A program made the position numbers and the translations under genes. 64,000 nucleotides of DNA, taken from assembly GCF_014524565.1 (NCBI RefSeq), contig NZ_CP060139.1:124001-188000 (forward strand). Reading direction: 5' to 3'. Below, piece by piece: positions 1-64,000 of the stretch (the first letter of the stretch is position 1; every line of letters starts with the position of its first letter). The notes under the pieces are model-generated. The model had not been told where the DNA came from. It made no database searches and saw only the letters and a list, made by a program, of their open reading frames with translations. This DNA is from Croceimicrobium hydrocarbonivorans. Lineage in GTDB: Bacteria > Bacteroidota > Bacteroidia > Flavobacteriales > Schleiferiaceae.

Positions 1-276
1 GGCACCATCCGTCGTTTGCGTTTCATCGGATTTGATGAATACCGACCCGGTTTACGCTCGGAAAAGGAAATCGTGGAGGAGCTCTTACAAATTGGCTATG
101 AACTAGCCATCGTACCCAGCGAATATGAAGATGAAAACAGTCAAATGCTGATCTTCAAAAAGAAGGGGCAAAGGCTTAGTCCGCATTTGATCATCATCAT
201 TAATGATCGCGAAGAGCGCAAAGCGAATATCATTCTGCTCTCCGGCTCCATCGAATTTAAAAGCACTGCATCATGA
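1..276 (+). CDS. C-terminal part of a DUF4252-like protein (5' end outside window)
   Basis: The reading frame is open from base 1, so this is the tail of a longer gene; an internal TTG at 16 is not needed as a start. The visible 91 residues alternate hydrophobic strands and charged helices and end in a strand-rich stretch with many isoleucines, which resembles the C-terminus of DUF4252 proteins, small secreted or lipoprotein-like Bacteroidota proteins of unknown role. Its stop overlaps the ATG of the PadR gene (ATGA at 273-276), so it is the first visible gene of a three-gene operon with padR and pspC. The family call is tentative because the N-terminus is missing. Confidence 0.5.
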   Translation, partial: GTIRRLRFIGFDEYRPGLRSEKEIVEELLQIGYELAIVPSEYEDENSQMLIFKKKGQRLSPHLIIIINDREERKANIILLSGSIEFKSTAS

Positions 277-620
277 ATCTGGAAAACACCAAAGCCCAAA
301 TGCGCAAAGGCGTTTTGGAGCTCTGCATCCTAAACATGTTGCAAGAGCGTGATGCCTATGCCAACGAGATTATCGAAGAACTAAAAAAGGCCGAACTAAT
401 AGTGGTAGAAGGAACCTTGTACCCCTTACTAACTCGCCTTAAAAACGGGGGTCTTCTCGCTTATCGCTGGGAAGAATCGACCAGCGGTCCGCCTCGGAAG
501 TATTATAGCCTGACTGAATTGGGAAAATCTGCCCTCAAAGAATTACGCCTAACCTGGGAACGATTACAGGAGGCTGTCAATCACAGTATGAACGAAACCA
601 ACGAAAATAAAACATCATGA
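273..620 (+). CDS. PadR family transcriptional regulator
   Basis: A 115-residue winged-helix protein. The N-terminal part holds the PadR helix-turn-helix (about residues 10-80) with the family phrase GTLYPLLTRL followed by a GPPRKYY wing, and a short helical C-terminus for dimerisation. PadR proteins are usually repressors that sense envelope or small-molecule stress. It overlaps both neighbours by 4 nt (ATGA at 273 and 617), so translation is coupled with the PspC-type protein downstream. The pairing of PadR with a PspC-domain membrane protein is common in Bacteroidota, and the regulator probably controls its own operon (inference). Confidence 0.9.
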   Translation: MNLENTKAQMRKGVLELCILNMLQERDAYANEIIEELKKAELIVVEGTLYPLLTRLKNGGLLAYRWEESTSGPPRKYYSLTELGKSALKELRLTWERLQEAVNHSMNETNENKTS

Positions 621-2371
621 AAAAGACACTAAATATCAATTTAGGAGGCATGATCTTTCATATTGATGAAGATGCCTTCAATAAGCTGGAAGCCTACTTA
701 GGTGCTCTGCGCCAGCAATTTATCCAAACCAATGGCGGTTCTGAAATCCTTAACGACGTTGAAACCCGCATGGCTGAGCTCTTCCGTGAAAGAACCAGTG
801 AAAGTAAGCAGGTAATTAATATTCAGGATGTAGATGAAGTAATTGCTATTATGGGTCGCCCTGAGGATTATTTGGATGAAGAAATGGCCTCTAGTACTAA
901 GTACACTTATGAAGAGAGCTATAGTAGTAATGGCAAGAAAATACACCGTGATGTAGATAATCGCATTGTTGGTGGTGTTGCCTCGGGTTTGGCAGCCTAT
1001 TTCAATATGGATGCCCTTTGGATTCGAATTCTATTTCTGGCTTCTTTCTTTGCTGGATTTGGATTTTTACTCTACCTGATTTTATGGGCCATTATTCCTG
1101 CCGCTCGCACCACCACCGAGAAATTGCAAATGCGGGGAAAGCCAGTTACCCTCAGCAATATTGAGAACTTCGTAAAAGAAGAAGGTGCCGCCGTTGGTGC
1201 AAGAATGTCTGAGCTGGGGGGAAAAGCACGTAATGTAGGTCGCAGTGGTCAGAGTCTATTTGCTCAACTCTTTAGTGGGATTTTTGAATTAATCCGACTA
1301 ATCCTAAAGTTCATCTTTAAAGCCATTGGCTTTGTCTTTTTAGGCATAGGAATCGTAATTCTCGCCACCCTGGCCATTACACTTTTCATTGGGATTGAAA
1401 TCAACGATTACCACTACAATATCAGTGAACTCAGTAATATTTTTCAACTCTTAGCCATAGACAGCAGCTCCTACAACAGCATGATGATTGGTGCTACCCT
1501 CTTGCTCTTAGGGCCCTTGTTATTGCTGGTTTATTACGGCTTGCGTATCGTATTCGGTATTGAACCTTTAAACTCCGGTGTTCGTCGTGGCTTAGCTTTA
1601 ACCTCTCTGGCTGGAGTTATCCTATTAGCCATTAGTGGCGTAAAAGTGGCCCATGAATTCGAGGATCATGCAACTCAAAGTCAGGAATACAATTTGGTGA
1701 CCAATAATGGTATGATCTATATGGAGGTGAACAAAGACAGCCTCTACGAACAGATGAGTGGTTATCGCAATGGAGATCAGTGGTATATCTACAATGGTAA
1801 AAGCTATTTCTCAGATATTGAATTTGATATCAAGCGATCTAATTCGGCCCATAGCTATTTGCTGAAAAAGGTAGATGGTCGCGGTTCCAGCCGAGATGAA
1901 GCTAGACTCAATGCCCGCAGTCCCGAGCACTTTTTGAAAGTAGATAGTGGCTTAGTGGTATCAGGCATCTATTACACCATCCCGGAAGGGAAATTATACC
2001 GTGCTCAAAAAATCCGCTTGGTACTTTATCTCGCTGAAGGGGATACCGTATTCCTGGGGCCTGGCACGGAGAGTATTATTGATGATATCGCCAATGTCCA
2101 AAACTATTGGGACCCTGATATGGTTGGACATTATTGGACCATGACAGATCATGGTTTGCTCTGCACCGATTGTCCGGAGACGGAACGCATTGAGGAGCGC
2201 TGGAAAAATTCAGATGAAGAAGACGTTTTTAAGGACTATGACAGTAATTCTAAAGTGCGTATTGAAGATGATCTGATCCGTATCGAAGAAGTAGAAGTTT
2301 GGTATGAAGAAGTGAAACCTATCCGAGTGGGTTTATTGAAAGAACCACTCTTTATGGAACAATATATCTAA
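617..2371 (+). CDS. PspC domain-containing inner-membrane protein
   Basis: A 584-residue protein. Residues 1-90 form the conserved N-terminal module usually found with PspC in Bacteroidota, residues about 108-163 are the PspC domain with the IVGGVASGLAAYF signature and its membrane segment, and further hydrophobic segments lie near 225-260, 290-312 and 325-345. Residues 350-584 are a soluble, acidic tail that I cannot assign. PspC domains take part in the envelope stress response. Translation is coupled to padR (ATGA at 617), and a strong rho-independent terminator follows at 2400. A padR-controlled envelope-stress role is inference from context. Confidence 0.88.
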   Translation: MKKTLNINLGGMIFHIDEDAFNKLEAYLGALRQQFIQTNGGSEILNDVETRMAELFRERTSESKQVINIQDVDEVIAIMGRPEDYLDEEMASSTKYTYEESYSSNGKKIHRDVDNRIVGGVASGLAAYFNMDALWIRILFLASFFAGFGFLLYLILWAIIPAARTTTEKLQMRGKPVTLSNIENFVKEEGAAVGARMSELGGKARNVGRSGQSLFAQLFSGIFELIRLILKFIFKAIGFVFLGIGIVILATLAITLFIGIEINDYHYNISELSNIFQLLAIDSSSYNSMMIGATLLLLGPLLLLVYYGLRIVFGIEPLNSGVRRGLALTSLAGVILLAISGVKVAHEFEDHATQSQEYNLVTNNGMIYMEVNKDSLYEQMSGYRNGDQWYIYNGKSYFSDIEFDIKRSNSAHSYLLKKVDGRGSSRDEARLNARSPEHFLKVDSGLVVSGIYYTIPEGKLYRAQKIRLVLYLAEGDTVFLGPGTESIIDDIANVQNYWDPDMVGHYWTMTDHGLLCTDCPETERIEERWKNSDEEDVFKDYDSNSKVRIEDDLIRIEEVEVWYEEVKPIRVGLLKEPLFMEQYI

Positions 2372-2399
2372 GTTAAATTGCTCTTCCAGAATTGAATAG

Positions 2400-2426
2400 A
2401 CCCTCCGAAATACGGAGGGTTTTTTC
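2400..2426 (+). terminator. Rho-independent terminator after the PspC gene
   Basis: An 8-bp perfect stem (ACCCTCCG / CGGAGGGT) with loop AAATA is followed by a run of six T. It lies 29 nt after the PspC stop codon and closes the padR-pspC operon. Confidence 0.9.
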
Positions 2427-2521
2427 GTTTTAGCCCTTAAGTTGGATTAAGTCCAAATAATCTGATTCTGAGGAATTTCGAGCCTTTCTCACTAATATTG
2501 ATAGTCTAAAAACAGAGGACA

Positions 2522-2923
2522 ATGAGCAAGACAGATCGCAGAACATTTTTAGCCAAAGCCGGATTACTTTCCCTCACCGCATTTTCCGGCGCAGCTCTAT
2601 TACAAGCCTGTGGTGGCGGTGCCAGTGAGAATTCCGATAGTGGGAACAGCTCTCCTTCCGCATCATCCAATACCAGCGCTAAGCCATCCACTGATGCCGG
2701 TGCTTGCGCTAGCCAAAATGCCAATTTGAGTGATTCCGATTTAGAAGTACGCGAAAGCGTTGCCTATGTATCTAAAAGCACCGAAGCCGATAAGATTTGT
2801 AAAAACTGTCGCTTCTTCCAACCTGATAAATTTGAAGGCAGTTGTGCCGGATGCATGCTATTTGTAAACGGAGGTGTAGAACCCGGAGGCTATTGCAAAT
2901 CTTGGGCAGCCCAAGAAGCTTAG
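2522..2923 (+). CDS. Tat-type lipoprotein, high-potential iron-sulfur protein (HiPIP) family
   Basis: A 133-residue exported protein. The start has a twin-arginine signal (DRRTFL), a hydrophobic stretch and a lipobox LLQAC at about residue 30, so it is likely folded in the cytoplasm, exported by Tat and lipidated. A Ser/Asn-rich linker (about 33-62) leads to a C-terminal domain with CxxC, a 14-residue gap, GC, a 13-residue gap and C-x-x-W, the layout of the four cysteine ligands of HiPIP [4Fe-4S] electron carriers (CxxC and 13-residue spacing match known HiPIPs). Two extra cysteines are present. Its partner is unknown. The stop overlaps the convergent downstream gene by 4 nt. Confidence 0.8.
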   Translation: MSKTDRRTFLAKAGLLSLTAFSGAALLQACGGGASENSDSGNSSPSASSNTSAKPSTDAGACASQNANLSDSDLEVRESVAYVSKSTEADKICKNCRFFQPDKFEGSCAGCMLFVNGGVEPGGYCKSWAAQEA

Positions 2924-3591
2924 TTCGGAAAACTCCTTCTCCGAGAAAAAATCCACTCGAGGCCACTTTGATCCGTGGCTTTCAATTGAAGTATTCTCCA
3001 CGGTCCCGCTATAATTTTAAAATGGCGGGACTTTTTATTTTTATCCCAAGGATGAAGGCTTAGCTCAGGGCGATGCGCATGGGCATACCAGAGTCCGGAT
3101 TCTCGTTTCCCATCCTTGGAAACAGCTATATAAACTCGATCCCAACGGAAAAAGACATAGGCCAAACTATCTTGATTATCCGCTTCCCAAACCCCCACTA
3201 ATTTATCTGCCAAGCGCAAGGGTAAATCTGAAATCCACTTTAGGAAAACATTTACCTGCATACCTTCTTCCTCTCGAGACCACTGCATAGTAGAATCCGA
3301 AACTTCTACGCTAAAGGCATTATTGGGATCTTCAAAGCCCAAACTATCGTCCATAGAAAGCTTTAGATTTTCCCTATCCCATTGATAGGTGCCAGCACCA
3401 TTTTGTAAAAGACCATTCCCCCCTTCGAAACCTTGTTCCGAAAAGCGAATCCACTTTTCTTGTGGGGTCATTTCCCTATCTCCAACCATCACCTTGCTCA
3501 CCTGCCATAAACCCAAAATGTTTTGTGCAGGGAGAATTGGACCAGCTACTAATCCAATTAATAAAGCGAGGTAAAACTTAGTCCTTTTCAT
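2920..3591 (-). CDS. Secreted lipocalin-like protein of unknown function
   Basis: I chose the ATG at 3591 because it is followed by a typical signal peptide (Lys-Arg, then a hydrophobic core ending PAQ); a longer frame to 3645 would add a charged stretch before it. The mature protein has two successive segments that each begin with a LxGxW phrase (LGLWQVSK near residue 24, LVGVWEAD near 135), as in lipocalin-like beta-barrel domains of Bacteroidota, so it may be a tandem of two such folds. The start overlaps the end of the serine hydrolase gene by 14 nt, so the two are co-expressed. No function is recognised. Confidence 0.7.
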   Translation of the reverse strand: MKRTKFYLALLIGLVAGPILPAQNILGLWQVSKVMVGDREMTPQEKWIRFSEQGFEGGNGLLQNGAGTYQWDRENLKLSMDDSLGFEDPNNAFSVEVSDSTMQWSREEEGMQVNVFLKWISDLPLRLADKLVGVWEADNQDSLAYVFFRWDRVYIAVSKDGKRESGLWYAHAHRPELSLHPWDKNKKSRHFKIIAGPWRILQLKATDQSGLEWIFSRRRSFPN

Positions 3592-4660
3592 ATAAATTTT
3601 TAAGTATTGATTTAGCCCTTTCAAAGAGCGCTTTGCCATCTCCATTATTGGCCAAAAGCACTAAATTACTTTCGCCATCATTAACAGAAATGGCTAGGGA
3701 TTGAAAGCCTTCGGTACTGCCGCCGTGGATAAAATAGGATGGATCCAGATCGAGGTCCCCCATCTCATAATGAGCCCCTTTAGGATAATACACCCAGCCA
3801 TAACCATAAGACTTATCCGAAGTAATATCCTGGAGGTGATTTTGCATCACTAAGGCTGCTAAACTATCCGGTAGTAAGGACCGACCTCCACCCGATTCCA
3901 GCCAAAGCATCAGCTCTTGAGCACGGCAGAAAATCCGGCGCCCTAAACTTAAATCGATATAATCATTAGCCCTGAACTGTCCATTCTCCATGCGATAGCC
4001 TACAGCTAAATGAGGAATGATTTCCCGATGACTGGAAGGCGCGTAAGCAACCTTCATTCCTAGCGGTTTAGCAATCTTTTGATGCAAGATTTCCTGAAAG
4101 GACAAACCATACTCGGCCTCCAATAAAATGGGAAGGATATGATAAGCAAAATTGGAATAATGGAAATCCTGACCGGCTTCTGCCTGTTTCACTTGAGCCA
4201 GAAAGCTGAGGTATTCATCATTATTAAAATGGAGTCGCTTAAAAGGTCGAAATTCATCTTGATGATAATCTTCTGGCAAATCATCATAATCCCCTAAACC
4301 AGAGCGATGGCAAAGCATTAAATGCAATGTAATACCTGGTTTAAAGCGGGCATCAAAACCATAAAGTGCTAATAAACTATTCAATTCCGTATTCAAATCC
4401 CATCGGCCCTCAGCCACAGCCTGCAATACCAAATTGGCGATAAAAGACTTGTTTACGGAAGCAATATCAAAAACGGTATTGCTATCTACCGAAACAGAAT
4501 GATCTCGATTAGCTATTCCCTGAGCCAAATAAATCGGCTGTTCCAGCAATTGGGATTTCAGGAATATTTGACCGGAAAAATAAGGTTCCTCATCCGGGAT
4601 AGTAGGACATAAGGCCAGGCCAATGCCCGTAATTAGGAGCAGTATTTTCTGAAATGACAT
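3578..4660 (-). CDS. Serine hydrolase, beta-lactamase class C / penicillin-binding-protein-like family
   Basis: A 360-residue exported enzyme with an N-terminal signal peptide. The catalytic motifs of the class C beta-lactamase fold are visible: SVNK (SxxK) near residue 68, YSN (YxN) near 168, and HGG (in place of KTG) near 313. Such proteins act as D-aminopeptidases, esterases or transpeptidase-like hydrolases in the periplasm; the substrate cannot be read from sequence. It lies downstream of a membrane LytTR regulator (98-nt gap) and overlaps the following lipocalin-like gene by 14 nt, so the three may form one operon. Confidence 0.88.
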   Translation of the reverse strand: MSFQKILLLITGIGLALCPTIPDEEPYFSGQIFLKSQLLEQPIYLAQGIANRDHSVSVDSNTVFDIASVNKSFIANLVLQAVAEGRWDLNTELNSLLALYGFDARFKPGITLHLMLCHRSGLGDYDDLPEDYHQDEFRPFKRLHFNNDEYLSFLAQVKQAEAGQDFHYSNFAYHILPILLEAEYGLSFQEILHQKIAKPLGMKVAYAPSSHREIIPHLAVGYRMENGQFRANDYIDLSLGRRIFCRAQELMLWLESGGGRSLLPDSLAALVMQNHLQDITSDKSYGYGWVYYPKGAHYEMGDLDLDPSYFIHGGSTEGFQSLAISVNDGESNLVLLANNGDGKALFERAKSILKNLYEKD

Positions 4661-4758
4661 GGTTCAAAAATCCGCCATTTCTCTTATTTGGGCAAGAATA
4701 TCAAGACTTTGGGATAAAATCGCCATTTCTGGGATGAAGAAGAATACAGACTTAGAAA

Positions 4759-5514
4759 CTAAGATTTCTGCCAGGCCTTTTGCAAAACCTCGCGATAGCT
4801 ATTCCCTACTTTCAATTGAATTCCTCCTGGCAATTTGAGATACGAATCTTTGGAATGCCAATAGACCTCGGCAATCAAATTGGGATTTACCACATACTTA
4901 CGATGAACCCGTATGAGATGCTCCGGATATTGCTCTAGTAGCTTCTTTAAGGTTTGGCGAATTAAAATGGACTCCAGCCCTTCTCCCCGATCGCAGTAGA
5001 CTTCGATGTAATTTCCTTCGGAAGCGGCATATCTAAATTGGCTTAGCGGAAGACTTAGTTCTAGGCGACCACCCTCATCTTGAATATTCAATTCGGGCTC
5101 TTCTCTAGCTGGAGACTGGCGAAATGCTAATGCCATTTCTTGAACCAGGATAGGCCAAATCCAGGTAAGGGCAAAATCGCTGCTGAGACTAAAAAAACTG
5201 TTCCATTGCCAATCTTGCCCCAGCCAAAAAATGTTGAGTAAGAGAAATAGAAAAAGGTTTCCACTTAAAAATTGAATAAATCGGCGAAACCAACGGGCTT
5301 TAGCTTTTAATAATTGCTCCCAAATTGCAGTGGAGCCCCAGAGCACCAAACTGAAGCTTATCACGCGAAAGCTAAGAGAATGACCGCTAGCTGAATATTC
5401 CTGCCAAATACCAAAGGAACGGTAGAGTCCTAAAAAGAGCGCCAGAAAAAGAGAAGCGCTTATCCCAAAAAAACGATCAGAGACTAAAATCCTGACCCAG
5501 CGATCATTATTCAT
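4759..5514 (-). CDS. Membrane-anchored LytTR-family DNA-binding regulator
   Basis: A 251-residue protein with about four hydrophobic segments in its first 135 residues and a LytTR DNA-binding domain in the C-terminal 100 residues (the phrases GNYIEVYCD, RVHRKYVVNP and VGNSYRE are typical). It lacks a receiver domain, so it probably senses through the membrane part rather than by phosphorylation. Such one-component LytTR proteins often control the adjacent operon, here the serine hydrolase and lipocalin-like genes. No convincing LytTR double site is visible upstream. Confidence 0.85.
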   Translation of the reverse strand: MNNDRWVRILVSDRFFGISASLFLALFLGLYRSFGIWQEYSASGHSLSFRVISFSLVLWGSTAIWEQLLKAKARWFRRFIQFLSGNLFLFLLLNIFWLGQDWQWNSFFSLSSDFALTWIWPILVQEMALAFRQSPAREEPELNIQDEGGRLELSLPLSQFRYAASEGNYIEVYCDRGEGLESILIRQTLKKLLEQYPEHLIRVHRKYVVNPNLIAEVYWHSKDSYLKLPGGIQLKVGNSYREVLQKAWQKS

Positions 5515-5566
5515 TATATAATGGGTGGGAGTAACTTATGACACGCTAAGGTAGGAATGCTCCTTC

Positions 5567-5574
5567 TACCTTTG
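5567..5574 (+). promoter_or_regulatory. -7 promoter box TACCTTTG upstream of trxA
   Basis: An exact match to the Bacteroidota -7 consensus TAnnTTTG lies 18 nt before the thioredoxin ATG at 5593. It also decides the start: the in-frame ATG at 5557 would lie upstream of the promoter. Confidence 0.65.
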
Positions 5575-5592
5575 CAGCGTAAAACGAGAAAA

Positions 5593-5955
5593 ATGCCTAC
5601 AGTAAAACTTAGTACCGAGCAATTTAAAAAAGACGTGTTTGATTACACTCAATATAAAGAATGGAAATACCAGGGTAACAAACCCGCCATTATCGACTTT
5701 TATGCCGATTGGTGTGGACCTTGTCAAATGGTAGCGCCAATTTTCGAAGAACTGAGTGATGAATACAAAGACGACATCATCATTTATAAGGTTGATACCG
5801 AAGTAGAGCAAGAGCTAGCAGGCGCTTTCGGAATCCAAAGCATTCCTTCGATTCTCTTTATTCCAATGGAAGGAACCCCAATGATGTCGCGTGGTGCCAT
5901 GCCTAAACACAATCTTCAAAAGGTAATTGAAGAAGAGCTGATGGTTTCCAAATAA
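5593..5955 (+). CDS. trxA: Thioredoxin
   Basis: A 120-residue cytoplasmic thioredoxin with the redox-active motif WCGPC near residue 37, preceded by DFYAD, and the cis-proline phrase SIPSILFIPMEG. It reduces protein disulfides using thioredoxin reductase. The ATG at 5593 is chosen over an in-frame ATG at 5557 because the promoter box lies between them and because family members begin close to this point. A hairpin with a T run follows the stop (5982-6013), so it is probably monocistronic. Confidence 0.95.
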   Translation: MPTVKLSTEQFKKDVFDYTQYKEWKYQGNKPAIIDFYADWCGPCQMVAPIFEELSDEYKDDIIIYKVDTEVEQELAGAFGIQSIPSILFIPMEGTPMMSRGAMPKHNLQKVIEEELMVSK

Positions 5956-5981
5956 TCATTAGAAAAATTTATAAACTCAAG

Positions 5982-6013
5982 ATCCGTATCCAGCAATGGT
6001 TACGGATTTTTTT
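5982..6013 (+). terminator. Probable terminator after trxA, abutting the next gene
   Basis: Arms ATCCGTA (5982-5988) and TACGGAT (6001-6007) are exact inverted repeats around a 12-nt loop and run into seven T (6007-6013). The next possible start codons are at 6014 and 6029, so the terminator touches the kinase gene. Confidence 0.7.
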
Positions 6014-6028
6014 ATGAATTTTAGAGAC

Positions 6029-7267
6029 ATGAAAACGCCCCACTCAGGACCCTCTGGTCAGGACTTGTTAACCATCCTGGACCAAGCTGCAATTGGCCTC
6101 ATTGTAGCGGATAAACCCGGAAATATTCGACATATGAATCAAATGGCAGAACAAATGGTTTTGCCCTTGTTTCAACAAGCGGGACAAGCACCCACGAATA
6201 TTTTGAATCTACTGGAGATGATTGCCCCCGGAATAGCAGAAAAAGTAGAAAACTTCCCCGATCCTACCGGCTTTGTGATTACCCAACAAAAGCAAACGGT
6301 GGAAATGGAATACAAGGGAGAAAAGATTATTCGGCACTTCTTTTATTCCATCAACAAAGTATCAGAGGAGTCCATTGTTTATAGTTTCGATGATATCACC
6401 AATTACCATACAGCCCAAGAAGAGCTTGCTGATTTGAATCAGAAAATGGCAATTGACCGTTCTAAATTCGAAATGGCGGCAGGCGTTTTACACGATATTG
6501 GAAATGCAGTAGTGGGCATTGGTTCTCACCTCACGAAAGCACGTCGCAGTTTAGAAAGCAGCGATTTGGATACTCTCAAAAAGCTGCTCAAGTTTTTTGA
6601 AGTTAAGCAGGCTGAATTAACTGAGGCCTTAGGTGAAGGCAAATTTCAAGCCTTGGTAAATTTAGTTACTGGGCTGGAGGAAAATCAGAGAAAATTGGAG
6701 GAAGAGCTCAGTCAAAACCTCAAGGAGCAAATGGGAATCACTAGTCATATCAGTGATATTCTCAATATTCAACGCCAATACGTATATCAAAACGGTGACA
6801 CCAAAAGAGATCCGGTTCACATTAAGAGTGTGCTTTACGATGCCTTGTCTATACTAATGGCCAGCATTGAAAAACGTCGCATCAAACTAGAGGCAAATAT
6901 TCCGGAGGACTGCTCCAAATTTACCGGCGACCGCACGAAATTAATTCAGGTTTTCATTAATCTAATCAAGAATGCATTGGATGCGATTGATGATGCCGGA
7001 GGTGAAGATCATCAACTATCTATTGATCTTAAAGAAATGGGGGATCAGCTGGAAATCACCATTCAAGACAGTGGAATTGGCTTTGAGCCCAAGCAAACTG
7101 ATAAATTATTCGAAAGAGGCTTTACCACCAAAGCCCAAGGCAGTGGAATTGGAATGGCTACCAGTCGCGCTATAATCGAAAGTCATTCCGGTACCTTATC
7201 TATCCATAGTGATGGACCTGGCAAAGGTGCTACCGTCCAAGTTACAATCCCTCTACAACAAGACTAA
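6029..7267 (+). CDS. PAS-domain sensor histidine kinase
   Basis: A cytosolic kinase of about 412 residues without membrane segments. A PAS domain (about residues 12-125) precedes an H-box with the less common form LHDIGN, a long helical region of about 110 residues, and a HATPase domain with N-box NLIKNALDAID, G1 DSGIGF and G2 GSGIGMA. Start codons at 5996 (inside a terminator hairpin) and 6014 are possible; 6029 is preferred as the first one clear of the terminator. It is 6 nt upstream of a receiver-GAF-kinase gene, which it may phosphorylate. The signal is unknown. Confidence 0.85.
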   Translation: MKTPHSGPSGQDLLTILDQAAIGLIVADKPGNIRHMNQMAEQMVLPLFQQAGQAPTNILNLLEMIAPGIAEKVENFPDPTGFVITQQKQTVEMEYKGEKIIRHFFYSINKVSEESIVYSFDDITNYHTAQEELADLNQKMAIDRSKFEMAAGVLHDIGNAVVGIGSHLTKARRSLESSDLDTLKKLLKFFEVKQAELTEALGEGKFQALVNLVTGLEENQRKLEEELSQNLKEQMGITSHISDILNIQRQYVYQNGDTKRDPVHIKSVLYDALSILMASIEKRRIKLEANIPEDCSKFTGDRTKLIQVFINLIKNALDAIDDAGGEDHQLSIDLKEMGDQLEITIQDSGIGFEPKQTDKLFERGFTTKAQGSGIGMATSRAIIESHSGTLSIHSDGPGKGATVQVTIPLQQD

Positions 7268-7273
7268 AACTTC

Positions 7274-8848
7274 ATGGAAAAATTAAACACAAGAGTCCTT
7301 ATCATCGATGATGAGGAAATGGTACGTGATAATATTGAGGAAATCCTCATTCCTCAACGCAAGGAGAAAAACAAAAAGGTGGATGATGCCCTCGACCTCC
7401 TTTTTGATGAAGAAGAAAAACCTGAAAAACCAGTTGTAGATAATAAGCAGTTCCCTGACTTTAGAGTAGACAAAGCCTATAATGGGCAGATTGGTCTGGA
7501 GAAGGTTAGTGAAGCCGTAGAAAACGGAGATCCTTATGCAGTGATTTTCCTGGATATGCGTATGCCAGGTTGGGATGGTTTGGAAACAGCCAAGCGTATT
7601 CGTTTGGTAGACGGAAAAGTAGAAATCATCATTGTTACAGCTTATTCGGACCATTCGATCGATCAGATTGTAAAGGAAGCTGGAAGAAATGTAGGCTACC
7701 ATGTAAAGCCTTATAATTCGGAGGAGATTCTGCAATTGGCAACCAAAGCCGTTAATGATTACAACAAACTTCGAAACCTTGAAGATTTAATTGCCACCAC
7801 CGGTAGAATTACCATCGGGGAAACCCAATTAAACAGCCTCCTACAGAATATTTTCGATCAATTAGCTCGTTATATCGGAACTGAGAATGCGGTGATGGGC
7901 ATGATGCGCGAGGAAGAAGAATTGGATCTTCTTTTTGAAGTAGGTAATGTAGAGGATTCCCTAAACCGTGAGGCCTTATTAAAAATGATTCGGGTAGCTC
8001 GTCACAATTCCGAATCCATCGTCCAGAATGATAATGTGGTATTAGCCCTATTACAGGACTATCCAGTTTTCGCGCTCTTAAAACCGAATGAAACACTCAA
8101 GACTGAAAAGATCTACTTATTGCAGCTCTTTATTCAGAATGCCACTCATGCCATTCAGAACGCTCATTTACAAGAAGAGCTTCTGCGTAAGGAAAAACTT
8201 AGTGCAGCGGGAAATGCTTTGGGTATGCTAATGCATGATTTACGCACCCCCATCAAGAACATCCCCCAAATTACCGATATGCTCAGAGCCGATGGCGCCA
8301 ATGAAGAGCTATTAGGATTGCTGGATCAAAGCTCTCGTCAGGCTTCTGAAATTTTAGATGATTTCCTTGATTTTGTGCGGGAAGCACCGATTAAAAAAGA
8401 AAAGGTATTGCTGGATAACCTGATTAAGGAGGCCATTAAGCTCACCAATAATCGCAGGGATTTAAGCAAAATCCATTTTGACTTACAAGAGAAAGAAGCG
8501 GTGTATCTGCAAGGAGATGCCAGTAAGATTAAAAGGATGATAATGAATATTTTGAGCAATGCAGGTGATGCCTTGCTGGATTTTAATATTCCGAATCCTA
8601 CCATTAAAATCGAATGCTCCAATGATGGGAATTTCCACCGCATTACCATTCGCGATAATGGTCCGGGTATCCCTCCTACCGTCTTATCTAAAATCTTCCA
8701 ACCCTTTACCACTGAAGGGAAAGCGGATGGAACTGGTTTAGGATTAACCATCGTAAAACAATACGTGGATGCCCACGGAGGGAACATCCACGCTTTTAAT
8801 GATAATGGAGCGGTATTCGATATCCGACTTCCGCTGTGGAAAGACTAA
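7274..8848 (+). CDS. Receiver-GAF-histidine kinase hybrid
   Basis: A 524-residue protein: N-terminal receiver domain (about residues 5-160) with IIDDEE, phospho-acceptor FLDMRMP and the conserved lysine in HVKPY; a GAF-like segment (about 175-295); then a HisKA/HATPase kinase with H-box LMHDLRTP, N-box, G1 DNGPGIP and G2 GTGLGLTIV. The receiver carries an unusual charged insert of about 35 residues between its first helix and second strand. It directly follows the PAS kinase gene (6 nt), so a two-step phosphorelay between the two proteins is likely (inference). No DNA-binding output is present. It overlaps the convergent decarboxylase gene by 4 nt. Confidence 0.88.
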   Translation: MEKLNTRVLIIDDEEMVRDNIEEILIPQRKEKNKKVDDALDLLFDEEEKPEKPVVDNKQFPDFRVDKAYNGQIGLEKVSEAVENGDPYAVIFLDMRMPGWDGLETAKRIRLVDGKVEIIIVTAYSDHSIDQIVKEAGRNVGYHVKPYNSEEILQLATKAVNDYNKLRNLEDLIATTGRITIGETQLNSLLQNIFDQLARYIGTENAVMGMMREEEELDLLFEVGNVEDSLNREALLKMIRVARHNSESIVQNDNVVLALLQDYPVFALLKPNETLKTEKIYLLQLFIQNATHAIQNAHLQEELLRKEKLSAAGNALGMLMHDLRTPIKNIPQITDMLRADGANEELLGLLDQSSRQASEILDDFLDFVREAPIKKEKVLLDNLIKEAIKLTNNRRDLSKIHFDLQEKEAVYLQGDASKIKRMIMNILSNAGDALLDFNIPNPTIKIECSNDGNFHRITIRDNGPGIPPTVLSKIFQPFTTEGKADGTGLGLTIVKQYVDAHGGNIHAFNDNGAVFDIRLPLWKD

Positions 8849-10083
8849 GCTAAAGCAGATCGCATATCGGCAATAAACTGGTCTACCACTTTGCCGATAG
8901 TGTGTTGCATAACCACGATCTTCCACCACTTAGGTTCGGCGCCAAAATTGTCGCTTACCAAACGGTATTTACCGGGAATTTCAGCTGGAACTTGAGGGGC
9001 ATGCATAGTCACGATGTTTAGATGAGGATCACGGAAATAACTGATTCCCATATCATCCAATGCCGCGCAAAGTTTATCGGTTTCGATGATCAATCGCTCC
9101 ATGGTATTCTTCCAGCCTTTGGGACCGTGAGTCATTAAAATCATCCAAATGGAAACGGCTTGGGCCCCCGAACGGCTGCCTACCATGGTATAGTCTAAGC
9201 CTTGTACATAAGAGGCTTCGCTGGTAGCGGCATAATGAATCCAATCCTTGCGAATCATAAATACCCCGGTACCATAAGGCGCCATCAGCATTTTATGCGC
9301 ATCTACCGTCATGGAATTAATGCGTGGATTGCCAAAGTGGAGCTTGGAATTGGGATTGGTAAAGGGATAAATGAAGCCTCCGAAAGCTCCATCGACATGT
9401 AATTTATAAGGTAGCTCCATCGACTCAAATACATCCGCAATTTGATCGGGATCGTCTACCGAGCCAAACATGGTAGTACTCATATTGGCAATGGCTATGA
9501 AGTACTTAATTCCATCCGCTTTAGCTTGCTCGAGTACAGCTTGCAAAGCTTCGGATTTAATCATCCGATCTTGCTCCCCAACCGGAACATTAAGGGCCCT
9601 AATACCTAATAAATTGGCTCCTTTGTAAAAGCTATAATGGCTATCATCACTAAATACTACCGCTACTTCGGAGGGCTTTGCGCCGAATTCCTTCTGGTAG
9701 TAATTTCGGTAAATCCATAAGGCCTGAATATTGGCTTCGGTACCGCCAGGCGCTACATAACCATCGATGGAACGTGCATCAGCTCGCATAATTTCTTCGG
9801 AAATCATCCGGATTAATTCAACCTCAATTTTCTGGGTACCGCGGAAAAGATCCTCACCCTCATCCCCGGTAAGGGTATGACAACCAATATGATTGGGATT
9901 ATTAATGAAGGTGCGTAAAAAGGGGGCGTCTTCTAAAAAATCGGCATCGCGGTGAAACTGAGCCGTATCGAGATAAGTTCCGGGAATACCTAAAATATAA
10001 TCGCTATCGTAATTGCGGTTTTCCGCTAAAGCTTTGTAAACCCGATCTTTAATTTCGGGCTTGGTCATGTGTTTCCAATTCAT
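8845..10083 (-). CDS. Group II PLP-dependent decarboxylase (glutamate/aromatic amino acid decarboxylase family)
   Basis: A 412-residue protein of pfam00282 type. The PLP-binding lysine is in VDAHKML near residue 260, the cofactor aspartate in HVDGAFGG near 232, and the phrase GYVAPGGTEAN near 108 is typical of the glutamate/histidine/aspartate decarboxylase branch. The substrate amino acid cannot be fixed from sequence. A -7 box lies only 4 nt before the start codon, so the mRNA may be leaderless. It converges on the receiver-kinase gene, sharing the last 4 nt. Confidence 0.88.
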   Translation of the reverse strand: MNWKHMTKPEIKDRVYKALAENRNYDSDYILGIPGTYLDTAQFHRDADFLEDAPFLRTFINNPNHIGCHTLTGDEGEDLFRGTQKIEVELIRMISEEIMRADARSIDGYVAPGGTEANIQALWIYRNYYQKEFGAKPSEVAVVFSDDSHYSFYKGANLLGIRALNVPVGEQDRMIKSEALQAVLEQAKADGIKYFIAIANMSTTMFGSVDDPDQIADVFESMELPYKLHVDGAFGGFIYPFTNPNSKLHFGNPRINSMTVDAHKMLMAPYGTGVFMIRKDWIHYAATSEASYVQGLDYTMVGSRSGAQAVSIWMILMTHGPKGWKNTMERLIIETDKLCAALDDMGISYFRDPHLNIVTMHAPQVPAEIPGKYRLVSDNFGAEPKWWKIVVMQHTIGKVVDQFIADMRSALA

Positions 10084-10087
10084 GCCG

Positions 10088-10095
10088 CAAAATTA
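10088..10095 (-). promoter_or_regulatory. -7 promoter box TAATTTTG for the PLP decarboxylase
   Basis: On the minus strand the exact consensus TAnnTTTG ends 4 nt before the ATG at 10083, which would place the transcription start at or beside the start codon. Confidence 0.55.
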
Positions 10096-10166
10096 CAGCG
10101 AGCCTCTTGTTAAACCCTGATAAATGCCCATATTTTCCCTACAGTTTTAAGCTATAACTGATTATG

Positions 10167-10174
10167 TACCTTCG
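10167..10174 (+). promoter_or_regulatory. Variant -7 box TACCTTCG upstream of the glycosyltransferase
   Basis: One mismatch to TAnnTTTG (TTCG for TTTG), 15 nt before the ATG at 10190. The same TTCG form occurs before several other genes in this window. Confidence 0.45.
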
Positions 10175-10189
10175 CCCAAAATTTCAGGA

Positions 10190-11287
10190 ATGCCCCTCAA
10201 AATATTGGTCATAAGTAATTACCGTACCACCATTACCGTTCGCCCTGAAGCTGAGATTTTTATCGGCTTGCAGAAGAAAGGGCATTCGGTAACTATAATG
10301 ACCTACGGCGATAGTGCCTATTGCGAAAATTTCCGTGAGGCTGGCATTCGCCTGATTGATTTTCATCCTCAGAAAAAGTTCGATAAGGAGGAAATTGCCT
10401 TGATCCGCCGTGAGATTTTAGATGGCGCCTATGATGTGATGCATCTCTTTAATGGGGTATCGATGGTAAATGGTATTCAGGCCGCTAAAGGCACTCCGGT
10501 TAAGGTAGTTTTATACCGTGGTTTTGAAGGGCATATCCATTGGTACGATCCCTCCTGCTACTATAAATTCTTGCACCCCAGGGTTGATGCCGTGCTCTGC
10601 AATTCAGAAGGCGTTAAAGAGCATATCGAAAGAGCCAGTGTTTTTGTAAAACCCAAATTGGTCACGGTAAACAAAGGGCATCGCTTAGAATGGTATGAAG
10701 ATGTGGAAAGTATGCCCCATGCCGAATTAGGTTTGGATTCCAATGCATTTTATGCCGTTTGCGCTGCCAATAATCGGAGGATGAAAGGCATGCCTTATCT
10801 ACTAAAAGCCTTTGCTCATATTCCGGAAGAGGCCAATATCCACCTCCTGATTTTGGGTAAGGATATGGACAATGAAGAAAACCTCAAGATCATAAACAGT
10901 TTACCCCGTCCCGATCGTATCCATATTATGGGCTGGCGTGGCGATAGTCTGAGGATTGTTAAAATGGCACAGACCTTTTTGCTTTCTTCTCTTTATGGTG
11001 AATCCATTACTAAATCGGTTTTGGAAGGTATGTCTTTAGGCACAGCGGCAATTATTACCGATATCCCAGGAAATCGCGAAATGATTGAAGATGGAGTATC
11101 GGGTTATGTAGTGCCTAAGAAAAATCCTCAAGCGATGGCTGATGCACTCTTAAAAATGTATAACGATCCTGATGCGCCGGCTAAAATGGGTGCCGCTGCC
11201 AAGGAAAGAATCCGTACTCGCTTCAGTTCAGAACGCAGTATTGATGGCTATGAAGCCTTTTACCAAGACCTGGTTAGAGTAGATTAG
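10190..11287 (+). CDS. Glycosyltransferase family 4 (GT-B fold)
   Basis: A 365-residue cytosolic enzyme. The C-terminal donor-binding half shows the E-x7-E signature (ESITKSVLE near residue 278) followed by GMSLGTAAIITDIPGNREMIEDG, which is diagnostic of retaining GT4 enzymes such as those building lipopolysaccharide and exopolysaccharide. Donor and acceptor sugars are unknown. It stands alone between divergent and convergent neighbours and overlaps the stop of namZ by 4 nt. Confidence 0.88.
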   Translation: MPLKILVISNYRTTITVRPEAEIFIGLQKKGHSVTIMTYGDSAYCENFREAGIRLIDFHPQKKFDKEEIALIRREILDGAYDVMHLFNGVSMVNGIQAAKGTPVKVVLYRGFEGHIHWYDPSCYYKFLHPRVDAVLCNSEGVKEHIERASVFVKPKLVTVNKGHRLEWYEDVESMPHAELGLDSNAFYAVCAANNRRMKGMPYLLKAFAHIPEEANIHLLILGKDMDNEENLKIINSLPRPDRIHIMGWRGDSLRIVKMAQTFLLSSLYGESITKSVLEGMSLGTAAIITDIPGNREMIEDGVSGYVVPKKNPQAMADALLKMYNDPDAPAKMGAAAKERIRTRFSSERSIDGYEAFYQDLVRVD

Positions 11288-12486
11288 TAATCGCTGTAAA
11301 TCAGATATTTCCGGCGTATCTGCTGAAAAGCCCGTAAATCATCTTGCCAGGAAGCACGAATTTCTTCCGCCGTAAGGCCTTGTACAATTTGTTCCTGAAG
11401 CTTAGTGGTGCCAGCCAATAAGGTAAAAAAGGGCTTGAAAAATTTCGACTTATCCGGAGCCATTCTGTAGCTCTCTACTAACCAATAAAGGTAAATCTCC
11501 CCTAATCCATCCATATAGGAATCCGCAAAATCCTGAAGTACAAAGCCCTTACACTCCACTCCTTCGTAGGGTGGGTTGGCAGCGCCGGGGCGGTCTTCCG
11601 GGGTAAAGCTGAAACCAAATTCCTTAAACCAGGGGGCTCCAATTAACTGGAAAGGATAGTCAGTACCACGACCAATGCTTACCGGGGTGCCTTCAAAGAG
11701 GCAAAGTGAAGGATATAAGTTCACCGCCAATCGATTAGGTAAATTGGGAGAAGGCTTAATTGGTAATTCATAGGCGGTATTATGATCGTAATTTCGACAA
11801 GGGATTACCTCCAAATCGCATTGCACAGATCCTTGCAACCAGCCTTCACCATTCACCATACGGGCATACTCCCCTACTGTCATTCCATGAATTATGGGCA
11901 CCGGATGCATGCCTACAAAAGACTTATGCTTCAATTCGAGGACGGGACCATCAATATAATAACCATGGGGATTGGGTCGATCTAAGACCATCACTTTCAC
12001 CTTATGCTCAGCCGCGGCCTCCATAACATAGCTTAGGGTACTGATATAGGTGTAAAAACGTGCCCCTACATCTTGAATATCGAAGATCAGAATATCCAAT
12101 CCTTCCAAATCGGCAGCCGTAGGTTTCTTGTGATTTCCATATAGTGAGATTACTGGCAAGCCGGTTTTAGCATCTTTACCACTTTCTACTTTGGCTCCAG
12201 CCGATGCAGTACCACGAAAACCATGCTCCGGGCTAAAGATTTTCTTAACCTTAATTTTATTCTCTAAAAGAAAGTCAACCAAGTGTTTACCATCCTTTAA
12301 GGCAGAGCTATGGTTTACCACCATGCCCACGTTTTTATCGTATAAAGAAGCGAGATAGGCTCCCGGGCGATCGGCTGCTACCACCAAACTATCCGGACTT
12401 TTTAATCGCAGGCTTTGTGCTGGTAAAATTGCTGCCAGCAGCAAGAGCATTGTGGTATATTTGAGCCGAATTTTCTGAAGCTTCAT
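11284..12486 (-). CDS. namZ: Exo-beta-N-acetylmuramidase NamZ (DUF1343 family)
   Basis: A 400-residue secreted protein with an N-terminal signal peptide ending near PAQS. It matches DUF1343, whose members remove terminal N-acetylmuramic acid from peptidoglycan fragments. Recognisable phrases are VVNHSS, the conserved FSPEHGFRG near residue 85 with the proposed catalytic glutamate, DIQDVGARFYTY and LDRPNPHG. The expected role is peptidoglycan turnover and recycling in the periplasm. Its start codon is only 3 nt from the start of the divergent ABC permease gene, so its promoter must lie inside that gene. Confidence 0.9.
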   Translation of the reverse strand: MKLQKIRLKYTTMLLLLAAILPAQSLRLKSPDSLVVAADRPGAYLASLYDKNVGMVVNHSSALKDGKHLVDFLLENKIKVKKIFSPEHGFRGTASAGAKVESGKDAKTGLPVISLYGNHKKPTAADLEGLDILIFDIQDVGARFYTYISTLSYVMEAAAEHKVKVMVLDRPNPHGYYIDGPVLELKHKSFVGMHPVPIIHGMTVGEYARMVNGEGWLQGSVQCDLEVIPCRNYDHNTAYELPIKPSPNLPNRLAVNLYPSLCLFEGTPVSIGRGTDYPFQLIGAPWFKEFGFSFTPEDRPGAANPPYEGVECKGFVLQDFADSYMDGLGEIYLYWLVESYRMAPDKSKFFKPFFTLLAGTTKLQEQIVQGLTAEEIRASWQDDLRAFQQIRRKYLIYSDY

Positions 12487-12489
12487 TGA

Positions 12490-13719
12490 GTGTCCTTTGA
12501 GTTTTTTATAGCCCGTCGTATTCTAAAAAACCGATCCGCCACCCGCAAGGTGGCCAAACCGGTCTTGAACATTACCGTTTGGGCCATCGCCTTAGGTTTG
12601 ATCATCATGATCTTAGCCATTTCTACGGGAAATGGACTGCGTAAAGCGATTAAAGACAAAGTAACCGGATTTGGGGGAGATATTCAAATCCTGAATTATC
12701 GACCAAACCCCGGTTATGAACAGGTTCCCATTGTTCTGGATGCTGCTCTCATTGATAGTTTAAAGCATGATCCCCGCATCAAAAAGCTTCAAGCCTATGG
12801 TCAGAATGCCGGCATACTAAAAGCTGATGATCTCTTTGAAGGAGCTGTTCTTAAGGGCGTTGGCGAAAATTATGATTTGCATTTTATCCAAGACTATATC
12901 ACCGAAGGGCATATTCCCAAATTCAAAGACGGGACCTTTGATGATAGTATTTTGATCAGTGCCAATTTGGCTCAGAAATTAAAGCTCGATTTATTTTCCG
13001 ATTGCGAGATGTATTTCTTGCGTCCGAATAAAGCACCGCTGCGAAGGAAATTTACAGTGGCAGGTATTTTTCGTACCGACTTCGATAAGCTGGACCAATC
13101 CTTTCTGGTGGGCGATTTAGACCATGTGCAGCGACTGGCTAAATGGGACCCGCATGAAGTTGGCGCCTACGAAATCCATCTTCAAAATATTGACGATCCC
13201 CAAGCATTCTTAGCGGAACTGCGGCTCAAGCTCCCCTTTGAATACGATGCTATGGATGCGCGTAGCCTCAATTTACAGCTCTTCCAGTGGTTGGATCTCT
13301 TTGATTTAAACATCATGTTGATTCTAGGCATCATTATCATAGTGGCCACCATTAATATGTCCATTGCCCTCTTAATCCTTATTATGGAGCGCACCACCAT
13401 GATTGGTCTTCTCAAAGCAATGGGCAGTAAGAATCAAAGCATCCAAAGCATCTTTATTATTAATGCCGCCTACTTAATGGGCAAAGGTTTATTCTGGGGG
13501 AATCTCATCGGCATAAGCCTGGCCTGGTTGCAAGATCGATATGGCTTTATAAAGCTCGATCCCAGCACCTATTATGTAAGTGTAGTTAGCATCGATTTGA
13601 ACCCCTGGCATTTGATCGGCATCAACTTAATTACTCTGGCAATTTGCCTGATTTGTTTGTTAATTCCAGCCTATTTGATCAGTCGCATTCGACCTAATAA
13701 AGCCATCCGATTTGATTAG
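12490..13719 (+). CDS. LolC/LolE-FtsX family ABC transporter permease
   Basis: A 409-residue permease with a first membrane helix near residues 24-46, a large periplasmic domain (about 47-270) and three C-terminal helices, the MacB/LolE layout. The phrase EFFIARRIL at the start and GLLKAMGSKNQSIQSIFI in the coupling loop are typical of lipoprotein-releasing permeases. It begins with GTG at 12490; a TGA lies in frame directly before, so no earlier start exists. No ATPase gene is adjacent. The likely role is release of lipoproteins from the inner membrane, working with LolA (gene at 34739) and an ATPase encoded elsewhere (inference). Confidence 0.85.
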   Translation: MSFEFFIARRILKNRSATRKVAKPVLNITVWAIALGLIIMILAISTGNGLRKAIKDKVTGFGGDIQILNYRPNPGYEQVPIVLDAALIDSLKHDPRIKKLQAYGQNAGILKADDLFEGAVLKGVGENYDLHFIQDYITEGHIPKFKDGTFDDSILISANLAQKLKLDLFSDCEMYFLRPNKAPLRRKFTVAGIFRTDFDKLDQSFLVGDLDHVQRLAKWDPHEVGAYEIHLQNIDDPQAFLAELRLKLPFEYDAMDARSLNLQLFQWLDLFDLNIMLILGIIIIVATINMSIALLILIMERTTMIGLLKAMGSKNQSIQSIFIINAAYLMGKGLFWGNLIGISLAWLQDRYGFIKLDPSTYYVSVVSIDLNPWHLIGINLITLAICLICLLIPAYLISRIRPNKAIRFD

Positions 13720-13724
13720 CTTTG
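13717..13724 (+). promoter_or_regulatory. -7 promoter box TAGCTTTG upstream of the cysteine/cystathionine synthase
   Basis: Exact TAnnTTTG match 28 nt before the ATG at 13753; it overlaps the stop codon of the upstream permease gene. Confidence 0.6.
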
Positions 13725-13752
13725 CGGCCCTGAATTCCCAAAAAAACGAGAC

Positions 13753-15126
13753 ATGCGTCCAATAAAAAAAGTATACGATAATATCCTTGAAACCATCGGC
13801 CATACGCCTATGATTCGCTTGAATGAAATTGTAAAAGATTTCCCTTGCGAGGTATTGGCTAAGGTAGAATACTTTAATCCAGGTAACTCGGTGAAGGATC
13901 GTATGGCGCTGCAGATGATTGAAAATGCCGAGAAAGAAGGGAAATTAAAACCCGGAGGCACCATTATCGAATGTACTTCAGGGAATACCGGCATGGGTCT
14001 GGCCCTGGCCGCCATTGTGAAAGGCTATAAATTGATTTGTACCCTCAGCGATAAGCAGAGTAAAGAAAAAATGGATGTTTTACGGGCCATGGGCGCGGAG
14101 CTCTATGTATGTCCTACCAATGTACCACCCGAGCATCCCGATTCTTACTATTCAGTAGCAGATCGTTTGCATAAAGAAATTCCCAATTCTTACTACCCCT
14201 ATCAGTACGATAATCCTGGCAATGCTCAGGCGCATTACGACAGTACTGGTCCCGAAATTTGGGAACAAACCGAAGGTCGCATTACCCATTTTGTAGTGGG
14301 TGTGGGTACCGGTGGAACCATTTCTGGAGTGGGTAAATATTTGAAGGAAAAGAATCCAGATATTCAGATTTGGGGAATCGATAGCTATGGTTCGGTATTC
14401 AAGAAATACCATGAAACCGGTGAATTCGATGAAAAGGAAATTTACAGCTATATCACCGAAGGTATTGGTGAAGATATCTTACCTAAAAACGTTGATTTTG
14501 ATGTAATTGACTACTTCGAAAAGGTAAGTGATAAAGATGGCGCCCTAGCCACTCGCGAATTAGCCAAGAAAGAAGGATTATTCCTGGGCTATTCCTGCGG
14601 ATCTGCCTTTCAAGGTCTACGTCAATTGAAAGATCGTTTGAAACCCGAAGACGTGGTAGTGGTTCTTTTCCATGACCATGGCAGTCGCTATGTTGGTAAA
14701 GTCTTTAATGACGATTGGATGCGTGACCGTGGATTCTTAACCACCGAAAACAGCACCGCTGGCGACCTGGTAAGAGCACATGAGCATTTACCCCTGGTAT
14801 CGGTTCAACCGGATGAAGTTATCGCTCAGGCCATTCAGAAAATGCAGAAACACAGCATTTCCCAGATCCCAGTGATGAAGGATGGCAAACAAGTAGGATC
14901 CTTGGATGATAGCCGACTTTTCCAGGCCATGATTGAAGATCCAGGTTTGGCAGAAAAATTTGTGGAAAGCATTATGGAAGCGCCCTTCCCCGAAGTTGCC
15001 CCTGATGCCGATGTGAAAAGCGTTGCCAAATTGATCAATAAAGATAACTCAGCTGTTCTGGTTCGCCTGAATAGCGGAGCCTTGCATATCATTACCAAAC
15101 AGGATTTAATTTCTGCTTTAAGCTAA
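13753..15126 (+). CDS. Cystathionine beta-synthase / cysteine synthase with C-terminal CBS pair
   Basis: A 457-residue PLP enzyme. The catalytic domain (about 1-320) has the PLP lysine in PGNSVKDR, the substrate loop TSGNTG and the phosphate loop GTGGT; residues about 340-457 form two CBS repeats that usually bind adenosyl ligands. This architecture is that of cystathionine beta-synthase, which condenses serine (or O-acetylserine) with homocysteine (or sulfide); the exact substrate pair is not certain. It has its own promoter and is followed 9 nt later by a BtuF-like gene, with which it is probably co-transcribed. Confidence 0.88.
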   Translation: MRPIKKVYDNILETIGHTPMIRLNEIVKDFPCEVLAKVEYFNPGNSVKDRMALQMIENAEKEGKLKPGGTIIECTSGNTGMGLALAAIVKGYKLICTLSDKQSKEKMDVLRAMGAELYVCPTNVPPEHPDSYYSVADRLHKEIPNSYYPYQYDNPGNAQAHYDSTGPEIWEQTEGRITHFVVGVGTGGTISGVGKYLKEKNPDIQIWGIDSYGSVFKKYHETGEFDEKEIYSYITEGIGEDILPKNVDFDVIDYFEKVSDKDGALATRELAKKEGLFLGYSCGSAFQGLRQLKDRLKPEDVVVVLFHDHGSRYVGKVFNDDWMRDRGFLTTENSTAGDLVRAHEHLPLVSVQPDEVIAQAIQKMQKHSISQIPVMKDGKQVGSLDDSRLFQAMIEDPGLAEKFVESIMEAPFPEVAPDADVKSVAKLINKDNSAVLVRLNSGALHIITKQDLISALS

Positions 15127-15135
15127 GACTCTTTC

Positions 15136-15915
15136 TTGCCGGAATTTCGGGATCAAATAGGACGCAGTTTAATTCTTGAAGTAAGACCCCGGCGTATCAT
15201 ATCGTTGGTTCCTTCCCTCACTGAACTAATTGTGGATTTGGGCCTGGAATCAGAGCTGATCGGGCTAACCTCCTGGTGCGTGCATCCTACTGGTTTACGG
15301 GAGCGTAAAACCGTAATTGGCGGCACCAAAAATCCTGATATTGAGCAAATCAAAGGCTTAAAGCCAGATTTAATCCTAGCCAATAAGGAAGAAAATCTTC
15401 AAGAACATATTGAGGAGCTGGCCCAAAGCATTCCGGTCTATGTTAGTGATGTTCGCAATCTGGATCAAGCGATAGAACTGATTAGCAGCTTAGGCACTGT
15501 AGTTTCAAAAGCTAAAGAAGCCCAAGCTATGGCTGATCAAGCCAAGGCTCTTCTTCAGAAATTGAAAGTTTCCGAAAACAGACGATTCTTGTATTTCATC
15601 TGGAAAGAGCCGTATATGGTGGCCAGCACAGATACTTATAGTTCTGCTCTTTTTGAGGCCTGCGGATTTGTAAATGCTGCACCTGAAAACAAAGGACGCT
15701 ATCCCCAATTAAGCCTCGATGAAATTGACGCCCTGAAGGTAGATATCATCTTTTTAAGCTCGGAACCCTATCATTTTAACAGTGGAGAAAGCAAGGAACT
15801 TTCTCCTTATGCCTCCAAAGTATGGCTGGTAAACGGTGAGTTTTTCACCTGGTATGGCAGTCGTATTCTTAAGAGTCTGCACTATTTAAAGCAAGAACCC
15901 TTTGCTTTAATTTAA
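15136..15915 (+). CDS. Cytosolic helical-backbone metal receptor (BtuF/FepB-like periplasmic-binding fold)
   Basis: A 259-residue protein with the two-lobe helical-backbone fold of cobalamin- and siderophore-binding proteins: RIISLVPSLTELIVDLG at the start of lobe one, GLKPDLILANKEEN, and the long central helix. It has no signal peptide and begins with TTG at 15136, 9 nt after the CBS gene, so it acts in the cytoplasm rather than with an ABC importer. Relatives of this kind occur in many Bacteroidota and are annotated as cobalamin-binding. The link to the B12/homocysteine area suggested by the neighbour is inference. Confidence 0.78.
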   Translation: MPEFRDQIGRSLILEVRPRRIISLVPSLTELIVDLGLESELIGLTSWCVHPTGLRERKTVIGGTKNPDIEQIKGLKPDLILANKEENLQEHIEELAQSIPVYVSDVRNLDQAIELISSLGTVVSKAKEAQAMADQAKALLQKLKVSENRRFLYFIWKEPYMVASTDTYSSALFEACGFVNAAPENKGRYPQLSLDEIDALKVDIIFLSSEPYHFNSGESKELSPYASKVWLVNGEFFTWYGSRILKSLHYLKQEPFALI

Positions 15916-15965
15916 AAATTCGATTCACGAATATTTTAACTACCTTGCTGTAAAGGCCAGCCTTC

Positions 15966-17567
15966 GTGAATCTAGAGAAAGAACCCATTTTATTTTATTC
16001 GGGAAACTACCAATGTAAAAAGTTGGTAGAAACCACTTTAAATGAAGAAGGCTACCATGTAATGAGCAGTAGTAAGCTCAATGATCTTCCTGACTTAAAG
16101 GCTCTTTCCTATTTCCATTTAATTTTATTCTGTCCGGGTGCTGATATTCAAGCAGAAATCCAATTTCTTCAAGAAATTAAGCGCTTTCACCCCGGAGAAT
16201 CCATGCCCGTGATTATCCTAGATCCAGCCGGTGAAATGGAAAATCTTGAGGAGTTTGCATTTCTGGATGTTCAAGATTATCGCAGCAATGCCATTTCCAA
16301 AAGAGCGATTCGCTTTGCCGTAGATAAGCAATTAGAACGGCGTAGAATGTGCATGGAAAAAGATTCGGAGTTACAGCGCTTACGCCTTGAAAAGAACAAA
16401 AAGAATGCGCTTCTGGAAGAGGTAAGTTTAAAGGCCCAGGAAAGCGATCGCCTAAAAACGGCCTTCCTCAATAATATCTCGCATGAACTGCGTACGCCGA
16501 TGAATGGTATTTTGGGTTTTCTCGAATACCTAGAAGATCCGCAGCTCGAAGGCGATTTAAAGGATCGCTTCATTAAAAACATTCGGGTAAGCAGTGATCG
16601 ACTCCTCAACACTTTGCAAGACCTGATTGAAATTTCGGAAATAGAAGCGGGTGACCTAAAAGTGAAATTTGAGTCGGTCGATATCAAATCCTTGGTCGAC
16701 TTCATTTATAAGCTCTATCTGCCACGTGCTTCTTCTAAAGGTTTGCATTTAAGTTACCATCTCAATATATCGGATGAACATCTTAAGGTTTGGAGCGATG
16801 CCAATAAATTAAAAGGCGTTCTAATTCATTTATTGAATAATGCCTTGAAATTCACCAGTAAAGGTGACATTAAAATCCATGTACATGTAGAGAAAGGTCA
16901 ATTGTGCATGAAGGTCGAAGACAGCGGCATTGGGATGAACAAGGAAGACATCGACCTGATTTACCAGCATTTCGTTCAAATTGAGGAACATCTTACTCGT
17001 AAATACGATGGACTAGGCTTAGGACTCAGTATTTGCGAAGCTTACAGCCGCTGTTTAAATGGTGATTTGAAAATTGAATCAGAAGTAGATAAGGGAACCT
17101 CTGTAAGTTTGAGCATTCCCTTTATCAGTGCCCGGGAAGAAGAGCGTGGAGCCCAAAACATTCCTGGCCAGCCAATACGTTTTGAAAAAGCGAAGGTGCT
17201 ATTGGTTGATGACGATCCTATTAACCTGCAGCTTTTAGATAAATTCTTGAAAGACAGTGTTGACGACCTTCAAACCGTTCGGGCTAAAAACGGTGTGGAA
17301 GCAGTTGAATTCTATAAACAAAGTCCGGATTTCGATTTAATCCTTATGGATTTAAAAATGCCTCTGATGAATGGCTTTGAAGCTACTCATATCATTCGTC
17401 AGATGAACCAAGAAGTGCCGATCATTGCTCAAACCGCCTATGCCATGCATCAGGATAAAGAAAAGGCTCTACAGGAAGGCTGTAATGACTACCTATCCAA
17501 GCCTTTAAATAAAACCTTGTTTTACCAAACCTTGGAGAAGTATCTGCTTAAGCTAAAAGTTTCTTAA
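15966..17567 (+). CDS. Hybrid histidine kinase with degenerate N-terminal receiver and C-terminal receiver
   Basis: A 533-residue soluble protein starting with GTG. Residues about 5-120 look like a receiver fold but lack the acidic pair after strand one (FYSGN) and the phospho-acceptor (LFCPGA), so it is probably a pseudo-receiver. A coiled coil (about 120-155) leads to a kinase with H-box [12 protein letters not shown]1 DSGIGM and G2 GLGLGLSI, followed by a true C-terminal receiver (about 408-530) with DDDP, LMDLKMP and LSKPL. Lack of membrane segments points to an intracellular or partner-borne signal. It overlaps convergent pyrD by 20 nt. Confidence 0.87.
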
Positions 17568-18564
17568 CCAAACCCGGACCTTCATAAATAAAGCCGGTGT
17601 AAACCTGAACCAAGCTCGCTCCTGCCTCCAATTTTTCCAGATAATCGGCTTTAGTTTGAACGCCACCTACGGCAATAATGGGGAAGTCAGTTTTGCTGTT
17701 TTTCTTTAAATAGCGAATCACTTCTGTAGAACGCGCTTTAACGGGCTTACCACTAAGACCACCTGCTCCGATCGCTTCTACAATCGATGTTGGTGTTTTT
17801 AATCCTTCTCGACTAATGGTCGTATTGGTCGCAATTAAGCCTTCAATTTGAGTTTCTTCTACAATCTCAATGATATCATCTAATTGGGCATCACTTAAAT
17901 CCGGAGCGATTTTAAGAAGAATGGGCTTTGGATTTTCTTCCGCCGCATTATCCTCTTTCAAAGCTTTCAAGATGCGCTTTAAAGGTTCCTTCTCTTGTAA
18001 ATCGCGCAGATTAGGGGTATTGGGTGAACTTACATTTACCACGAAATAATCCACATAGGGATGCAGGGCCTTACGGCAGATGCGATAGTCATCTAATGCA
18101 TTCTCATTAGGCGTAAGCTTGTTCTTGCCAATATTCCCACCAATGATTAAGTCTTTAGGACGTTTGGCTTTTAGGCGTTCGGCCAGCTCTTCTACTCCAC
18201 CATTATTAAAGCCCATGCGATTAATCAGGGCTTCATCCGCCGGAAGGCGAAACAAACGTGGCTTCGGATTTCCGGGTTGAGCCTTAGGCGTAACTGTACC
18301 TACTTCGATAAAGCCAAAGCCATAATTGTAAAGCTCGCGGTAAAGTTTACCGTCTTTATCAAATCCTGCCGCCATGCCAATACGATTTGGGAAATGCAAT
18401 CCCCAAAGATCAATGGAATCGGTATCTGCAGGACGGTACATAGCCCGACTAATCGCTCCAAATCCAGGTATGCGATGCATCCAACGAATGAGGTTGAAAG
18501 TAAAATGATGGGCTTTTTCAGGATCGAGGCTAAAGAAGATCGGCTTGAGTAGAAGGCGGTACAT
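17548..18564 (-). CDS. pyrD: Dihydroorotate dehydrogenase, class 2 (quinone)
   Basis: About 338 residues. The enzyme oxidises dihydroorotate to orotate in pyrimidine synthesis, passing electrons to the membrane quinone. Class 2 features are the N-terminal amphipathic extension ([14 protein letters not shown]), the flavin-binding phrase [15 protein letters not shown], and the catalytic serine in [11 protein letters not shown]. The ATG at 18564 is preferred to one at 18594 because family members begin with MYRLLLKP and a -7 promoter box lies between the two. It is divergent from smpB. Confidence 0.95.
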
Positions 18565-18577
18565 CCAAAAATTTTTG

Positions 18578-18585
18578 CAAAGATA
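18578..18585 (-). promoter_or_regulatory. -7 promoter box TATCTTTG for pyrD
   Basis: Exact TAnnTTTG match on the minus strand, 13 nt before the pyrD ATG at 18564; it excludes the upstream ATG at 18594. Confidence 0.6.
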
Positions 18586-18635
18586 CATCCCCAAATCCGT
18601 TCCGACAGAGCTATTGGAGCTCCAAAAGAAGGATG

Positions 18636-18643
18636 TATCTTCG
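18636..18643 (+). promoter_or_regulatory. Variant -7 box TATCTTCG for smpB
   Basis: One mismatch to the consensus, 8 nt before the smpB ATG, implying a very short or absent leader. Confidence 0.45.
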
Positions 18644-18651
18644 CAGGCTCT

Positions 18652-19107
18652 ATGGCAGATAGTAAAGTAAATATTAAGAATCGAAAGGCACGTTTCAATT
18701 ATGAAGTGCTGGACACTTTTGAAGCAGGCATCAAATTGCTAGGAACGGAGATTAAATCCATCCGCGAAGGCAAAGCCAGCTTACAAGAGGCCTATTGCTA
18801 TTTTGCTGATGAAAGTCGTTTAATGGTAAAGAATATGCACGTGGCGGAATACAGTCATGGCAATATTAATAACCATGATCCTCTTCGCGAACGCTTGCTT
18901 TTATTGCATAAACGTGAATTGCAGAAAATTAAGGCGGAAGTAGAAAAAGGAAATCGCACCATCGTTCCTTTAAACCTCTACATCAATGACCGGGGTTTAG
19001 CCAAAATGAAAATTGCCTTAGCCCAGGGTAAGAAAAATTACGACAAACGCGAATCGATTAAGGAACGCGATGTTAAGCGCGATATGGATCGTGCCTTGAG
19101 TCGTTAA
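18652..19107 (+). CDS. smpB: SsrA-binding protein SmpB
   Basis: A 151-residue trans-translation factor that carries tmRNA to stalled ribosomes. The family opening ([18 protein letters not shown]), the [15 protein letters not shown] stretch and the basic C-terminal tail rich in Lys/Arg are clear, and length is normal. Its tmRNA gene is not in this window. The stop overlaps the convergent small gene by 4 nt. Confidence 0.97.
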
Positions 19108-19433
19108 GATTTTGCTTTTTTAAGCAAATCTTGGTTGTCTAAGTCTTCCAACACCTCCATTTCCAGGCTCTCATCTACCTTTTTACAGCAGGCCCTCAAT
19201 CGGGCTCGTAAGGCTAATGCCGCTGCTGGTAAAGCGGATTTTGCCCTGAGATAAGTATTTCGATCTGGCCAAAGAATGTATTCATAGTAATTACTAAGCT
19301 GCCTATGAATCCGCGAAGACAAAGATCCTCCATAACGGAAATACATATCATTTAATAGCTTCCAGGTGGCGATAAACTCTTCTTCCTTCCCCTCCTTTAC
19401 GCTGTAGTAATGCAAGCTTACATGCTTTTTCAA
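19104..19433 (-). CDS. Small conserved-looking protein, possible antibiotic-biosynthesis-monooxygenase-like fold
   Basis: A 109-residue soluble protein I do not recognise with certainty. It opens with a strand and a helix (HYYSVKEGKEEEFIATWKLLNDMYFRYGGSLSS in outline: strand, helix, strand) followed by YYEYILWPDRNTYLRA, a pattern seen in ferredoxin-like ABM proteins, but without diagnostic residues. The C-terminal half is Ala/Arg-rich helix with a CC pair. It converges on smpB with a 4-nt overlap. Composition and codon use look like the neighbours. Confidence 0.55.
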   Translation of the reverse strand: MKKHVSLHYYSVKEGKEEEFIATWKLLNDMYFRYGGSLSSRIHRQLSNYYEYILWPDRNTYLRAKSALPAAALALRARLRACCKKVDESLEMEVLEDLDNQDLLKKAKS

Positions 19434-19493
19434 ACTCTTCCCTTTACTCTATCCGAAAGTAGAAAAAGTGAAGGCTTTTAATTAATCTAAAAG

Positions 19494-19534
19494 TTCAAAT
19501 TAATTAGTAGTAATTGATTTAATTATAATTTGAA
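19494..19534. repeat. AT-rich 9-bp inverted repeat in an intergenic region
   Basis: TTCAAATTA (19494-19502) and TAATTTGAA (19526-19534) are exact inverted repeats 23 nt apart in the 286-nt gap between the small gene and the DUF1361 gene. It may be part of a regulatory region; no promoter box is evident nearby and the rest of the gap holds nothing I recognise. Confidence 0.4.
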
Positions 19535-19719
19535 TATACCTATTGAATTTTAAGCTCGGTAAATTGCTTATACATTGGACCCAGTCCTGAAAAGAAATAG
19601 CAGCTCCTCTTAGGATTAAGCTCAGAAAACTCAGGAAAAACCTTTAGTTATTTTTAACAAGGCTCATACAATTTCACTCTGCATTAAACATTAATATTGA
19701 GCACTTTCAATCAACATCA

Positions 19720-20340
19720 ATGTCTAAGAAATTCCTTGCCTTTCTCGCTTTTACAGTTGTTTTAAGCATAGGTCGACCCTGGTTTAATCCTGGTCATCCT
19801 GCTTACCTATTTATCCTTTGGAACTTATTTCTGGCCTACCTCCCCTTATTTTTCGCAAAAGTCACAATGCGACTTAGCGAAAAGCCAATATTGCAGGTTT
19901 TAGGCCTTTTCTTTTGGCTTCTTTTCTTCCCGAATGCTCCCTACATTCTTACTGACCTCACTCATTTAGATCATTCGCATGGTTTTGACTGGTATGATAC
20001 CCTACTCATTTTAGCTGCAGGAATAGCCGGCATCAAAATGGCATTCGACAGCTTAGACCTTATCCTTATTGAATTGAAAAAACTTTTTCCGCGTATTTCC
20101 AGCTTCATCTGGACCACAGGCTTTATGCTTTTAGCTGCCTATGGAATTTACCTGGGAAGATTTCTACGCTTCAATAGCTGGGACATACTTAGCCAGCATC
20201 TTCAGCTATTTAGAGCCTGTATAGATCTATTCCTTCACCCGGCTATGTACCGCAGTGAATGGACTATGATTCTGATTTTCTCCGGTTTCCTGATAAGCTT
20301 AAAAGCAATCTGGCCCAAAGAAAATATACAAGAAGCTTAG
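19720..20340 (+). CDS. DUF1361 family membrane protein
   Basis: A 206-residue integral membrane protein with about six hydrophobic segments. The phrases [15 protein letters not shown] (near residue 70) and [14 protein letters not shown] (near 147) are characteristic of DUF1361, a family of unknown function. The start at 19720 gives a short basic N-terminus (MSKK) before the first helix. Its stop overlaps folD by 4 nt on the opposite strand. Confidence 0.85.
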
Positions 20341-21212
20341 AGTTTATGGCGAACCGCCAACAAAGTGTTTTTAAGTAAACTAACTCTGGTCATTGGTCCT
20401 ACACCACCTGGTACTGGTGTAATGTAAGATGCTTTTGGAGATACCGTTTTAAATTCCACATCCCCCACCAAGCGATGGCCTGACTTTTTAGACTTGTCTA
20501 CCACGCGAGTGGTGCCCACATCAATAATTACCACCCCTTCTTTCACCATATCACCAGTGATAAAATCGGGTTTACCTAAGGCTGCGATAATGATATCGGC
20601 GCTTTTCAGTATTTCCTTAAGATTGGTAGTGCGGCTATGACAAAGGGTTACGGTTGCATTTCCCGGATAGTGATTTCTCCCCATTAAGATGCTCGCGGGC
20701 AGGCCAACAATATGAGAACGCCCCACCACTACACAATGCTTACCACCGGTTTCGATATTGTATCGATCTAAAAGATCCATAATCCCCATGGGAGTGGCGG
20801 GAACATAGCTAGGTAGGTTCAGGGCCATTTTACCCAAATTGGTAGGATGAAATCCATCCACATCCTTCTCAGGATCAATCGCCATTAAAACCTTTTGCTC
20901 GTTGATATGCTTGGGCAAAGGTAGCTGAACAATAAAGCCATCGATATCATCGTCGGTGTTCAAGCGATCTACCTCTTCCAAAAGTTCCTTTTCCGAAATA
21001 GTTTCTGAAAGCTTCACTAAGCTGGATTTGAAGCCTACTTCCTCACAATCGCGAATCTTGGCGTTCACATAGGTGATGCTCGCACCATTGTTTCCCACCA
21101 GCACAGCGGCCAAATGAGGTGTTTTTCCGCCTTTAGAAGTAATTGCTTTAACTTCCTCTGCGATTTCGTTACGAATATCCTGTGAGGTTTGCTTGCCGTC
21201 GATAAGAATCAT
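20337..21212 (-). CDS. folD: Bifunctional methylenetetrahydrofolate dehydrogenase/cyclohydrolase FolD
   Basis: About 291 residues. It interconverts 5,10-methylene-, methenyl- and 10-formyl-tetrahydrofolate using NADP. Signatures are the catalytic [13 protein letters not shown] (Y, K), QLPLPKHI, the NADP-binding [14 protein letters not shown] and the C-terminal [11 protein letters not shown]. The ATG at 21212 (MILIDGKQ) is the family start; a longer frame to 21248 would begin upstream of the promoter box. It converges on the DUF1361 gene. Confidence 0.95.
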
Positions 21213-21234
21213 GATGGTCCTTTTAATGAAGCGG

Positions 21235-21242
21235 CAAAGGTA
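21235..21242 (-). promoter_or_regulatory. -7 promoter box TACCTTTG for folD
   Basis: Exact match on the minus strand 22 nt before the folD ATG; a TTG triplet (minus strand, 21262-21264) lies 19 nt further upstream as a possible -33 element. Confidence 0.65.
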
Positions 21243-21267
21243 GGGCAAAGCGACGGTTTAGCAAGGT

Positions 21268-21510
21268 CTATCGACGCTCTCTGCGCAATGCGCGTCCGGT
21301 ACCAATCAAAATTCCTGGAATAACTAAATGAAGTACCCAATATAAAAGGGTATCCATCTCATCCTTCATCATAAATTCGTCTGGATCACTCTGATAATGC
21401 TTCCACATTAAGGGCGCTTCTTCCCAAATTGTTGGACTTAAATAAGCCAAATGCAATAGGATTGCAATGGAAATAATAATGATCAGTGTACCTAAAAACT
21501 TCCTCCCCAT
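21268..21510 (-). CDS. Small two-helix membrane protein of unknown function
   Basis: An 80-residue protein with an N-terminal hydrophobic helix (about 6-26), an acidic middle with several Met and Asp, a second hydrophobic helix (about 53-72), and a basic C-terminus (RRERR). No family is recognised. It lies between ffh and folD on the same strand with gaps of about 100 and 55 nt. It is believable as a gene by its start, topology and lack of an opposing gene. Confidence 0.6.
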   Translation of the reverse strand: MGRKFLGTLIIIISIAILLHLAYLSPTIWEEAPLMWKHYQSDPDEFMMKDEMDTLLYWVLHLVIPGILIGTGRALRRERR

Positions 21511-21608
21511 AATTCTCTTTGATTAGAAAGCGCTAATATACTAATCAAATGAAAATAGTCACTTGATAACTAGGGTTCTGGATTCCAGCTTTTAATGCGG
21601 TTTATTGA

Positions 21609-22958
21609 TTACATAGGACGGCCGCCACCGCCCATGCCACGCATCATTTGCGCCATACCACGACGTCCGCCGGCACCTTGCATCATCTTCATCATTTTCG
21701 ACATCTCAGCAAATTGCTTCATTAATTGATTCACTTCCTGAATGTCTTTTCCCGCTCCTGCGGCGATACGTTTGCGACGACTGCCATTGATTAATTTTGG
21801 ATTGGCCCGTTCATCTGGAGTCATGGATTGAATAATAGCTTCCACTCCTTTAAAGGCATCATCATCCAAATCGATGTTCTTCATCATTTTGCCCATGCCA
21901 GGGATCATGCCCATCAAATCCTTCATATTACCCATTTTCCGGATTTGATTTATCTGACCTAGGAAATCATCAAAATCAAATTGGTTTTTGGCAATTTTCT
22001 TCTGAACCCTACGTGCTTCATCTTCATCGAACTGCTCTTGAGCGCGCTCTACCAAAGACACCACATCCCCCATTCCGAGGATACGATCCGCCATACGAGT
22101 GGGATGGAACACATCCAAGGCATCCATTTTTTCGCCAGTACCAATAAACTTAATCGGCTTATTTACTACCGAGCGAATGGTAAGCGCTGCTCCACCACGG
22201 GTATCACCATCCAGTTTGGTAAGGATAACCCCTTCGTAGTCCAGCACATCATTAAAGGCCTTGGCGGTATTCACCGCATCCTGACCCGTCATGGAGTCTA
22301 CCACAAAAAGGGTTTCCTGTGGTTTTACTGCTTGATGGATATCCCGAATCTCGGCCATCATTTCTTCGTCAATGGCCAAACGACCAGCGGTATCGATAAT
22401 AACCGCGTTGAAGCCGTTGGCTTTGGCATGGGCTAGTGCCTTTTGGGCAATATCAACCGGGTTTTTGTTTTCCTTGTCGGAAAATACCTCAACACCAATT
22501 TGCTCACCCACTACATGCAGCTGATCAATCGCCGCCGGACGATAAACATCACAAGCAACTAAGAGTACTTTGCGTGTTTTCTTGCGCTTAAGGTAATTGG
22601 CGAGTTTACCAGAATGGGTGGTTTTACCCGAACCCTGTAAACCGGCCATCAGGATAATGCTTGGCTTTTGACTCAGATCTAAATCAGAAGCGGTGCCTCC
22701 CATTAAAGTCGCCATCTCATCGCGTACCGCTTTGGTTAAAACCTGACCCGGCTTTAAGCTTGTAAGTACATCGGCTCCCAAAGCCTTCTCTTTAACGGTA
22801 TTGGTAAATTCCTTGGCGATTTTAAAGCTCACGTCGGCATCCACCAAAGCACGGCGAATTTCTTTAAGAGTTTCGGCAACGTTTACTTCTGAAACCTGGC
22901 CGTGACCTTTTAATACGTGAAAGGCTTTTTCTAATTTATCCTGAAGATTGTCAAACAT
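21609..22958 (-). CDS. ffh: Signal recognition particle protein Ffh
   Basis: A 449-residue SRP GTPase that binds 4.5S RNA and nascent signal sequences for membrane targeting. The N domain is followed by the G domain with P-loop GLQGSGKTT, DTAGRL and TKLDGDTRGG, and a methionine-rich M domain (about 300-449) that ends in a Met/Gly-rich tail. A -7 box lies 22 nt upstream of the ATG. The 98-nt gap to the small membrane gene downstream holds no obvious terminator. Confidence 0.97.
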   Translation of the reverse strand: MFDNLQDKLEKAFHVLKGHGQVSEVNVAETLKEIRRALVDADVSFKIAKEFTNTVKEKALGADVLTSLKPGQVLTKAVRDEMATLMGGTASDLDLSQKPSIILMAGLQGSGKTTHSGKLANYLKRKKTRKVLLVACDVYRPAAIDQLHVVGEQIGVEVFSDKENKNPVDIAQKALAHAKANGFNAVIIDTAGRLAIDEEMMAEIRDIHQAVKPQETLFVVDSMTGQDAVNTAKAFNDVLDYEGVILTKLDGDTRGGAALTIRSVVNKPIKFIGTGEKMDALDVFHPTRMADRILGMGDVVSLVERAQEQFDEDEARRVQKKIAKNQFDFDDFLGQINQIRKMGNMKDLMGMIPGMGKMMKNIDLDDDAFKGVEAIIQSMTPDERANPKLINGSRRKRIAAGAGKDIQEVNQLMKQFAEMSKMMKMMQGAGGRRGMAQMMRGMGGGGRPM

Positions 22959-22980
22959 AATCCTAATTCAAAAAGGGTGG

Positions 22981-22988
22981 CAAATTTA
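22981..22988 (-). promoter_or_regulatory. -7 promoter box TAAATTTG for ffh
   Basis: Exact TAnnTTTG match on the minus strand, 22 nt before the ffh ATG at 22958. Confidence 0.6.
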
Positions 22989-23009
22989 AAAATTTAAATG
23001 CGCCGGTTT

Positions 23010-24788
23010 TTACATTCGATTGGGCACCTCAATACCAAGGAGGGCCATTGCATTTTTCACAACTGCCGCTGTCTTACGCGACAAATCCACTCTGAAGCTT
23101 ACCGCTGCAGTATCCTCATCATTTAAAATACTTACCTGTTGGTAGAAGGCATTGTACATCTTCACCAAATCATAAGTATAGTTGGCAATTACAGAGGGGG
23201 CTTTATCCTTAGCCGCTTCCAAAACTATTTCTGGGAAGCTTAATACGGCTTTGATTAAATCGCGTTCCTGACTGATCAGCTCGGTATAATTTCCAGTAGC
23301 AGCCACATTCATATCCTCTGCTTTGCGCAATAAGGACTGAATCCGTGCATGGGTATATTGAATAAATGGTCCGGTATTGCCCTGGAAATCTACCGACTCT
23401 TCCGGATTAAACAGCATGCGTTTTTTAGGATCTACTTTCAGCATGAAGTACTTCAATGCACCCATACCAATCATGTGATGCAATTCCGCTTTAGTAGCCT
23501 CATCAATACCATCCGTTTTTCCTAATTCCTCTGAAATCCGACGGGCAGTATCTTTCATCTCATCCATCAGATCATCAGCATCTACCACAGTTCCCTCTCG
23601 AGACTTCATCTTGCCGGAAGGCAGATCTACCATACCATAGCTTAAATGGTACAATTGCTCAGCCCACTTATAACCCAATTTCTTGAGGATGGCGAAAAGC
23701 ACCTTAAAGTGATGATCCTGCTCATTACCCACGGTATAGATCATGCCATCGATACCAAAGTCATCATAACGTTGGATGGCCGTACCAATATCCTGAGTCA
23801 TATATACACTGGTGCCATCCTTACGGAGAAGGAGTTTTTGCCCCAGTTTTTCGGCTTCTAAATCACACCAAACAGAACCATCTTCTTTTTGAAAGAAAAG
23901 TCCGTTGGCCAATCCATCATCCACTACTTGCTTCCCTAAGATATAGGTGTCGCTTTCGTAATAATTCTTATCGAAGTTTACTCCTATACGCTGATAGGTT
24001 TCATTAAAGCCTGCATAAACCCAGCTATTCATTTTTTGCCAGAGTGCTACCGTTTCTTCATCACCCTGCTCCCATTTGCGCAGGGTTTCGCGCGCTTCTT
24101 GAAGAATGGGGGCTTCTTCTTTAGCTTCATCTTCGGTTTTTCCTGCAGCAATTAGCTCAGCAATCTGGGCTTTGTAAGCCTTATCGAACTCAACATAGTA
24201 TTTGCCCACCAAGTGATCGCCTTTCAAGGCTGAAGATTCTGGGCTTTCACCATTGGCAAATTTCTGCCAGGCCACCATACTCTTACAGATATGGATACCG
24301 CGATCATTAATGATCTGAACCTTCTTTACATTCTTTCCGGCTGCATCCAGAATATTGGATACCGAATAACCTAATAGGATATTACGGATATGTCCTAAGT
24401 GCAGAGGTTTATTGGTATTGGGCGAAGAATATTCTACCAATATGGTTTCATTGCCTTTCGGCTGATGACCGTAATTTTCTAAATCCTGAATTCCGTGCAA
24501 GCAAGCCAACCAATAGTCTGAGCTAATTTCCACGTTCAAAAAGCCCTTTATCACATTAAAGGAATGAACCTCCGCCATGCGCTCTTGCAATGCGATTCCA
24601 ATTTCTTCTGCGGTGGCTTCCGGCTTTTTCTTGCTGGATCGCAGATAAGGGAATACCACTAAAGTAAGATCACCTTCGAATTCCTTACGAGTAGGCTGCC
24701 AATCCATGGGAGCATTCTCTAATCCATAAAGTGCTTTTAAAAGCTCTGAGGTTTCCGCCTGCAAGCGGTTCAGGATATCGTGCTGCAT
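23010..24788 (-). CDS. argS: Arginyl-tRNA synthetase
   Basis: A 592-residue class I aminoacyl-tRNA synthetase. It shows the HIGH motif as HLGHIRN (after SSPNTNKPL), and the KMSKS-loop counterpart GKMKSREG, plus the C-terminal DALR anticodon-binding domain with GNTGPFIQYTHARI. It charges tRNA-Arg. Its ATG shares one base with the stop of the arginase gene (TAATG at 24786-24790 on the minus strand), so translation is coupled. Confidence 0.96.
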   Translation of the reverse strand: MQHDILNRLQAETSELLKALYGLENAPMDWQPTRKEFEGDLTLVVFPYLRSSKKKPEATAEEIGIALQERMAEVHSFNVIKGFLNVEISSDYWLACLHGIQDLENYGHQPKGNETILVEYSSPNTNKPLHLGHIRNILLGYSVSNILDAAGKNVKKVQIINDRGIHICKSMVAWQKFANGESPESSALKGDHLVGKYYVEFDKAYKAQIAELIAAGKTEDEAKEEAPILQEARETLRKWEQGDEETVALWQKMNSWVYAGFNETYQRIGVNFDKNYYESDTYILGKQVVDDGLANGLFFQKEDGSVWCDLEAEKLGQKLLLRKDGTSVYMTQDIGTAIQRYDDFGIDGMIYTVGNEQDHHFKVLFAILKKLGYKWAEQLYHLSYGMVDLPSGKMKSREGTVVDADDLMDEMKDTARRISEELGKTDGIDEATKAELHHMIGMGALKYFMLKVDPKKRMLFNPEESVDFQGNTGPFIQYTHARIQSLLRKAEDMNVAATGNYTELISQERDLIKAVLSFPEIVLEAAKDKAPSVIANYTYDLVKMYNAFYQQVSILNDEDTAAVSFRVDLSRKTAAVVKNAMALLGIEVPNRM

Positions 24789-25741
24789 TAGTTCTGTTCT
24801 TGCGCTTCGATTTGTTCGTAAACGGGTTTAAATATGCGGAAGGCCGTTTCGGCCATCGAATTTCCTTTTTTATCCAATAAGGGGTTGATCTCTACCATTT
24901 CAAAGCAGATAAATCGGGGATCTTTCAAAAGCGTGAGTACAATCTCCCTGGCCTCCTCTTCATTAAATCCTCCTGGCACGGGGGTTCCGGTACCTTCGCT
25001 AATGCTGGGGTCCATAGAGTCCACATCAAATGAAAGGTAAAGGATTTCGCAATCCCCTAAATAGTCTAGGCTTTCCTTACAAATAGCGGCAATCCCTTGT
25101 TCGCGCACCTCCTCTACCGTGTAATTAGGAATCTCATATTTTTCCATAATCACATCTTCGGGAGTTTCGGTACTGCGCACTCCGATATACACCAGGTCTT
25201 GCGGCAAAACTCGCTGATTTGGCCCTTTCATTTCATTCCAATGCCAAATGGTTTCCTGTTCAGGTTGATTATTCTGGCATTCCAAATTATCCTCATGAAT
25301 AGCAGTGGCCAAAGGCATACCATGAACGTTGCCGCTGGGGCTGGTATATGGACTGTGCAAATCGGCATGAGCATCAACCCAAATTACGCCCAAACGCTTA
25401 TTGGGAAATGCCTTTTTAATACCAGCAATAGTACCACCGGCACTACTGTGATCACCGGCAACTATTAAAGGAAACTGATCATCGCGTAAACTTTGATTCA
25501 CTACGTTTTCAATACGATTATACATTTCAGCGATCCCGTCCAATCGCTTAGCGTAGTTTAAATCGGTTTCCTGGTATAAGTGGTGATTTACGGTTTCTAA
25601 TCTTATTTCGGGATGACGAAGGAAAAAGCTTCGATCGTATTGCAAACTGGCAATTTGCATGGCGTCTAATCCCAGAGATGAACCACGCGTTCCCGCTCCT
25701 AGCTCTGAGGTAACTCCAATTATTTGTAATTGCTTAGACAT
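24788..25741 (-). CDS. rocF: Arginase
   Basis: About 317 residues of the ureohydrolase family, which hydrolyses arginine to ornithine and urea with a binuclear manganese centre. Metal-binding motifs are AGDHSSAGG, WVDAHADLH and SFDVDSMDPS, and the loop SPSGNVHGMPLA favours arginase over agmatinase or formimidoylglutamase. The ATG at 25741 (MSKQ) is preferred over 25765, which falls at the promoter box. It is co-transcribed with argS, an operon that joins arginine breakdown with arginine charging. Confidence 0.9.
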   Translation of the reverse strand: MSKQLQIIGVTSELGAGTRGSSLGLDAMQIASLQYDRSFFLRHPEIRLETVNHHLYQETDLNYAKRLDGIAEMYNRIENVVNQSLRDDQFPLIVAGDHSSAGGTIAGIKKAFPNKRLGVIWVDAHADLHSPYTSPSGNVHGMPLATAIHEDNLECQNNQPEQETIWHWNEMKGPNQRVLPQDLVYIGVRSTETPEDVIMEKYEIPNYTVEEVREQGIAAICKESLDYLGDCEILYLSFDVDSMDPSISEGTGTPVPGGFNEEEAREIVLTLLKDPRFICFEMVEINPLLDKKGNSMAETAFRIFKPVYEQIEAQEQN

Positions 25742-25762
25742 ATTGTGCTTTTTGAGAGGCCG

Positions 25763-25770
25763 CAAAATTA
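25763..25770 (-). promoter_or_regulatory. -7 promoter box TAATTTTG for the arginase-argS operon
   Basis: Exact consensus match on the minus strand, 21 nt before the ATG at 25741. Confidence 0.6.
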
Positions 25771-25886
25771 GGGAAAAGGTGCTGAGCTCTTTAATCTCAG
25801 GCCCTCTATTTCAATCGGAACTCCATTGCGCTGCAGTGATTTTACAGAAAGAGAGCTAAATCACCCCTTCGGCCTTTTAAAGTATG

Positions 25887-25894
25887 TAGCTTCG
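25887..25894 (+). promoter_or_regulatory. Variant -7 box TAGCTTCG for the methyltransferase
   Basis: One mismatch (TTCG for TTTG), 20 nt before the ATG at 25915. Confidence 0.45.
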
Positions 25895-25914
25895 CATTAA
25901 ATAGCATTTGATTT

Positions 25915-26547
25915 ATGGAGCTTAAAGTTGATGTTCAAAATCACTGGGAAAAGATTTACAGCGAAAAAGACAGCACCATGCTTAGCTGGTATCAAGCAGT
26001 CCCGGAGAGCTCGATGAATTGGATTAATCAAGTCGCCCTGCATCCTGAGGCTAAAATTCTAGATGTAGGTGGAGGCGATAGCCGCTTGGTAGACAGCCTT
26101 ACTTCTAAAGGCTTTAAGAAAATTACCGTTTTAGACCTATCGGCGAAAGCCCTAGAAAAAGCTCGCAAACGATTGGGGCATAATGCTCTAAGCGTTAAAT
26201 GGCTGGCCCAAAATATTCTGGACTATAATCCATCCGAAAATGTGGATTTCTGGCATGATCGTGCTGCCTTTCACTTTTTACGTGAAACAGGCGAAATCCA
26301 ACAATACAAGGATTTGGCCGCAGCAGCCATTCGCCCAGGAGGTTATTTGCTAGTGGCTACTTTCTCCGATCAAGGTCCGCTGCGATGCAGTGGATTAGGA
26401 GTGAGTCGCTATAATGAAAGCGAACTCGAAACCCTCTTTGCCGATAATTTTGAAATGATTGGCCACCAAAGAGAAGTCCACAATACCCCATTTGATAGTC
26501 ATCAGGAATTCTTGTTTATGCTCTTAAGGAGAAAAAAAGAAGAATAG
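25915..26547 (+). CDS. Class I SAM-dependent methyltransferase
   Basis: A 210-residue soluble enzyme with a Rossmann SAM-binding core: motif I ILDVGGGDSRLV near residue 46, an acidic residue at the end of strand two (VLDLSAKAL), and the conserved WHDRAAFHFL region. The overall form matches small methyltransferases often annotated as thiopurine/tellurite-type. Substrate unknown. The gap of 57 nt to the next gene holds the SatD operator, so it is not in that operon. Confidence 0.82.
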   Translation: MELKVDVQNHWEKIYSEKDSTMLSWYQAVPESSMNWINQVALHPEAKILDVGGGDSRLVDSLTSKGFKKITVLDLSAKALEKARKRLGHNALSVKWLAQNILDYNPSENVDFWHDRAAFHFLRETGEIQQYKDLAAAAIRPGGYLLVATFSDQGPLRCSGLGVSRYNESELETLFADNFEMIGHQREVHNTPFDSHQEFLFMLLRRKKEE

Positions 26548-26556
26548 AATGATAAA

Positions 26557-26602
26557 ATCGCCTTAAAAAACGATATATTTGAATATCGTAAAATAAGGCG
26601 AT
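26557..26602 (+). promoter_or_regulatory. Concentric double palindrome over the satD promoter (probable autoregulatory operator)
   Basis: Outer arms ATCGCCTTA (26557-26565) and TAAGGCGAT (26594-26602) and inner arms ACGATAT (26570-26576) and ATATCGT (26583-26589) are exact inverted repeats with the same centre. An exact -7 box TATATTTG (26574-26581) lies across that centre, and the right outer arm ends 2 nt before the SatD ATG. The half-site CGATAT occurs three times. Binding here would block transcription; SatD itself has a C-terminal helix-turn-helix, so self-repression is the simplest reading (inference). Confidence 0.75.
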
Positions 26603-26604
26603 AT

Positions 26605-27204
26605 ATGTTAGCGGTAATTAGTGGTGATATAATCAAGTCGTCAGCCCATGCGGCTCAAAACTATCAGGAGCCTCTGAAGCTTGAGGTTGCAGAAGGCCGC
26701 GTGGCCTATGGTGATTGGGCCATCTTCCAAGGAGATGGTTTTCAATTGCGTTGCCCGGCTCAAGATGCCCTAAGGCAAGCTCTGCTTCTAAAGGCTCGCC
26801 TAAAGCAAAAAGATGGTCCTGATATTCGCTTAGCTATCGGCTTGGGGCCGGATGCACCAAGCTCTGTACCCATCAATGAAGATACGGGCCTGGCCTATCA
26901 ATATTCCGGTCGTTTATTAAAGGAGCTTAAAAAGCAAAGCCTAGCCTTCCGTTCGGATTATCAGGATTTAGATACCACTCTCAATCTAATGGCCAAACTG
27001 GCGATGCTAGTTGCAGATCATTGGACGCCCCCCGTTGCAGAGCTCATTCATTTATCCCTGCGTGATCCTCAACGCAGTCAAAAAGATTTAATGCGCTTAA
27101 GTGGTAAATCTCAAAGTACCGTTTCCGAAGCTTTAAAACGAGGTGGTTTTGATGCCCTTTCCGATTTCGAAGCTTATTTTAGAGCTCAAATCGAAGCCTT
27201 ATGA
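26605..27204 (+). CDS. SatD family protein with C-terminal helix-turn-helix
   Basis: A 199-residue cytosolic protein. The N-terminal part carries the SatD signature: GDIIKSS (Asp8), GDGFQL (Asp44), RLAIGLG (75-81) and GLAYQYSGR (95-103). Residues about 158-182 form a helix-turn-helix (SQKDLMRLSGKSQSTVSEAL). The family is named after a gene of the Streptococcus mutans sat operon and has no known biochemical role; the order of motifs resembles class III nucleotide cyclases (inference). It overlaps the DUF3307 gene by 4 nt and is preceded by a concentric palindrome over its promoter. Confidence 0.85.
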   Translation: MLAVISGDIIKSSAHAAQNYQEPLKLEVAEGRVAYGDWAIFQGDGFQLRCPAQDALRQALLLKARLKQKDGPDIRLAIGLGPDAPSSVPINEDTGLAYQYSGRLLKELKKQSLAFRSDYQDLDTTLNLMAKLAMLVADHWTPPVAELIHLSLRDPQRSQKDLMRLSGKSQSTVSEALKRGGFDALSDFEAYFRAQIEAL

Positions 27205-27917
27205 TCAGCCTCTTCCTTCAATTCTTATTGGCGCATTTCTTAGGTGATTTTGTTTTTCAAAGCCATGCATGGGCAGAAGCCAAGGCCTTAAAGGGCTTTA
27301 AAAGTGCGGCCTTCTATTACCATATTTTGGTGCATGCCTTATTACTGATTCTATGCACGGCCTTTCAATGGGAACTTTGGCCCTGGTGGGTTTTGATTGT
27401 TATCAGTCATGCCCTAATTGACCAACTGAAATACCACCTTCGCAATTGGTTTAAGGCGCTACCCCTTTTTATTGCCGATCAATTTGCACATATCTCAATT
27501 CTGGCTCTGGCCTGCTTTGCCTATCATGATCAATGGCCCGATTTATCCTTTCTTAACGAAGCTTCTTTCCTAAGCCTAATTCTAGCCCTCACCTTTGTGA
27601 GCTTTGTTTCTTCTCTTATTATGCGTTTGGTTATGCAGCAATGGGTTTTGGATGAAGATCCCAAAGCTAATTCCCTAGCCAAGGCCGGACTCTATATCGG
27701 TGTTTTGGAACGACTATTCGTTTTCGGCTTTATTGTCCTTAATCAGTGGCAGGCCATTGGTCTTTTAATTGCGGCGAAGTCGGTTTTTCGCTTTGGAGAT
27801 CTTTCACGTGCCAAAGACCGGAAGCTTACCGAATACGTTTTAATTGGCACCCTACTCAGCTTTGCCCTAGCTATGGCCACCGGCCTTATTTATTTGGAAC
27901 TAGTGAAAAGGCTTTAA
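27201..27917 (+). CDS. DUF3307 family polytopic membrane protein
   Basis: A 238-residue protein with about six to seven hydrophobic segments. The N-terminal HFLGDFVFQ and the central SHALIDQLKY are the conserved polar motifs of DUF3307, a family of unknown function. Its ATG overlaps the SatD stop (ATGA at 27201), so the two are translated together, a pairing seen in other bacteria. A membrane effector or transporter governed by SatD is a reasonable but unproven reading. The stop shares 4 nt with the convergent gene. Confidence 0.85.
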   Translation: MISLFLQFLLAHFLGDFVFQSHAWAEAKALKGFKSAAFYYHILVHALLLILCTAFQWELWPWWVLIVISHALIDQLKYHLRNWFKALPLFIADQFAHISILALACFAYHDQWPDLSFLNEASFLSLILALTFVSFVSSLIMRLVMQQWVLDEDPKANSLAKAGLYIGVLERLFVFGFIVLNQWQAIGLLIAAKSVFRFGDLSRAKDRKLTEYVLIGTLLSFALAMATGLIYLELVKRL

Positions 27918-28810
27918 TAGGCTTGATTTTGTAGCGCCTCCACTATAGACTCTTGACTTTGATCAAATACATTTAAGTCGATGAACAAGGTTTCTTGTTT
28001 ATCATTAGCCATCGACTCTAATTTCAATCTACCATCTTCCTCTAAGCTAAATTCTACATAGGTACCGGCATTGCAGCTTTCTAAAGGAAAATGATCCGCT
28101 TTAAGGAAATAACCCTCTTCCGAAAAATGCATAAGGTATAAACCCGACTCAAAGCCAGCCCCACAGCGCCCCATAGGATTCCAGGGATTGGAGTCATAGA
28201 TATAATGCAGGAGTATAGAATGATCATTTTCCGCAATTACCGAATACCCTGATCCTACTAAGCCCATCGCCTCCAGATCCATGGCTCGGCCGTCATCCCA
28301 GACCAAATGCCGAAATGAACGATACAACTGAAAAGGATCAAAGCTCAGGTGTAAATCCAGTTTTTTAGATCCCTTTTGCCAATAGGCATTGTTTTGGGCG
28401 AAATGAAATCGTTCTCCGAAAAAATCAAATTCCTCACTACTCAGGATAGGCCAGGGATCAATCAGATCATAATAACCATCGACAAAGTCTAATTCCGGAT
28501 TAGCCAATTCACGAATGCTATCCAAATAGCTTTCGCCGCTAAAAAGCAAAAGTTGCTGGCCAGATTGCAGTCCGAAAATGGGAATGGCCTCACCCACCGA
28601 ATTATAAGAATACCAGCCTTCAACCACCGTATAAGGATGCATTCGATCTTCGGTAGCTACAATTTGGAGGTACATGCGAATGGGGTATTCTCCTATTTGG
28701 CCATTAAAGAGACTTTCCTGAATATCATACTCTTCAATATGACTATGAAAATCTTGAGCTCCTAGTTTCCCCAAGCTCAAGCTTATAAGGATTAAGCACA
28801 ATCTGCGCAT
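27914..28810 (-). CDS. Secreted protein of unknown function
   Basis: A 298-residue protein with a clear signal peptide (basic start, Leu-rich core, cleavage near GAQ). The mature part is strand-rich and aromatic, with alternating acidic loops, and holds two cysteines near residues 218 and 246 that could form a disulfide. No catalytic motif or known domain is recognised. It converges on the DUF3307 gene (4-nt overlap) and is divergent from the TonB receptor. Base composition matches its neighbours. Confidence 0.65.
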   Translation of the reverse strand: MRRLCLILISLSLGKLGAQDFHSHIEEYDIQESLFNGQIGEYPIRMYLQIVATEDRMHPYTVVEGWYSYNSVGEAIPIFGLQSGQQLLLFSGESYLDSIRELANPELDFVDGYYDLIDPWPILSSEEFDFFGERFHFAQNNAYWQKGSKKLDLHLSFDPFQLYRSFRHLVWDDGRAMDLEAMGLVGSGYSVIAENDHSILLHYIYDSNPWNPMGRCGAGFESGLYLMHFSEEGYFLKADHFPLESCNAGTYVEFSLEEDGRLKLESMANDKQETLFIDLNVFDQSQESIVEALQNQAY

Positions 28811-28914
28811 GAATAATTTTTAGGTGAAATTAGTTTTTCGGCCTAACTTTTGAAAGGACGCGCGCATTCATCATTAAAATATTTGCATTCGACCTTCCAA
28901 CTATTTTTCCCGGA

Positions 28915-28965
28915 CAGTCGTCTGCAATGCAAACGAACTCTTGACGTTTATGCATCGTCGTAACG
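28915..28965 (+). promoter_or_regulatory. Imperfect dyad in the leader of the TonB receptor gene
   Basis: Within the 166-nt gap before the TonB receptor, ATGCAAACG (28927-28935) faces CGTTTATGCAT across about 9 nt, giving a bulged hairpin close to the start codon. It may be a regulator site or a leader structure; no exact -7 box is visible in this gap. Confidence 0.3.
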
Positions 28966-28976
28966 AAAACTAAAAC

Positions 28977-31310
28977 ATGCAAAGAATCTTTCTTCTGGGT
29001 CTCTTGCTATCCCTGCAATCCAGCCTATGGGCCCAAAAAAGCTTCACGGTAAGTGGCTATGTTGAAGACGCCCTTTCTCGTGAGCGAATCATCGGTGTAA
29101 ACCTCTATATCGATGGCAGCACTATCGGCACTACCACCAATACTTTTGGCTATTATTCACTTTCTCTGCCCCCTGGTGAGTATGATTTAATAGTCTCCTT
29201 TATCGGTTTCGAGAGCATTCGTCAGAAGATTGTTATCAGCAACAAGAACCTTAATCTCGACTTTGAGCTTAAGGAAGCTTTCGAATCTCTAGAAGAAGTG
29301 ACCGTAACTGCCGAAGAAGCGCAAGTGGAACAGGTGCAAATGAGTCAAGTTCAATTAAGTGTTTCTGAAATTAAGAAAATTCCCGCCTTTTTAGGGGAAG
29401 TGGACATTATCCGAGCCATTCAACTTTTACCCGGTGTGCAAAGTGGTAATGAAGGAACTACTGGTTTTTACGTTCGCGGTGGTAGTCCGGATCAAAACCT
29501 GATTTTACTAGATGGGGTTCCTGTGTACAATGCTTCTCACCTCTTCGGCTTCTTTTCGGTTTTTAATGCCGATGCGATTAAGAACGTAAACCTCACCAAA
29601 GGAGGTTTCCCGGCTCGCTTTGGAGGTCGTTTGAGCTCCGTATTGGAAATCGACATGAAAGAAGGTAACCTACGAGAATTCCATGGTGAAGGTTCCTTAG
29701 GTCTAATTAGTAGTAAGCTTACTATAGAAGGACCCATCTGGAAAGATCATACCTCTTTTATTGTGAGTGGCCGCCGCACCTATTACGATATTTTGGCAGC
29801 GCCCTTTATTCCGGAAGGACAGGATTTCGGTTATTATTTCGCTGATCTCAATGCAAAAATCAACCATGTTTTCTCCCGTAAGGACCGTTTATATTTAAGC
29901 TATTACAATGGTATTGATGATTTCGGCTTTCGCGAAGAATACCAGGATGATCCCTTCTTTGGCGGAGGCGAAGGCTATGATGAGTCGGGTTTAAACTGGG
30001 GAAATCACACCGGTGCCTTGCGTTGGAATCACCTCTTTAGCGATAAACTCTTCAGCAACCTAACGGCGACCTTTTCACAATACCGCTTTTCGATTGGTTT
30101 CGAAAGTTATTATAAAGATGGTACCGAAGAAAATCGCAGTGGTTTTGAATACTTCTCTTTGATTCGCGATTATGGCCTGCGCTATGATTTAGAATATGCC
30201 CTCAACAATCAGCATCAATTACGATTTGGTGCTTCGTATACCAATCATACATTCCGTCCAGGAGTTGCCCAAATTGAGGAAACTTATAATGGTGCTGGTA
30301 TCGACTCTATTCTGGACCTTTCAAAGAAAGTATTTGCCAATGACCTTTATGTTTATGCAGAGGACGATTGGAAATTAGGTAATAAATGGCGAGTAAATTA
30401 TGGTTTACACTATTCTGCCTACCTCACCAATGACAATGCCTTTTACCACAATATTCAGCCCCGGGTTTCTGCCCGTTACTTGATTAATGATGAGATTTCT
30501 GTTAAAGGTTCTTATGCCTTGATGAATCAATATGTGCATTTGCTTTCCAATTCAGGAATTGGTTTGCCCACCGATTTATGGGTAAGTTCTACTGCTAAAG
30601 TGAAGCCGCAAATCTCACAGCAGGTGGCTGTTGGTAGCAGTACCTCCTTATGGAATAAGCGCTTCGAATTTAGTGCGGAAGCCTATTATAAGGTGATGGA
30701 CAATTTGATTGAATACAAAGAAGGGGCATCCTTCCTGTCGAATACCGATTGGCAAAGCACAGTTGAAACCGATGGCGAAGGTGAAGCCTATGGTTTGGAA
30801 TTATTATTCCGCAAGAAAAAAGGCAAAACTACGGGTTGGATTGGCTATACCTTGGCTTGGAGTAACCGTCGTTTCGGTAATCTAAATGATGGTGAATGGT
30901 ATCCTTACCGCTTTGATCGTCGTCATGATATTAGTGTGGTACTAAACCATCAATTCAGCGAGCGATTTGATTTAGGCCTTACTTGGGTGTATGGAACCGG
31001 AAACACCTTTACCGCTCCTATTTCTCAGTTTATGTTGACCAACGAATACGGTTCCTCTACTACCTACGATCGTTTTAGTGATCGCAATGGATTGCGGATG
31101 CCTGCCTATCACCGTTTAGACCTGGGCTTTAACTGGCATGTAAAAACCAAATGGGGTCAGAGTACCTGGAATATCTCCGTGTACAATGCTTATTCGCGCC
31201 AAAACCCATTCTTCTTATATCTTAATCAAAATAGTAATGGGGAGCGCCGCATTAATCAGGTGAGCCTCTTCCCTATCATTCCTTCCCTCTCTTATCAATT
31301 CAAATTCTAG
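28977..31310 (+). CDS. TonB-dependent outer-membrane receptor with N-terminal carboxypeptidase-regulatory-like domain
   Basis: A 777-residue protein: signal peptide (cleavage near WAQ), a beta-sandwich carboxypeptidase-regulatory-like domain (about 22-105, SGYVEDALSRERIIGVNLY), a plug domain with GFYVRGGSPDQNLILLDGVPVYN (about 165-190), and a 22-strand barrel ending in a terminal phenylalanine (SYQFKF). It imports a substrate across the outer membrane using TonB energy. It is followed 2 nt later by a DUF4249 lipoprotein gene, a standing partner of this receptor class. The substrate is unknown; there is no SusD gene, so glycans are not implied. Confidence 0.93.
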   Translation: MQRIFLLGLLLSLQSSLWAQKSFTVSGYVEDALSRERIIGVNLYIDGSTIGTTTNTFGYYSLSLPPGEYDLIVSFIGFESIRQKIVISNKNLNLDFELKEAFESLEEVTVTAEEAQVEQVQMSQVQLSVSEIKKIPAFLGEVDIIRAIQLLPGVQSGNEGTTGFYVRGGSPDQNLILLDGVPVYNASHLFGFFSVFNADAIKNVNLTKGGFPARFGGRLSSVLEIDMKEGNLREFHGEGSLGLISSKLTIEGPIWKDHTSFIVSGRRTYYDILAAPFIPEGQDFGYYFADLNAKINHVFSRKDRLYLSYYNGIDDFGFREEYQDDPFFGGGEGYDESGLNWGNHTGALRWNHLFSDKLFSNLTATFSQYRFSIGFESYYKDGTEENRSGFEYFSLIRDYGLRYDLEYALNNQHQLRFGASYTNHTFRPGVAQIEETYNGAGIDSILDLSKKVFANDLYVYAEDDWKLGNKWRVNYGLHYSAYLTNDNAFYHNIQPRVSARYLINDEISVKGSYALMNQYVHLLSNSGIGLPTDLWVSSTAKVKPQISQQVAVGSSTSLWNKRFEFSAEAYYKVMDNLIEYKEGASFLSNTDWQSTVETDGEGEAYGLELLFRKKKGKTTGWIGYTLAWSNRRFGNLNDGEWYPYRFDRRHDISVVLNHQFSERFDLGLTWVYGTGNTFTAPISQFMLTNEYGSSTTYDRFSDRNGLRMPAYHRLDLGFNWHVKTKWGQSTWNISVYNAYSRQNPFFLYLNQNSNGERRINQVSLFPIIPSLSYQFKF

Positions 31311-31312
31311 CC

Positions 31313-32170
31313 ATGAAAAAACTTAGCTATTTCCTACCGCTCCTTGCTTTATGGTCTTGCGAAAAAGAGCTGGATTATGAACTACCTGATCCCGGACCTC
31401 AAATTGTAATTGATACCCGCCTTAAAAGCGGACAAGGCATGGAAGTGTTTTTAAGCGAATCGGTTTACTCTCTTTCTTCTGCCGAACCCAAAAGTCGGGA
31501 TGACTTTGAAGCTTGGTTATATACCGATGATCCTGCTTCTCCCTTTCAATTAACAGCAGAAGCTTACAATCCTGGCTATGAGCCTCAGTTTGTATACCGC
31601 ACTCCCCATCAGGTTATTGCGGGTCAAAATTACCGTTTGGTGGTTCGTGGACCTGGTTTCCCGGAAGCAACAGTTAGCGAGCGTGTTCCCGGCCCGGTAG
31701 AAATCGATACGGTGACATATAACCGCACGGATAAGGAATTCACCTTCCGCTTTAAGGATGATGGCGCTACTGATGATTATTACATGATTACCGTAAATGA
31801 ATTGGGGGCCGATGATTTAGTTTATTCCTCTTTAGATCTGGCTTTGGAGTTTTTCGAATTCCAGGATTTTATTGGTGACTCCGAATTTGATGGCCGCCAG
31901 TATGGCTTTGTAAGCTACCTTAAGGATGATGATTTTAATGGTAAGACGCGCGAATTAAAAGTGCGGATTGAAGGCGAAACCTCAGCCGTATTTGTGGAGT
32001 TGCGCTTGCACCATATTTCTTCAAGCTACTATCGCCACGAATTAACGAAGTCGGCCTACAATTACAGCGATGGCTTCTTTAGTGAACCATCGCAGATTTA
32101 TTCCAATGTAGAAAACGGCTACGGTATTATGGCTACCTCAGCATCCAGCGTGCGGAGAGTACAATTTTAG
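31313..32170 (+). CDS. DUF4249 domain lipoprotein, partner of the TonB receptor
   Basis: A 285-residue exported lipoprotein with lipobox LWSC (Cys16). The mature part matches DUF4249: an early strand segment IVIDTRLKSG, GQNYRLVV, and a C-terminal YGIMATSASSV stretch. DUF4249 genes typically follow a TonB receptor with a carboxypeptidase-regulatory-like domain, and the lipoprotein is thought to sit on the outer leaflet as a lid or substrate binder. The gap to the receptor is 2 nt. Function is inferred from the pairing only. Confidence 0.88.
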   Translation: MKKLSYFLPLLALWSCEKELDYELPDPGPQIVIDTRLKSGQGMEVFLSESVYSLSSAEPKSRDDFEAWLYTDDPASPFQLTAEAYNPGYEPQFVYRTPHQVIAGQNYRLVVRGPGFPEATVSERVPGPVEIDTVTYNRTDKEFTFRFKDDGATDDYYMITVNELGADDLVYSSLDLALEFFEFQDFIGDSEFDGRQYGFVSYLKDDDFNGKTRELKVRIEGETSAVFVELRLHHISSSYYRHELTKSAYNYSDGFFSEPSQIYSNVENGYGIMATSASSVRRVQF

Positions 32171-32222
32171 GAACATTGTTAATTACCCTCTCCGAGGGGG
32201 CCGCGGTCGCAGCATAATGTTC
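32171..32222 (+). other. Nested hairpin between the DUF4249 gene and ftsK
   Basis: Outer arms GAACATT (32171-32177) and AATGTTC (32216-32222) enclose the GC-rich inner hairpin CCCTC-TCC-GAGGG and a CCGCGG palindrome. It begins directly after the stop of the DUF4249 gene and is followed by a T-rich run that doubles as the ftsK -7 box. It could act as a terminator for the receptor operon. Confidence 0.5.
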
Positions 32223-32223
32223 T

Positions 32224-32231
32224 TATTTTTG
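32224..32231 (+). promoter_or_regulatory. -7 promoter box TATTTTTG for ftsK
   Basis: Exact TAnnTTTG match 17 nt before the ftsK ATG at 32249. Confidence 0.55.
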
Positions 32232-32248
32232 CCTCTGCGTAAGAATGT

Positions 32249-34735
32249 ATGGCGACAAAAAAGCAAAGTAAATCCCGCACCAAGGCGAAAAGCAACCGTC
32301 CGAAATTGAGCACCGCTCAAATCGGCGAAGCCTTTCGAAACCCAACTTACCAAATGGTGTTCGGGATTTTCTTGGTGAGTACGGCTCTTTTTCTAGGGGG
32401 TTCCTTCTTTTCCTATCTTCTGCATTGGACCCAGGATCAAAGTTTAGTTGGTCAAACTTATGGTGAGGTATTAGCCCGCCCGGAAATACAAGCTCAAAAT
32501 GCATTGGGTAAGTTAGGTGCGGGAATGGCCCATCAATTCATCCACCTTTGGTTTGGAATTGCAGCCTTCTTAGTGCCCTGGTTTTTACTGATCAGCGGAC
32601 TGCGTCTTAGTCTAAGAGTAAGCTTGCAACCTCTGCGCAGAAGTTTCGCCTCAAGCTTATTCCTTTTAATTTGGATTCCCAGTCTCTTTGCTTTTGTAGC
32701 CCCTCAAAGCAGTTATTTATCCGGAGCCTCCGGTCATTTTTATGCCGCCTGGTTAGGAAGTTTAGCCGGACCGATTGGAACTCTGATCGTACTTCTGGCC
32801 AGCATGCTGATTTATTTAGCCATTCGCTTCCGCTGGACAGCCGATAAGGTGAAAGGCTTCTTTGGGAAATTTAAAAGACCTGAGAAAAAAGAGCTGCAAG
32901 ACCCTGAGCCTCATTTAGAAGTTAAAGACGACTATTCCGAATCTCTAGCGAGCAAGAAGCAAGAAGAAGAACCCGATCATCAGGAAGACATTGAAAGTTT
33001 GGAAGAAGAAACCAAAGAAGAACCTTCCTTAGAGTTCGAACTCGAAACGCAAGCAGAGGAAGAAGCTCAAGCCAGCGAAGACGATAAACCATCGGCCCCC
33101 GAGCCCGAAGCTCCTAGCGAAGAAGAAGATGGTACCTATTTTGAAATTGAACAAAAGGAAGAGGAAGAAGCATTAAGTGCCAGCGAAGTAAACCGCAAGG
33201 TGAAAGAGTTTGGTCCTTATGATCCCACTTTAGACCTATCGAAGTTTAAATTACCTACCCTCGATTTATTAAAGGATTACGGCTCAACCAATATTACCAT
33301 TAACGAGGAAGAGCTGGCCAGCAATAAAAATAAGATTGTAGAAACCCTCAATAACTATAAGATTGAGATTTCGAAAATCAAGGCTACCATTGGTCCTACC
33401 GTAACGCTCTATGAAATTGTTCCTGCGCCAGGGGTACGTATATCACGTATCAAAAACCTGGAAGACGATATTGCCCTTTCATTAAGTGCCCTAGGTATTC
33501 GGATTATTGCTCCAATTCCAGGTCGCGGCACCATTGGTATTGAGGTGCCCAGTACTAATCCGCAAATGGTTCCCATGCGGAATTTAGTAGCAGGTGAAAA
33601 ATTCCAGGAAAGCAAAATGGAATTGCCCATTGTTTTTGGGAAAACCATTAGTAATGAAACATATGTAACCGATTTGGCTAAGATGCCTCACCTTCTAATG
33701 GCGGGTGCTACTGGTCAAGGTAAATCGGTTGGCTTAAATGTGATTCTTACCTCCCTACTTTATCGCAAACATCCTTCGCAAGTGAAGTTTGTTCTGGTAG
33801 ATCCGAAGAAGGTAGAACTGACCCTCTTTAATAAAATCGAACGCCATTATTTGGCGAAGCTCCCGGATACGGAGGAAGCTATTATTACCGACACTACCAA
33901 GGTGATTAATACCCTAAACTCCCTTTGTATTGAGATGGACGACCGCTATGAGCTCCTTAAAAATGCCATGGTGCGAAACATCAAGGAGTACAATGCCAAG
34001 TTTATCGCACGCAAATTAAATCCGGAAGAAGGTCATCGCTACTTACCCTACATCGTTTTGGTAATTGACGAATTTGCCGACCTGATTATGACGGCTGGTA
34101 AGGAGGTGGAAACGCCTATTGCTCGTTTGGCTCAGCTGGCTCGTGCGATTGGCATCCACTTAATTGTGGCTACACAAAGGCCTTCAGTAAACGTAATTAC
34201 CGGTATTATTAAAGCGAACTTCCCCGCGCGGGTAGCTTTTAGGGTAACCTCTAAAATTGACTCTCGTACTATTTTGGATGCCGGTGGCGCCGAACAATTG
34301 ATTGGTAAAGGTGATATGCTATTGAGTCAGGGCTCGGATTTAATCCGATTGCAATGTGCCTTTGTAGATACGCCTGAAGTTGAAAAGATAACGGATTATA
34401 TCGGGGGCCAAAAAGCCTATCCCGAAGCTTATAAACTGCCCGAATACAAAGGCGCTGATGAGGATGGGAATACCGGTATTGATATTCTGGACCCTTCTGA
34501 AAGAGATGCACTCTTTGAAGATGCAGCGCGCTTGGTTGTGCAGTCCCAACAGGGTTCTACCTCCATGCTACAGCGAAAATTAAAGCTGGGCTATAATCGA
34601 GCGGGACGAATTGTTGACCAATTGGAAGCGGCAGGCATTATTGGTCCTTTCGAAGGATCCAAAGCCCGGGAAGTTTTAATTCCGGATGAATATGCTCTGG
34701 AACAGTTATTGAATCACGAGAAGAACAAAGAATAA
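32249..34735 (+). CDS. ftsK: DNA translocase FtsK
   Basis: An 828-residue septal DNA pump. Basic N-terminus, about four membrane helices (about 30-190), a highly acidic Glu-rich linker (about 215-310), the alpha/beta motor with Walker A GATGQGKS and Walker B LVIDEFADLI, and the C-terminal gamma winged helix (SMLQRKLKLGYNRAGRIVDQL) that reads orientation sequences. It clears chromosome termini at division and activates XerCD at dif. It heads the conserved Flavobacteriia block ftsK-lolA-lptF/G-ribB. Confidence 0.96.
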   Translation: MATKKQSKSRTKAKSNRPKLSTAQIGEAFRNPTYQMVFGIFLVSTALFLGGSFFSYLLHWTQDQSLVGQTYGEVLARPEIQAQNALGKLGAGMAHQFIHLWFGIAAFLVPWFLLISGLRLSLRVSLQPLRRSFASSLFLLIWIPSLFAFVAPQSSYLSGASGHFYAAWLGSLAGPIGTLIVLLASMLIYLAIRFRWTADKVKGFFGKFKRPEKKELQDPEPHLEVKDDYSESLASKKQEEEPDHQEDIESLEEETKEEPSLEFELETQAEEEAQASEDDKPSAPEPEAPSEEEDGTYFEIEQKEEEEALSASEVNRKVKEFGPYDPTLDLSKFKLPTLDLLKDYGSTNITINEEELASNKNKIVETLNNYKIEISKIKATIGPTVTLYEIVPAPGVRISRIKNLEDDIALSLSALGIRIIAPIPGRGTIGIEVPSTNPQMVPMRNLVAGEKFQESKMELPIVFGKTISNETYVTDLAKMPHLLMAGATGQGKSVGLNVILTSLLYRKHPSQVKFVLVDPKKVELTLFNKIERHYLAKLPDTEEAIITDTTKVINTLNSLCIEMDDRYELLKNAMVRNIKEYNAKFIARKLNPEEGHRYLPYIVLVIDEFADLIMTAGKEVETPIARLAQLARAIGIHLIVATQRPSVNVITGIIKANFPARVAFRVTSKIDSRTILDAGGAEQLIGKGDMLLSQGSDLIRLQCAFVDTPEVEKITDYIGGQKAYPEAYKLPEYKGADEDGNTGIDILDPSERDALFEDAARLVVQSQQGSTSMLQRKLKLGYNRAGRIVDQLEAAGIIGPFEGSKAREVLIPDEYALEQLLNHEKNKE

Positions 34736-34738
34736 AAG

Positions 34739-35380
34739 ATGCGACGTTTATTTCCCCTACTTGTAGCGGCTTTTGCCGGCCAGCTATTGTTAGCGCAGAG
34801 TCATACTGAGGCCAAGGCCTTATTGCAAGAAGCTAGCAAAACCATGAAAGCCTATCCGGCTTTGGAAATCAGCTTCACTTACACTTTTGAAAATACGCGC
34901 GTAGAGCCACCCATTAAGCAAGAGCAAAAAGGTACCCTGGCATTGCAAGGTGAAAATTACCGCTTGAAAACAGACCTCCTAGAACAATTGAGAGTAGGTA
35001 AGAAGTTGTACAATATTTATCATGAAGATGAAGAAGTACAGGTGAACACTTACGAAGAAAGCGATGAAGCCGGTTTAAGCCCTGCTCGCATTCTCAGCTT
35101 CTACGAAAAAGGCTACAGTTATAAAATGGGAGGTAAGGAAAGTATTAATGGCCGTAACATTCAATATGTGATTTTAAAGCCCACCGCCAGTGAGGAGATC
35201 GACAAGATTATGATCGGTATTGATGCGCAGACCAAAGAAGTTTACTCCATGAAACAATGGGGAACCAATGGCACCGTTACCACATTGATCGTTACCAAAT
35301 TGGTAAAGAACGCCAAATGGCCGGCCAATCAATTTAAGTTTGTAAAAGCAGACTATCCCGGTTACTACATATCCGAATAA
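34739..35380 (+). CDS. lolA: LolA-like outer-membrane lipoprotein carrier
   Basis: A 213-residue periplasmic protein with a signal peptide ending near LAQ and an open beta-barrel (unclosed barrel) of the LolA/LolB type: YPALEISFTYTFEN, QKGTLALQGENYRLKTD and repeated strands. It ferries lipoproteins from LolCDE-type machinery to the outer membrane. It lies 3 nt after ftsK and directly before the lptF/G-type permease (TAA followed at once by ATG), so all three are co-transcribed. Confidence 0.85.
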   Translation: MRRLFPLLVAAFAGQLLLAQSHTEAKALLQEASKTMKAYPALEISFTYTFENTRVEPPIKQEQKGTLALQGENYRLKTDLLEQLRVGKKLYNIYHEDEEVQVNTYEESDEAGLSPARILSFYEKGYSYKMGGKESINGRNIQYVILKPTASEEIDKIMIGIDAQTKEVYSMKQWGTNGTVTTLIVTKLVKNAKWPANQFKFVKADYPGYYISE

Positions 35381-36874
35381 ATGAAGATACTTGACCGCTT
35401 TGTTTTACGGTCTTTCTTTCGACCTTTTATCATCACATTCTTTGTGATGATTCTTTTTTTATTGATGCAGTTCGTCTGGAAGTATATCGACGATCTGGTG
35501 GGTCGTGGCGTGGAATGGTATTATATCGCCGAACTTCTTTTTTATACCTCTGCTACTCTGGTTCCAATGGCGCTGCCCCTAGCGGTACTACTCAGTTCCA
35601 TTATGGTTTTGGGTACCCTTGGCGAGAATTACGAATTAGCCGCTTTAAAATCATCGGGCTTAAGCCTGATGCGCGTGATGCGTCCCCTCTTTGTTTTTAT
35701 CTGTTTCTTGGCATTAAGTGCTTTCCTTTTTGGCAATTATGTAATCCCTATCGCAAACTTGCATAGTGAGAATTTACGACGCAACATTACCAATAAGAAG
35801 CCCGCACTCAGTATTCGTCCGGGTATCTTCTATACCGGTATCGAAGGCTATTCCATTAAGATTGCGGATAAGTATGGTCCTGATCAAAATTTGCTGGATG
35901 AAGTTCTGATTTACGATCATACCCAGAACAATGGGAATACCAAGGTAATTGTAGCGGATAGCGGAAAAATGAATGTGACCAGCGATGAGCAATTCCTAGA
36001 GATCACTCTCTACAATGGACATAGTTACGAAGACCTTATTCCTAAGAAACGAAAAGATCGCGATAATAAGCCCTTTGTAAGCTCAGCTTTTGAAGAAAGT
36101 CTTATTCGCTTTAATCTGGGCGACTTTCAAGCTGGAGATATGCGCAAAACCGGCCGAAAGGAATTTGATATGCTTAATGTTCGGCAATTAGGCGTTGCCG
36201 TTGATAGCTTGAATGATTTGCTGGCCAATCAGCAACAGGAGTTTGCCCGACAGATGGTAGACAAATACGCCTATACCGATTTGGTTGAAAAGGAAAAATT
36301 AGCGGAGGAAAGTGCCGCTGAAAATGACAGCAATCAAAATCCAATAATTAAGGCCGATCTCGAAAAAATGAGTCCACATTTACTCGAGAATTTCGCTCCT
36401 GAAATGCGCAGTCGCATCTTGCAAAACTCCTTGCGTATTGCCCGTGGTAATCGTGCCTATTTCACCAATGCCAGTGCTCAATACAATTGGCGAAAGATGA
36501 TGATTGCTCGTCACGTATTAGAATGGCAAAAGAAGTTTTCCATCTCCTTTGCCGTGATCGTATTGTTCTTTGTGGGAGCTCCCTTAGGGGCAATTATCCG
36601 TAAAGGAGGAATGGGAATGCCGGTAGTGGTAAGTGTGTTTATTTTTATCGTGTACCATGTTACCAGCTTCAGCTTCGAAAAATTAGGTCGCTTTATGTAC
36701 TGGACACCCTTCCAGGCAATGTGGACCGCCAATTTCATTTTGCTGCCCATCGGTTTATGGCTTACCTATAAATCTGCTACCGATTCAGTAATCTTTAATA
36801 TCGAGCTTTACTTGAAGCCCTTTCAGAAAATTTCTGACATCTTTGTTGGTCGTTTCAAGAAGCTTGGATCTTGA
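35381..36874 (+). CDS. LptF/LptG (YjgP/YjgQ) family LPS export permease
   Basis: A 497-residue inner-membrane protein with three N-terminal helices (LRSFFRPFIITFFVMIL onwards), a large periplasmic jellyroll domain (about 130-380) and three C-terminal helices (GAPLGAIIRKGGMGMPV is the diagnostic phrase). Members form the LptBFG transporter that extracts lipopolysaccharide from the inner membrane. A single longer homologue is usual in Bacteroidota. The insert with many charged residues (about 225-345) is longer than in enteric proteins. Its TGA overlaps the TTG start of the following glycosyltransferase. Confidence 0.92.
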   Translation: MKILDRFVLRSFFRPFIITFFVMILFLLMQFVWKYIDDLVGRGVEWYYIAELLFYTSATLVPMALPLAVLLSSIMVLGTLGENYELAALKSSGLSLMRVMRPLFVFICFLALSAFLFGNYVIPIANLHSENLRRNITNKKPALSIRPGIFYTGIEGYSIKIADKYGPDQNLLDEVLIYDHTQNNGNTKVIVADSGKMNVTSDEQFLEITLYNGHSYEDLIPKKRKDRDNKPFVSSAFEESLIRFNLGDFQAGDMRKTGRKEFDMLNVRQLGVAVDSLNDLLANQQQEFARQMVDKYAYTDLVEKEKLAEESAAENDSNQNPIIKADLEKMSPHLLENFAPEMRSRILQNSLRIARGNRAYFTNASAQYNWRKMMIARHVLEWQKKFSISFAVIVLFFVGAPLGAIIRKGGMGMPVVVSVFIFIVYHVTSFSFEKLGRFMYWTPFQAMWTANFILLPIGLWLTYKSATDSVIFNIELYLKPFQKISDIFVGRFKKLGS

Positions 36875-38067
36875 GAATTTTACTCCTCAGTAATAAAGTC
36901 CCTTTTCCCGCTAAAGACGGGAGCAGCATAGCTATGCGTTCTATGGCAGAGGCCCTTCGGCTCAATGCTATTGAACTGCATTTACTCTGCTTAAATACCC
37001 AAAAGCACTATCGGGAGCCCGCAGAAATAGAGAAGCACAAACCCGAAGGAATCAACCTTGAGTATTTCGATGTAAATACCAATGTAAACCTTTGGTCAGC
37101 AGGCTTAAATTTACTGAGCGGGCAAGCCTACCATGTTTCCCGCTTTAGGCAGGAGGCATTAACCAAGCGATTGATCGAATTACTGCGAAGTACCCATTTT
37201 GATATCATTCAATTGGAAGGTTTACCCATGGCGGTTTACCTACCTGAAATTCGCAAGTACAGCAAGGCTTCGGTAGTATTACGTGCCCATAATATCGAAT
37301 ATCAAATTTGGGAACGCCATGTAGAGCATGAAGAAAATGCTGTACGCAAGGCCTATCTGAATTTGCAAACCCAACGTCTTAAGGCCTTCGAAAAGAAAAG
37401 CCTGGAAAAGGTGGATGGTATTGCATTTATTAGTTCCGAAGATCAGAAGATTTACCGCGAATGGGGAGGTCGCAGTCTTAGCACGGTTTCCCCCTGTGGG
37501 CTTACGCCGGAAGAAAATCCACCAATTAGCGGATATGAAGCCAAATACGATTTGGTGCATTTAGCAAGTTTAGACTGGTTGCCCAATCGCCAAGGAGCAG
37601 AATGGTTCTTAAAAGAAGTTTGGCCCCTTATTTTAGAAGCCCGCCCAGAAACTACCATGGGCTTTGGCGGCAGGGATATGCCTTCCGAGTTTATTGAGAT
37701 GGGTAGCGAAAACCTCTGGCTCTACCCAATTGTAGAAAGCGCTCGTGATTTTATTGGTCATGGCCAGGTAGCCGTAATTCCATTATTAGCAGGCAGTGGC
37801 ATGCGTATTAAACTGCTTGAATTCTTAGCCTGGGGAATGCCAACGGTTAGCACCGGTATAGGAGCAGAAGGAATTGCCATTGAGAATTATAAGCATGGAA
37901 TAATCGCCAATGACCCTGAAAGCTTTGCCGCTGCGGTGGTATATTTGCTCGATGGAAAAGAATCGCGGCAGGAAATGCAAATTCAAGCGCGTAATTTCTT
38001 TGAAGAAAACTTCGACAATCAAATTTTAGGTAAAGACCTCATTCAGTTTTACCAGACACTAATCTGA
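36871..38067 (+). CDS. Glycosyltransferase family 4
   Basis: A 398-residue GT-B enzyme that starts with TTG inside the stop of the lptF/G gene (TTGA at 36871-36874). The N-terminal half has LLSNKVPFPAKDGSSIAM, typical of GT4 enzymes in exopolysaccharide synthesis, and VVLRAHNIEYQIWER; the donor half ends with VIPLLAGSGMRIKLLEFLAWGMPTVSTGIGAEGI (in parts), where the glutamate in KLLEFLA serves the donor site. Donor and acceptor are unknown. Together with the next gene it is inserted between lptF/G and ribB. Confidence 0.87.
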   Translation: MRILLLSNKVPFPAKDGSSIAMRSMAEALRLNAIELHLLCLNTQKHYREPAEIEKHKPEGINLEYFDVNTNVNLWSAGLNLLSGQAYHVSRFRQEALTKRLIELLRSTHFDIIQLEGLPMAVYLPEIRKYSKASVVLRAHNIEYQIWERHVEHEENAVRKAYLNLQTQRLKAFEKKSLEKVDGIAFISSEDQKIYREWGGRSLSTVSPCGLTPEENPPISGYEAKYDLVHLASLDWLPNRQGAEWFLKEVWPLILEARPETTMGFGGRDMPSEFIEMGSENLWLYPIVESARDFIGHGQVAVIPLLAGSGMRIKLLEFLAWGMPTVSTGIGAEGIAIENYKHGIIANDPESFAAAVVYLLDGKESRQEMQIQARNFFEENFDNQILGKDLIQFYQTLI

Positions 38068-38077
38068 GCACTCAGGC

Positions 38078-39256
38078 ATGACAATTTTTTGGCAATACAC
38101 TTTTTGGATTAGCCTCCTGGTCATTGGAACGCCCTATTTCATCTACCCCCTGCTGATGCTCTTCTTAGCCCGCTTACGCTCGGAAAAGCCTTTAGGACTG
38201 CTCAATGAAGAGGATTTACCTACAGTAGACATCCTCTTTGCTGCTTATAATGAAGAAGCCGTTTTAGAAGAGAAACTGCAATCCTTATTTAATCTGGATT
38301 ATCCCCAAGATAAAATCCGCATTCGTGTAGGATCCGATGCCAGTAGTGATCGGACTAATAGCATCCTTGAAAATTGGGAAAAGAAAGACAAACGTCTCAT
38401 CCCCTATCTTTTTAAACGCCGTTCAGGCAAAAGCCCCATCCTTAATTTTATCAAGGATGATAGTGAGGCCGATCTACTGCTCTTAACCGATGCCAATATC
38501 ATTTTTGAGCCTCAGACTTTAAAACTCTTAGTACGCCGAATGCTGTCCCAGAAAAATGTGGCTGCAGTTGGTGCAGATATCCATTATGGTGATTTCGAAA
38601 AGAAGGGCATTAGCGGACAGGAGGATACCTATCTGAAATTGGAGAATCGCATTAAGTATGCAGAAGCGAAAACAGCAGCGGCTCCTTTAGGCTTAGAGGG
38701 TGGATGTTATCTGATTAAACGCGACTATTTCCCGGAAATCCCCCCACTCTTTTACATGGAAGATTTCTTTGTGACTTTGCATGTTTTAAATCGCAAGGCC
38801 CGAATTTTATGGGAACCCATGGCCAGAGTTTGGGAAGATGTAAGCGTATCTCCCACCGAAGAATACAAACGTAAGGTTCGCATTAGCATTGGGAACTTTC
38901 AAAACTTAGTGCATTACAAACACTTTTTATGGCGCCGACTGTGGCCTCAAGGCCTGATGTATTTCAGCCATAAGGTTTTGCGATGGATTAGCCCCTTCTT
39001 CCTGCTTTTACTGCTGATAAGTGCTCCACAGCTTCTTTTTGTCCATTGGTTCTACGGCCTCATAGCCGGGATTTATATGGCCTTTATAGGATTGGGACTG
39101 TTTGGTATCTTACTTTCGCAGAAATTTTCATCCGGAATACTTCAGTACCCTGGTCATTTTATCAATATGAACCTGGCACTTCTTGAAGGGTTCTTGAACT
39201 ACATTAAAGGAATAAAGACAAATGCCTGGCAGCCTACCCAAAGAAAACAAGCTTAA
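38078..39256 (+). CDS. Membrane glycosyltransferase family 2
   Basis: A 392-residue enzyme with an N-terminal helix, a GT-A domain (about 45-280) and three C-terminal helices. The nucleotide-binding aspartates are seen in VDILFAAYNEEAVLEEK and VGSDASSDRT, the catalytic loop in LLTDANIIFEP and the acceptor region in ALNRKAR-like sequence. The topology is that of processive or polyprenyl-linked GT2 enzymes. It lies 10 nt after the GT4 gene and overlaps ribB by 35 nt, so the operon continues. Confidence 0.87.
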   Translation: MTIFWQYTFWISLLVIGTPYFIYPLLMLFLARLRSEKPLGLLNEEDLPTVDILFAAYNEEAVLEEKLQSLFNLDYPQDKIRIRVGSDASSDRTNSILENWEKKDKRLIPYLFKRRSGKSPILNFIKDDSEADLLLLTDANIIFEPQTLKLLVRRMLSQKNVAAVGADIHYGDFEKKGISGQEDTYLKLENRIKYAEAKTAAAPLGLEGGCYLIKRDYFPEIPPLFYMEDFFVTLHVLNRKARILWEPMARVWEDVSVSPTEEYKRKVRISIGNFQNLVHYKHFLWRRLWPQGLMYFSHKVLRWISPFFLLLLLISAPQLLFVHWFYGLIAGIYMAFIGLGLFGILLSQKFSSGILQYPGHFINMNLALLEGFLNYIKGIKTNAWQPTQRKQA

Positions 39257-40370
39257 ACTCAATACCATCGATGAAGCCATTGCCGATATTAAGGCGGGCA
39301 AGGTGGTAATTGTAGTGGATGATGAAGATCGCGAGAATGAAGGTGATTTTGTGGCCGCTGCCGAAATGGTAACGCCCGAAATGATCAACTTCATGACCAT
39401 TGTTGGGCGTGGTTTAATTTGCACCCCTCTGATTGAAGAGCGCTGTAAGGAACTGGAGTTGGATCCTATGGTACGCCAAAATACAGATCCCATGCACACG
39501 CAGTTTACCGTATCGGTAGACTTAAATGGAAACGGGGTTACTACCGGCATTTCTGCTGGCGATCGCGCTAAAACAGTGCAGGCTTTAGTGGATCCTAAGA
39601 CCAAAGCTTCTGATTTAAATCGTCCCGGGCATATTTTCCCATTAATCGCAAAACCTGGCGGTGTATTGCGCCGCACCGGTCATACCGAAGCGGCCATTGA
39701 CCTTGCTCGTCTTGCCGGAAAGGAACCCGCTGGAGTGATTGTGGAAATCATGAATGAAGATGGTACCATGGCTCGTCTTCCTCAGCTTAGAGAAATTGCA
39801 GATAAGCATGATCTTAAGCTGGTAAGCATTGAAGATTTGGTAGCCTATCGCATGGAAGCCGAGAGCTTAATAAGCTTGGAAGAGGATTTTAATCTCGATA
39901 CAGAATATGGCGAGTTCCGTCTGTGGGCCTTCCGTCAGACTACCAATGATCAAATCCACATTGCCCTAACCAAAGGCAGTTGGGAGCGCAATGAACCGGT
40001 ATTAGTACGTATGCACAGTGCCAGCGTTGCCCACGATATCTTTGAAATTCTTACCGGTGATAGCAGTCATCAATTGGGTAAAGCCCTCAATAAAGTAAGC
40101 GAAGAAGGTAAAGGCGCGGTGGTCTATATGAATCAGCACAGCCAAAAAGGCAAGCTTTTAGAACGTATCCGCGAATACCGCATGGCGCAAGAAAGTGGCG
40201 ACCAAGAACGTCAAGTAAGCTTTAAAAAAGACGCCCGCGACTTTGGTATTGGCGCTCAAATCTTACATCAATTAGGCATCTCCAAAGTGAAGCTCCTAAC
40301 CAATAATCCTATCAAGCGAGTGGGTATTACCGGTTATGGACTTACGATTACGGAGAATGTGAGAATGTGA
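39222..40370 (+). CDS. ribB: 3,4-dihydroxy-2-butanone 4-phosphate synthase with degenerate GTP cyclohydrolase II module (RibBX-like)
   Basis: A 382-residue two-domain protein. The RibB half (1-210) is intact: DDEDRENEGDFV, MHTQFTVSVD and RRTGHTEAAIDLARLAG, so it should make the four-carbon unit of riboflavin from ribulose 5-phosphate. The RibA-like half keeps GAQILHQLGISKVKLLTNNP and the YGL end, but there is no cysteine after residue 75, so the three zinc ligands of GTP cyclohydrolase II are absent, and the RQEGRGIGL loop reads NQHSQKGKL. GTP cyclohydrolase activity is unlikely. The start overlaps the GT2 gene by 35 nt; no other in-frame start fits. Confidence 0.9.
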   Translation: MPGSLPKENKLKLNTIDEAIADIKAGKVVIVVDDEDRENEGDFVAAAEMVTPEMINFMTIVGRGLICTPLIEERCKELELDPMVRQNTDPMHTQFTVSVDLNGNGVTTGISAGDRAKTVQALVDPKTKASDLNRPGHIFPLIAKPGGVLRRTGHTEAAIDLARLAGKEPAGVIVEIMNEDGTMARLPQLREIADKHDLKLVSIEDLVAYRMEAESLISLEEDFNLDTEYGEFRLWAFRQTTNDQIHIALTKGSWERNEPVLVRMHSASVAHDIFEILTGDSSHQLGKALNKVSEEGKGAVVYMNQHSQKGKLLERIREYRMAQESGDQERQVSFKKDARDFGIGAQILHQLGISKVKLLTNNPIKRVGITGYGLTITENVRM

Positions 40371-40375
40371 TTTGA

Positions 40376-40455
40376 TAGAAGTTAGACGTTAGAGTTTAGA
40401 CTATAGATTGGATCCTAGTAGTTGGTAGTAGGTAGTTAGTTGAAGGTCTATAGGG
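40376..40455 (+). repeat. TAG-rich low-complexity intergenic tract
   Basis: After ribB, about 80 nt contain ten or more TAG triplets in all frames, in motifs such as GTTAGACGTTAGAG and TAGTAGTTGGTAGTAGG. It resembles degenerate short tandem repeats and is unlike the surrounding coding DNA. It stops any read-through translation; no other function is visible. Confidence 0.5.
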
Positions 40456-40463
40456 ATTCTACC

Positions 40464-40471
40464 TATATTCG
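40464..40471 (+). promoter_or_regulatory. Variant -7 box TATATTCG upstream of a lipoprotein gene
   Basis: One mismatch to TAnnTTTG, 24 nt before the ATG at 40496. Confidence 0.4.
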
Positions 40472-40495
40472 GGGACCAAAAAATAATGCTTCGCT

Positions 40496-40981
40496 ATGAT
40501 TAAGCCTATTAAACTGCTCAGTTTCCTAAGTCTCGTATTCCTTTTTAATGCCTGCTCTATGCAGCAAGGAGGCGGCTTAAAGGATATGGTTGCGGTGGTC
40601 CAAATGAAAGACCCGGTTCCGGGGGTATGCAATCTCAATTATGTTTTATCGATTATGCCTTTCGAAGGTAATGGCCAGGAGGAAGCAGTGGCTCCAAAAA
40701 CAGAGGCTGAAATCGAGGAAATGTTAAATAGCCAGGTTGAATTCTTAAAGGGCAAATCTGACTATAATGATGAAGGCATGGTGGGAATTATTGTGAATTG
40801 TAAAGGCAAAATGGTGTCTTGTAAAATTGACAATGAGACGCAAAGTCCGGAATTAGATGAGCAGATAGTAGCCGTTTTCAATACTTTGAAGGAATGGAAA
40901 GCCGGAACTATCCATGGAAAAGCCATCGATACCATGGTACTATACAGCTTTAAGATTAAAGATGGCCATATTAGTTTGTAG
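40496..40981 (+). CDS. Lipoprotein with TonB-C-terminal-like domain
   Basis: A 161-residue lipoprotein (lipobox FNAC, Cys20). The last 80 residues read GMVGIIVNCKGKMVSCKI..ELDEQIVAVFNTLKEWKAGTIHGKAID, which follows the strand-helix pattern of TonB C-terminal domains common in Bacteroidota (elDeqi, W-x-aG, Gk). There is no membrane anchor for a classical TonB, so it is probably a stand-alone member of unknown role. It has its own possible promoter and no close partner. Confidence 0.6.
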   Translation: MIKPIKLLSFLSLVFLFNACSMQQGGGLKDMVAVVQMKDPVPGVCNLNYVLSIMPFEGNGQEEAVAPKTEAEIEEMLNSQVEFLKGKSDYNDEGMVGIIVNCKGKMVSCKIDNETQSPELDEQIVAVFNTLKEWKAGTIHGKAIDTMVLYSFKIKDGHISL

Positions 40982-41210
40982 CAGGACTAAGGACCTGAAT
41001 CGCAATTAATAACAAATAGTCATAAGCTCAGAAAGCCTTGCTAAATCGATCATACAAAGTCTTTGATAAGCTTTAAATCGGTATACAAGCGGTGTACACT
41101 TGCTGAAAACCAGCGGATAATAGTAAATTCGGAGAGAATTACTAATGCAATTACATCCCTTGGATAGGGATACAAGTTGCCTGAGGCCATTGGCCCACCC
41201 TATTTTTAGC

Positions 41211-42095
41211 ATGACAACCGATATTCTACAAATCAGTACTAGTGCGCAATTACGCAAGTCGATTCGGGATACACTCTGGTATTTCGAATACTTTAAACAT
41301 GGCTTAAATCTGGACGAAATTCATAAGTACCTGCGCGAAAAAATGGATCGCGAGAGCTTACAAACTGAATTGGATTTAGCCGTTTTCCGAAAAGAGATTT
41401 TCGAAAATGAGGGTTATTATGCCCTCTGTCCTCAAAGCCTAGAAATTCGGATTCAGAATAAAGCTCGCAATGAAAAATGGTTAGGAATAGCTAAGAAAAT
41501 GGGAAGGCTTATTCAAAGTTTTCCCTTTGTTCGTGCCGTAAATATTTCGGGTTCCTTATCGAAACAAGGCCTTACTGGAGAAGATGATGATATCGACTAT
41601 TTTTTGGTCACCGCCGAAAATCGAGTTTGGACGACTAAATTCTTCTTGATGGTCTTTAAGAAGATCTTTCTGCTGAATTCTAAAAAGTACTTCTGCATCA
41701 ATTTACTTCGAGACGAAAACCACCTGGCTTTCAAAAGGCATAATATCTATATCGCCACCGAAGCAGTGTCGGTAATTCCCTTAAATCATCCTGAATATTT
41801 ATCTCAGCTTTTCAAAGAGAATCCCTGGTTAAATGACTACTTCCCCAATGCCCAAATAAAGCAAAGTGGCAAAGACCCTACTCGAATTAAAAGAGCCGTA
41901 GAGCGAGTTTTGGACCTTTTTCTGGGTTCTGCTTTCGAAAAATGGTGTCAGGCTTTATTTCATCGCCATGTACAAAATCAAAGTGCAAGCCCCAATGCGC
42001 ATTATGAAACCACCGATTATTCTTCTGCCTATTTTCCAGATAGCGTGGAAAGTCGCATCCTCAATCATTACCAAAGCAAAGCAAGTCTTATATGA
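41211..42095 (+). CDS. Nucleotidyltransferase-fold protein in a polysaccharide cluster
   Basis: About 294 residues from the ATG at 41211; an earlier in-frame ATG at 41145 would add a poorly structured stretch. Residues about 10-75 look like a winged-helix-type domain, followed by the polymerase-beta-type signature ISGSLSKQGLTGEDDDIDYF with GS and two aspartates for metal binding. Similar proteins occur in Bacteroidota exopolysaccharide clusters with unknown substrate. The stop overlaps the Wzz-like gene by 4 nt. The 229 nt before it show a GTGTACAC palindrome at 41092 but no promoter box. Confidence 0.72.
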   Translation: MTTDILQISTSAQLRKSIRDTLWYFEYFKHGLNLDEIHKYLREKMDRESLQTELDLAVFRKEIFENEGYYALCPQSLEIRIQNKARNEKWLGIAKKMGRLIQSFPFVRAVNISGSLSKQGLTGEDDDIDYFLVTAENRVWTTKFFLMVFKKIFLLNSKKYFCINLLRDENHLAFKRHNIYIATEAVSVIPLNHPEYLSQLFKENPWLNDYFPNAQIKQSGKDPTRIKRAVERVLDLFLGSAFEKWCQALFHRHVQNQSASPNAHYETTDYSSAYFPDSVESRILNHYQSKASLI

Positions 42096-42844
42096 CAAGA
42101 TCTACTATTCTCCTCAGTTTAGTGGTAGGATTCATTTTTTTCGGTCTGGCATTTATCAGACCCCCTAAGTACAATTCGGAAATCGCGGTTTTTGTGCCGC
42201 TAACGCTCTTAGAGAAGCAGATTGAACAAAATGGTATTGGCTTTGGTGCACCAGCAGAGATTGACGCGCATATCGAATTGATGCGTTCCCCACGGATTAG
42301 CAGCGAATTGAAATCAATTTTCCCAAAGAGCAATTTTGACTTTGAAGTTTCTAAAACCCGGAACAATGCTGTTTTAGTAGAAGTTTGGGCCTCAGATGCA
42401 GAAACTTCTGCCTTGATTGCCCAAAAAGTGGTGGACATTACAGATTCCCTCAAGCAAATTATGTTACTGCAAAATGTAGGACAGTCCCATGCATTCGTAA
42501 ATGAAAGCCTGAAAGAGACACGCCGTGACATGGATAGCCTGCAAGTAATTTTGGATTCGCTGCGCATTGCTGCGATTGAAGACTCCATCGCTCTGGCATC
42601 CGAAGTTTTTAAATACGAGCATCTCTTTGGCTCGGAGGTAGTAGCCTTAAATCAACTGAAAATCCGCAGACAGCAATTGGACGCCTACCTCAAGGCTCCA
42701 GCGCCCAAATCCTATATTATCTATGCCCCTGAAATCCCAAAAGAAGCTTCAGGAATACCCGCTTGGGCCATTGGCCTAATTGCCGCAGTACTTTCTGCTT
42801 CTGCAGGATATGCCTGGCAAATCTATCGTAAGCAAACAGCCTGA
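42092..42844 (+). CDS. Wzz-like chain-length/co-polymerase membrane protein
   Basis: A 250-residue protein with one N-terminal helix (about 5-24), a periplasmic alpha-helical part with coiled-coil character (about 120-205), a Pro-rich APKSYIIYAPEIPKEASGIP segment and one C-terminal helix (about 225-245), the layout of polysaccharide co-polymerases (Wzz) though shorter than usual. No kinase domain. It is coupled on both sides (ATGA at 42092, TGATG at 42844). A role in setting polymer length is inferred from topology and context. Confidence 0.72.
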   Translation: MTRSTILLSLVVGFIFFGLAFIRPPKYNSEIAVFVPLTLLEKQIEQNGIGFGAPAEIDAHIELMRSPRISSELKSIFPKSNFDFEVSKTRNNAVLVEVWASDAETSALIAQKVVDITDSLKQIMLLQNVGQSHAFVNESLKETRRDMDSLQVILDSLRIAAIEDSIALASEVFKYEHLFGSEVVALNQLKIRRQQLDAYLKAPAPKSYIIYAPEIPKEASGIPAWAIGLIAAVLSASAGYAWQIYRKQTA

Positions 42845-44235
42845 TGCCCTCTTCAAAGTCATTGTTATGGCTTTTGATCTTTGGCTTTATCGGCCTGGGT
42901 CTGGCATTTTACTTCGATCGCTACTGGCATTGGTTAGCCATGGCTTTGGGAGCAGGAATTCTTTGCTTGATTGTTTATTTAAAAAATGGCTTTAAATACC
43001 TCATTCCAGCTTTAGTTTTTTGCCTACCCATTTCGGTAGCCCTGCCTATTTCAAGCAGCGCCAAAATGGTTTTACCGGCAGAGTTTATCATTGTGATTTT
43101 AGCTCCCATCGTCTTGCTAAAACTTTGGGAACATCAAAAAGACAGATTTCTATTTCGATTCCCCTGGCCGGCTCTTTGGTTGATCAGTTTTATTCCCGGC
43201 TTGATCTTTAGTGACTTACCACTGGTTTCTATCAAGTTCTGGATTCTTAATGGACTATATGTGTTGGCCTTTTATTATGGAATCCTGATTTGGCGTGCGG
43301 AAGGAGGTAATTTCAATTCACTGGTAAAGCTATTCGCCTGGGCCATGCTTCCAGCTAGCTTAATCGGTCTTTATCATTTTGCGGAGTATGAATTTAATCC
43401 CATCACCCTGGCCGGGATTTATAAACCCTTCTTCTATTCACATACCTATTTCGGAGCGACGGTGGCCATCATTGCCGGCTTCAGTTTGGGGAAAGCCAGT
43501 CAGGATAAAAGCTGGTGGCCAATAGCAATAGCATTGGGAGTGCTGGCCATGATCAGTGGTTCCAGAGCCGCCCTTTGGAGCATTCTCTTTATGTTGGGAA
43601 TCTATACCTTATTGCAATTGAAGCCGCTTTGGCGATTTGCACTTCCAATACTTGGACTGACAATAGCCTTAGGCCTTGGAGGCTATTCCAAGCTTGAGGA
43701 GTTGTTTACCTATAACCGCTTTCAGAGCTATGACCCTAATGCGAGCATAGTAGAAAAATCCATGTCGGTTACCAATGTGCAAAGCGATGTGAGCAATATC
43801 GAAAGGCTCAATCGCTGGGTTTCTGCCTTAAGGATGTTTGAAGAACGACCCCATTGGGGTTTTGGTCCTGGCACTTATCAATTTACCTATATCCCCTTTC
43901 AGGAGAAAAAATTGGAGAATCGACTTACAGTGCATAATCCCGACTCCCCACCTGAGGGAAGTGGAGGTACCGCGCATTCTGAAATACTCTTGCAATTAGC
44001 TGAAAATGGTTGGCCCTCAGTCTTGCTTTTTTGCCTGATCTTAGGACTTTGGTTCTTTAAGGGATTCACCTCAAAATCAGCCACTAAAGCCTTGTACCTC
44101 CCTCTTTTACTAGGATTGAGTACCTATTATTTTCATATGCACTTTAATAATTTCCTCAATCAACCTGCCTTTGCCTTTTTGTTTTGGTCATTTGGGGCAA
44201 TGATTGATTTTCAAACCAAGCCGGAAGAAGCATGA
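42844..44235 (+). CDS. O-antigen ligase/polymerase family (Wzy_C) membrane protein
   Basis: A 463-residue protein with about eleven hydrophobic segments and one large periplasmic loop (about 285-390) that holds the family phrases RLNRWVSALRMFEERPHWGFGPGTY and AHSEILLQLAENGWPS; the arginine and histidine of these loops are typical of O-antigen ligases and related polymerases. It would polymerise or attach a lipid-linked glycan in the periplasm. It lies in the same operon as the Wzz-like and methyltransferase genes with 1- and 4-nt overlaps. Confidence 0.87.
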   Translation: MPSSKSLLWLLIFGFIGLGLAFYFDRYWHWLAMALGAGILCLIVYLKNGFKYLIPALVFCLPISVALPISSSAKMVLPAEFIIVILAPIVLLKLWEHQKDRFLFRFPWPALWLISFIPGLIFSDLPLVSIKFWILNGLYVLAFYYGILIWRAEGGNFNSLVKLFAWAMLPASLIGLYHFAEYEFNPITLAGIYKPFFYSHTYFGATVAIIAGFSLGKASQDKSWWPIAIALGVLAMISGSRAALWSILFMLGIYTLLQLKPLWRFALPILGLTIALGLGGYSKLEELFTYNRFQSYDPNASIVEKSMSVTNVQSDVSNIERLNRWVSALRMFEERPHWGFGPGTYQFTYIPFQEKKLENRLTVHNPDSPPEGSGGTAHSEILLQLAENGWPSVLLFCLILGLWFFKGFTSKSATKALYLPLLLGLSTYYFHMHFNNFLNQPAFAFLFWSFGAMIDFQTKPEEA

Positions 44236-45035
44236 CATATTACGATGAAGTAGGTAATTATTATGATAAAGATGCTCGTGATTTCGAGAATCGCTATTGG
44301 AAGAACCAGGCTTTACAGCGGATTCGTCAGGCCTTTCGGGAAGAAGTAAAAAGGCATCCTTTCGAAAATGGTTTGGAAGTTGGGATTGGACCGGGCTTCG
44401 ACCTTATTCACTTTGCTCGTATTTTTAAGGAGAGTCAATTGTTTGGTATTGATATTTCCCAGGAAATGGTGAACCTAGCCGCCGATAAAATTCCAGGTTT
44501 AAACCAACCCAATGCCCAAGTGGCCCAAGGCAGTGTGGAAGATTTAAAGAACTTATTTCCCGAGCAGAAATACGATTTAATCTACGTGTTTTTCGGAGCT
44601 TTAAATACGGTTGAAGATCTGCTTTTAGCCTTGAAGGAATTGGAAAAACTATTGGCTCCGGGAGGTCGAATGGTACTCACCTTTGTAAATAAATGGTTCC
44701 TGGCGGGAATGCTAATTGAACTACTTAAATTAAAGCCTCGTTGGGCTTTTGCCCGATTGCGAAAAGTTTGGGGTGGCTACTCTCCTACTCAGTTTTTAGC
44801 CAGCCGTTGCTATTCCAGTCGGCAGATAAAGGCCTATGCTCACCAAGCAAATTTAAACTGTGATAAACGAGAAGGCTATAGCATCCTATACCCCGCCTGG
44901 TACTACCATGGTTTACATAAAAAAATGCCTGCCGCCTTATTGCAAATCCTCTGGAAAATAGACCGAAAAATTGGCAAAGGCCCCTTGGGTGAATTTGGCG
45001 AATATGCGCTTTATGATTTTAGGAAGTCGGACTAA
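44232..45035 (+). CDS. Class I SAM-dependent methyltransferase
   Basis: A 267-residue soluble enzyme with motif I LEVGIGPGFDLI near residue 48, GIDISQEMV for the ribose-binding acid, and PGGRMVLTFVNKW after motif III. The C-terminal part with basic and aromatic residues may bind a lipid-linked or sugar substrate. It overlaps the ligase/polymerase gene by 4 nt and so probably modifies the same polysaccharide (inference). It overlaps the convergent epimerase gene by 17 nt. Confidence 0.83.
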   Translation: MTYYDEVGNYYDKDARDFENRYWKNQALQRIRQAFREEVKRHPFENGLEVGIGPGFDLIHFARIFKESQLFGIDISQEMVNLAADKIPGLNQPNAQVAQGSVEDLKNLFPEQKYDLIYVFFGALNTVEDLLLALKELEKLLAPGGRMVLTFVNKWFLAGMLIELLKLKPRWAFARLRKVWGGYSPTQFLASRCYSSRQIKAYAHQANLNCDKREGYSILYPAWYYHGLHKKMPAALLQILWKIDRKIGKGPLGEFGEYALYDFRKSD

Positions 45036-45969
45036 GCGCCGCCGCCTTATCAATTACGGTTTTTAATAGGCTATCCAGGTCTTGGAAATAAGGCTGGTAT
45101 TTCTCCTTCCAGGCTTGATGTTGAGTTCGCACCGGAATATTCGAACACAGGGCTTCCGTTACCGTTTCTCCAAAGCTTTTCAAACATTCCTCCAAGGGAA
45201 TATTGCGGGTAGGCAATCCCATTATTCGGGCTACAGCCTCAGCAAATTCCTTTTGGGATATCGGCGCAAAGCCATAAAGATTGTAATCTTTTCCGGGCTC
45301 TCCTTCTTGATAGCAATGCTTTAATTGACCTGCGCAATCTCCTAGAGGCAAGAGCGACATCATTTGTTGCCCATCTCCATAATAAGGCACTGCACCATGC
45401 TCCCAGGCAACTTTTAAAAAGAAATGCAAGAACCAGGAATCCGGACCAAATATCCAAGCCGGTCTGGCCATGCGAACATCTAAAATGCCTTCCTGCTGTG
45501 CCTCAATCCAGGGCTGTTCTGCAATTGCGTATTGCTTAGCATAAGCGGTTGGTGCTAAGGGAGCACTTTCATCGATTTCCTCACTTTGTGGACCGTACAT
45601 TAAGGTTCCGCTGCAATAAACGATCACCGGCGGTTTTTCCATCTTTTTCAAGAGAGCAATCAAACGTCGGTTGGCCTTCTCTCCTTTTAAAGCGGCTTCC
45701 TTTCGTTTTTTAGGACTGGTACCGGCTAAACGTGCACAATGGTAAATCACTTTGGGTGGGAAGCGTTTCAGCCAATGCTCTTCCAATTCTTCCAAAGGGT
45801 TTAAAATAAGATTAGATCTTTCCATTAGTTCCAGATCTACCCTCCGATTACCAAAGCAAGTGATTAAGGATTTTTCATTTGTATCCTTAAGTAATTCCAA
45901 ACTAAGTGCTTTTCCAACGTATCCGGTAGCGCCTAAAACCCAGATTGATTCTTGTGCTTTTTCTTGCAT
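45019..45969 (-). CDS. NAD(P)-dependent epimerase/dehydratase, extended SDR
   Basis: A 316-residue Rossmann enzyme with the nucleotide-binding GATGYVG near residue 13, the strand phrase IYHCARLAG, a serine region YCSGTLMYGP and the catalytic pair in YAKQYAIAE (YxxxK). It resembles sugar-nucleotide or other SDR epimerases/reductases. It lies opposite the polysaccharide operon, sharing 17 nt with the methyltransferase end. A near-consensus -7 box (TACCTTTA, 45974-45981, minus strand) lies just before the start. Confidence 0.83.
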   Translation of the reverse strand: MQEKAQESIWVLGATGYVGKALSLELLKDTNEKSLITCFGNRRVDLELMERSNLILNPLEELEEHWLKRFPPKVIYHCARLAGTSPKKRKEAALKGEKANRRLIALLKKMEKPPVIVYCSGTLMYGPQSEEIDESAPLAPTAYAKQYAIAEQPWIEAQQEGILDVRMARPAWIFGPDSWFLHFFLKVAWEHGAVPYYGDGQQMMSLLPLGDCAGQLKHCYQEGEPGKDYNLYGFAPISQKEFAEAVARIMGLPTRNIPLEECLKSFGETVTEALCSNIPVRTQHQAWKEKYQPYFQDLDSLLKTVIDKAAALSPTS

Positions 45970-46074
45970 GGACTAAAGGTAGAATTATCTGCTCAAAATC
46001 TTGAAGGCTTCTATGCTTTAAGCCTATCCTACTCTAATAAATTAGTACTTTGCTCATTCCAAAAAGCTCCGCAA

Positions 46075-46437
46075 ATGAATAGTACTGCTCAAGATGAAAA
46101 GATCGCCAAACTAAGCTTTGCATCGGTATACCCGCATTATATCACCAAGGTAGAACGCAAGGGTCGAAGCAAGGCCGAATTACTTGAGGTAATTGAGTGG
46201 CTAACGGGCTACAAGGAAGCTGATCTTCAAATGCATATCGATCAAAAATCAAGCTTTGGTGAATTCTTTGACCAAGCCCGTCTTAATCCTAATGCCCATC
46301 TTATTAAAGGAGTAATATGTGGTTATCGAGTAGAGGAAATTGAAAACCCGCTCAGTCAAAAGGTTCGCTATTTGGATAAACTGGTAGATGAATTGGCGAA
46401 GGGTAAGAAAATGGAGAAAATACTTAGAGAGGCCTAA
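46075..46437 (+). CDS. DUF2200 domain protein
   Basis: A 120-residue soluble protein that matches DUF2200 over nearly its whole length: SFASVYPHYITKVERKGR, EVIEWLTGY, NPNAHLIKGVICGYRVEEIE and LDKLVDELAKGK. Function unknown. The frame extends upstream to 45952, but that part overlaps the promoter side of the divergent epimerase and is not part of the family; the ATG at 46075 gives the normal length. A membrane-protein gene follows after 19 nt. Confidence 0.9.
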   Translation: MNSTAQDEKIAKLSFASVYPHYITKVERKGRSKAELLEVIEWLTGYKEADLQMHIDQKSSFGEFFDQARLNPNAHLIKGVICGYRVEEIENPLSQKVRYLDKLVDELAKGKKMEKILREA

Positions 46438-46456
46438 TTCAATTTAAGTATCTGAG

Positions 46457-47005
46457 ATGTCTGGTATTCGCTTAAAAATGAACATAGAGAATATTGTTCT
46501 TTTCACTTTTGGGTTGACCTGCCTCCTCAACCTGGTGGATGCTGAAATTAAAGGCCTCTATCTACCAGTTGGATTTTATTTGAGTTGTGTTGCTTGGATC
46601 ATTCTAAGACTTGCTCAATTATTAAACTGGTTTAAAATTACCGAAGCACTTTTTACCGTACTGATTCTTGCAACTTTTAATATTATACCGCTTTCACCGC
46701 TCTTCCAAACCCATTTTCAATTTGGAATTAGTGCCATAACCTTCCCTAAATTCTATATCCTACCCTTTTTGATGACCCTTTGCTTATTAATAAGTAAAAG
46801 GAAAGAAATTAAAACCTTTTGGTTGAAAATTCAGGGACGCAGCCCAGAGCAAAAAGCGCAGCAAAGGCTATCCAGTCAAGAACAGTTCAAACAAAAATTT
46901 CAAAACCTAAGTGAGGAGCAGTTAATGGCCAAATTAGATCAAAATCTTCAGCCTGGCGCTCAGGATGCTATTCATGAACTTTTGAAGGAAAAGAAGGAAG
47001 GCTAA
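46457..47005 (+). CDS. Membrane protein of unknown function
   Basis: A 182-residue protein with about three to four hydrophobic segments in residues 8-115 and a charged, Gln/Lys-rich cytosolic tail (about 120-182) with helical repeats. No family is recognised. An alternative start lies at 46478. It is 19 nt after the DUF2200 gene on the same strand and ends 6 nt before the convergent haloperoxidase-like gene. Confidence 0.6.
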   Translation: MSGIRLKMNIENIVLFTFGLTCLLNLVDAEIKGLYLPVGFYLSCVAWIILRLAQLLNWFKITEALFTVLILATFNIIPLSPLFQTHFQFGISAITFPKFYILPFLMTLCLLISKRKEIKTFWLKIQGRSPEQKAQQRLSSQEQFKQKFQNLSEEQLMAKLDQNLQPGAQDAIHELLKEKKEG

Positions 47006-47011
47006 ACTATC

Positions 47012-49201
47012 CTATTGCTTCACTATTAATTGAGTCCACTGTTTTGTAGCTCCGTCCAATCGCAAGAGATACAAGCCTCGACTCAAATTCTGCATGGGAA
47101 TTAAAAACTGCTTGGCATTGGTATTGGCCGGAACCATTTCCTGATAAACTACCTCGCCATTCAAATTAAGAAGCTGAATGCTAAGAGCTTCTGAAAAATT
47201 ATTTTGCAGCAAACAGTCTTGTTGATTGGGTACGGGATTAGGATAAACTTGCAGCAAATTCCGATCAGCACCGGCCTGGCCTTGTTCTCCGCTGAAATAA
47301 GACAAGGCAAAGCTATAAGCATCCTTAGCAATTTCTTCGCCCATAATCCTACCAGGCATATCATCTACCGGTGGATGGATTCCTCCCCAAATACGCGATA
47401 AACTGCATTGATCGGAGGCATCAGTATACTTGGCCCATTGCAGAACGATATCCTCACTGGGACCTTCTTCAAAAACCAAAAATTGATTCTTGGGGGCATA
47501 AAATTCTCCCATCCCTCCTGGGAAATATGGATCACCGGTGAGCAGAGTCATAATTTCCGCCGCTGCTCTGGAGAAAGTCGAATGTCCTGATAAATAGCCC
47601 GCAAAAGGTGGGGTTACAAAGGTGGGTCTTTGATAGGGCCACCAATTCTCTGCTAATATCCAACCTACCCCTGCCATATCATCGGCTGGATCCGTTATGG
47701 AATCGGGGCCCATCCAGGCTTTGACCTTTATTTTACCCCAATGTACATTAGAGGGGCCAACTAATACATCATTGGAATCTACTTGCTCAATTAATCCCGG
47801 AATTAAGGGTAGTCCTCTAGGATTAAATCGAGGTTTATTAGGATCTGAGCTTTGCCCACGATCTGCCATATATCGAAGAGCAGAGATCGGTCGCAGATAG
47901 TCATACCAACCTTTGCAAGCCCAAGCTCCAATGGCAGCATCGTGCATGGCACCTCCCATAGCAAAATAGGCTTTCACATCCCATTCTAATTCATTTAATA
48001 CCGGGCCTTCTCCATGCAAGCGCTTTTCAAAAAGTGGATGATCGTTCACATAATTGAGCAGGGTAAACCAATGTCCGGGCGGAGTTTCTGAATCCGGACC
48101 ATCAGCCCAAAATTCGGCCAAGACGCGAGCATAATCGCCACGGCGAACATATTGAGGTTGATAAGGTAGCCCTGTAGCCGGATTTACCGTATAGCCCTTA
48201 CCGGGATCACCACCTTCTCGCAAATCATAAAACTGTCGCATCTCGGCCTCCGTTCGAGGATAGCTCTGCACATTCCCAATGGAGGCTGGAGAAATATCCC
48301 AGATCACTCCATCTGTGGTATCCATATGAGACGACCAGGTTGAGACCAAGCTAAAGGACCATTTATAGTAATCCTCCAAGCCTTTTGAAGTATCCAGGTG
48401 TGGCGGTGCTCCCGGATCATGATAAACCCAATAATTATAGTTGTTTCGGCGATAAATACTCAGGTCCTCTTCCTTCAGAGCAAAGGCCGCTACCTCGCCC
48501 CATTCCGGACTTAAAAAATCAATGGTATCTGCGGCGATTAAATTACCCCCTTGATCGACGAAGGTTTCTAAGGCTAATGGCTGCCAGCGATTTACGTCCA
48601 ATAAAACAGGGTTTCCGGGAAGCACAGGAATTAGGGGCGCATTCGCTGGCCGATAATGTCGATTTCGATAGCCATGCGCCTCATTGGAGCCATCCTGCAA
48701 ACCATATAAAATCATTTGTTCTGCTAAGTAATTGCCTAGAGTGGCAGGATTTCCCGTGCTATAATTCGTACTTATAAAACTGCGATCATAGCCCAAGTGG
48801 TCCATTAGGGAATCATAAAGGAATAAGCTTTCTTCGGCTCCAGGACTATTGCTGAAACGATGTTTCAATAAACGATAGGCCGCATAGGAAATGGCTTCTT
48901 CCTGAGCTGCTTGTCGATCCCCCTCCACCGATATCCCGGTAAACAAACAGGCAAAATCATGCAGGCGTTTCCCCAGAAAATAAGGTTCGGCCACAGGATC
49001 GTAAACCGCCCAAGCATCATACATAAGTACCGAAGAATGAAAAAGATTTCGAGCGTGAATGGTGGGTCGGGCCAGATCATGTCGAATCCCTTCCAAAAGC
49101 ACTTCATTCCACTGCCGCGCCACAGAATGTTGGGCTTTAACACCAAGGCTGCTTAAAAGTAGTAGGATTAATAGTGAAAAGCGAAAAGCGATTTTTTTCA
49201 T
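47012..49201 (-). CDS. Vanadium-dependent haloperoxidase-like (PAP2 fold) enzyme with T9SS sorting domain
   Basis: A 729-residue secreted protein. After the signal peptide the body follows the vanadium haloperoxidase/PAP2 relatives of Bacteroidota (ARPTIHARNLFHSSVLMYDAWAVYD near residue 39). The phosphate/vanadate-binding motifs are visible as SGHSTFSRA and GGIHPPVDDMPGR, with histidines at the expected places. The last 85 residues form a type A T9SS sorting domain (VYPNPV ... GLYLLRL ... IVKQ), so it is exported through the outer membrane. Halide use versus phosphatase activity cannot be told from sequence. Confidence 0.87.
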   Translation of the reverse strand: MKKIAFRFSLLILLLLSSLGVKAQHSVARQWNEVLLEGIRHDLARPTIHARNLFHSSVLMYDAWAVYDPVAEPYFLGKRLHDFACLFTGISVEGDRQAAQEEAISYAAYRLLKHRFSNSPGAEESLFLYDSLMDHLGYDRSFISTNYSTGNPATLGNYLAEQMILYGLQDGSNEAHGYRNRHYRPANAPLIPVLPGNPVLLDVNRWQPLALETFVDQGGNLIAADTIDFLSPEWGEVAAFALKEEDLSIYRRNNYNYWVYHDPGAPPHLDTSKGLEDYYKWSFSLVSTWSSHMDTTDGVIWDISPASIGNVQSYPRTEAEMRQFYDLREGGDPGKGYTVNPATGLPYQPQYVRRGDYARVLAEFWADGPDSETPPGHWFTLLNYVNDHPLFEKRLHGEGPVLNELEWDVKAYFAMGGAMHDAAIGAWACKGWYDYLRPISALRYMADRGQSSDPNKPRFNPRGLPLIPGLIEQVDSNDVLVGPSNVHWGKIKVKAWMGPDSITDPADDMAGVGWILAENWWPYQRPTFVTPPFAGYLSGHSTFSRAAAEIMTLLTGDPYFPGGMGEFYAPKNQFLVFEEGPSEDIVLQWAKYTDASDQCSLSRIWGGIHPPVDDMPGRIMGEEIAKDAYSFALSYFSGEQGQAGADRNLLQVYPNPVPNQQDCLLQNNFSEALSIQLLNLNGEVVYQEMVPANTNAKQFLIPMQNLSRGLYLLRLDGATKQWTQLIVKQ

Positions 49202-49474
49202 GAAGAAGGGGGATTCCCCGCTAAGTTAGTATAATCTCCAAGTCTTCAATTGAAAATGGAAAGCGTTATTAAAGAGTCCAAATTCTATGTTTTCTAGTCT
49301 AGTCTTTGATCGATCTGCTTCAAACCCTAGTGTATGATGACTACCCCATTAAATTTTTCCTTTTTGGCAGGTTTTAGGCTTGACTTCGCCAAAAATATTT
49401 AGCCTTTCCAATTATCTAAAATTCAACCATTGCTTGATCGTAATAATCTGATTAAAAATTTGACTTTAAATCTT
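49202..49474. other. Divergent intergenic region without recognised gene
   Basis: An AT-rich stretch of about 270 nt between the haloperoxidase-like gene and the next T9SS cargo. A short palindrome GGGGAATCCCC lies just upstream of the haloperoxidase start (minus strand). I see no tRNA, small ORF or terminator. Confidence 0.5.
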
Positions 49475-49482
49475 TAAGTTTG
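49475..49482 (+). promoter_or_regulatory. -7 promoter box TAAGTTTG before the T9SS cargo gene
   Basis: Exact TAnnTTTG match 36 nt before the ATG at 49519. It overlaps the earlier in-frame ATG at 49480, which supports the later start. Confidence 0.55.
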
Positions 49483-49518
49483 ATTTGTTCTTTCCTCCAT
49501 ATCATAAACAATCCAATT

Positions 49519-50418
49519 ATGGTTAGGATTCTGCTATTAGGCTATTTTTTATTTCAATTCTTTGAGGTTCAATGCCAAGACTTCCCTTCAGTAGGCACCA
49601 AATGGCATTACACCGAACAATTCGCCTTTTCTAATCGCATTGATTATTTCTCCATTGAAGCAAAAAAGGATACACTTTTTCAAGGTCAAAATTGCATTAA
49701 GCTGGTAAAAAGGCATGTCCCCTTTTGTTCAGGACAAGGTTTACAAGAGTTTGTGTATAACAGCAATGACAGTGTCTTTTATTGGTCATTCGACTTAAAC
49801 CGCTTTGAAATCTTATATGATTTTAATGCTGTGGCCGGAGATAGCTGGCTCAATACTATAACTGATGAATATGGCGATCCAGATACCTTGAACATTACTG
49901 TTGATTCTATTTCGCAAATTTCAATAAATGGAAAAATGCTCAAAGTTCAATTTGTTACTTATCACATGGTAGAAGAAAATAGGACCTATAGCATTCCTTC
50001 CGAAATTATTGAAGGCATCGGAGATATCCGTTATCTTTTTAATTGGAGTCACTGGTCCGAAGGATCTTGTGATGGAAATAGGCCAATTGGAATTCGATGC
50101 TTTCAAGATAGTAGCTTGGGATTTTATCAATTTCCCAATCAAAGCACTTGTGATTACACTAATTTAAGTACCGAGGAAATTGACTTAAAAGAAATTCAGG
50201 CCTATCCCAACCCCTTGAAAAATAAGCTTTTCCTAAGTAAAACTTCTCCTGAGCTTAGTTATGATCTTTGTTTGTATGATTTACGTGGTAACCAATTATG
50301 GTCAGGTAAATTCTTAGCTCATCAAAAATATATTGATACTGAAAATTGGCCTCATGGAGCATTAATCCTCAATATTCAATCTGCGGGTCAAAGTAATCAA
50401 GTACTTCTATTTAAATAA
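49519..50418 (+). CDS. Secreted protein with C-terminal T9SS sorting domain
   Basis: About 299 residues from the ATG at 49519, which begins a clear signal peptide (ILLLGYFLFQFF core, cleavage near VQC/Q). The middle is strand-rich with several cysteines and no domain I recognise. The last 75 residues are a type A T9SS sorting domain (QAYPNPLKN ... LYDLRGNQLWSG ... GALILNIQ), so the protein is exported across the outer membrane. The gene is lower in GC than its neighbours. It ends 13 nt before the convergent SDR gene. Confidence 0.75.
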   Translation: MVRILLLGYFLFQFFEVQCQDFPSVGTKWHYTEQFAFSNRIDYFSIEAKKDTLFQGQNCIKLVKRHVPFCSGQGLQEFVYNSNDSVFYWSFDLNRFEILYDFNAVAGDSWLNTITDEYGDPDTLNITVDSISQISINGKMLKVQFVTYHMVEENRTYSIPSEIIEGIGDIRYLFNWSHWSEGSCDGNRPIGIRCFQDSSLGFYQFPNQSTCDYTNLSTEEIDLKEIQAYPNPLKNKLFLSKTSPELSYDLCLYDLRGNQLWSGKFLAHQKYIDTENWPHGALILNIQSAGQSNQVLLFK

Positions 50419-50431
50419 GAACCCGCTGGCA

Positions 50432-51241
50432 TTAAGATGCCTTGGCCATTTGGGCCATTTTCTTTGTGATAAAATCTACCGCCCGCTTAGGACTAAAGCG
50501 ATAGAATAAATCGAGAAAACGGGCATCCTTACCTACCATTACCCGGTATTTATCGGCTTTCATTCCATTGAGAATTATCTCGGCAGCCTTCTCGGCAGAT
50601 AAGGTCATGGAGGCCTGTTCTTCTGCACTTACATCCGAACGCATCTCCACATTAGAATTTTTGGTGATATTGGTATTTACCGCTCCGGGATGAACCACAG
50701 TAACTTTTACGTTGCTGTCTTTTAGCTCGGCGTATAATCCTTCGGTGAGCAATTTTACAGCGGCTTTTGAAGCACCATAAAAACTCTGACCTGGAAAAGG
50801 AATAAAACCACCCATACTGGAAATATTCACAATATGAGCTTCGGGTCTTTCCAATAAAGCCGGTAAGAAAGACTTCACCATGTAGAGGGTCCCGTATAAA
50901 TTGATATTAAAAATCCGCTCAATGCGATCGTAAGCCAAATCCTTAATCGGCACAAAAGGCTGAATGATACCCGCATTATTAATAATTCCATCTACAGCCC
51001 CATGCAAGGCTATTAATTCAGCCGGTAAGGCTTCTACCCTTTCGCGATCTGTAATATCTACTACGTGGGTGCTCATGGCGGCGGAAGCTTTTCCAGTTAA
51101 GTCACGAGTTTCTCGCAGTCCTTCTTCATTAATATCAATACCTGCCACCCGAGCGCCTTCTTTAATAAGTTGTAAGCTCAGGGCCCGTCCCATGCCACTA
51201 CCGGCACCGGTTACCACAATTACTTTCCCGTTTACCTTCAT
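50432..51241 (-). CDS. Short-chain dehydrogenase/reductase
   Basis: A 269-residue classical SDR with TGAGSGMG near residue 11, NNAG, the catalytic serine in NISSMGG and YGASK (YxxxK). A C-terminal extension (about 235-269) is basic, like that of acyl or steroid reductases with membrane contact. It is the last gene of the operon KstD-like, SDR, SDR (2-nt gap upstream). The TetR regulator encoded divergently from the operon head probably controls it. Substrate not known. Confidence 0.85.
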   Translation of the reverse strand: MKVNGKVIVVTGAGSGMGRALSLQLIKEGARVAGIDINEEGLRETRDLTGKASAAMSTHVVDITDRERVEALPAELIALHGAVDGIINNAGIIQPFVPIKDLAYDRIERIFNINLYGTLYMVKSFLPALLERPEAHIVNISSMGGFIPFPGQSFYGASKAAVKLLTEGLYAELKDSNVKVTVVHPGAVNTNITKNSNVEMRSDVSAEEQASMTLSAEKAAEIILNGMKADKYRVMVGKDARFLDLFYRFSPKRAVDFITKKMAQMAKAS

Positions 51242-51243
51242 AC

Positions 51244-52092
51244 TTAATGCTTTTTATTCGCCAAGGCTTTCTTCATGGCTTTGGCCGAATATCCAGCCGT
51301 AACACCACCATCACAAGGAATGTCTATACCGGTGGTATAGCCTTGTTTGGTACTAGCCATAAAGGCAATAAGTTCAGCAATTTCTTCAGGTTTTCCAAAA
51401 CGTTTTATGGCGGCCATACCCAGCATTGCGGCAGAGCCACTTTTTTCCTCTAATCGGCCCATATCTGTATCAAAACTTCCCGGCGAAATAGACAGAATTC
51501 GGGCGCCTTTGGCTCCAAATTGAGCCGCACTTTTTTTTGAATACCAAGACACAAAATTCTTGCTAATGGAATAAGATAATCCCGCCCTTTGCTTTTTGGG
51601 AAAGAGATTTACCCTCGACATCATTTTCTTGAAAAAAGTGGCTTGATCATTAAAGGCGTATTTGTAGCCTCTTTTGGGAAGAATTAAACTTGGAATTAAA
51701 TAGCCTGCCATGGAGGCGATATTGATCAATACCGATTCGGGTTTTGCAAGCTTTAAAAAGGCTTCCGTAATATAGATGGTTCCCAAGGCATTGATTTTCA
51801 TAATCAAATCGGCCTTCCCCATTTGCGGACTAACACCGGCGGTATGAATTACAGATGCCAGATGGCCTTTACCCGCAGCATAAACTATGGCCTCTTCGAC
51901 CGACCTTTGATCTGATACATCACAAATAAGAGTTTCAGATTCAATGTCTAGTTCTGCCAGTTCTTGTTGGGCCTTCCTTAATCGATCTTGATTCAAATCG
52001 CATAAAATCAGGTAATGATCTTTGCCAATAATTTTGGCCGAAGCCAGGCCCATACCGCCAGCTCCACCGGTAATTAATGAGATATTTTTCAT
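51244..52092 (-). CDS. SDR, resembles 3-alpha-hydroxysteroid dehydrogenases
   Basis: A 282-residue SDR with TGGAGGMG near residue 8, aspartate-ended strand two (LILCDLN, favouring NAD), catalytic serine in NIASMAGY and tyrosine in SYSISK. Between serine and tyrosine it has an extra loop of about 35 residues, like bacterial 3-alpha-hydroxysteroid dehydrogenase/carbonyl reductases, where that loop covers the substrate. It is 7 nt after the KstD-like gene and 2 nt before the other SDR. A steroid-like or alicyclic alcohol substrate is inference. Confidence 0.82.
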   Translation of the reverse strand: MKNISLITGGAGGMGLASAKIIGKDHYLILCDLNQDRLRKAQQELAELDIESETLICDVSDQRSVEEAIVYAAGKGHLASVIHTAGVSPQMGKADLIMKINALGTIYITEAFLKLAKPESVLINIASMAGYLIPSLILPKRGYKYAFNDQATFFKKMMSRVNLFPKKQRAGLSYSISKNFVSWYSKKSAAQFGAKGARILSISPGSFDTDMGRLEEKSGSAAMLGMAAIKRFGKPEEIAELIAFMASTKQGYTTGIDIPCDGGVTAGYSAKAMKKALANKKH

Positions 52093-52099
52093 GGTGTTT

Positions 52100-53758
52100 T
52101 TAAGCTTTGCCTGCTAAATGATTCATAGCGATATAGGAGAAAGTACAAGCCGGGCCAATGGTGGACCCGGGTCCGGGATAGGTTCTTCCCATTACGGAGG
52201 CGGTATTATTTCCTGAAGCATACAATCCTTCAATCACCGAACCATCTTCGCGCAGCACTCTGGCATATTCATCCGTTACTAAACCTCCTTTAGTTCCCAA
52301 ATCGCCTGGGTAAATACGAGTAGCATAATAAGGCGCTTCCTCTAAGGCCGCTAAATTGGAATTTGGAGCAACACGAGGGTCTGAATAGTAACGATCGTAG
52401 ATATCCTGTCCGCGCATAAAATCTTCATCCTTACCATTTTTAGCAAAGCTGTTAAAGCGTTTTACCGTTTCCTCCAGATTATCAGCATTAATCTTACATT
52501 GAGTGGCTAATTCCTTTATGCTGGAAGCCTTTACAAACTCTCCACTCTTAAAGTATTTGGATGGGGTTTGGCCCGGAGGCATCATCCCAAAAAGATATTT
52601 CTTCCGATAGGTGCTGTCCATTATCAACCAGGAAGGCACTGCTCCTCCGCCCATCTGTGCATCATGATCAAGCATACGTCGACCTAAATCCACATAGGAG
52701 GTTGACTCATTAACAAAGCGCTTACCTCGTGCATCTACGATAATGCAGCCCGGCAGGGAGCGTTCCGTAACCGAAAAACTCACTTTCCCATCTAAAATAA
52801 AGGAACCTCCCCACCAGGCTTCATCCATCAAAGACAAAGCAGCTCCAACCCTTTCACCGGCGCGGATTGCATCTCCGGTATTCCCGGGCGATGCGGAGCT
52901 ATACTCAGAACCAACTGGCTGGTATTTACGGCGGTATTCACCACCATGCGGAAAACCACCCGCGCCTAATAAAACTGCTTTGTTTGCTTTAATATTTAAG
53001 ATTTTACCGTCCTTCTCTACCTTTAGTCCAATGACCTTTCCATCCTCCATGATCAATTCCTGCAAGGCGGCCTTTAGCCATACTTCTCCTTGATATTTAC
53101 TTTGAAGGATGTACATCAAGCGGCCAGTTAAAGCAAGGCCTATACCTAATGGATGCTTACCGCTTATCAGCCAGCCTAGGGTTTGCCCCATAATTTTCAT
53201 AGTACGACGAAAACCCTTCATAGTACGAGTCACCAGAGAAAGGAGATAGGCATCGCCAGAGGTGATAGCAATAGGAGGCATACCCGGACTCACATTTTGA
53301 GTCTTGCGCCATTGCTTTAGTTTCTTGCCATTAAAAACAGTGCTTTCTATAACACGACCCGTTTTCCCGCCTTTTACATTGGGATAATAATCCGGATAAT
53401 ACTGCGCTCGAGTCCATTCAAATCCCAAGCTCTTTAAAAAGTTAACCATCTTAGGCGCTTCACGCACATAAGCTTCCTTTCGGGCCCGGGAACTGGCTGG
53501 ACCAACATCTGCAATAACGGCCTCCATATATTCCAAGGCTTCTTCCTCTGAATCTAAGGCACCATCCTCTTGCATCAAGAAGTTATTGGGTATCCATAGA
53601 CCACCTCCCGAATAAGCAGAAGATCCTCCCCAGGTATCCATTTTCTCAATCAATAGAGATTTAAAACCGTTATTTTCAGCGGTAATAGCAGCCGTAAGAC
53701 CACTGGCCCCACTTCCAACGACTAGTACATCGTATTGAGCAAACCATTCTGTTTCCAT
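52100..53758 (-). CDS. FAD-dependent 3-ketosteroid delta1-dehydrogenase-like flavoprotein (KstD/fumarate reductase family)
   Basis: A 552-residue flavoprotein. The FAD-binding GSGASGLTAAI near residue 15 and a distal GLYASGNN...GxTYPGPGSTIGPA region fit the KstD branch of the fumarate reductase/succinate dehydrogenase flavoprotein superfamily. The active-site phrase YPGDLGTKGGL near residue 500 matches the tyrosine-glycine site of characterised ketosteroid dehydrogenases. It heads an operon with two SDRs and is divergent from a TetR gene across a 23-bp operator-like dyad. The real substrate could be another cyclic ketone. Confidence 0.85.
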   Translation of the reverse strand: METEWFAQYDVLVVGSGASGLTAAITAENNGFKSLLIEKMDTWGGSSAYSGGGLWIPNNFLMQEDGALDSEEEALEYMEAVIADVGPASSRARKEAYVREAPKMVNFLKSLGFEWTRAQYYPDYYPNVKGGKTGRVIESTVFNGKKLKQWRKTQNVSPGMPPIAITSGDAYLLSLVTRTMKGFRRTMKIMGQTLGWLISGKHPLGIGLALTGRLMYILQSKYQGEVWLKAALQELIMEDGKVIGLKVEKDGKILNIKANKAVLLGAGGFPHGGEYRRKYQPVGSEYSSASPGNTGDAIRAGERVGAALSLMDEAWWGGSFILDGKVSFSVTERSLPGCIIVDARGKRFVNESTSYVDLGRRMLDHDAQMGGGAVPSWLIMDSTYRKKYLFGMMPPGQTPSKYFKSGEFVKASSIKELATQCKINADNLEETVKRFNSFAKNGKDEDFMRGQDIYDRYYSDPRVAPNSNLAALEEAPYYATRIYPGDLGTKGGLVTDEYARVLREDGSVIEGLYASGNNTASVMGRTYPGPGSTIGPACTFSYIAMNHLAGKA

Positions 53759-53802
53759 GATTGAGATACTTTTGTTGCCCCCAATTTACATTATTTCACA
53801 AT

Positions 53803-53825
53803 AAGTGATACATTGTGTAACACTT
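53803..53825. promoter_or_regulatory. TetR operator candidate between the flavoprotein and tetR genes
   Basis: A 23-bp dyad with arms AAGTGnTACA and TGTAnCACTT around a 3-nt centre lies 7 nt before the tetR start and 44 nt before the divergent flavoprotein start. A second overlapping pair, TTTCACAAT and ATTGTGTAA, shares the right side. Position and symmetry fit a site for the TetR protein controlling both directions. Confidence 0.75.
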
Positions 53826-53832
53826 TTCAGAT

Positions 53833-54405
53833 ATGCGAGAATATTCAGCCCATCAAAAATCTTCCGACTTACCCAAGCGCATTGATGCGGAGGCCAATCG
53901 GCGGACCTTGATTCATACGGCCCGGAGAGTGTTTGCCCAAAAAGGAGCGGATATCAGTCTAGCTGAAATCGCTAAAGAAGCGAAAGTCTCACGACCTACC
54001 CTCTATCGCAATTTTAAAGACAAGGGGGCTTTGGTAGTTGCCGTTTTCGAGTATAATATTGATTTGCTCGAACGTTATGCCCAAAAACTGGAAGAGGATC
54101 AACAGGCCTGTTTTAAAATTTTGGAAATGATTGCCTATCAACAAGCGCGCTTCCAAGCCTTGATCGTTTTTTTTCCGGGTGATGAAACCCCATTAATTCA
54201 AAGAGTACTGGATATAATGGCGGGCCCGATTGAAAGAGCAAAAGCGCAAAATTTACTTCGAATGGATTTCAATTTGGAAAGTGATCTCTTGCTCATCATT
54301 CGAATGCTGGCCTTCTCCATTGGTACCAATAATGGAGATCAATGGAAGAAAGAATCTCAGAGAGCACTGAAGCTATTGTTAGAAGGATTGCGCACTAATG
54401 CTTAA
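53833..54405 (+). CDS. TetR family transcriptional regulator
   Basis: A 190-residue repressor. The N-terminal helix-turn-helix (about 22-68) reads RVFAQKGADISLAEIAKEAKVSRPTLYRNFKDK, in family form; the C-terminal ligand domain is helical. It is divergent from the KstD-like operon with a 23-bp dyad between them, so it very likely represses that operon and itself, released by a substrate or a catabolic intermediate (inference). A 154-nt gap without features follows. Confidence 0.9.
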   Translation: MREYSAHQKSSDLPKRIDAEANRRTLIHTARRVFAQKGADISLAEIAKEAKVSRPTLYRNFKDKGALVVAVFEYNIDLLERYAQKLEEDQQACFKILEMIAYQQARFQALIVFFPGDETPLIQRVLDIMAGPIERAKAQNLLRMDFNLESDLLLIIRMLAFSIGTNNGDQWKKESQRALKLLLEGLRTNA

Positions 54406-54559
54406 TTAGGAGTCTTAACAAAATTCATAAACAAGGTCGACCCCGCAGGTAGCAATTTGGGAGATTAGCATTTCTAATTTTAGTGCAAAACTTGTTAAGC
54501 GCTGCTATTTCGCTCTATTCGGCTTTTATTTACCTTAACCGCCTAAAGCAATTAGTATA

Positions 54560-55312
54560 ATGGCACTTTTTAAATCCAGCAATCCTGCCCTGCGCAGTTC
54601 CACTTTCGAAAAGCAAAGTTCTTTTATTGATACCAGCAATAGCATGACGGTAGAAGGAACAGTAGGCAAGATTGCGATTTTGAGCTTATTAGTTTTCTGC
54701 ACCGCTATCTTCAGCTGGAACCAGTTTATGGAAGCTGAAAGTTTTGAAGGTTTTAGAGGCTATTTAATTGGTGGAAGCATTGGTGGTTTGGTTACTGCCC
54801 TGATTGTCATTTTCAATCCTAAAAGCTCGCCCTATCTGGCCCCTCTTTATGCCTTATTAGAAGGCTTGGTCTTAGGAGCCCTTTCTGCTATGTTCGAATA
54901 TTCTTACCCCGGAATTGCGATGCAGGCTATTCTACTCACCTTCGGTGTGCTTTTTGGGATGTTATTTGCCTTCCGTTCAGGACTAATTAAAGTAACACAG
55001 CAATTTAGATCTATGGTAATTTCTGCCACCTTTGGCATTGCCATTATCTACCTTATTTCTTTTGTAGGAAGCTTTTTTGGTTTTCCTATCCCTATGATTC
55101 ATGAAGCCAGCACCTTTGGAATTATCTTTTCATTAGTAGTGGTTGCCATTGCAGCTTTAAATCTGGTTTTGGATTTTGATTTTATCGAAAAATCTGCTGA
55201 GCGAGGCGCCCCAAAATACATGGAATGGTACGGTGCTTTTGGTCTGATGGTAACCCTTATCTGGCTCTATTTGGAAATCCTACGTTTGCTCTCCAAATTA
55301 AGAGAGCGCTAG
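54560..55312 (+). CDS. Bax inhibitor-1/YccA family membrane protein
   Basis: A 250-residue protein with about seven membrane helices and the BI-1 family phrases FNPKSSPYLAPLYALLEGLVLGALSAMFE and LVLDFDFIEKSAERGAPKYMEWYGAFGLMVTLIWLYLEILRLL (in parts). Bacterial members are thought to act as pH-sensitive calcium leak channels or modulators of membrane proteases. It is followed 10 nt later by an SRPBCC gene on the same strand. Confidence 0.92.
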   Translation: MALFKSSNPALRSSTFEKQSSFIDTSNSMTVEGTVGKIAILSLLVFCTAIFSWNQFMEAESFEGFRGYLIGGSIGGLVTALIVIFNPKSSPYLAPLYALLEGLVLGALSAMFEYSYPGIAMQAILLTFGVLFGMLFAFRSGLIKVTQQFRSMVISATFGIAIIYLISFVGSFFGFPIPMIHEASTFGIIFSLVVVAIAALNLVLDFDFIEKSAERGAPKYMEWYGAFGLMVTLIWLYLEILRLLSKLRER

Positions 55313-55322
55313 GCTAATAGCT

Positions 55323-55733
55323 ATGGAAAGCATTGTAGTTGAAGTACTGGTTCCTCAAGAACTCGATAAAGTTTGGGAAGCATGGACCCAGCCGGAGCAT
55401 ATACAGAAATGGAACTTTGCCAGTGATGATTGGCATTGTCCTGAAGTTATAAATGATCTTAAAGCTGGTGGTGCCTTACAATGGCGGATGGAATCCAAGG
55501 ATGCTAGTGTTGGTTTTGATTTCAAGGGCACCTATCAAGAAGTGCGTCCCCAAGAATTTATCTGCTACCATATTGAAGATGGCCGTAAGGTTGAAATTTC
55601 CTTTATTGAAAGCGATGGCCAAGTAAAGCTTATTGAGCGCTTTGAGCCAGAAAATCAGAATAGCTTGGACTTACAAAAGCAAGGATGGCAAGCCATTCTC
55701 GAGAATTTCAAAAAGCATGCAGTCTCGCTTTAA
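55323..55733 (+). CDS. SRPBCC (AHSA1-like) domain protein
   Basis: A 136-residue soluble protein with the START/AHSA1 fold: VEVLVPQELDKVWEAWTQPEHIQKWNF at the start, GGALQWRMESKDASVGFDFKG, and a C-terminal long helix ending QGWQAILENFKKH. These proteins bind hydrophobic ligands or activate Hsp90-type chaperones; no specific partner can be named. Its stop overlaps the convergent GNAT gene by 4 nt. Confidence 0.88.
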   Translation: MESIVVEVLVPQELDKVWEAWTQPEHIQKWNFASDDWHCPEVINDLKAGGALQWRMESKDASVGFDFKGTYQEVRPQEFICYHIEDGRKVEISFIESDGQVKLIERFEPENQNSLDLQKQGWQAILENFKKHAVSL

Positions 55734-56017
55734 AGCAGATCTTTGTATTTATCCGGAAAACGATACATTATATTTTTAGCAAAAGGACAGACCGGAAGTA
55801 TTTTTAGATCATTAGCACGGCTGTAGTCCGCAACGGCCTCGAGTAATTGTTTCCCGATACCTCTGCCCGACATGTTCTCATCTACCTCAGTGTGCTTAAT
55901 AACCAATTTGCCGCTTTCGGTTTGTAACAAATCCATAAAGCCACTAACTGCTGCTTCAGGTCCTTCTTTGTATTCGAAGATTCCTTCACCATTATCCTTC
56001 CACTTTGCCTCGATCAT
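55730..56017 (-). CDS. Small GNAT N-acetyltransferase-like protein (Acetyltransf_CG family)
   Basis: A 95-residue protein of the compact GNAT type. The acetyl-CoA phosphate loop is seen as GRGIGKQLL near residue 52, preceded by the strand LVIKHTEVDENMSG, and the C-terminal CPFAKNIMYRFPDKYKDLL with a conserved cysteine is typical of this short family. It overlaps the upstream dehydrogenase gene by 4 nt and the convergent SRPBCC gene by 4 nt. Confidence 0.9.
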   Translation of the reverse strand: MIEAKWKDNGEGIFEYKEGPEAAVSGFMDLLQTESGKLVIKHTEVDENMSGRGIGKQLLEAVADYSRANDLKILPVCPFAKNIMYRFPDKYKDLL

Positions 56018-56952
56018 AAATTAAGTTTTGCAATTTTTTGTAAAAGTACCTCTGCCATTCGCTCTTGACTCTCAAAAGTCCAACCAGCGATATGCGGACT
56101 TAAAATCACCTTATTACTCTGAAGTAAGTATTCAAAATCATCCGTGCTTCCTTCTTGAACCAGATTCTCGAAACTGCTTTTTTCGTATTCCAATACATCC
56201 AAACAAGCTCCTCTAATTTTACCGGTCTTAAGTGCTTCCACCACGGCAGCAATGCGCACAATTTTACCACGAGCGGTATTGATCAATACAATTTGCTTCT
56301 GGCAGGCATCTATGAAATCCTGATCTACATAAAAGAGGGTTTCAGGATTTTGGGGTAGGTGTATGCTGATGATGTCTGCTTCTTGTTGCAACTCTTCGAG
56401 ACTGCATTCTTCGACTTGAGAATTTGCATAGCCTTGTTTATACTTATCGTAGGCAATTACCCTACAATCCAAGCCCCGTAGTTTACTGGCAAAGGCCGAT
56501 CCCATGGCACCATATCCAATTATCCCGACGGTTTTATCTTTTAGTTCAAAGCCACGATTTTCTTCGCGCAGCCACATGCCTTTGCGTACTTCTGAATCAG
56601 CGATGATCAGGCGATTATTTAAAGCTAAAAGCATTCCCAGAGCATGTTCCCCCACTGCATGGCGATTTCCCTCCGGAGCGGCTAATACCTCAATTCCCAA
56701 TTCTCGGGCTTTCTCCAGATCAATATTCTCCAATCCGGCTCCTACCCTGGCGATGAACTTCAATTGGCTGGCTTTCTCTAAAAGCTGAGCATGCATGGGC
56801 ATACGACTACGAAGCACCAATCCACTATAAGCTGACCAATTGATTTCCTCTTCTGCAGCGAGATATTCCTCTTCGATGTCGAAACCCAATTCTGGTAAGA
56901 TTTCTTTAAAGCGATCGTGTACCCGATCCAATATCAATACTTTTCCTTTCAT
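56014..56952 (-). CDS. D-2-hydroxyacid dehydrogenase (phosphoglycerate-dehydrogenase-like)
   Basis: A 312-residue NAD-dependent enzyme with GIIGYGAMGSAFA for the dinucleotide loop, the catalytic arginine in INTARGKIV, the glutamate in DVLEYE and histidine in SPHIAGWT. It lacks the ACT or long regulatory C-terminus, so it is close to short serA-type or related hydroxyacid dehydrogenases; the physiological substrate is not certain. It is in an operon with the GNAT gene downstream and the barrel protein upstream, with 4-nt overlaps on both sides. Confidence 0.87.
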   Translation of the reverse strand: MKGKVLILDRVHDRFKEILPELGFDIEEEYLAAEEEINWSAYSGLVLRSRMPMHAQLLEKASQLKFIARVGAGLENIDLEKARELGIEVLAAPEGNRHAVGEHALGMLLALNNRLIIADSEVRKGMWLREENRGFELKDKTVGIIGYGAMGSAFASKLRGLDCRVIAYDKYKQGYANSQVEECSLEELQQEADIISIHLPQNPETLFYVDQDFIDACQKQIVLINTARGKIVRIAAVVEALKTGKIRGACLDVLEYEKSSFENLVQEGSTDDFEYLLQSNKVILSPHIAGWTFESQERMAEVLLQKIAKLNL

Positions 56953-57695
56953 CGTATGCGCCAGCTAAAACCGGTATTCACAAAATAGTTACTAAACAAG
57001 CCTACGGCCGGACCAACACCCACCTGATTGCCTGCAAATAGCTCCCATTGGAAACGAGGACTAAGCTTAAAGCTAAAGCCAGCATCAAAGGCCAGGTAAT
57101 CGCGGTTGGCCGAATTCAGGCTTAAACCATAAACCTCAGCAAATACTGAATAATACTCTTTGGAATAGGCCAATAAAACCGTCCATTGTGCGGTATAATC
57201 AATAAACTCATCATGGTAAAAACCCAAATTCCCACTCACAGACCATGGTCCTTGATTTAGGGCTGCTGAAAGGCGGTAATCCAAATTACTGAAGGAGCTT
57301 TGCACGATGAAGGCCCATTGAAAACTGGTTCCGTTTCCAGGTAGGCCAAAGCGTAGCATGAGATTCGGATCCTGACCTTCCCAGCGATAACCATCATCAA
57401 AGGTTGGATTATTAATACCATTCATTTGATAGGCTAAACCCACTTCAATCTGATGGCCTAGCCCCAGACGAATAGCAGTATTTGAACTTAGAATCCTTTG
57501 ATTTACCACAATTTGATCCTCTCCCTGGCGATCGTAAAAATCTCGCCATTCCAAGCCTTGTTGAGCTTGTAGCCCCCATTTGGGTAATACGGCCGCTGAA
57601 AAAGTTTGACCAGGACGATCACTACTAAAGTCTTGCTGAGCCTGTAAACTGAAGCTAAAAAGGATAAATCCTAAGGCTATTTTCCATTTTCTCAT
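56949..57695 (-). CDS. Outer-membrane beta-barrel protein of the MetA-degradation-transporter type
   Basis: A 248-residue exported protein with a signal peptide ending near LQAQQ and the phrase SSDRPGQTFSAAVLP, usual for the 'putative phenol-degradation transporter' (PF13557) barrels of Bacteroidota. The rest alternates hydrophobic strands and ends with an aromatic-rich strand (GFSWRIR). Such barrels are often of unknown substrate. It overlaps mgtE upstream and the dehydrogenase gene downstream by 4 nt each. Confidence 0.78.
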   Translation of the reverse strand: MRKWKIALGFILFSFSLQAQQDFSSDRPGQTFSAAVLPKWGLQAQQGLEWRDFYDRQGEDQIVVNQRILSSNTAIRLGLGHQIEVGLAYQMNGINNPTFDDGYRWEGQDPNLMLRFGLPGNGTSFQWAFIVQSSFSNLDYRLSAALNQGPWSVSGNLGFYHDEFIDYTAQWTVLLAYSKEYYSVFAEVYGLSLNSANRDYLAFDAGFSFKLSPRFQWELFAGNQVGVGPAVGLFSNYFVNTGFSWRIR

Positions 57696-59047
57696 AGCCC
57701 TAAGATCAGGCGTCCAATCTGGAAATACAAAAAGAGTCCAATAATATCGTTGAGGGTGGTAATAAATGGACCGGTGGCTAAGGCCGGATCAATTTTATAT
57801 TTATTTAGCACTAAGGGCACGAAGGTTCCTATTAATGCCGCTACCACAATTACCGAGAATAAGGCCACACTTACGGTGAGGGCCAACTTCATTCCATAGC
57901 CTAAAAACAAGCTGGCACCAATCACCAGAATACTCAATATCAAACCATTAACCAGAGCCACTCCCAATTCCTTTACCAAGCGATTTAGGGTGGTATTATC
58001 GGCCAAAGACTGGCTGGCTAAACCTTGCACTATAATCGCTGAAGACTGTACGCCCACATTACCTCCCATTGCCGCGATTAGCGGAATAAAAAAGGCCATT
58101 TTGGGGATGATGTCAATATCACTTTCGTAGCGACCAATCACCGATGCGGCTAAAAGCCCACCAAACAATCCAATCAATAACCAAGGCAAACGAGCACGGG
58201 TGATTGACCAGAGGGTATCATCTGCTTCTACCTCATCGGTAAGACCACTGGCCAGGTTGTAATCTTCCTTCGCCTCATCACGAATTAAGTCCACCACATC
58301 ATCAATGGTAATGCGACCTACCAGATGACCAAGTGGGTCAACCACCGGCATTACCACCAGATCGTATTTCTGCATGGTATTGGCCACTTCCTCTGCTTCG
58401 GTATTGACCTCTACGTATTGTACTTTATGGGAATAAACCTCCGAAATAGGAGTACGCGTAGGAGTTGTAAGTAACTTTTTAAGGGAAAGGGTGCCCAATA
58501 ATTTATTCTGCCCGTTCACCACGTAAATGGCATGCACACGCTCTACTTCTTCCGCTTGCTTGCGCATTTCACGCACACATTCGAGTACATTCCAATGATC
58601 CTTTACTTTGATCATTTCGGTACCCATCAGCGAACCAGCGGTTCCTTCAGGATATACCAATAAGCGAGCAATATCCATCGCCTGCTTCTGGTCCTCGATA
58701 TTCTCTAATACCTCACGCCTTTGAACCTCATCCAGTTCATTGATAAGGTCGGCCGCATCATCAGAATCGAGATTATCGATAAGCTCCTGCGCAATCTCCT
58801 TACCGGTATAATCCGCCAGGATCTTTGCCCGTAGGTCATCATCGAGTTCCATCAGGACTTCGGCCCCGATTTCATCACTAAGGTTTTCGTAGAGGATAAG
58901 AGCCAGATCGAAGTCGATCTTCTCTATTATTTCGGCTAAATCTGCGGGGTGACCCTCTTTGAGCAATTCCTCATACTCGCTTAAATGACGCTGGGAAATA
59001 TCCAGTTCCAGTTGCTGTAAAAAGTCCTTGCTCAGATCAACACTCAT
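57692..59047 (-). CDS. mgtE: Magnesium transporter MgtE
   Basis: A 451-residue channel. The N-terminal helical domain (about 1-130, GHPADLAEIIEKIDFD) is followed by two CBS domains (about 135-260) that sense magnesium, and a five-helix membrane domain (about 280-450) with MAFFIPLIAAMGGNVGVQSSAI, the pore signature. It overlaps rsmA and the barrel gene by 4 nt. No upstream magnesium riboswitch is possible here because the start lies inside the rsmA stop. Confidence 0.95.
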   Translation of the reverse strand: MSVDLSKDFLQQLELDISQRHLSEYEELLKEGHPADLAEIIEKIDFDLALILYENLSDEIGAEVLMELDDDLRAKILADYTGKEIAQELIDNLDSDDAADLINELDEVQRREVLENIEDQKQAMDIARLLVYPEGTAGSLMGTEMIKVKDHWNVLECVREMRKQAEEVERVHAIYVVNGQNKLLGTLSLKKLLTTPTRTPISEVYSHKVQYVEVNTEAEEVANTMQKYDLVVMPVVDPLGHLVGRITIDDVVDLIRDEAKEDYNLASGLTDEVEADDTLWSITRARLPWLLIGLFGGLLAASVIGRYESDIDIIPKMAFFIPLIAAMGGNVGVQSSAIIVQGLASQSLADNTTLNRLVKELGVALVNGLILSILVIGASLFLGYGMKLALTVSVALFSVIVVAALIGTFVPLVLNKYKIDPALATGPFITTLNDIIGLFLYFQIGRLILGL

Positions 59048-59805
59048 CCCGTTAATTTTTGTGTTAAGGCTACAAATTCTTGCCAGGTAAGCTGCTCGGC
59101 CCGTTTTTGCAGGGTTTCCGGCGCTATCCCTTCCAGCGGTAAATTTAGACTTTTCAAGGCATTGCGCAGTGTTTTCCGCCTTTGATTAAAGGCTGCTTTC
59201 ACAATTTTTGTAAGCAATGGAATTGCCACCTCCGGCTGCCAATTTTCCTTGCGTTTAAAGCGGATTACCCCTGAGCGGACCTTGGGAGGCGGATTAAACT
59301 CTTCCGGCTCTACCGTAAAGAGATATTCGCGATCGTAGAAAACCGCAGATAGCACCGACAGGATTCCATAGGTCTTGGAACCGGGCTCCGCTGTTAATCT
59401 ATCAGCAACTTCCTTTTGAAACATGCCTACCATTTCCGGAATCAAATCAGGATAATCCAGCATTTTAAAAATGATCTGGCTGCTAATATTATAAGGGTAA
59501 TTTCCGGCCAAGGCGAAAGGCTCCTTCATCAAGTCTTTCAAATCCAATTGCAGGAAATCACCGGGAATGATATGTCCTTGCAGAGCAGCAAAATGTTCTT
59601 CTAAATAGTGAACCGATTCGGTATCGATCTCCACTACAAAAACTTCCTGCTTTTGCTCTAAAAGGTGCTGGGTTAAGACCCCCATACCCGGACCAATCTC
59701 CAATACTTTGGAATAGCCTTCCCCACTTAAGGCTTCGGCTATTCGCCCGGCAGTTTCCGGGTTCTTAAGGAAATGTTGCCCGAGATGTTTTTTCGCTCTA
59801 ACCAT
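59044..59805 (-). CDS. rsmA: 16S rRNA dimethyladenosine transferase RsmA (KsgA)
   Basis: A 253-residue methyltransferase that dimethylates the two adjacent adenosines in the 3'-terminal hairpin of 16S rRNA. SAM motif I is LEIGPGMGVLT, the acid is VVEIDTESV, and the catalytic motif is GNYPYNISSQI (NxPY). The basic C-terminal domain includes KRKENWQP and NQRRKTLRNALK. It overlaps the M3 peptidase gene by 8 nt upstream and mgtE by 4 nt downstream, so the run from the peptidase to the GNAT gene is a single operon. Confidence 0.96.
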   Translation of the reverse strand: MVRAKKHLGQHFLKNPETAGRIAEALSGEGYSKVLEIGPGMGVLTQHLLEQKQEVFVVEIDTESVHYLEEHFAALQGHIIPGDFLQLDLKDLMKEPFALAGNYPYNISSQIIFKMLDYPDLIPEMVGMFQKEVADRLTAEPGSKTYGILSVLSAVFYDREYLFTVEPEEFNPPPKVRSGVIRFKRKENWQPEVAIPLLTKIVKAAFNQRRKTLRNALKSLNLPLEGIAPETLQKRAEQLTWQEFVALTQKLTG

Positions 59806-61834
59806 GTAATTCTATCAAACCTGCACGACGCAATAAAGCCTCTGGATCGGGATCTTTTCCTCGAAAGCGCTTGTATAATACTGCAGGATGTTCGGATCCG
59901 CCTGAAGCTAATAAATCGCGGAACTTTTGGGCCGTTTCGGTATCAAAGAGGCCTTTTTCTTTGAAAAGTTCAAAGGCATCGGCATCCAGCACCTCAGCCC
60001 ATTTATAGCTGTAATAACCTGCGGAGTATCCACCTTGAAAGATATGACTAAAACTGCAGGACATATTGGTTTCATCCTGAGCAGGGAAAAGCGCAGTTTC
60101 GGCAAAAACGCTTTCTTCCAGTTCTGCTACCGTATCATGCTCAGGCAAACCATTGTGCCAGGCCATATCCAGCTTAGCAAAACCAACCTGACGGATGGTA
60201 GCATAGCCTTCCATAAAGGTGGCCGACTCTTTTAATTTATCTACCCATTCGGCGGGCAAGGCACTCCCATTTTCAAAGTGATGTGCGAACAAATCCAGGC
60301 ATTCTTTCTCATAGCACCAATTCTCCATGATCTGGGAAGGTAATTCCACAAAATCCCAATACACATTGGTTCCACTTAAGCTGGCATATTTTCCTTTGGC
60401 CAGAATGCCATGTAAGCTATGTCCAAACTCGTGAAACAAGGTAAGAACCTCATTAAAGGTTAATAAGGAGGGAGTCGTTTTTCCGGGCTTAGTGAAATTA
60501 CAAACGATGCTCACATGCGGGCGTTGATCACCATCTTTGGTGAGCTTTTGACTGCGGTAGGATGTCATCCAGGCACCATTACGCTTGCCTTCACGAGGGA
60601 AGAAATCGGCATAGAAAATGGCTAAATGACTGCCATCAGAGTTCTTTACCTCATAGGTAACCACATCCGGATGGTATTTCTGAATATCGCTGCGTTCTTC
60701 GAAGCTAATACCATAGAGTTTATTGGCTACCGCAAAGGCTCCTTCAATCACTCTATTTAATTCGAAATAAGGCTTAAGCTTATTATCATCTATCTCAAAT
60801 CGCTCTTGCTTGAGCTTTTCTTGATAATAGTTCAAGTCCCAACGCTCCAGTTTATCAATGCCATCTTTAGCCTTGGCATAGGCTTCCAGTTCGCTGAGCT
60901 CGCTTTGAGCCGCTGGTAAAGCTACCTCTTGCAGTTTGGCCAGAAAATCATTTACCTCTTGCGGGCTGCGTGCCATACGTTCGGATAGGATATAATCAGC
61001 ATGGCTTTTATAACCCAGTAATTCTGCACGCTCTTGGCGGAGCTTTACGATGCGCAATACACTCTCTTGATTATCGTATTCATCGCCTTTAAAGGCTTTG
61101 CTGCCGAATGCCAATTGAAGCTTTTTACGCAAGTCCCGATTTTGAGCATAGGTCATTACCGGAATATAACTGGGGGCTTGTAGGCCGATGAAGTACTTAC
61201 CTTCCTGACCTTTAGCTGATGCTTCCTCAGCGGCAGCTTCCAGGGCATAGTCTGGTAATCCGATTAATTCTTCTTTATTTAAAAAGAGTTCGTAGCGATT
61301 AGTTTCTGCCAATACATTCTCTCCAAACTGCAGGCTTTGTTGGGCTAATTGCTGATCAATCTCACGTAGGCGTTTCTGGGCTTTGGCTTCCAGCTTAGCT
61401 CCATTTCGCTCAAAAGAACGATAGGACTTATCCAAAAGCATTTGATCTTCCTGATCCAAAAGCTCACGATTCGCTTCTTGATAAACCGTTTTAACACGAT
61501 CGAAAAGCACCGGGTTTAAGAGAATGTCGTTTCGGTATTCACTCAAGAGAGGAGAGAAATCACGCGCGAGCATCTGAATTTCCTCATTAGTTTCAGCCGA
61601 ATTAAGATTGAAGAAAATCTCCGCAATACGGCCAACTCTTTCCCCTGCCTCCTCTAGGGCGATAATGGTATTGGAAAAGTTAGGAGCTTCAGACTGATCA
61701 CAAATGGCTTGTATCTCAGCTAAACCTTCTTGTATTGCCTCTTTGAGTGCTGGAAGAAAATGCTCGGTTTTAATTTCTTCAAAAGGTGCAGTACCAAAGG
61801 GCGTATTGAAATCCTTTAATAAGGGATTAGTCAT
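59798..61834 (-). CDS. M3 family metallopeptidase (oligopeptidase A / dipeptidyl carboxypeptidase type)
   Basis: A 678-residue cytosolic zinc peptidase. The active-site motif is LFHEFGHSLHG (HExxH), preceded by TFNEVLT and followed by VELPSQIMENW with the third zinc ligand; the substrate-binding GYSAGYYSYKWAEVLDADAF is the usual C-terminal signature. Length and the start (NPLLKDFNTPFGTAPF) match oligopeptidase A/Dcp enzymes, which trim short peptides. It has its own -7 box and begins the operon that runs to 55730. Confidence 0.93.
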   Translation of the reverse strand: MTNPLLKDFNTPFGTAPFEEIKTEHFLPALKEAIQEGLAEIQAICDQSEAPNFSNTIIALEEAGERVGRIAEIFFNLNSAETNEEIQMLARDFSPLLSEYRNDILLNPVLFDRVKTVYQEANRELLDQEDQMLLDKSYRSFERNGAKLEAKAQKRLREIDQQLAQQSLQFGENVLAETNRYELFLNKEELIGLPDYALEAAAEEASAKGQEGKYFIGLQAPSYIPVMTYAQNRDLRKKLQLAFGSKAFKGDEYDNQESVLRIVKLRQERAELLGYKSHADYILSERMARSPQEVNDFLAKLQEVALPAAQSELSELEAYAKAKDGIDKLERWDLNYYQEKLKQERFEIDDNKLKPYFELNRVIEGAFAVANKLYGISFEERSDIQKYHPDVVTYEVKNSDGSHLAIFYADFFPREGKRNGAWMTSYRSQKLTKDGDQRPHVSIVCNFTKPGKTTPSLLTFNEVLTLFHEFGHSLHGILAKGKYASLSGTNVYWDFVELPSQIMENWCYEKECLDLFAHHFENGSALPAEWVDKLKESATFMEGYATIRQVGFAKLDMAWHNGLPEHDTVAELEESVFAETALFPAQDETNMSCSFSHIFQGGYSAGYYSYKWAEVLDADAFELFKEKGLFDTETAQKFRDLLASGGSEHPAVLYKRFRGKDPDPEALLRRAGLIELHG

Positions 61835-61851
61835 GCTTAAAAATATTTCCG

Positions 61852-61859
61852 CAAAGGTA
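61852..61859 (-). promoter_or_regulatory. -7 promoter box TACCTTTG for the M3 peptidase operon
   Basis: Exact consensus match on the minus strand, 17 nt before the ATG at 61834. Confidence 0.65.
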
Positions 61860-61925
61860 GCATCCCCGTCTTTGGAAGCAATAGTCTTGATATGAGCCTA
61901 TCGACGATTTTGATAATGCCTAATG

Positions 61926-61933
61926 TAAATTTG
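61926..61933 (+). promoter_or_regulatory. -7 promoter box TAAATTTG for the DinB-like gene
   Basis: Exact consensus match that ends 5 nt before the ATG at 61939, so the transcript may be leaderless. Confidence 0.55.
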
Positions 61934-61938
61934 CAGCC

Positions 61939-62505
61939 ATGAAAGCACAGGAAGCACAAGCGCATTTAAATCAGCTTTGGCAAAAGGCCCAAAAGCAATT
62001 AGAAGAACTGTTTTATTACAGTGAGGAAGAAGATCTTAAAAAACGCCTGGACCCCAAATCCTGGTCGGTTACCGAAGTGCTATTTCATATCAACCTCTTA
62101 AATGAGAGCTACCTCAAGAACATGCCTAATATCGAAAGCTTAGCTGATGCGGATGGCAATCGCAGTCTTAAACGAAGCTTTGTAGGTCGTAAATTGGAGA
62201 AGTCCATGGCTTTAAAGCCTGATGGTAGTATAGCAAAGAAGTATAAAACGCCTTCGCTTAGTGATCCCATTGCCGCTCAAAAACGTGGCCATGCAGCGGT
62301 AGAACAAGTGATCTTCCGTGAAATTGTTGAGGATTTAAAAACCATCAAGCAATACATCGACATTTTAGATGGCAAGGCTCTGGAGAAAAGCAAGGTTCCT
62401 ACCCTCTTCCCTATTTTAAAAGTAAATGCTGCGGATAGTCTTTTCATTTTACTAAAACATGAACTTAGACATATCGCCCAAGCAAAGCGCATAATGCAAG
62501 GCTAG
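61939..62505 (+). CDS. DinB-like superfamily protein
   Basis: A 188-residue soluble four-helix-bundle protein. The three metal-binding histidines of the DinB/YfiT fold are suggested by FHINLLNESYL near residue 50 and HELRHIAQAKRI near 173. Members act as metal-dependent thiol transferases or have unknown roles. The fold is better supported than the function. A bidirectional terminator follows at 62527. Confidence 0.8.
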   Translation: MKAQEAQAHLNQLWQKAQKQLEELFYYSEEEDLKKRLDPKSWSVTEVLFHINLLNESYLKNMPNIESLADADGNRSLKRSFVGRKLEKSMALKPDGSIAKKYKTPSLSDPIAAQKRGHAAVEQVIFREIVEDLKTIKQYIDILDGKALEKSKVPTLFPILKVNAADSLFILLKHELRHIAQAKRIMQG

Positions 62506-62526
62506 TAGGCAAAATATAAAGGCATA

Positions 62527-62562
62527 AAAAAAGCCGTCTCGGTACTACCAAGACGGCTTTTC
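62527..62562. terminator. Bidirectional terminator between converging genes
   Basis: AAAAAGCCGTCT faces AGACGGCTTTT around a short loop with a further CC/GG pair, so both strands give a GC-rich hairpin followed by T. It serves the DinB-like gene and the PorP/SprF-SPOR gene. Confidence 0.9.
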
Positions 62563-62584
62563 TATTTTGCTAAAAGCTCGAGGC

Positions 62585-64000
62585 TTATTTTACAATCTTA
62601 ATCCAAAGATCTCCAGTATAAGAACCATTCAGTCGGCTAGACTTAGCTTGGTCTGCTTGCTGATAGTTGGTAAACTTATACAGGTAAACATAGAAGAAAT
62701 TATTGCTAGGATCTTGGAAGATCTGAGCGTCAATTCCTTGACTGTTTAAGCGGTTTTTCAAGCGAGTGGCATTGCCTTGCTCACCAAATACACCAGCAGT
62801 AACATAGTATCCTGGTGAACCTGGGCTCACATTAGAAGCTCTGTTCTCAGGAGCATAATCCTGTGGATTGGTATTGCCGGTATTACCCGTATTCGGGTTG
62901 TTGTTATCCGGCTGGTAATTGTTGTTCGGGTTGTTATTCATGTTCTGATCACGCTGATTCTGCAGATCGCGCATGGTATTTCCACCCTGATTACCACCTT
63001 GGTTTCCACCATTATTGGTTTGGTTGTTAGGAGCATTATTCTGAGCATCCTGACGCATACGTTCTAACTCGGCCTCCATTTTCTTTTTCTCTTCTTCCAG
63101 AGATTTGGCCAATTCGTCTTTGTAATTGTCTTTAAACTCTTTAATCTTCTCGTCAATAGTTTCTTCAGTTTCATCACGCTGACGACGAAGATCATGCTTA
63201 ATGCGTTTCACTTCATTCTCCAAACGCTCATTCTCCTTATTACTACCGAAGCGATAAGTCAACATAAACTCATGACTGGTACCAAAGCTACTAGCGTAGG
63301 TATTAGTAGAAAAGTCATAAGCATACCCAAGAGTTAATTGCTCAGATAAGTTTAAACCGATATTGGCAGTTACTCCATAGCTAGAACGATACATAGCACC
63401 TACATAACCGTATTCTACCATATTGTAAAGCAATCCTGCATCAATTTGTACGGGTACTCCTTCTGCAGCACGAACCATAGCCATGGGGCTAAGAATTTGC
63501 TTATCGCCAGCGAATTTGAAATCGTACTGAGCAGATACTACATAGTGACGAATCAAATTATAGTTGATATCACTAGGATTAGTAGCGTAAACAATGCTCT
63601 CACTAAAAATCTGAGGAGCGGCAAAACCCAAGGTAAAATCGCGAACCATTAAGCTTAAGCCCAGGTTCATATCGAAGGTACCACGGTTAGGTGCTACAAC
63701 GGTGAATACATCACCAGCATCGCGAGCTCTAACCCCACTTTGATCAATAGTCTGATTGATATAACCAGCACCTAAACCTCCAGAAAGGCTAATATCCTTA
63801 GTTAACTGTACGTGATAAGCATAATTACCATACACACCTAAACGGCTCAGGATATCGGTTTTATCGGAGAATCCATACACACTCCAACCAACACTTCCAT
63901 CATTCATGGCACCGTTTACAGCTAATGCAGAAGTTTCGGGAGAACCCTGGATTCCGCTCCACTGACGACGGTGTAAAATAGTGGCTTCGGTTACTCCTCC
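62585..64000 (-). CDS. PorP/SprF family barrel fused to coiled coil and SPOR domain (5' end outside window)
   Basis: The frame is open to base 64000; the upstream residues read ATILHRRQWSGIQGSPET, the well-known N-terminal region of PorP/SprF type IX secretion membrane proteins, so the ATG at 63907 is internal. In the visible 471 residues an outer-membrane barrel (to about 260) is followed by a long charged coiled coil (about 265-330), an Asn/Gly/Gln-rich linker of about 85 residues, and a C-terminal SPOR domain (YYVTAGVFGEQGNATRLKNRL) that binds peptidoglycan. It would tie an outer-membrane barrel to the cell wall, perhaps near the T9SS or gliding apparatus (inference). Confidence 0.88.
   Translation of the reverse strand, partial: GGVTEATILHRRQWSGIQGSPETSALAVNGAMNDGSVGWSVYGFSDKTDILSRLGVYGNYAYHVQLTKDISLSGGLGAGYINQTIDQSGVRARDAGDVFTVVAPNRGTFDMNLGLSLMVRDFTLGFAAPQIFSESIVYATNPSDINYNLIRHYVVSAQYDFKFAGDKQILSPMAMVRAAEGVPVQIDAGLLYNMVEYGYVGAMYRSSYGVTANIGLNLSEQLTLGYAYDFSTNTYASSFGTSHEFMLTYRFGSNKENERLENEVKRIKHDLRRQRDETEETIDEKIKEFKDNYKDELAKSLEEEKKKMEAELERMRQDAQNNAPNNQTNNGGNQGGNQGGNTMRDLQNQRDQNMNNNPNNNYQPDNNNPNTGNTGNTNPQDYAPENRASNVSPGSPGYYVTAGVFGEQGNATRLKNRLNSQGIDAQIFQDPSNNFFYVYLYKFTNYQQADQAKSSRLNGSYTGDLWIKIVK

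Follow-up and report, generated by a model that had tools for sequence, protein, structure and literature searches.

The gene that crosses the right edge of the window (the whole stretch of 64,000 nucleotides analysed here, C1:124001-188000 of a genome that consists of one contig of 4,035,598 bases) encodes a PorP/SprF barrel fused to a C-terminal SPOR domain. From comparisons of sequence and gene order, this fusion is probably a dedicated carrier (shuttle) of a type B surface protein of the T9SS that brings its own cell-wall tether in cis. Three features lead to this reading: the tail has no cysteine, no PorE-like gene adjoins the fusion gene, and a wall-type domain is found on the carrier's own tail. 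The signal by which type B T9SS proteins glide or stay is a question raised in 2022-2025 (PMC9143113, PMC12618676, PMC12635249). With the carrier and its proposed wall tether joined in one chain, the static-anchor model becomes directly testable.

The open frame runs past the window edge, and the window thus cuts the gene. Read from the genome, the complete gene is an intact ORF of 516 aa at window coordinates 62585-64135 (minus strand), which supplies the missing 5' end. The first-pass annotation had described a PorP/SprF barrel, a coiled coil, an Asn/Gly-rich linker and a SPOR domain in one frame, and this is borne out by Pfam, NCBIfam and AlphaFold2. The order along the chain is signal peptide (by eye), PorP/SprF barrel, charged helix, Asn-rich linker and SPOR domain (Table 1).

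Table 1. Features of the PorP/SprF-SPOR gene in window coordinates, with residue numbers of the complete protein
Feature	Coordinates	Strand	Basis and remarks
PorP/SprF-SPOR gene, in-window part	62585..64000	-	Pfam and NCBIfam; first 45 residues beyond window edge
PorP/SprF (FadL/PorV-like) barrel, residues 46-296 in window	63248..64000	-	Pfam, AlphaFold2, Foldseek
Charged helix, residues 300-365 (66 residues)	63041..63238	-	AlphaFold2 model, composition
Asn/Gly/Gln-rich linker, residues 366-441 (76 aa, 26 Asn)	62813..63040	-	Model, composition
SPOR domain, residues 442-515	62591..62812	-	Pfam, predicted fold, structure searches

In Pfam, PorP_SprF (PF11751) matches residues 21-294 with 196.8 bits against a cut-off of 22.3 (6.8e-58), and SPOR (PF05036) matches residues 440-503 with 28.8 bits against a gathering cut-off of 21 (1.5e-6). 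In NCBIfam, 208.7 bits against a cut-off of 90.55 for TIGR03519 place the protein in the PorP/SprF family. PorE-type domains (TPR, beta-propeller, CRD, OmpA-like) are absent from it by Pfam, and it is therefore not a PorE. An AlphaFold2 model of the whole protein (80-row alignment) has a mean pLDDT of 75.9 and a pTM of 0.52. As read from this model, the barrel has 14 long strands and two short ones, and it is predicted to be a 14-stranded barrel of the FadL/PorV type. Its best Foldseek match is 8gl6_F, from an in vitro assembled T9SS complex (E 6.5e-8, TM 0.40/0.55), a chain that we take to be PorV; FadL structures and 6h3i_F are the next best. By sequence, the whole protein has no full-length match among solved chains and eight weak partial matches (best E 0.048), mostly in the coiled part. 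Behind the barrel, the model places the helix and a compact C-terminal domain at the limits given in Table 1, with pLDDT below 50 at residues 364-425. By arithmetic the helix would be about 10 nm long if straight, and helix and linker together would give the SPOR domain ample reach. The C-terminal tail should be periplasmic, as judged from the even number of predicted strands and by analogy with the gliding carrier SprF, whose C-tail Cys-X-Cys is disulfide-bonded to periplasmic GldK (PMC12635249). The earlier view that the C-terminus faces the periplasm is thereby supported.

A frameshift, two adjoining genes or a chimera were considered as sources of such a frame, and these artefacts are ruled out by intact orthologous ORFs. 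The fusion protein finds a match in 36 of 39 genomes (its own and those of relatives). Within the family of the window, 23 of 24 genomes searched, its own included, carry barrel and SPOR end in a single gene (exception G011); outside that family, in the same order, the fusion is present in 3/15 genomes (G024, G027, G034). Since orthologues keep the fusion, it is not a frameshift artefact. Among the 26 orthologous ORFs read out, one is cut by a contig end. The gene of G022 is split across two contigs, and G006 has a second, shorter copy whose SPOR scores 20.0 against the Pfam cut-off of 21. Relatives are encoded at 119 places in named records; the best 80 were kept, corresponding to 77 distinct loci. 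These are mostly titled Schleiferiaceae, Cryomorphaceae, Owenweeksia, Flavobacteriales or Bacteroidetes and include two Ichthyobacteriaceae MAGs; cultured carriers of the fusion are Schleiferia thermophila DSM 21410, Phaeocystidibacter luteus LMG 25704 and Thermaurantimonas aggregans LA. SPOR is present in 76 of the 77 loci, a count that is partly selected because SPOR sequence contributed to the search patterns, and the sole miss (L133) has runs of N there. The prospect that close relatives would reveal two genes divided by a stop or frameshift has thus failed to materialize. The tails after the barrel are 136-258 residues long in the 77 loci, and none of these loci shows a cysteine in the sequenced portion of the mature protein.

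On a tree of barrels, all 24 SPOR-type rows (23 plus the split L066) fall on one side of one branch with an SH-aLRT of 99; the tree was made by a quick method with a midpoint root and carries long-branch warnings for L194, L069 and others. Convergent fusion of SPOR in different families is not claimed, as the barrels of SPOR-fused PorPs form one lineage in the tree. This lineage spans several families: the rows that do not come from named records belong to f1, f2, f3 and f12, which are families of the window's order, and to f22, a family of the same class. Nine long candidates from other families were scanned by Pfam, and four pass the SPOR cut-off. The five that do not, together with the unscanned L187, are SPOR by iterated profile only, so Pfam alone would miss some members. 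Two PorPs of family f3 (L183, L184) apparently have two tandem SPOR-like domains by iterated profile; in Pfam, one stretch passes in L183 and none in L184. The PorP of G025, of the same order (L066:3138-6934), has an alanine-rich coil and loses its frame inside near-identical repeats. The ORF that follows it ends in a stretch that is SPOR-like by eye and not by Pfam, and the break may be real or an assembly error. The fusion of G034 (L069:4665-6155, minus strand) is a divergent PorP-SPOR with a transposase-like frame upstream (by eye). The first reading took PorP/SprF proteins to be barrels and normally nothing more. This is true of most relatives seen, but there are PorP-OmpA fusions too.

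The predicted C-terminal domain has the SPOR fold. Modelled alone, it reaches a mean pLDDT of 95.1. A profile search of solved structures gives CwlC at 5.6e-7 and FtsN at 0.045. Foldseek finds CwlC (E 2.3e-4) and DedD (0.014), with RlpA and FtsN at ranks 8-9 (E 0.07). A second structure aligner puts 6ozd, a putative exported protein, on top (Z 9.5), then CwlC (7.1), RlpA (6.8), DedD (6.7) and DamX (4.8); the row after DamX has Z 3.9, and FtsN has 3.1. The domain is thus like the SPOR domains of RlpA, FtsN, CwlC and DedD in fold and sequence family, and differs from them in lacking the glycan-contact Gln and Arg and in being borne on a beta-barrel. SPOR domains recognise denuded glycan, which is enriched at the septal ring, and in RlpA the glycan is contacted by the side chains of Q270, R302 and R309, with F274 as a hydrophobic contact (PMC6895207). 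When the sequences are aligned by eye, the strand-3 position of RlpA Arg309 corresponds to Tyr482 of the fusion protein and the Q270 position to T446, so the RlpA-type contact side chains are not found at these two places. Of 29 ordinary SPORs (three from the same genome and the rest from the best-scoring loci of relatives, up to a limit of 30 loci), 26 have Arg or Lys at the strand-3 position, while it is Tyr in 31 of 33 PorP-linked SPORs and basic in 0/33. At the Q270 position, PorP-linked SPORs have T, V or I; the conserved Gln is missing from both PorP-linked and ordinary SPORs. In 59 close orthologues, picked by hand out of the 80-row alignment, position 482 is Tyr in all, position 484 is Tyr or Phe in all, Lys487 is kept in 54 and Lys513 in 58, and the F274 position is F or Y in 59/59. 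Such counts are not independent, because the PorP-linked SPORs are one lineage. On these residues, PorP-linked SPORs look like a separate subfamily. Binding of peptidoglycan by the SPOR domain of the fusion is plausible but not assured, since Q270 and R309 are not kept.

The altered face could mean that the ligand has changed. The SPOR-like domain would then bind a protein (for example the GldJ/GldK track, PorE or another carrier) or an undescribed glycan, and the carrier would be a coupling device instead of a wall anchor. The signature of Tyr482, an aromatic residue or His at 484, and mostly Lys487 and Lys513 is absent from the ordinary SPORs compared, and the tails of L185-L187 (family f3) extend 711-816 residues after the barrel, seemingly beyond the need of a simple tether. 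However, SPOR-fused PorPs have no tail cysteine and the known bond to the track is not possible for them, in contrast to OmpA-fused PorPs, which have 8-10 (by eye, in the TSP3 region). In separate lineages OmpA also takes the place of SPOR, an indication that the wall is the ligand they share. We regard a changed ligand as rather unlikely.

Targeting to the septum or the new pole, by which SPOR would recognise denuded glycan at division sites and place the cargo there, is improbable. It would agree with the SPOR fold, with the retained aromatic residue at the F274 position and with the ligand reported for SPOR domains (PMC6895207), and also with the place of the locus: the cargo-carrier pair is near purH and mreB, mreC, mreD, pbp2 and rodA (L006:9418-16422, past the right edge of the window; names by eye). 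These genes, however, belong to elongation and not to division, and of 83 loci, mostly taken with 6 kb flanks, only 18 show MreB, in a set that includes some genomes twice (eight extra loci partly duplicate named-record loci). Among the neighbours read at the locus, no division gene was seen (names by eye). A septal address is not supported because the residues said to confer it are replaced, the basic residue by Tyr. Of the two sites offered in the first-pass annotation, the septum thus loses ground, and the cell-wall tether fits the published proposal that static type B carriers are held on the wall by PorE, a separate lipoprotein (PMC9143113, PMC12618676).

The gene order points to a role of the barrel in secretion of a particular kind of protein. 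A single nucleotide separates the stop codon of the upstream gene from the start of the carrier. The upstream gene encodes a 991-aa protein with matches to CHU_C (2.5e-21, Pfam) and TIGR04131 (2.8e-13, 49.8 bits against 35) and with an Ig-like domain, Ig_7, just under the cut-off (25.2 against 27.3 bits); by these matches it is classed as a T9SS type B substrate. The earlier term 'T9SS-like' was therefore too weak for a gene directly behind a type B cargo gene. With a profile seeded on the upstream genes of this fusion family itself, a type B C-terminal domain (CTD) is found upstream of the fusion in 75 of the 77 named-record loci; contig ends cut the remaining two. A homologue of the cargo is found in 81/83 loci. 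The match often covers most of the cargo, and identity is mostly lower than for the carrier. No type B cargo gene is found in the 3.8 kb upstream of the G034 fusion (L069), and none was found upstream of L188. Cargo and carrier were paired by gene neighbourhood only. A T9SS is present: the genome encodes SprA (2598 bits), and GldK, GldL, GldM, GldN, PorU and GldJ all score over their cut-offs. The genome encodes 21 CHU_C proteins against three strong PorPs, from which we infer that the fusion carrier may serve more than one cargo. By position, 20 of the 21 CHU_C genes are orphans, with no strong PorP adjoining; clusters of five and three such genes (C1:1685272-1703387 and 3744237-3751547) have no strong PorP alongside. 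The OmpA plan consists of a barrel, a linker and a wall domain, and the fusion might be read as a general OmpA- or Pal-like link between outer membrane and wall, with no dedicated secretion role and an incidental cargo neighbour; the shared plan and the surplus of CHU_C proteins over PorPs would allow this, but a type B gene lies directly upstream in 75/75 named-record loci with upstream sequence and TIGR03519 is well over its cut-off, which makes such a general link very improbable.

Known carriers suggest how a cis tether would work. PorP-like carriers bind type B proteins (PMC9143113). In Flavobacterium johnsoniae, the tested type B proteins needed their cognate carrier, and the pair was held to set the final location (PMC12618676). 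The static cargo there shares an operon with a PorE homologue, while those called dynamic do not; yet the CTD of Fjoh_1123, which is one of the dynamic group and comes from an operon without PorE, gives mostly static foci, so a PorE gene in the operon does not strictly go with immobility (PMC12618676). PorE ends in an OmpA-like domain that was crystallised with a peptidoglycan fragment (PMC7192894). SprF of F. johnsoniae resembles the fusion in having a PorP/SprF barrel directly behind a type B cargo and a periplasmic C-tail (PMC12618676, PMC12635249). In contrast to the Cys-X-Cys of SprF, the 220-residue tail of the fusion ends in SPOR and has no Cys-X-Cys; a link of the SprF type is excluded, since there is no cysteine in the fusion protein or in the sequenced mature parts of 77 orthologues. 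PorP with PorE in Porphyromonas gingivalis, and Fjoh_3951 with Fjoh_3950, are proposed wall-held type B carriers like the fusion (PMC9143113, PMC12618676, PMC7192894), but their wall domain is OmpA-like and sits on a second protein, whereas the fusion has SPOR on the carrier itself. A parallel in plan is a PorP fused to TSP3-OmpA, seen in three PorPs (L067, L190, L191; two by Pfam, L191 by motif). All three lie behind type B genes and have a wall-type domain in cis on a carrier barrel. Their wall domain and linker are different, and the tree does not place their barrels with those of the SPOR-fused PorPs; PorP-OmpA fusions arose separately from SPOR fusions. One of them (L067:2537-4168, minus strand) is behind a giant type B cargo, with an NlpC/P60-type lipoprotein-like gene next downstream (by eye).

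In the proposed mechanism, the 991-aa cargo would pass through the SprA translocon. The PorP-type barrel would take it by the type B C-terminal domain, hold it outside and depart from the translocon. Inside, the chain would continue from the C-terminus of the barrel through the helix and the flexible linker, by which the SPOR domain would reach the peptidoglycan. SPOR bound there would keep the complex of carrier and cargo stationary, and the fusion may thus fix a surface protein in place and not let it glide. One chain would then do the job proposed for two, PorP plus PorE. The genome also has, away from this locus, two frames that resemble PorE (by eye, with a TPR-like start and an OmpA end); these could act in trans, which casts some doubt on a tether in cis only.

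The component parts and the idea of a PorP-PorE wall anchor are already known. The cis tether and the range over which it occurs, together with the changed face of SPOR and the classes of tail described below, appear new: no PorP-SPOR or PorP-OmpA carrier was recognised as described in a literature search in which subscription journals and preprints were mostly outside the scope. In the portions available, PMC6851124 and PMC10710014 treat no PorP-SPOR fusion, and PMC9950754, which counts 15 porP-like genes in F. collinsii, has no mention of SPOR.

The presence of a PorE neighbour was compared with tail type across PorPs of the phylum, Bacteroidota. Of the 395 genomes sampled, 91 had a match at 1e-10, with at most three candidates scored per genome. 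Among the matches listed, 12 PorPs with frames of at least 450 aa (the window's excepted) and 80 further places in list order were taken. With the addition of L066 and L067, 95 untruncated PorPs were compared; the own-genome PorPs L007 and L008, a second PorP of 391 aa at L067 and two places with internal stops were left out. A PorE-like frame is directly downstream of 64 of 72 unfused, non-CxC, type-B-linked PorPs, a count in which six calls are short or partial frames. The other eight plain PorPs are without PorE as well. No PorE-like frame follows the fused type-B-linked PorPs (0/13: nine SPOR, one SPOR-like split, three OmpA), where the 12 long PorPs had little sequence downstream (966-2578 bases), or the CxC ones (0/2). 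In the 77-locus set with the additional eight, some of them duplicates, PorE adjoins 0/80 SPOR-fused, type-B-linked genes. PorE was found by profile, an earlier motif search having found fewer; of six calls checked by Pfam, four show OmpA, and in the short frames L200 and L251 nothing but TPR or PD40 is seen. Classes were assigned in the precedence SPOR, OmpA, CxC, and CxC was sought only in tails shorter than 80 residues, so the lack of overlap between tail classes is partly by construction. Because the SPOR-fused barrels are one lineage, the exclusion of PorE amounts to two or three events. The OmpA fusion needs two changes on the barrel tree, and the starred branches force one. There are one to three independent pairs, with one on well-supported branches, and for that pair the expected direction is obtained in 0.6 of 200 draws and no difference in 0.4. 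A strong statistical claim of PorE exclusion was dropped for want of independent pairs.

Tentatively, and with more doubt than we attach to the carrier itself, the tail may be read as an address code. A Cys pair would direct a carrier to the gliding track, a short end of the form ...PR[FY][FY] to docking with a wall-held separate PorE, and SPOR or OmpA to an anchor in cis. PorP-linked SPORs would then be a subfamily in which an aromatic wall-binding face (Tyr482/484) replaces the Arg cluster by which denuded glycan is read, and grips peptidoglycan outside the septum. With tails so varied by nature (Cys pair, PR[FY][FY] end with PorE, SPOR, OmpA), the fate of an adhesin might be predictable from sequence.

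The C-termini were compared in rows L183-L274, L007 and L008. Of the unfused PorPs with a PorE-like gene downstream, 65/66 end in P[RK][FYL], typically SPRFF or SPRYF. The same end is found in 7/15 unfused PorPs without PorE and in 0/16 that are fused or CxC. It is possibly a docking peptide for PorE, and common descent could also explain it. A further PorP lies between PorU and GldJ (L007:7384-8466; L316-L333) and has two cysteines about 12 residues apart in its C-tail, with a C...CP.F end. Both cysteines are kept in 13/13 relatives, a count from which five of 18 regions were left out because they hold another PorP and GldJ was not seen in the region; those five other PorPs likewise end with two tail cysteines. 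The GldJ-adjacent PorP is a candidate track-linked carrier, with a cysteine spacing unlike the Cys-X-Cys of SprF.
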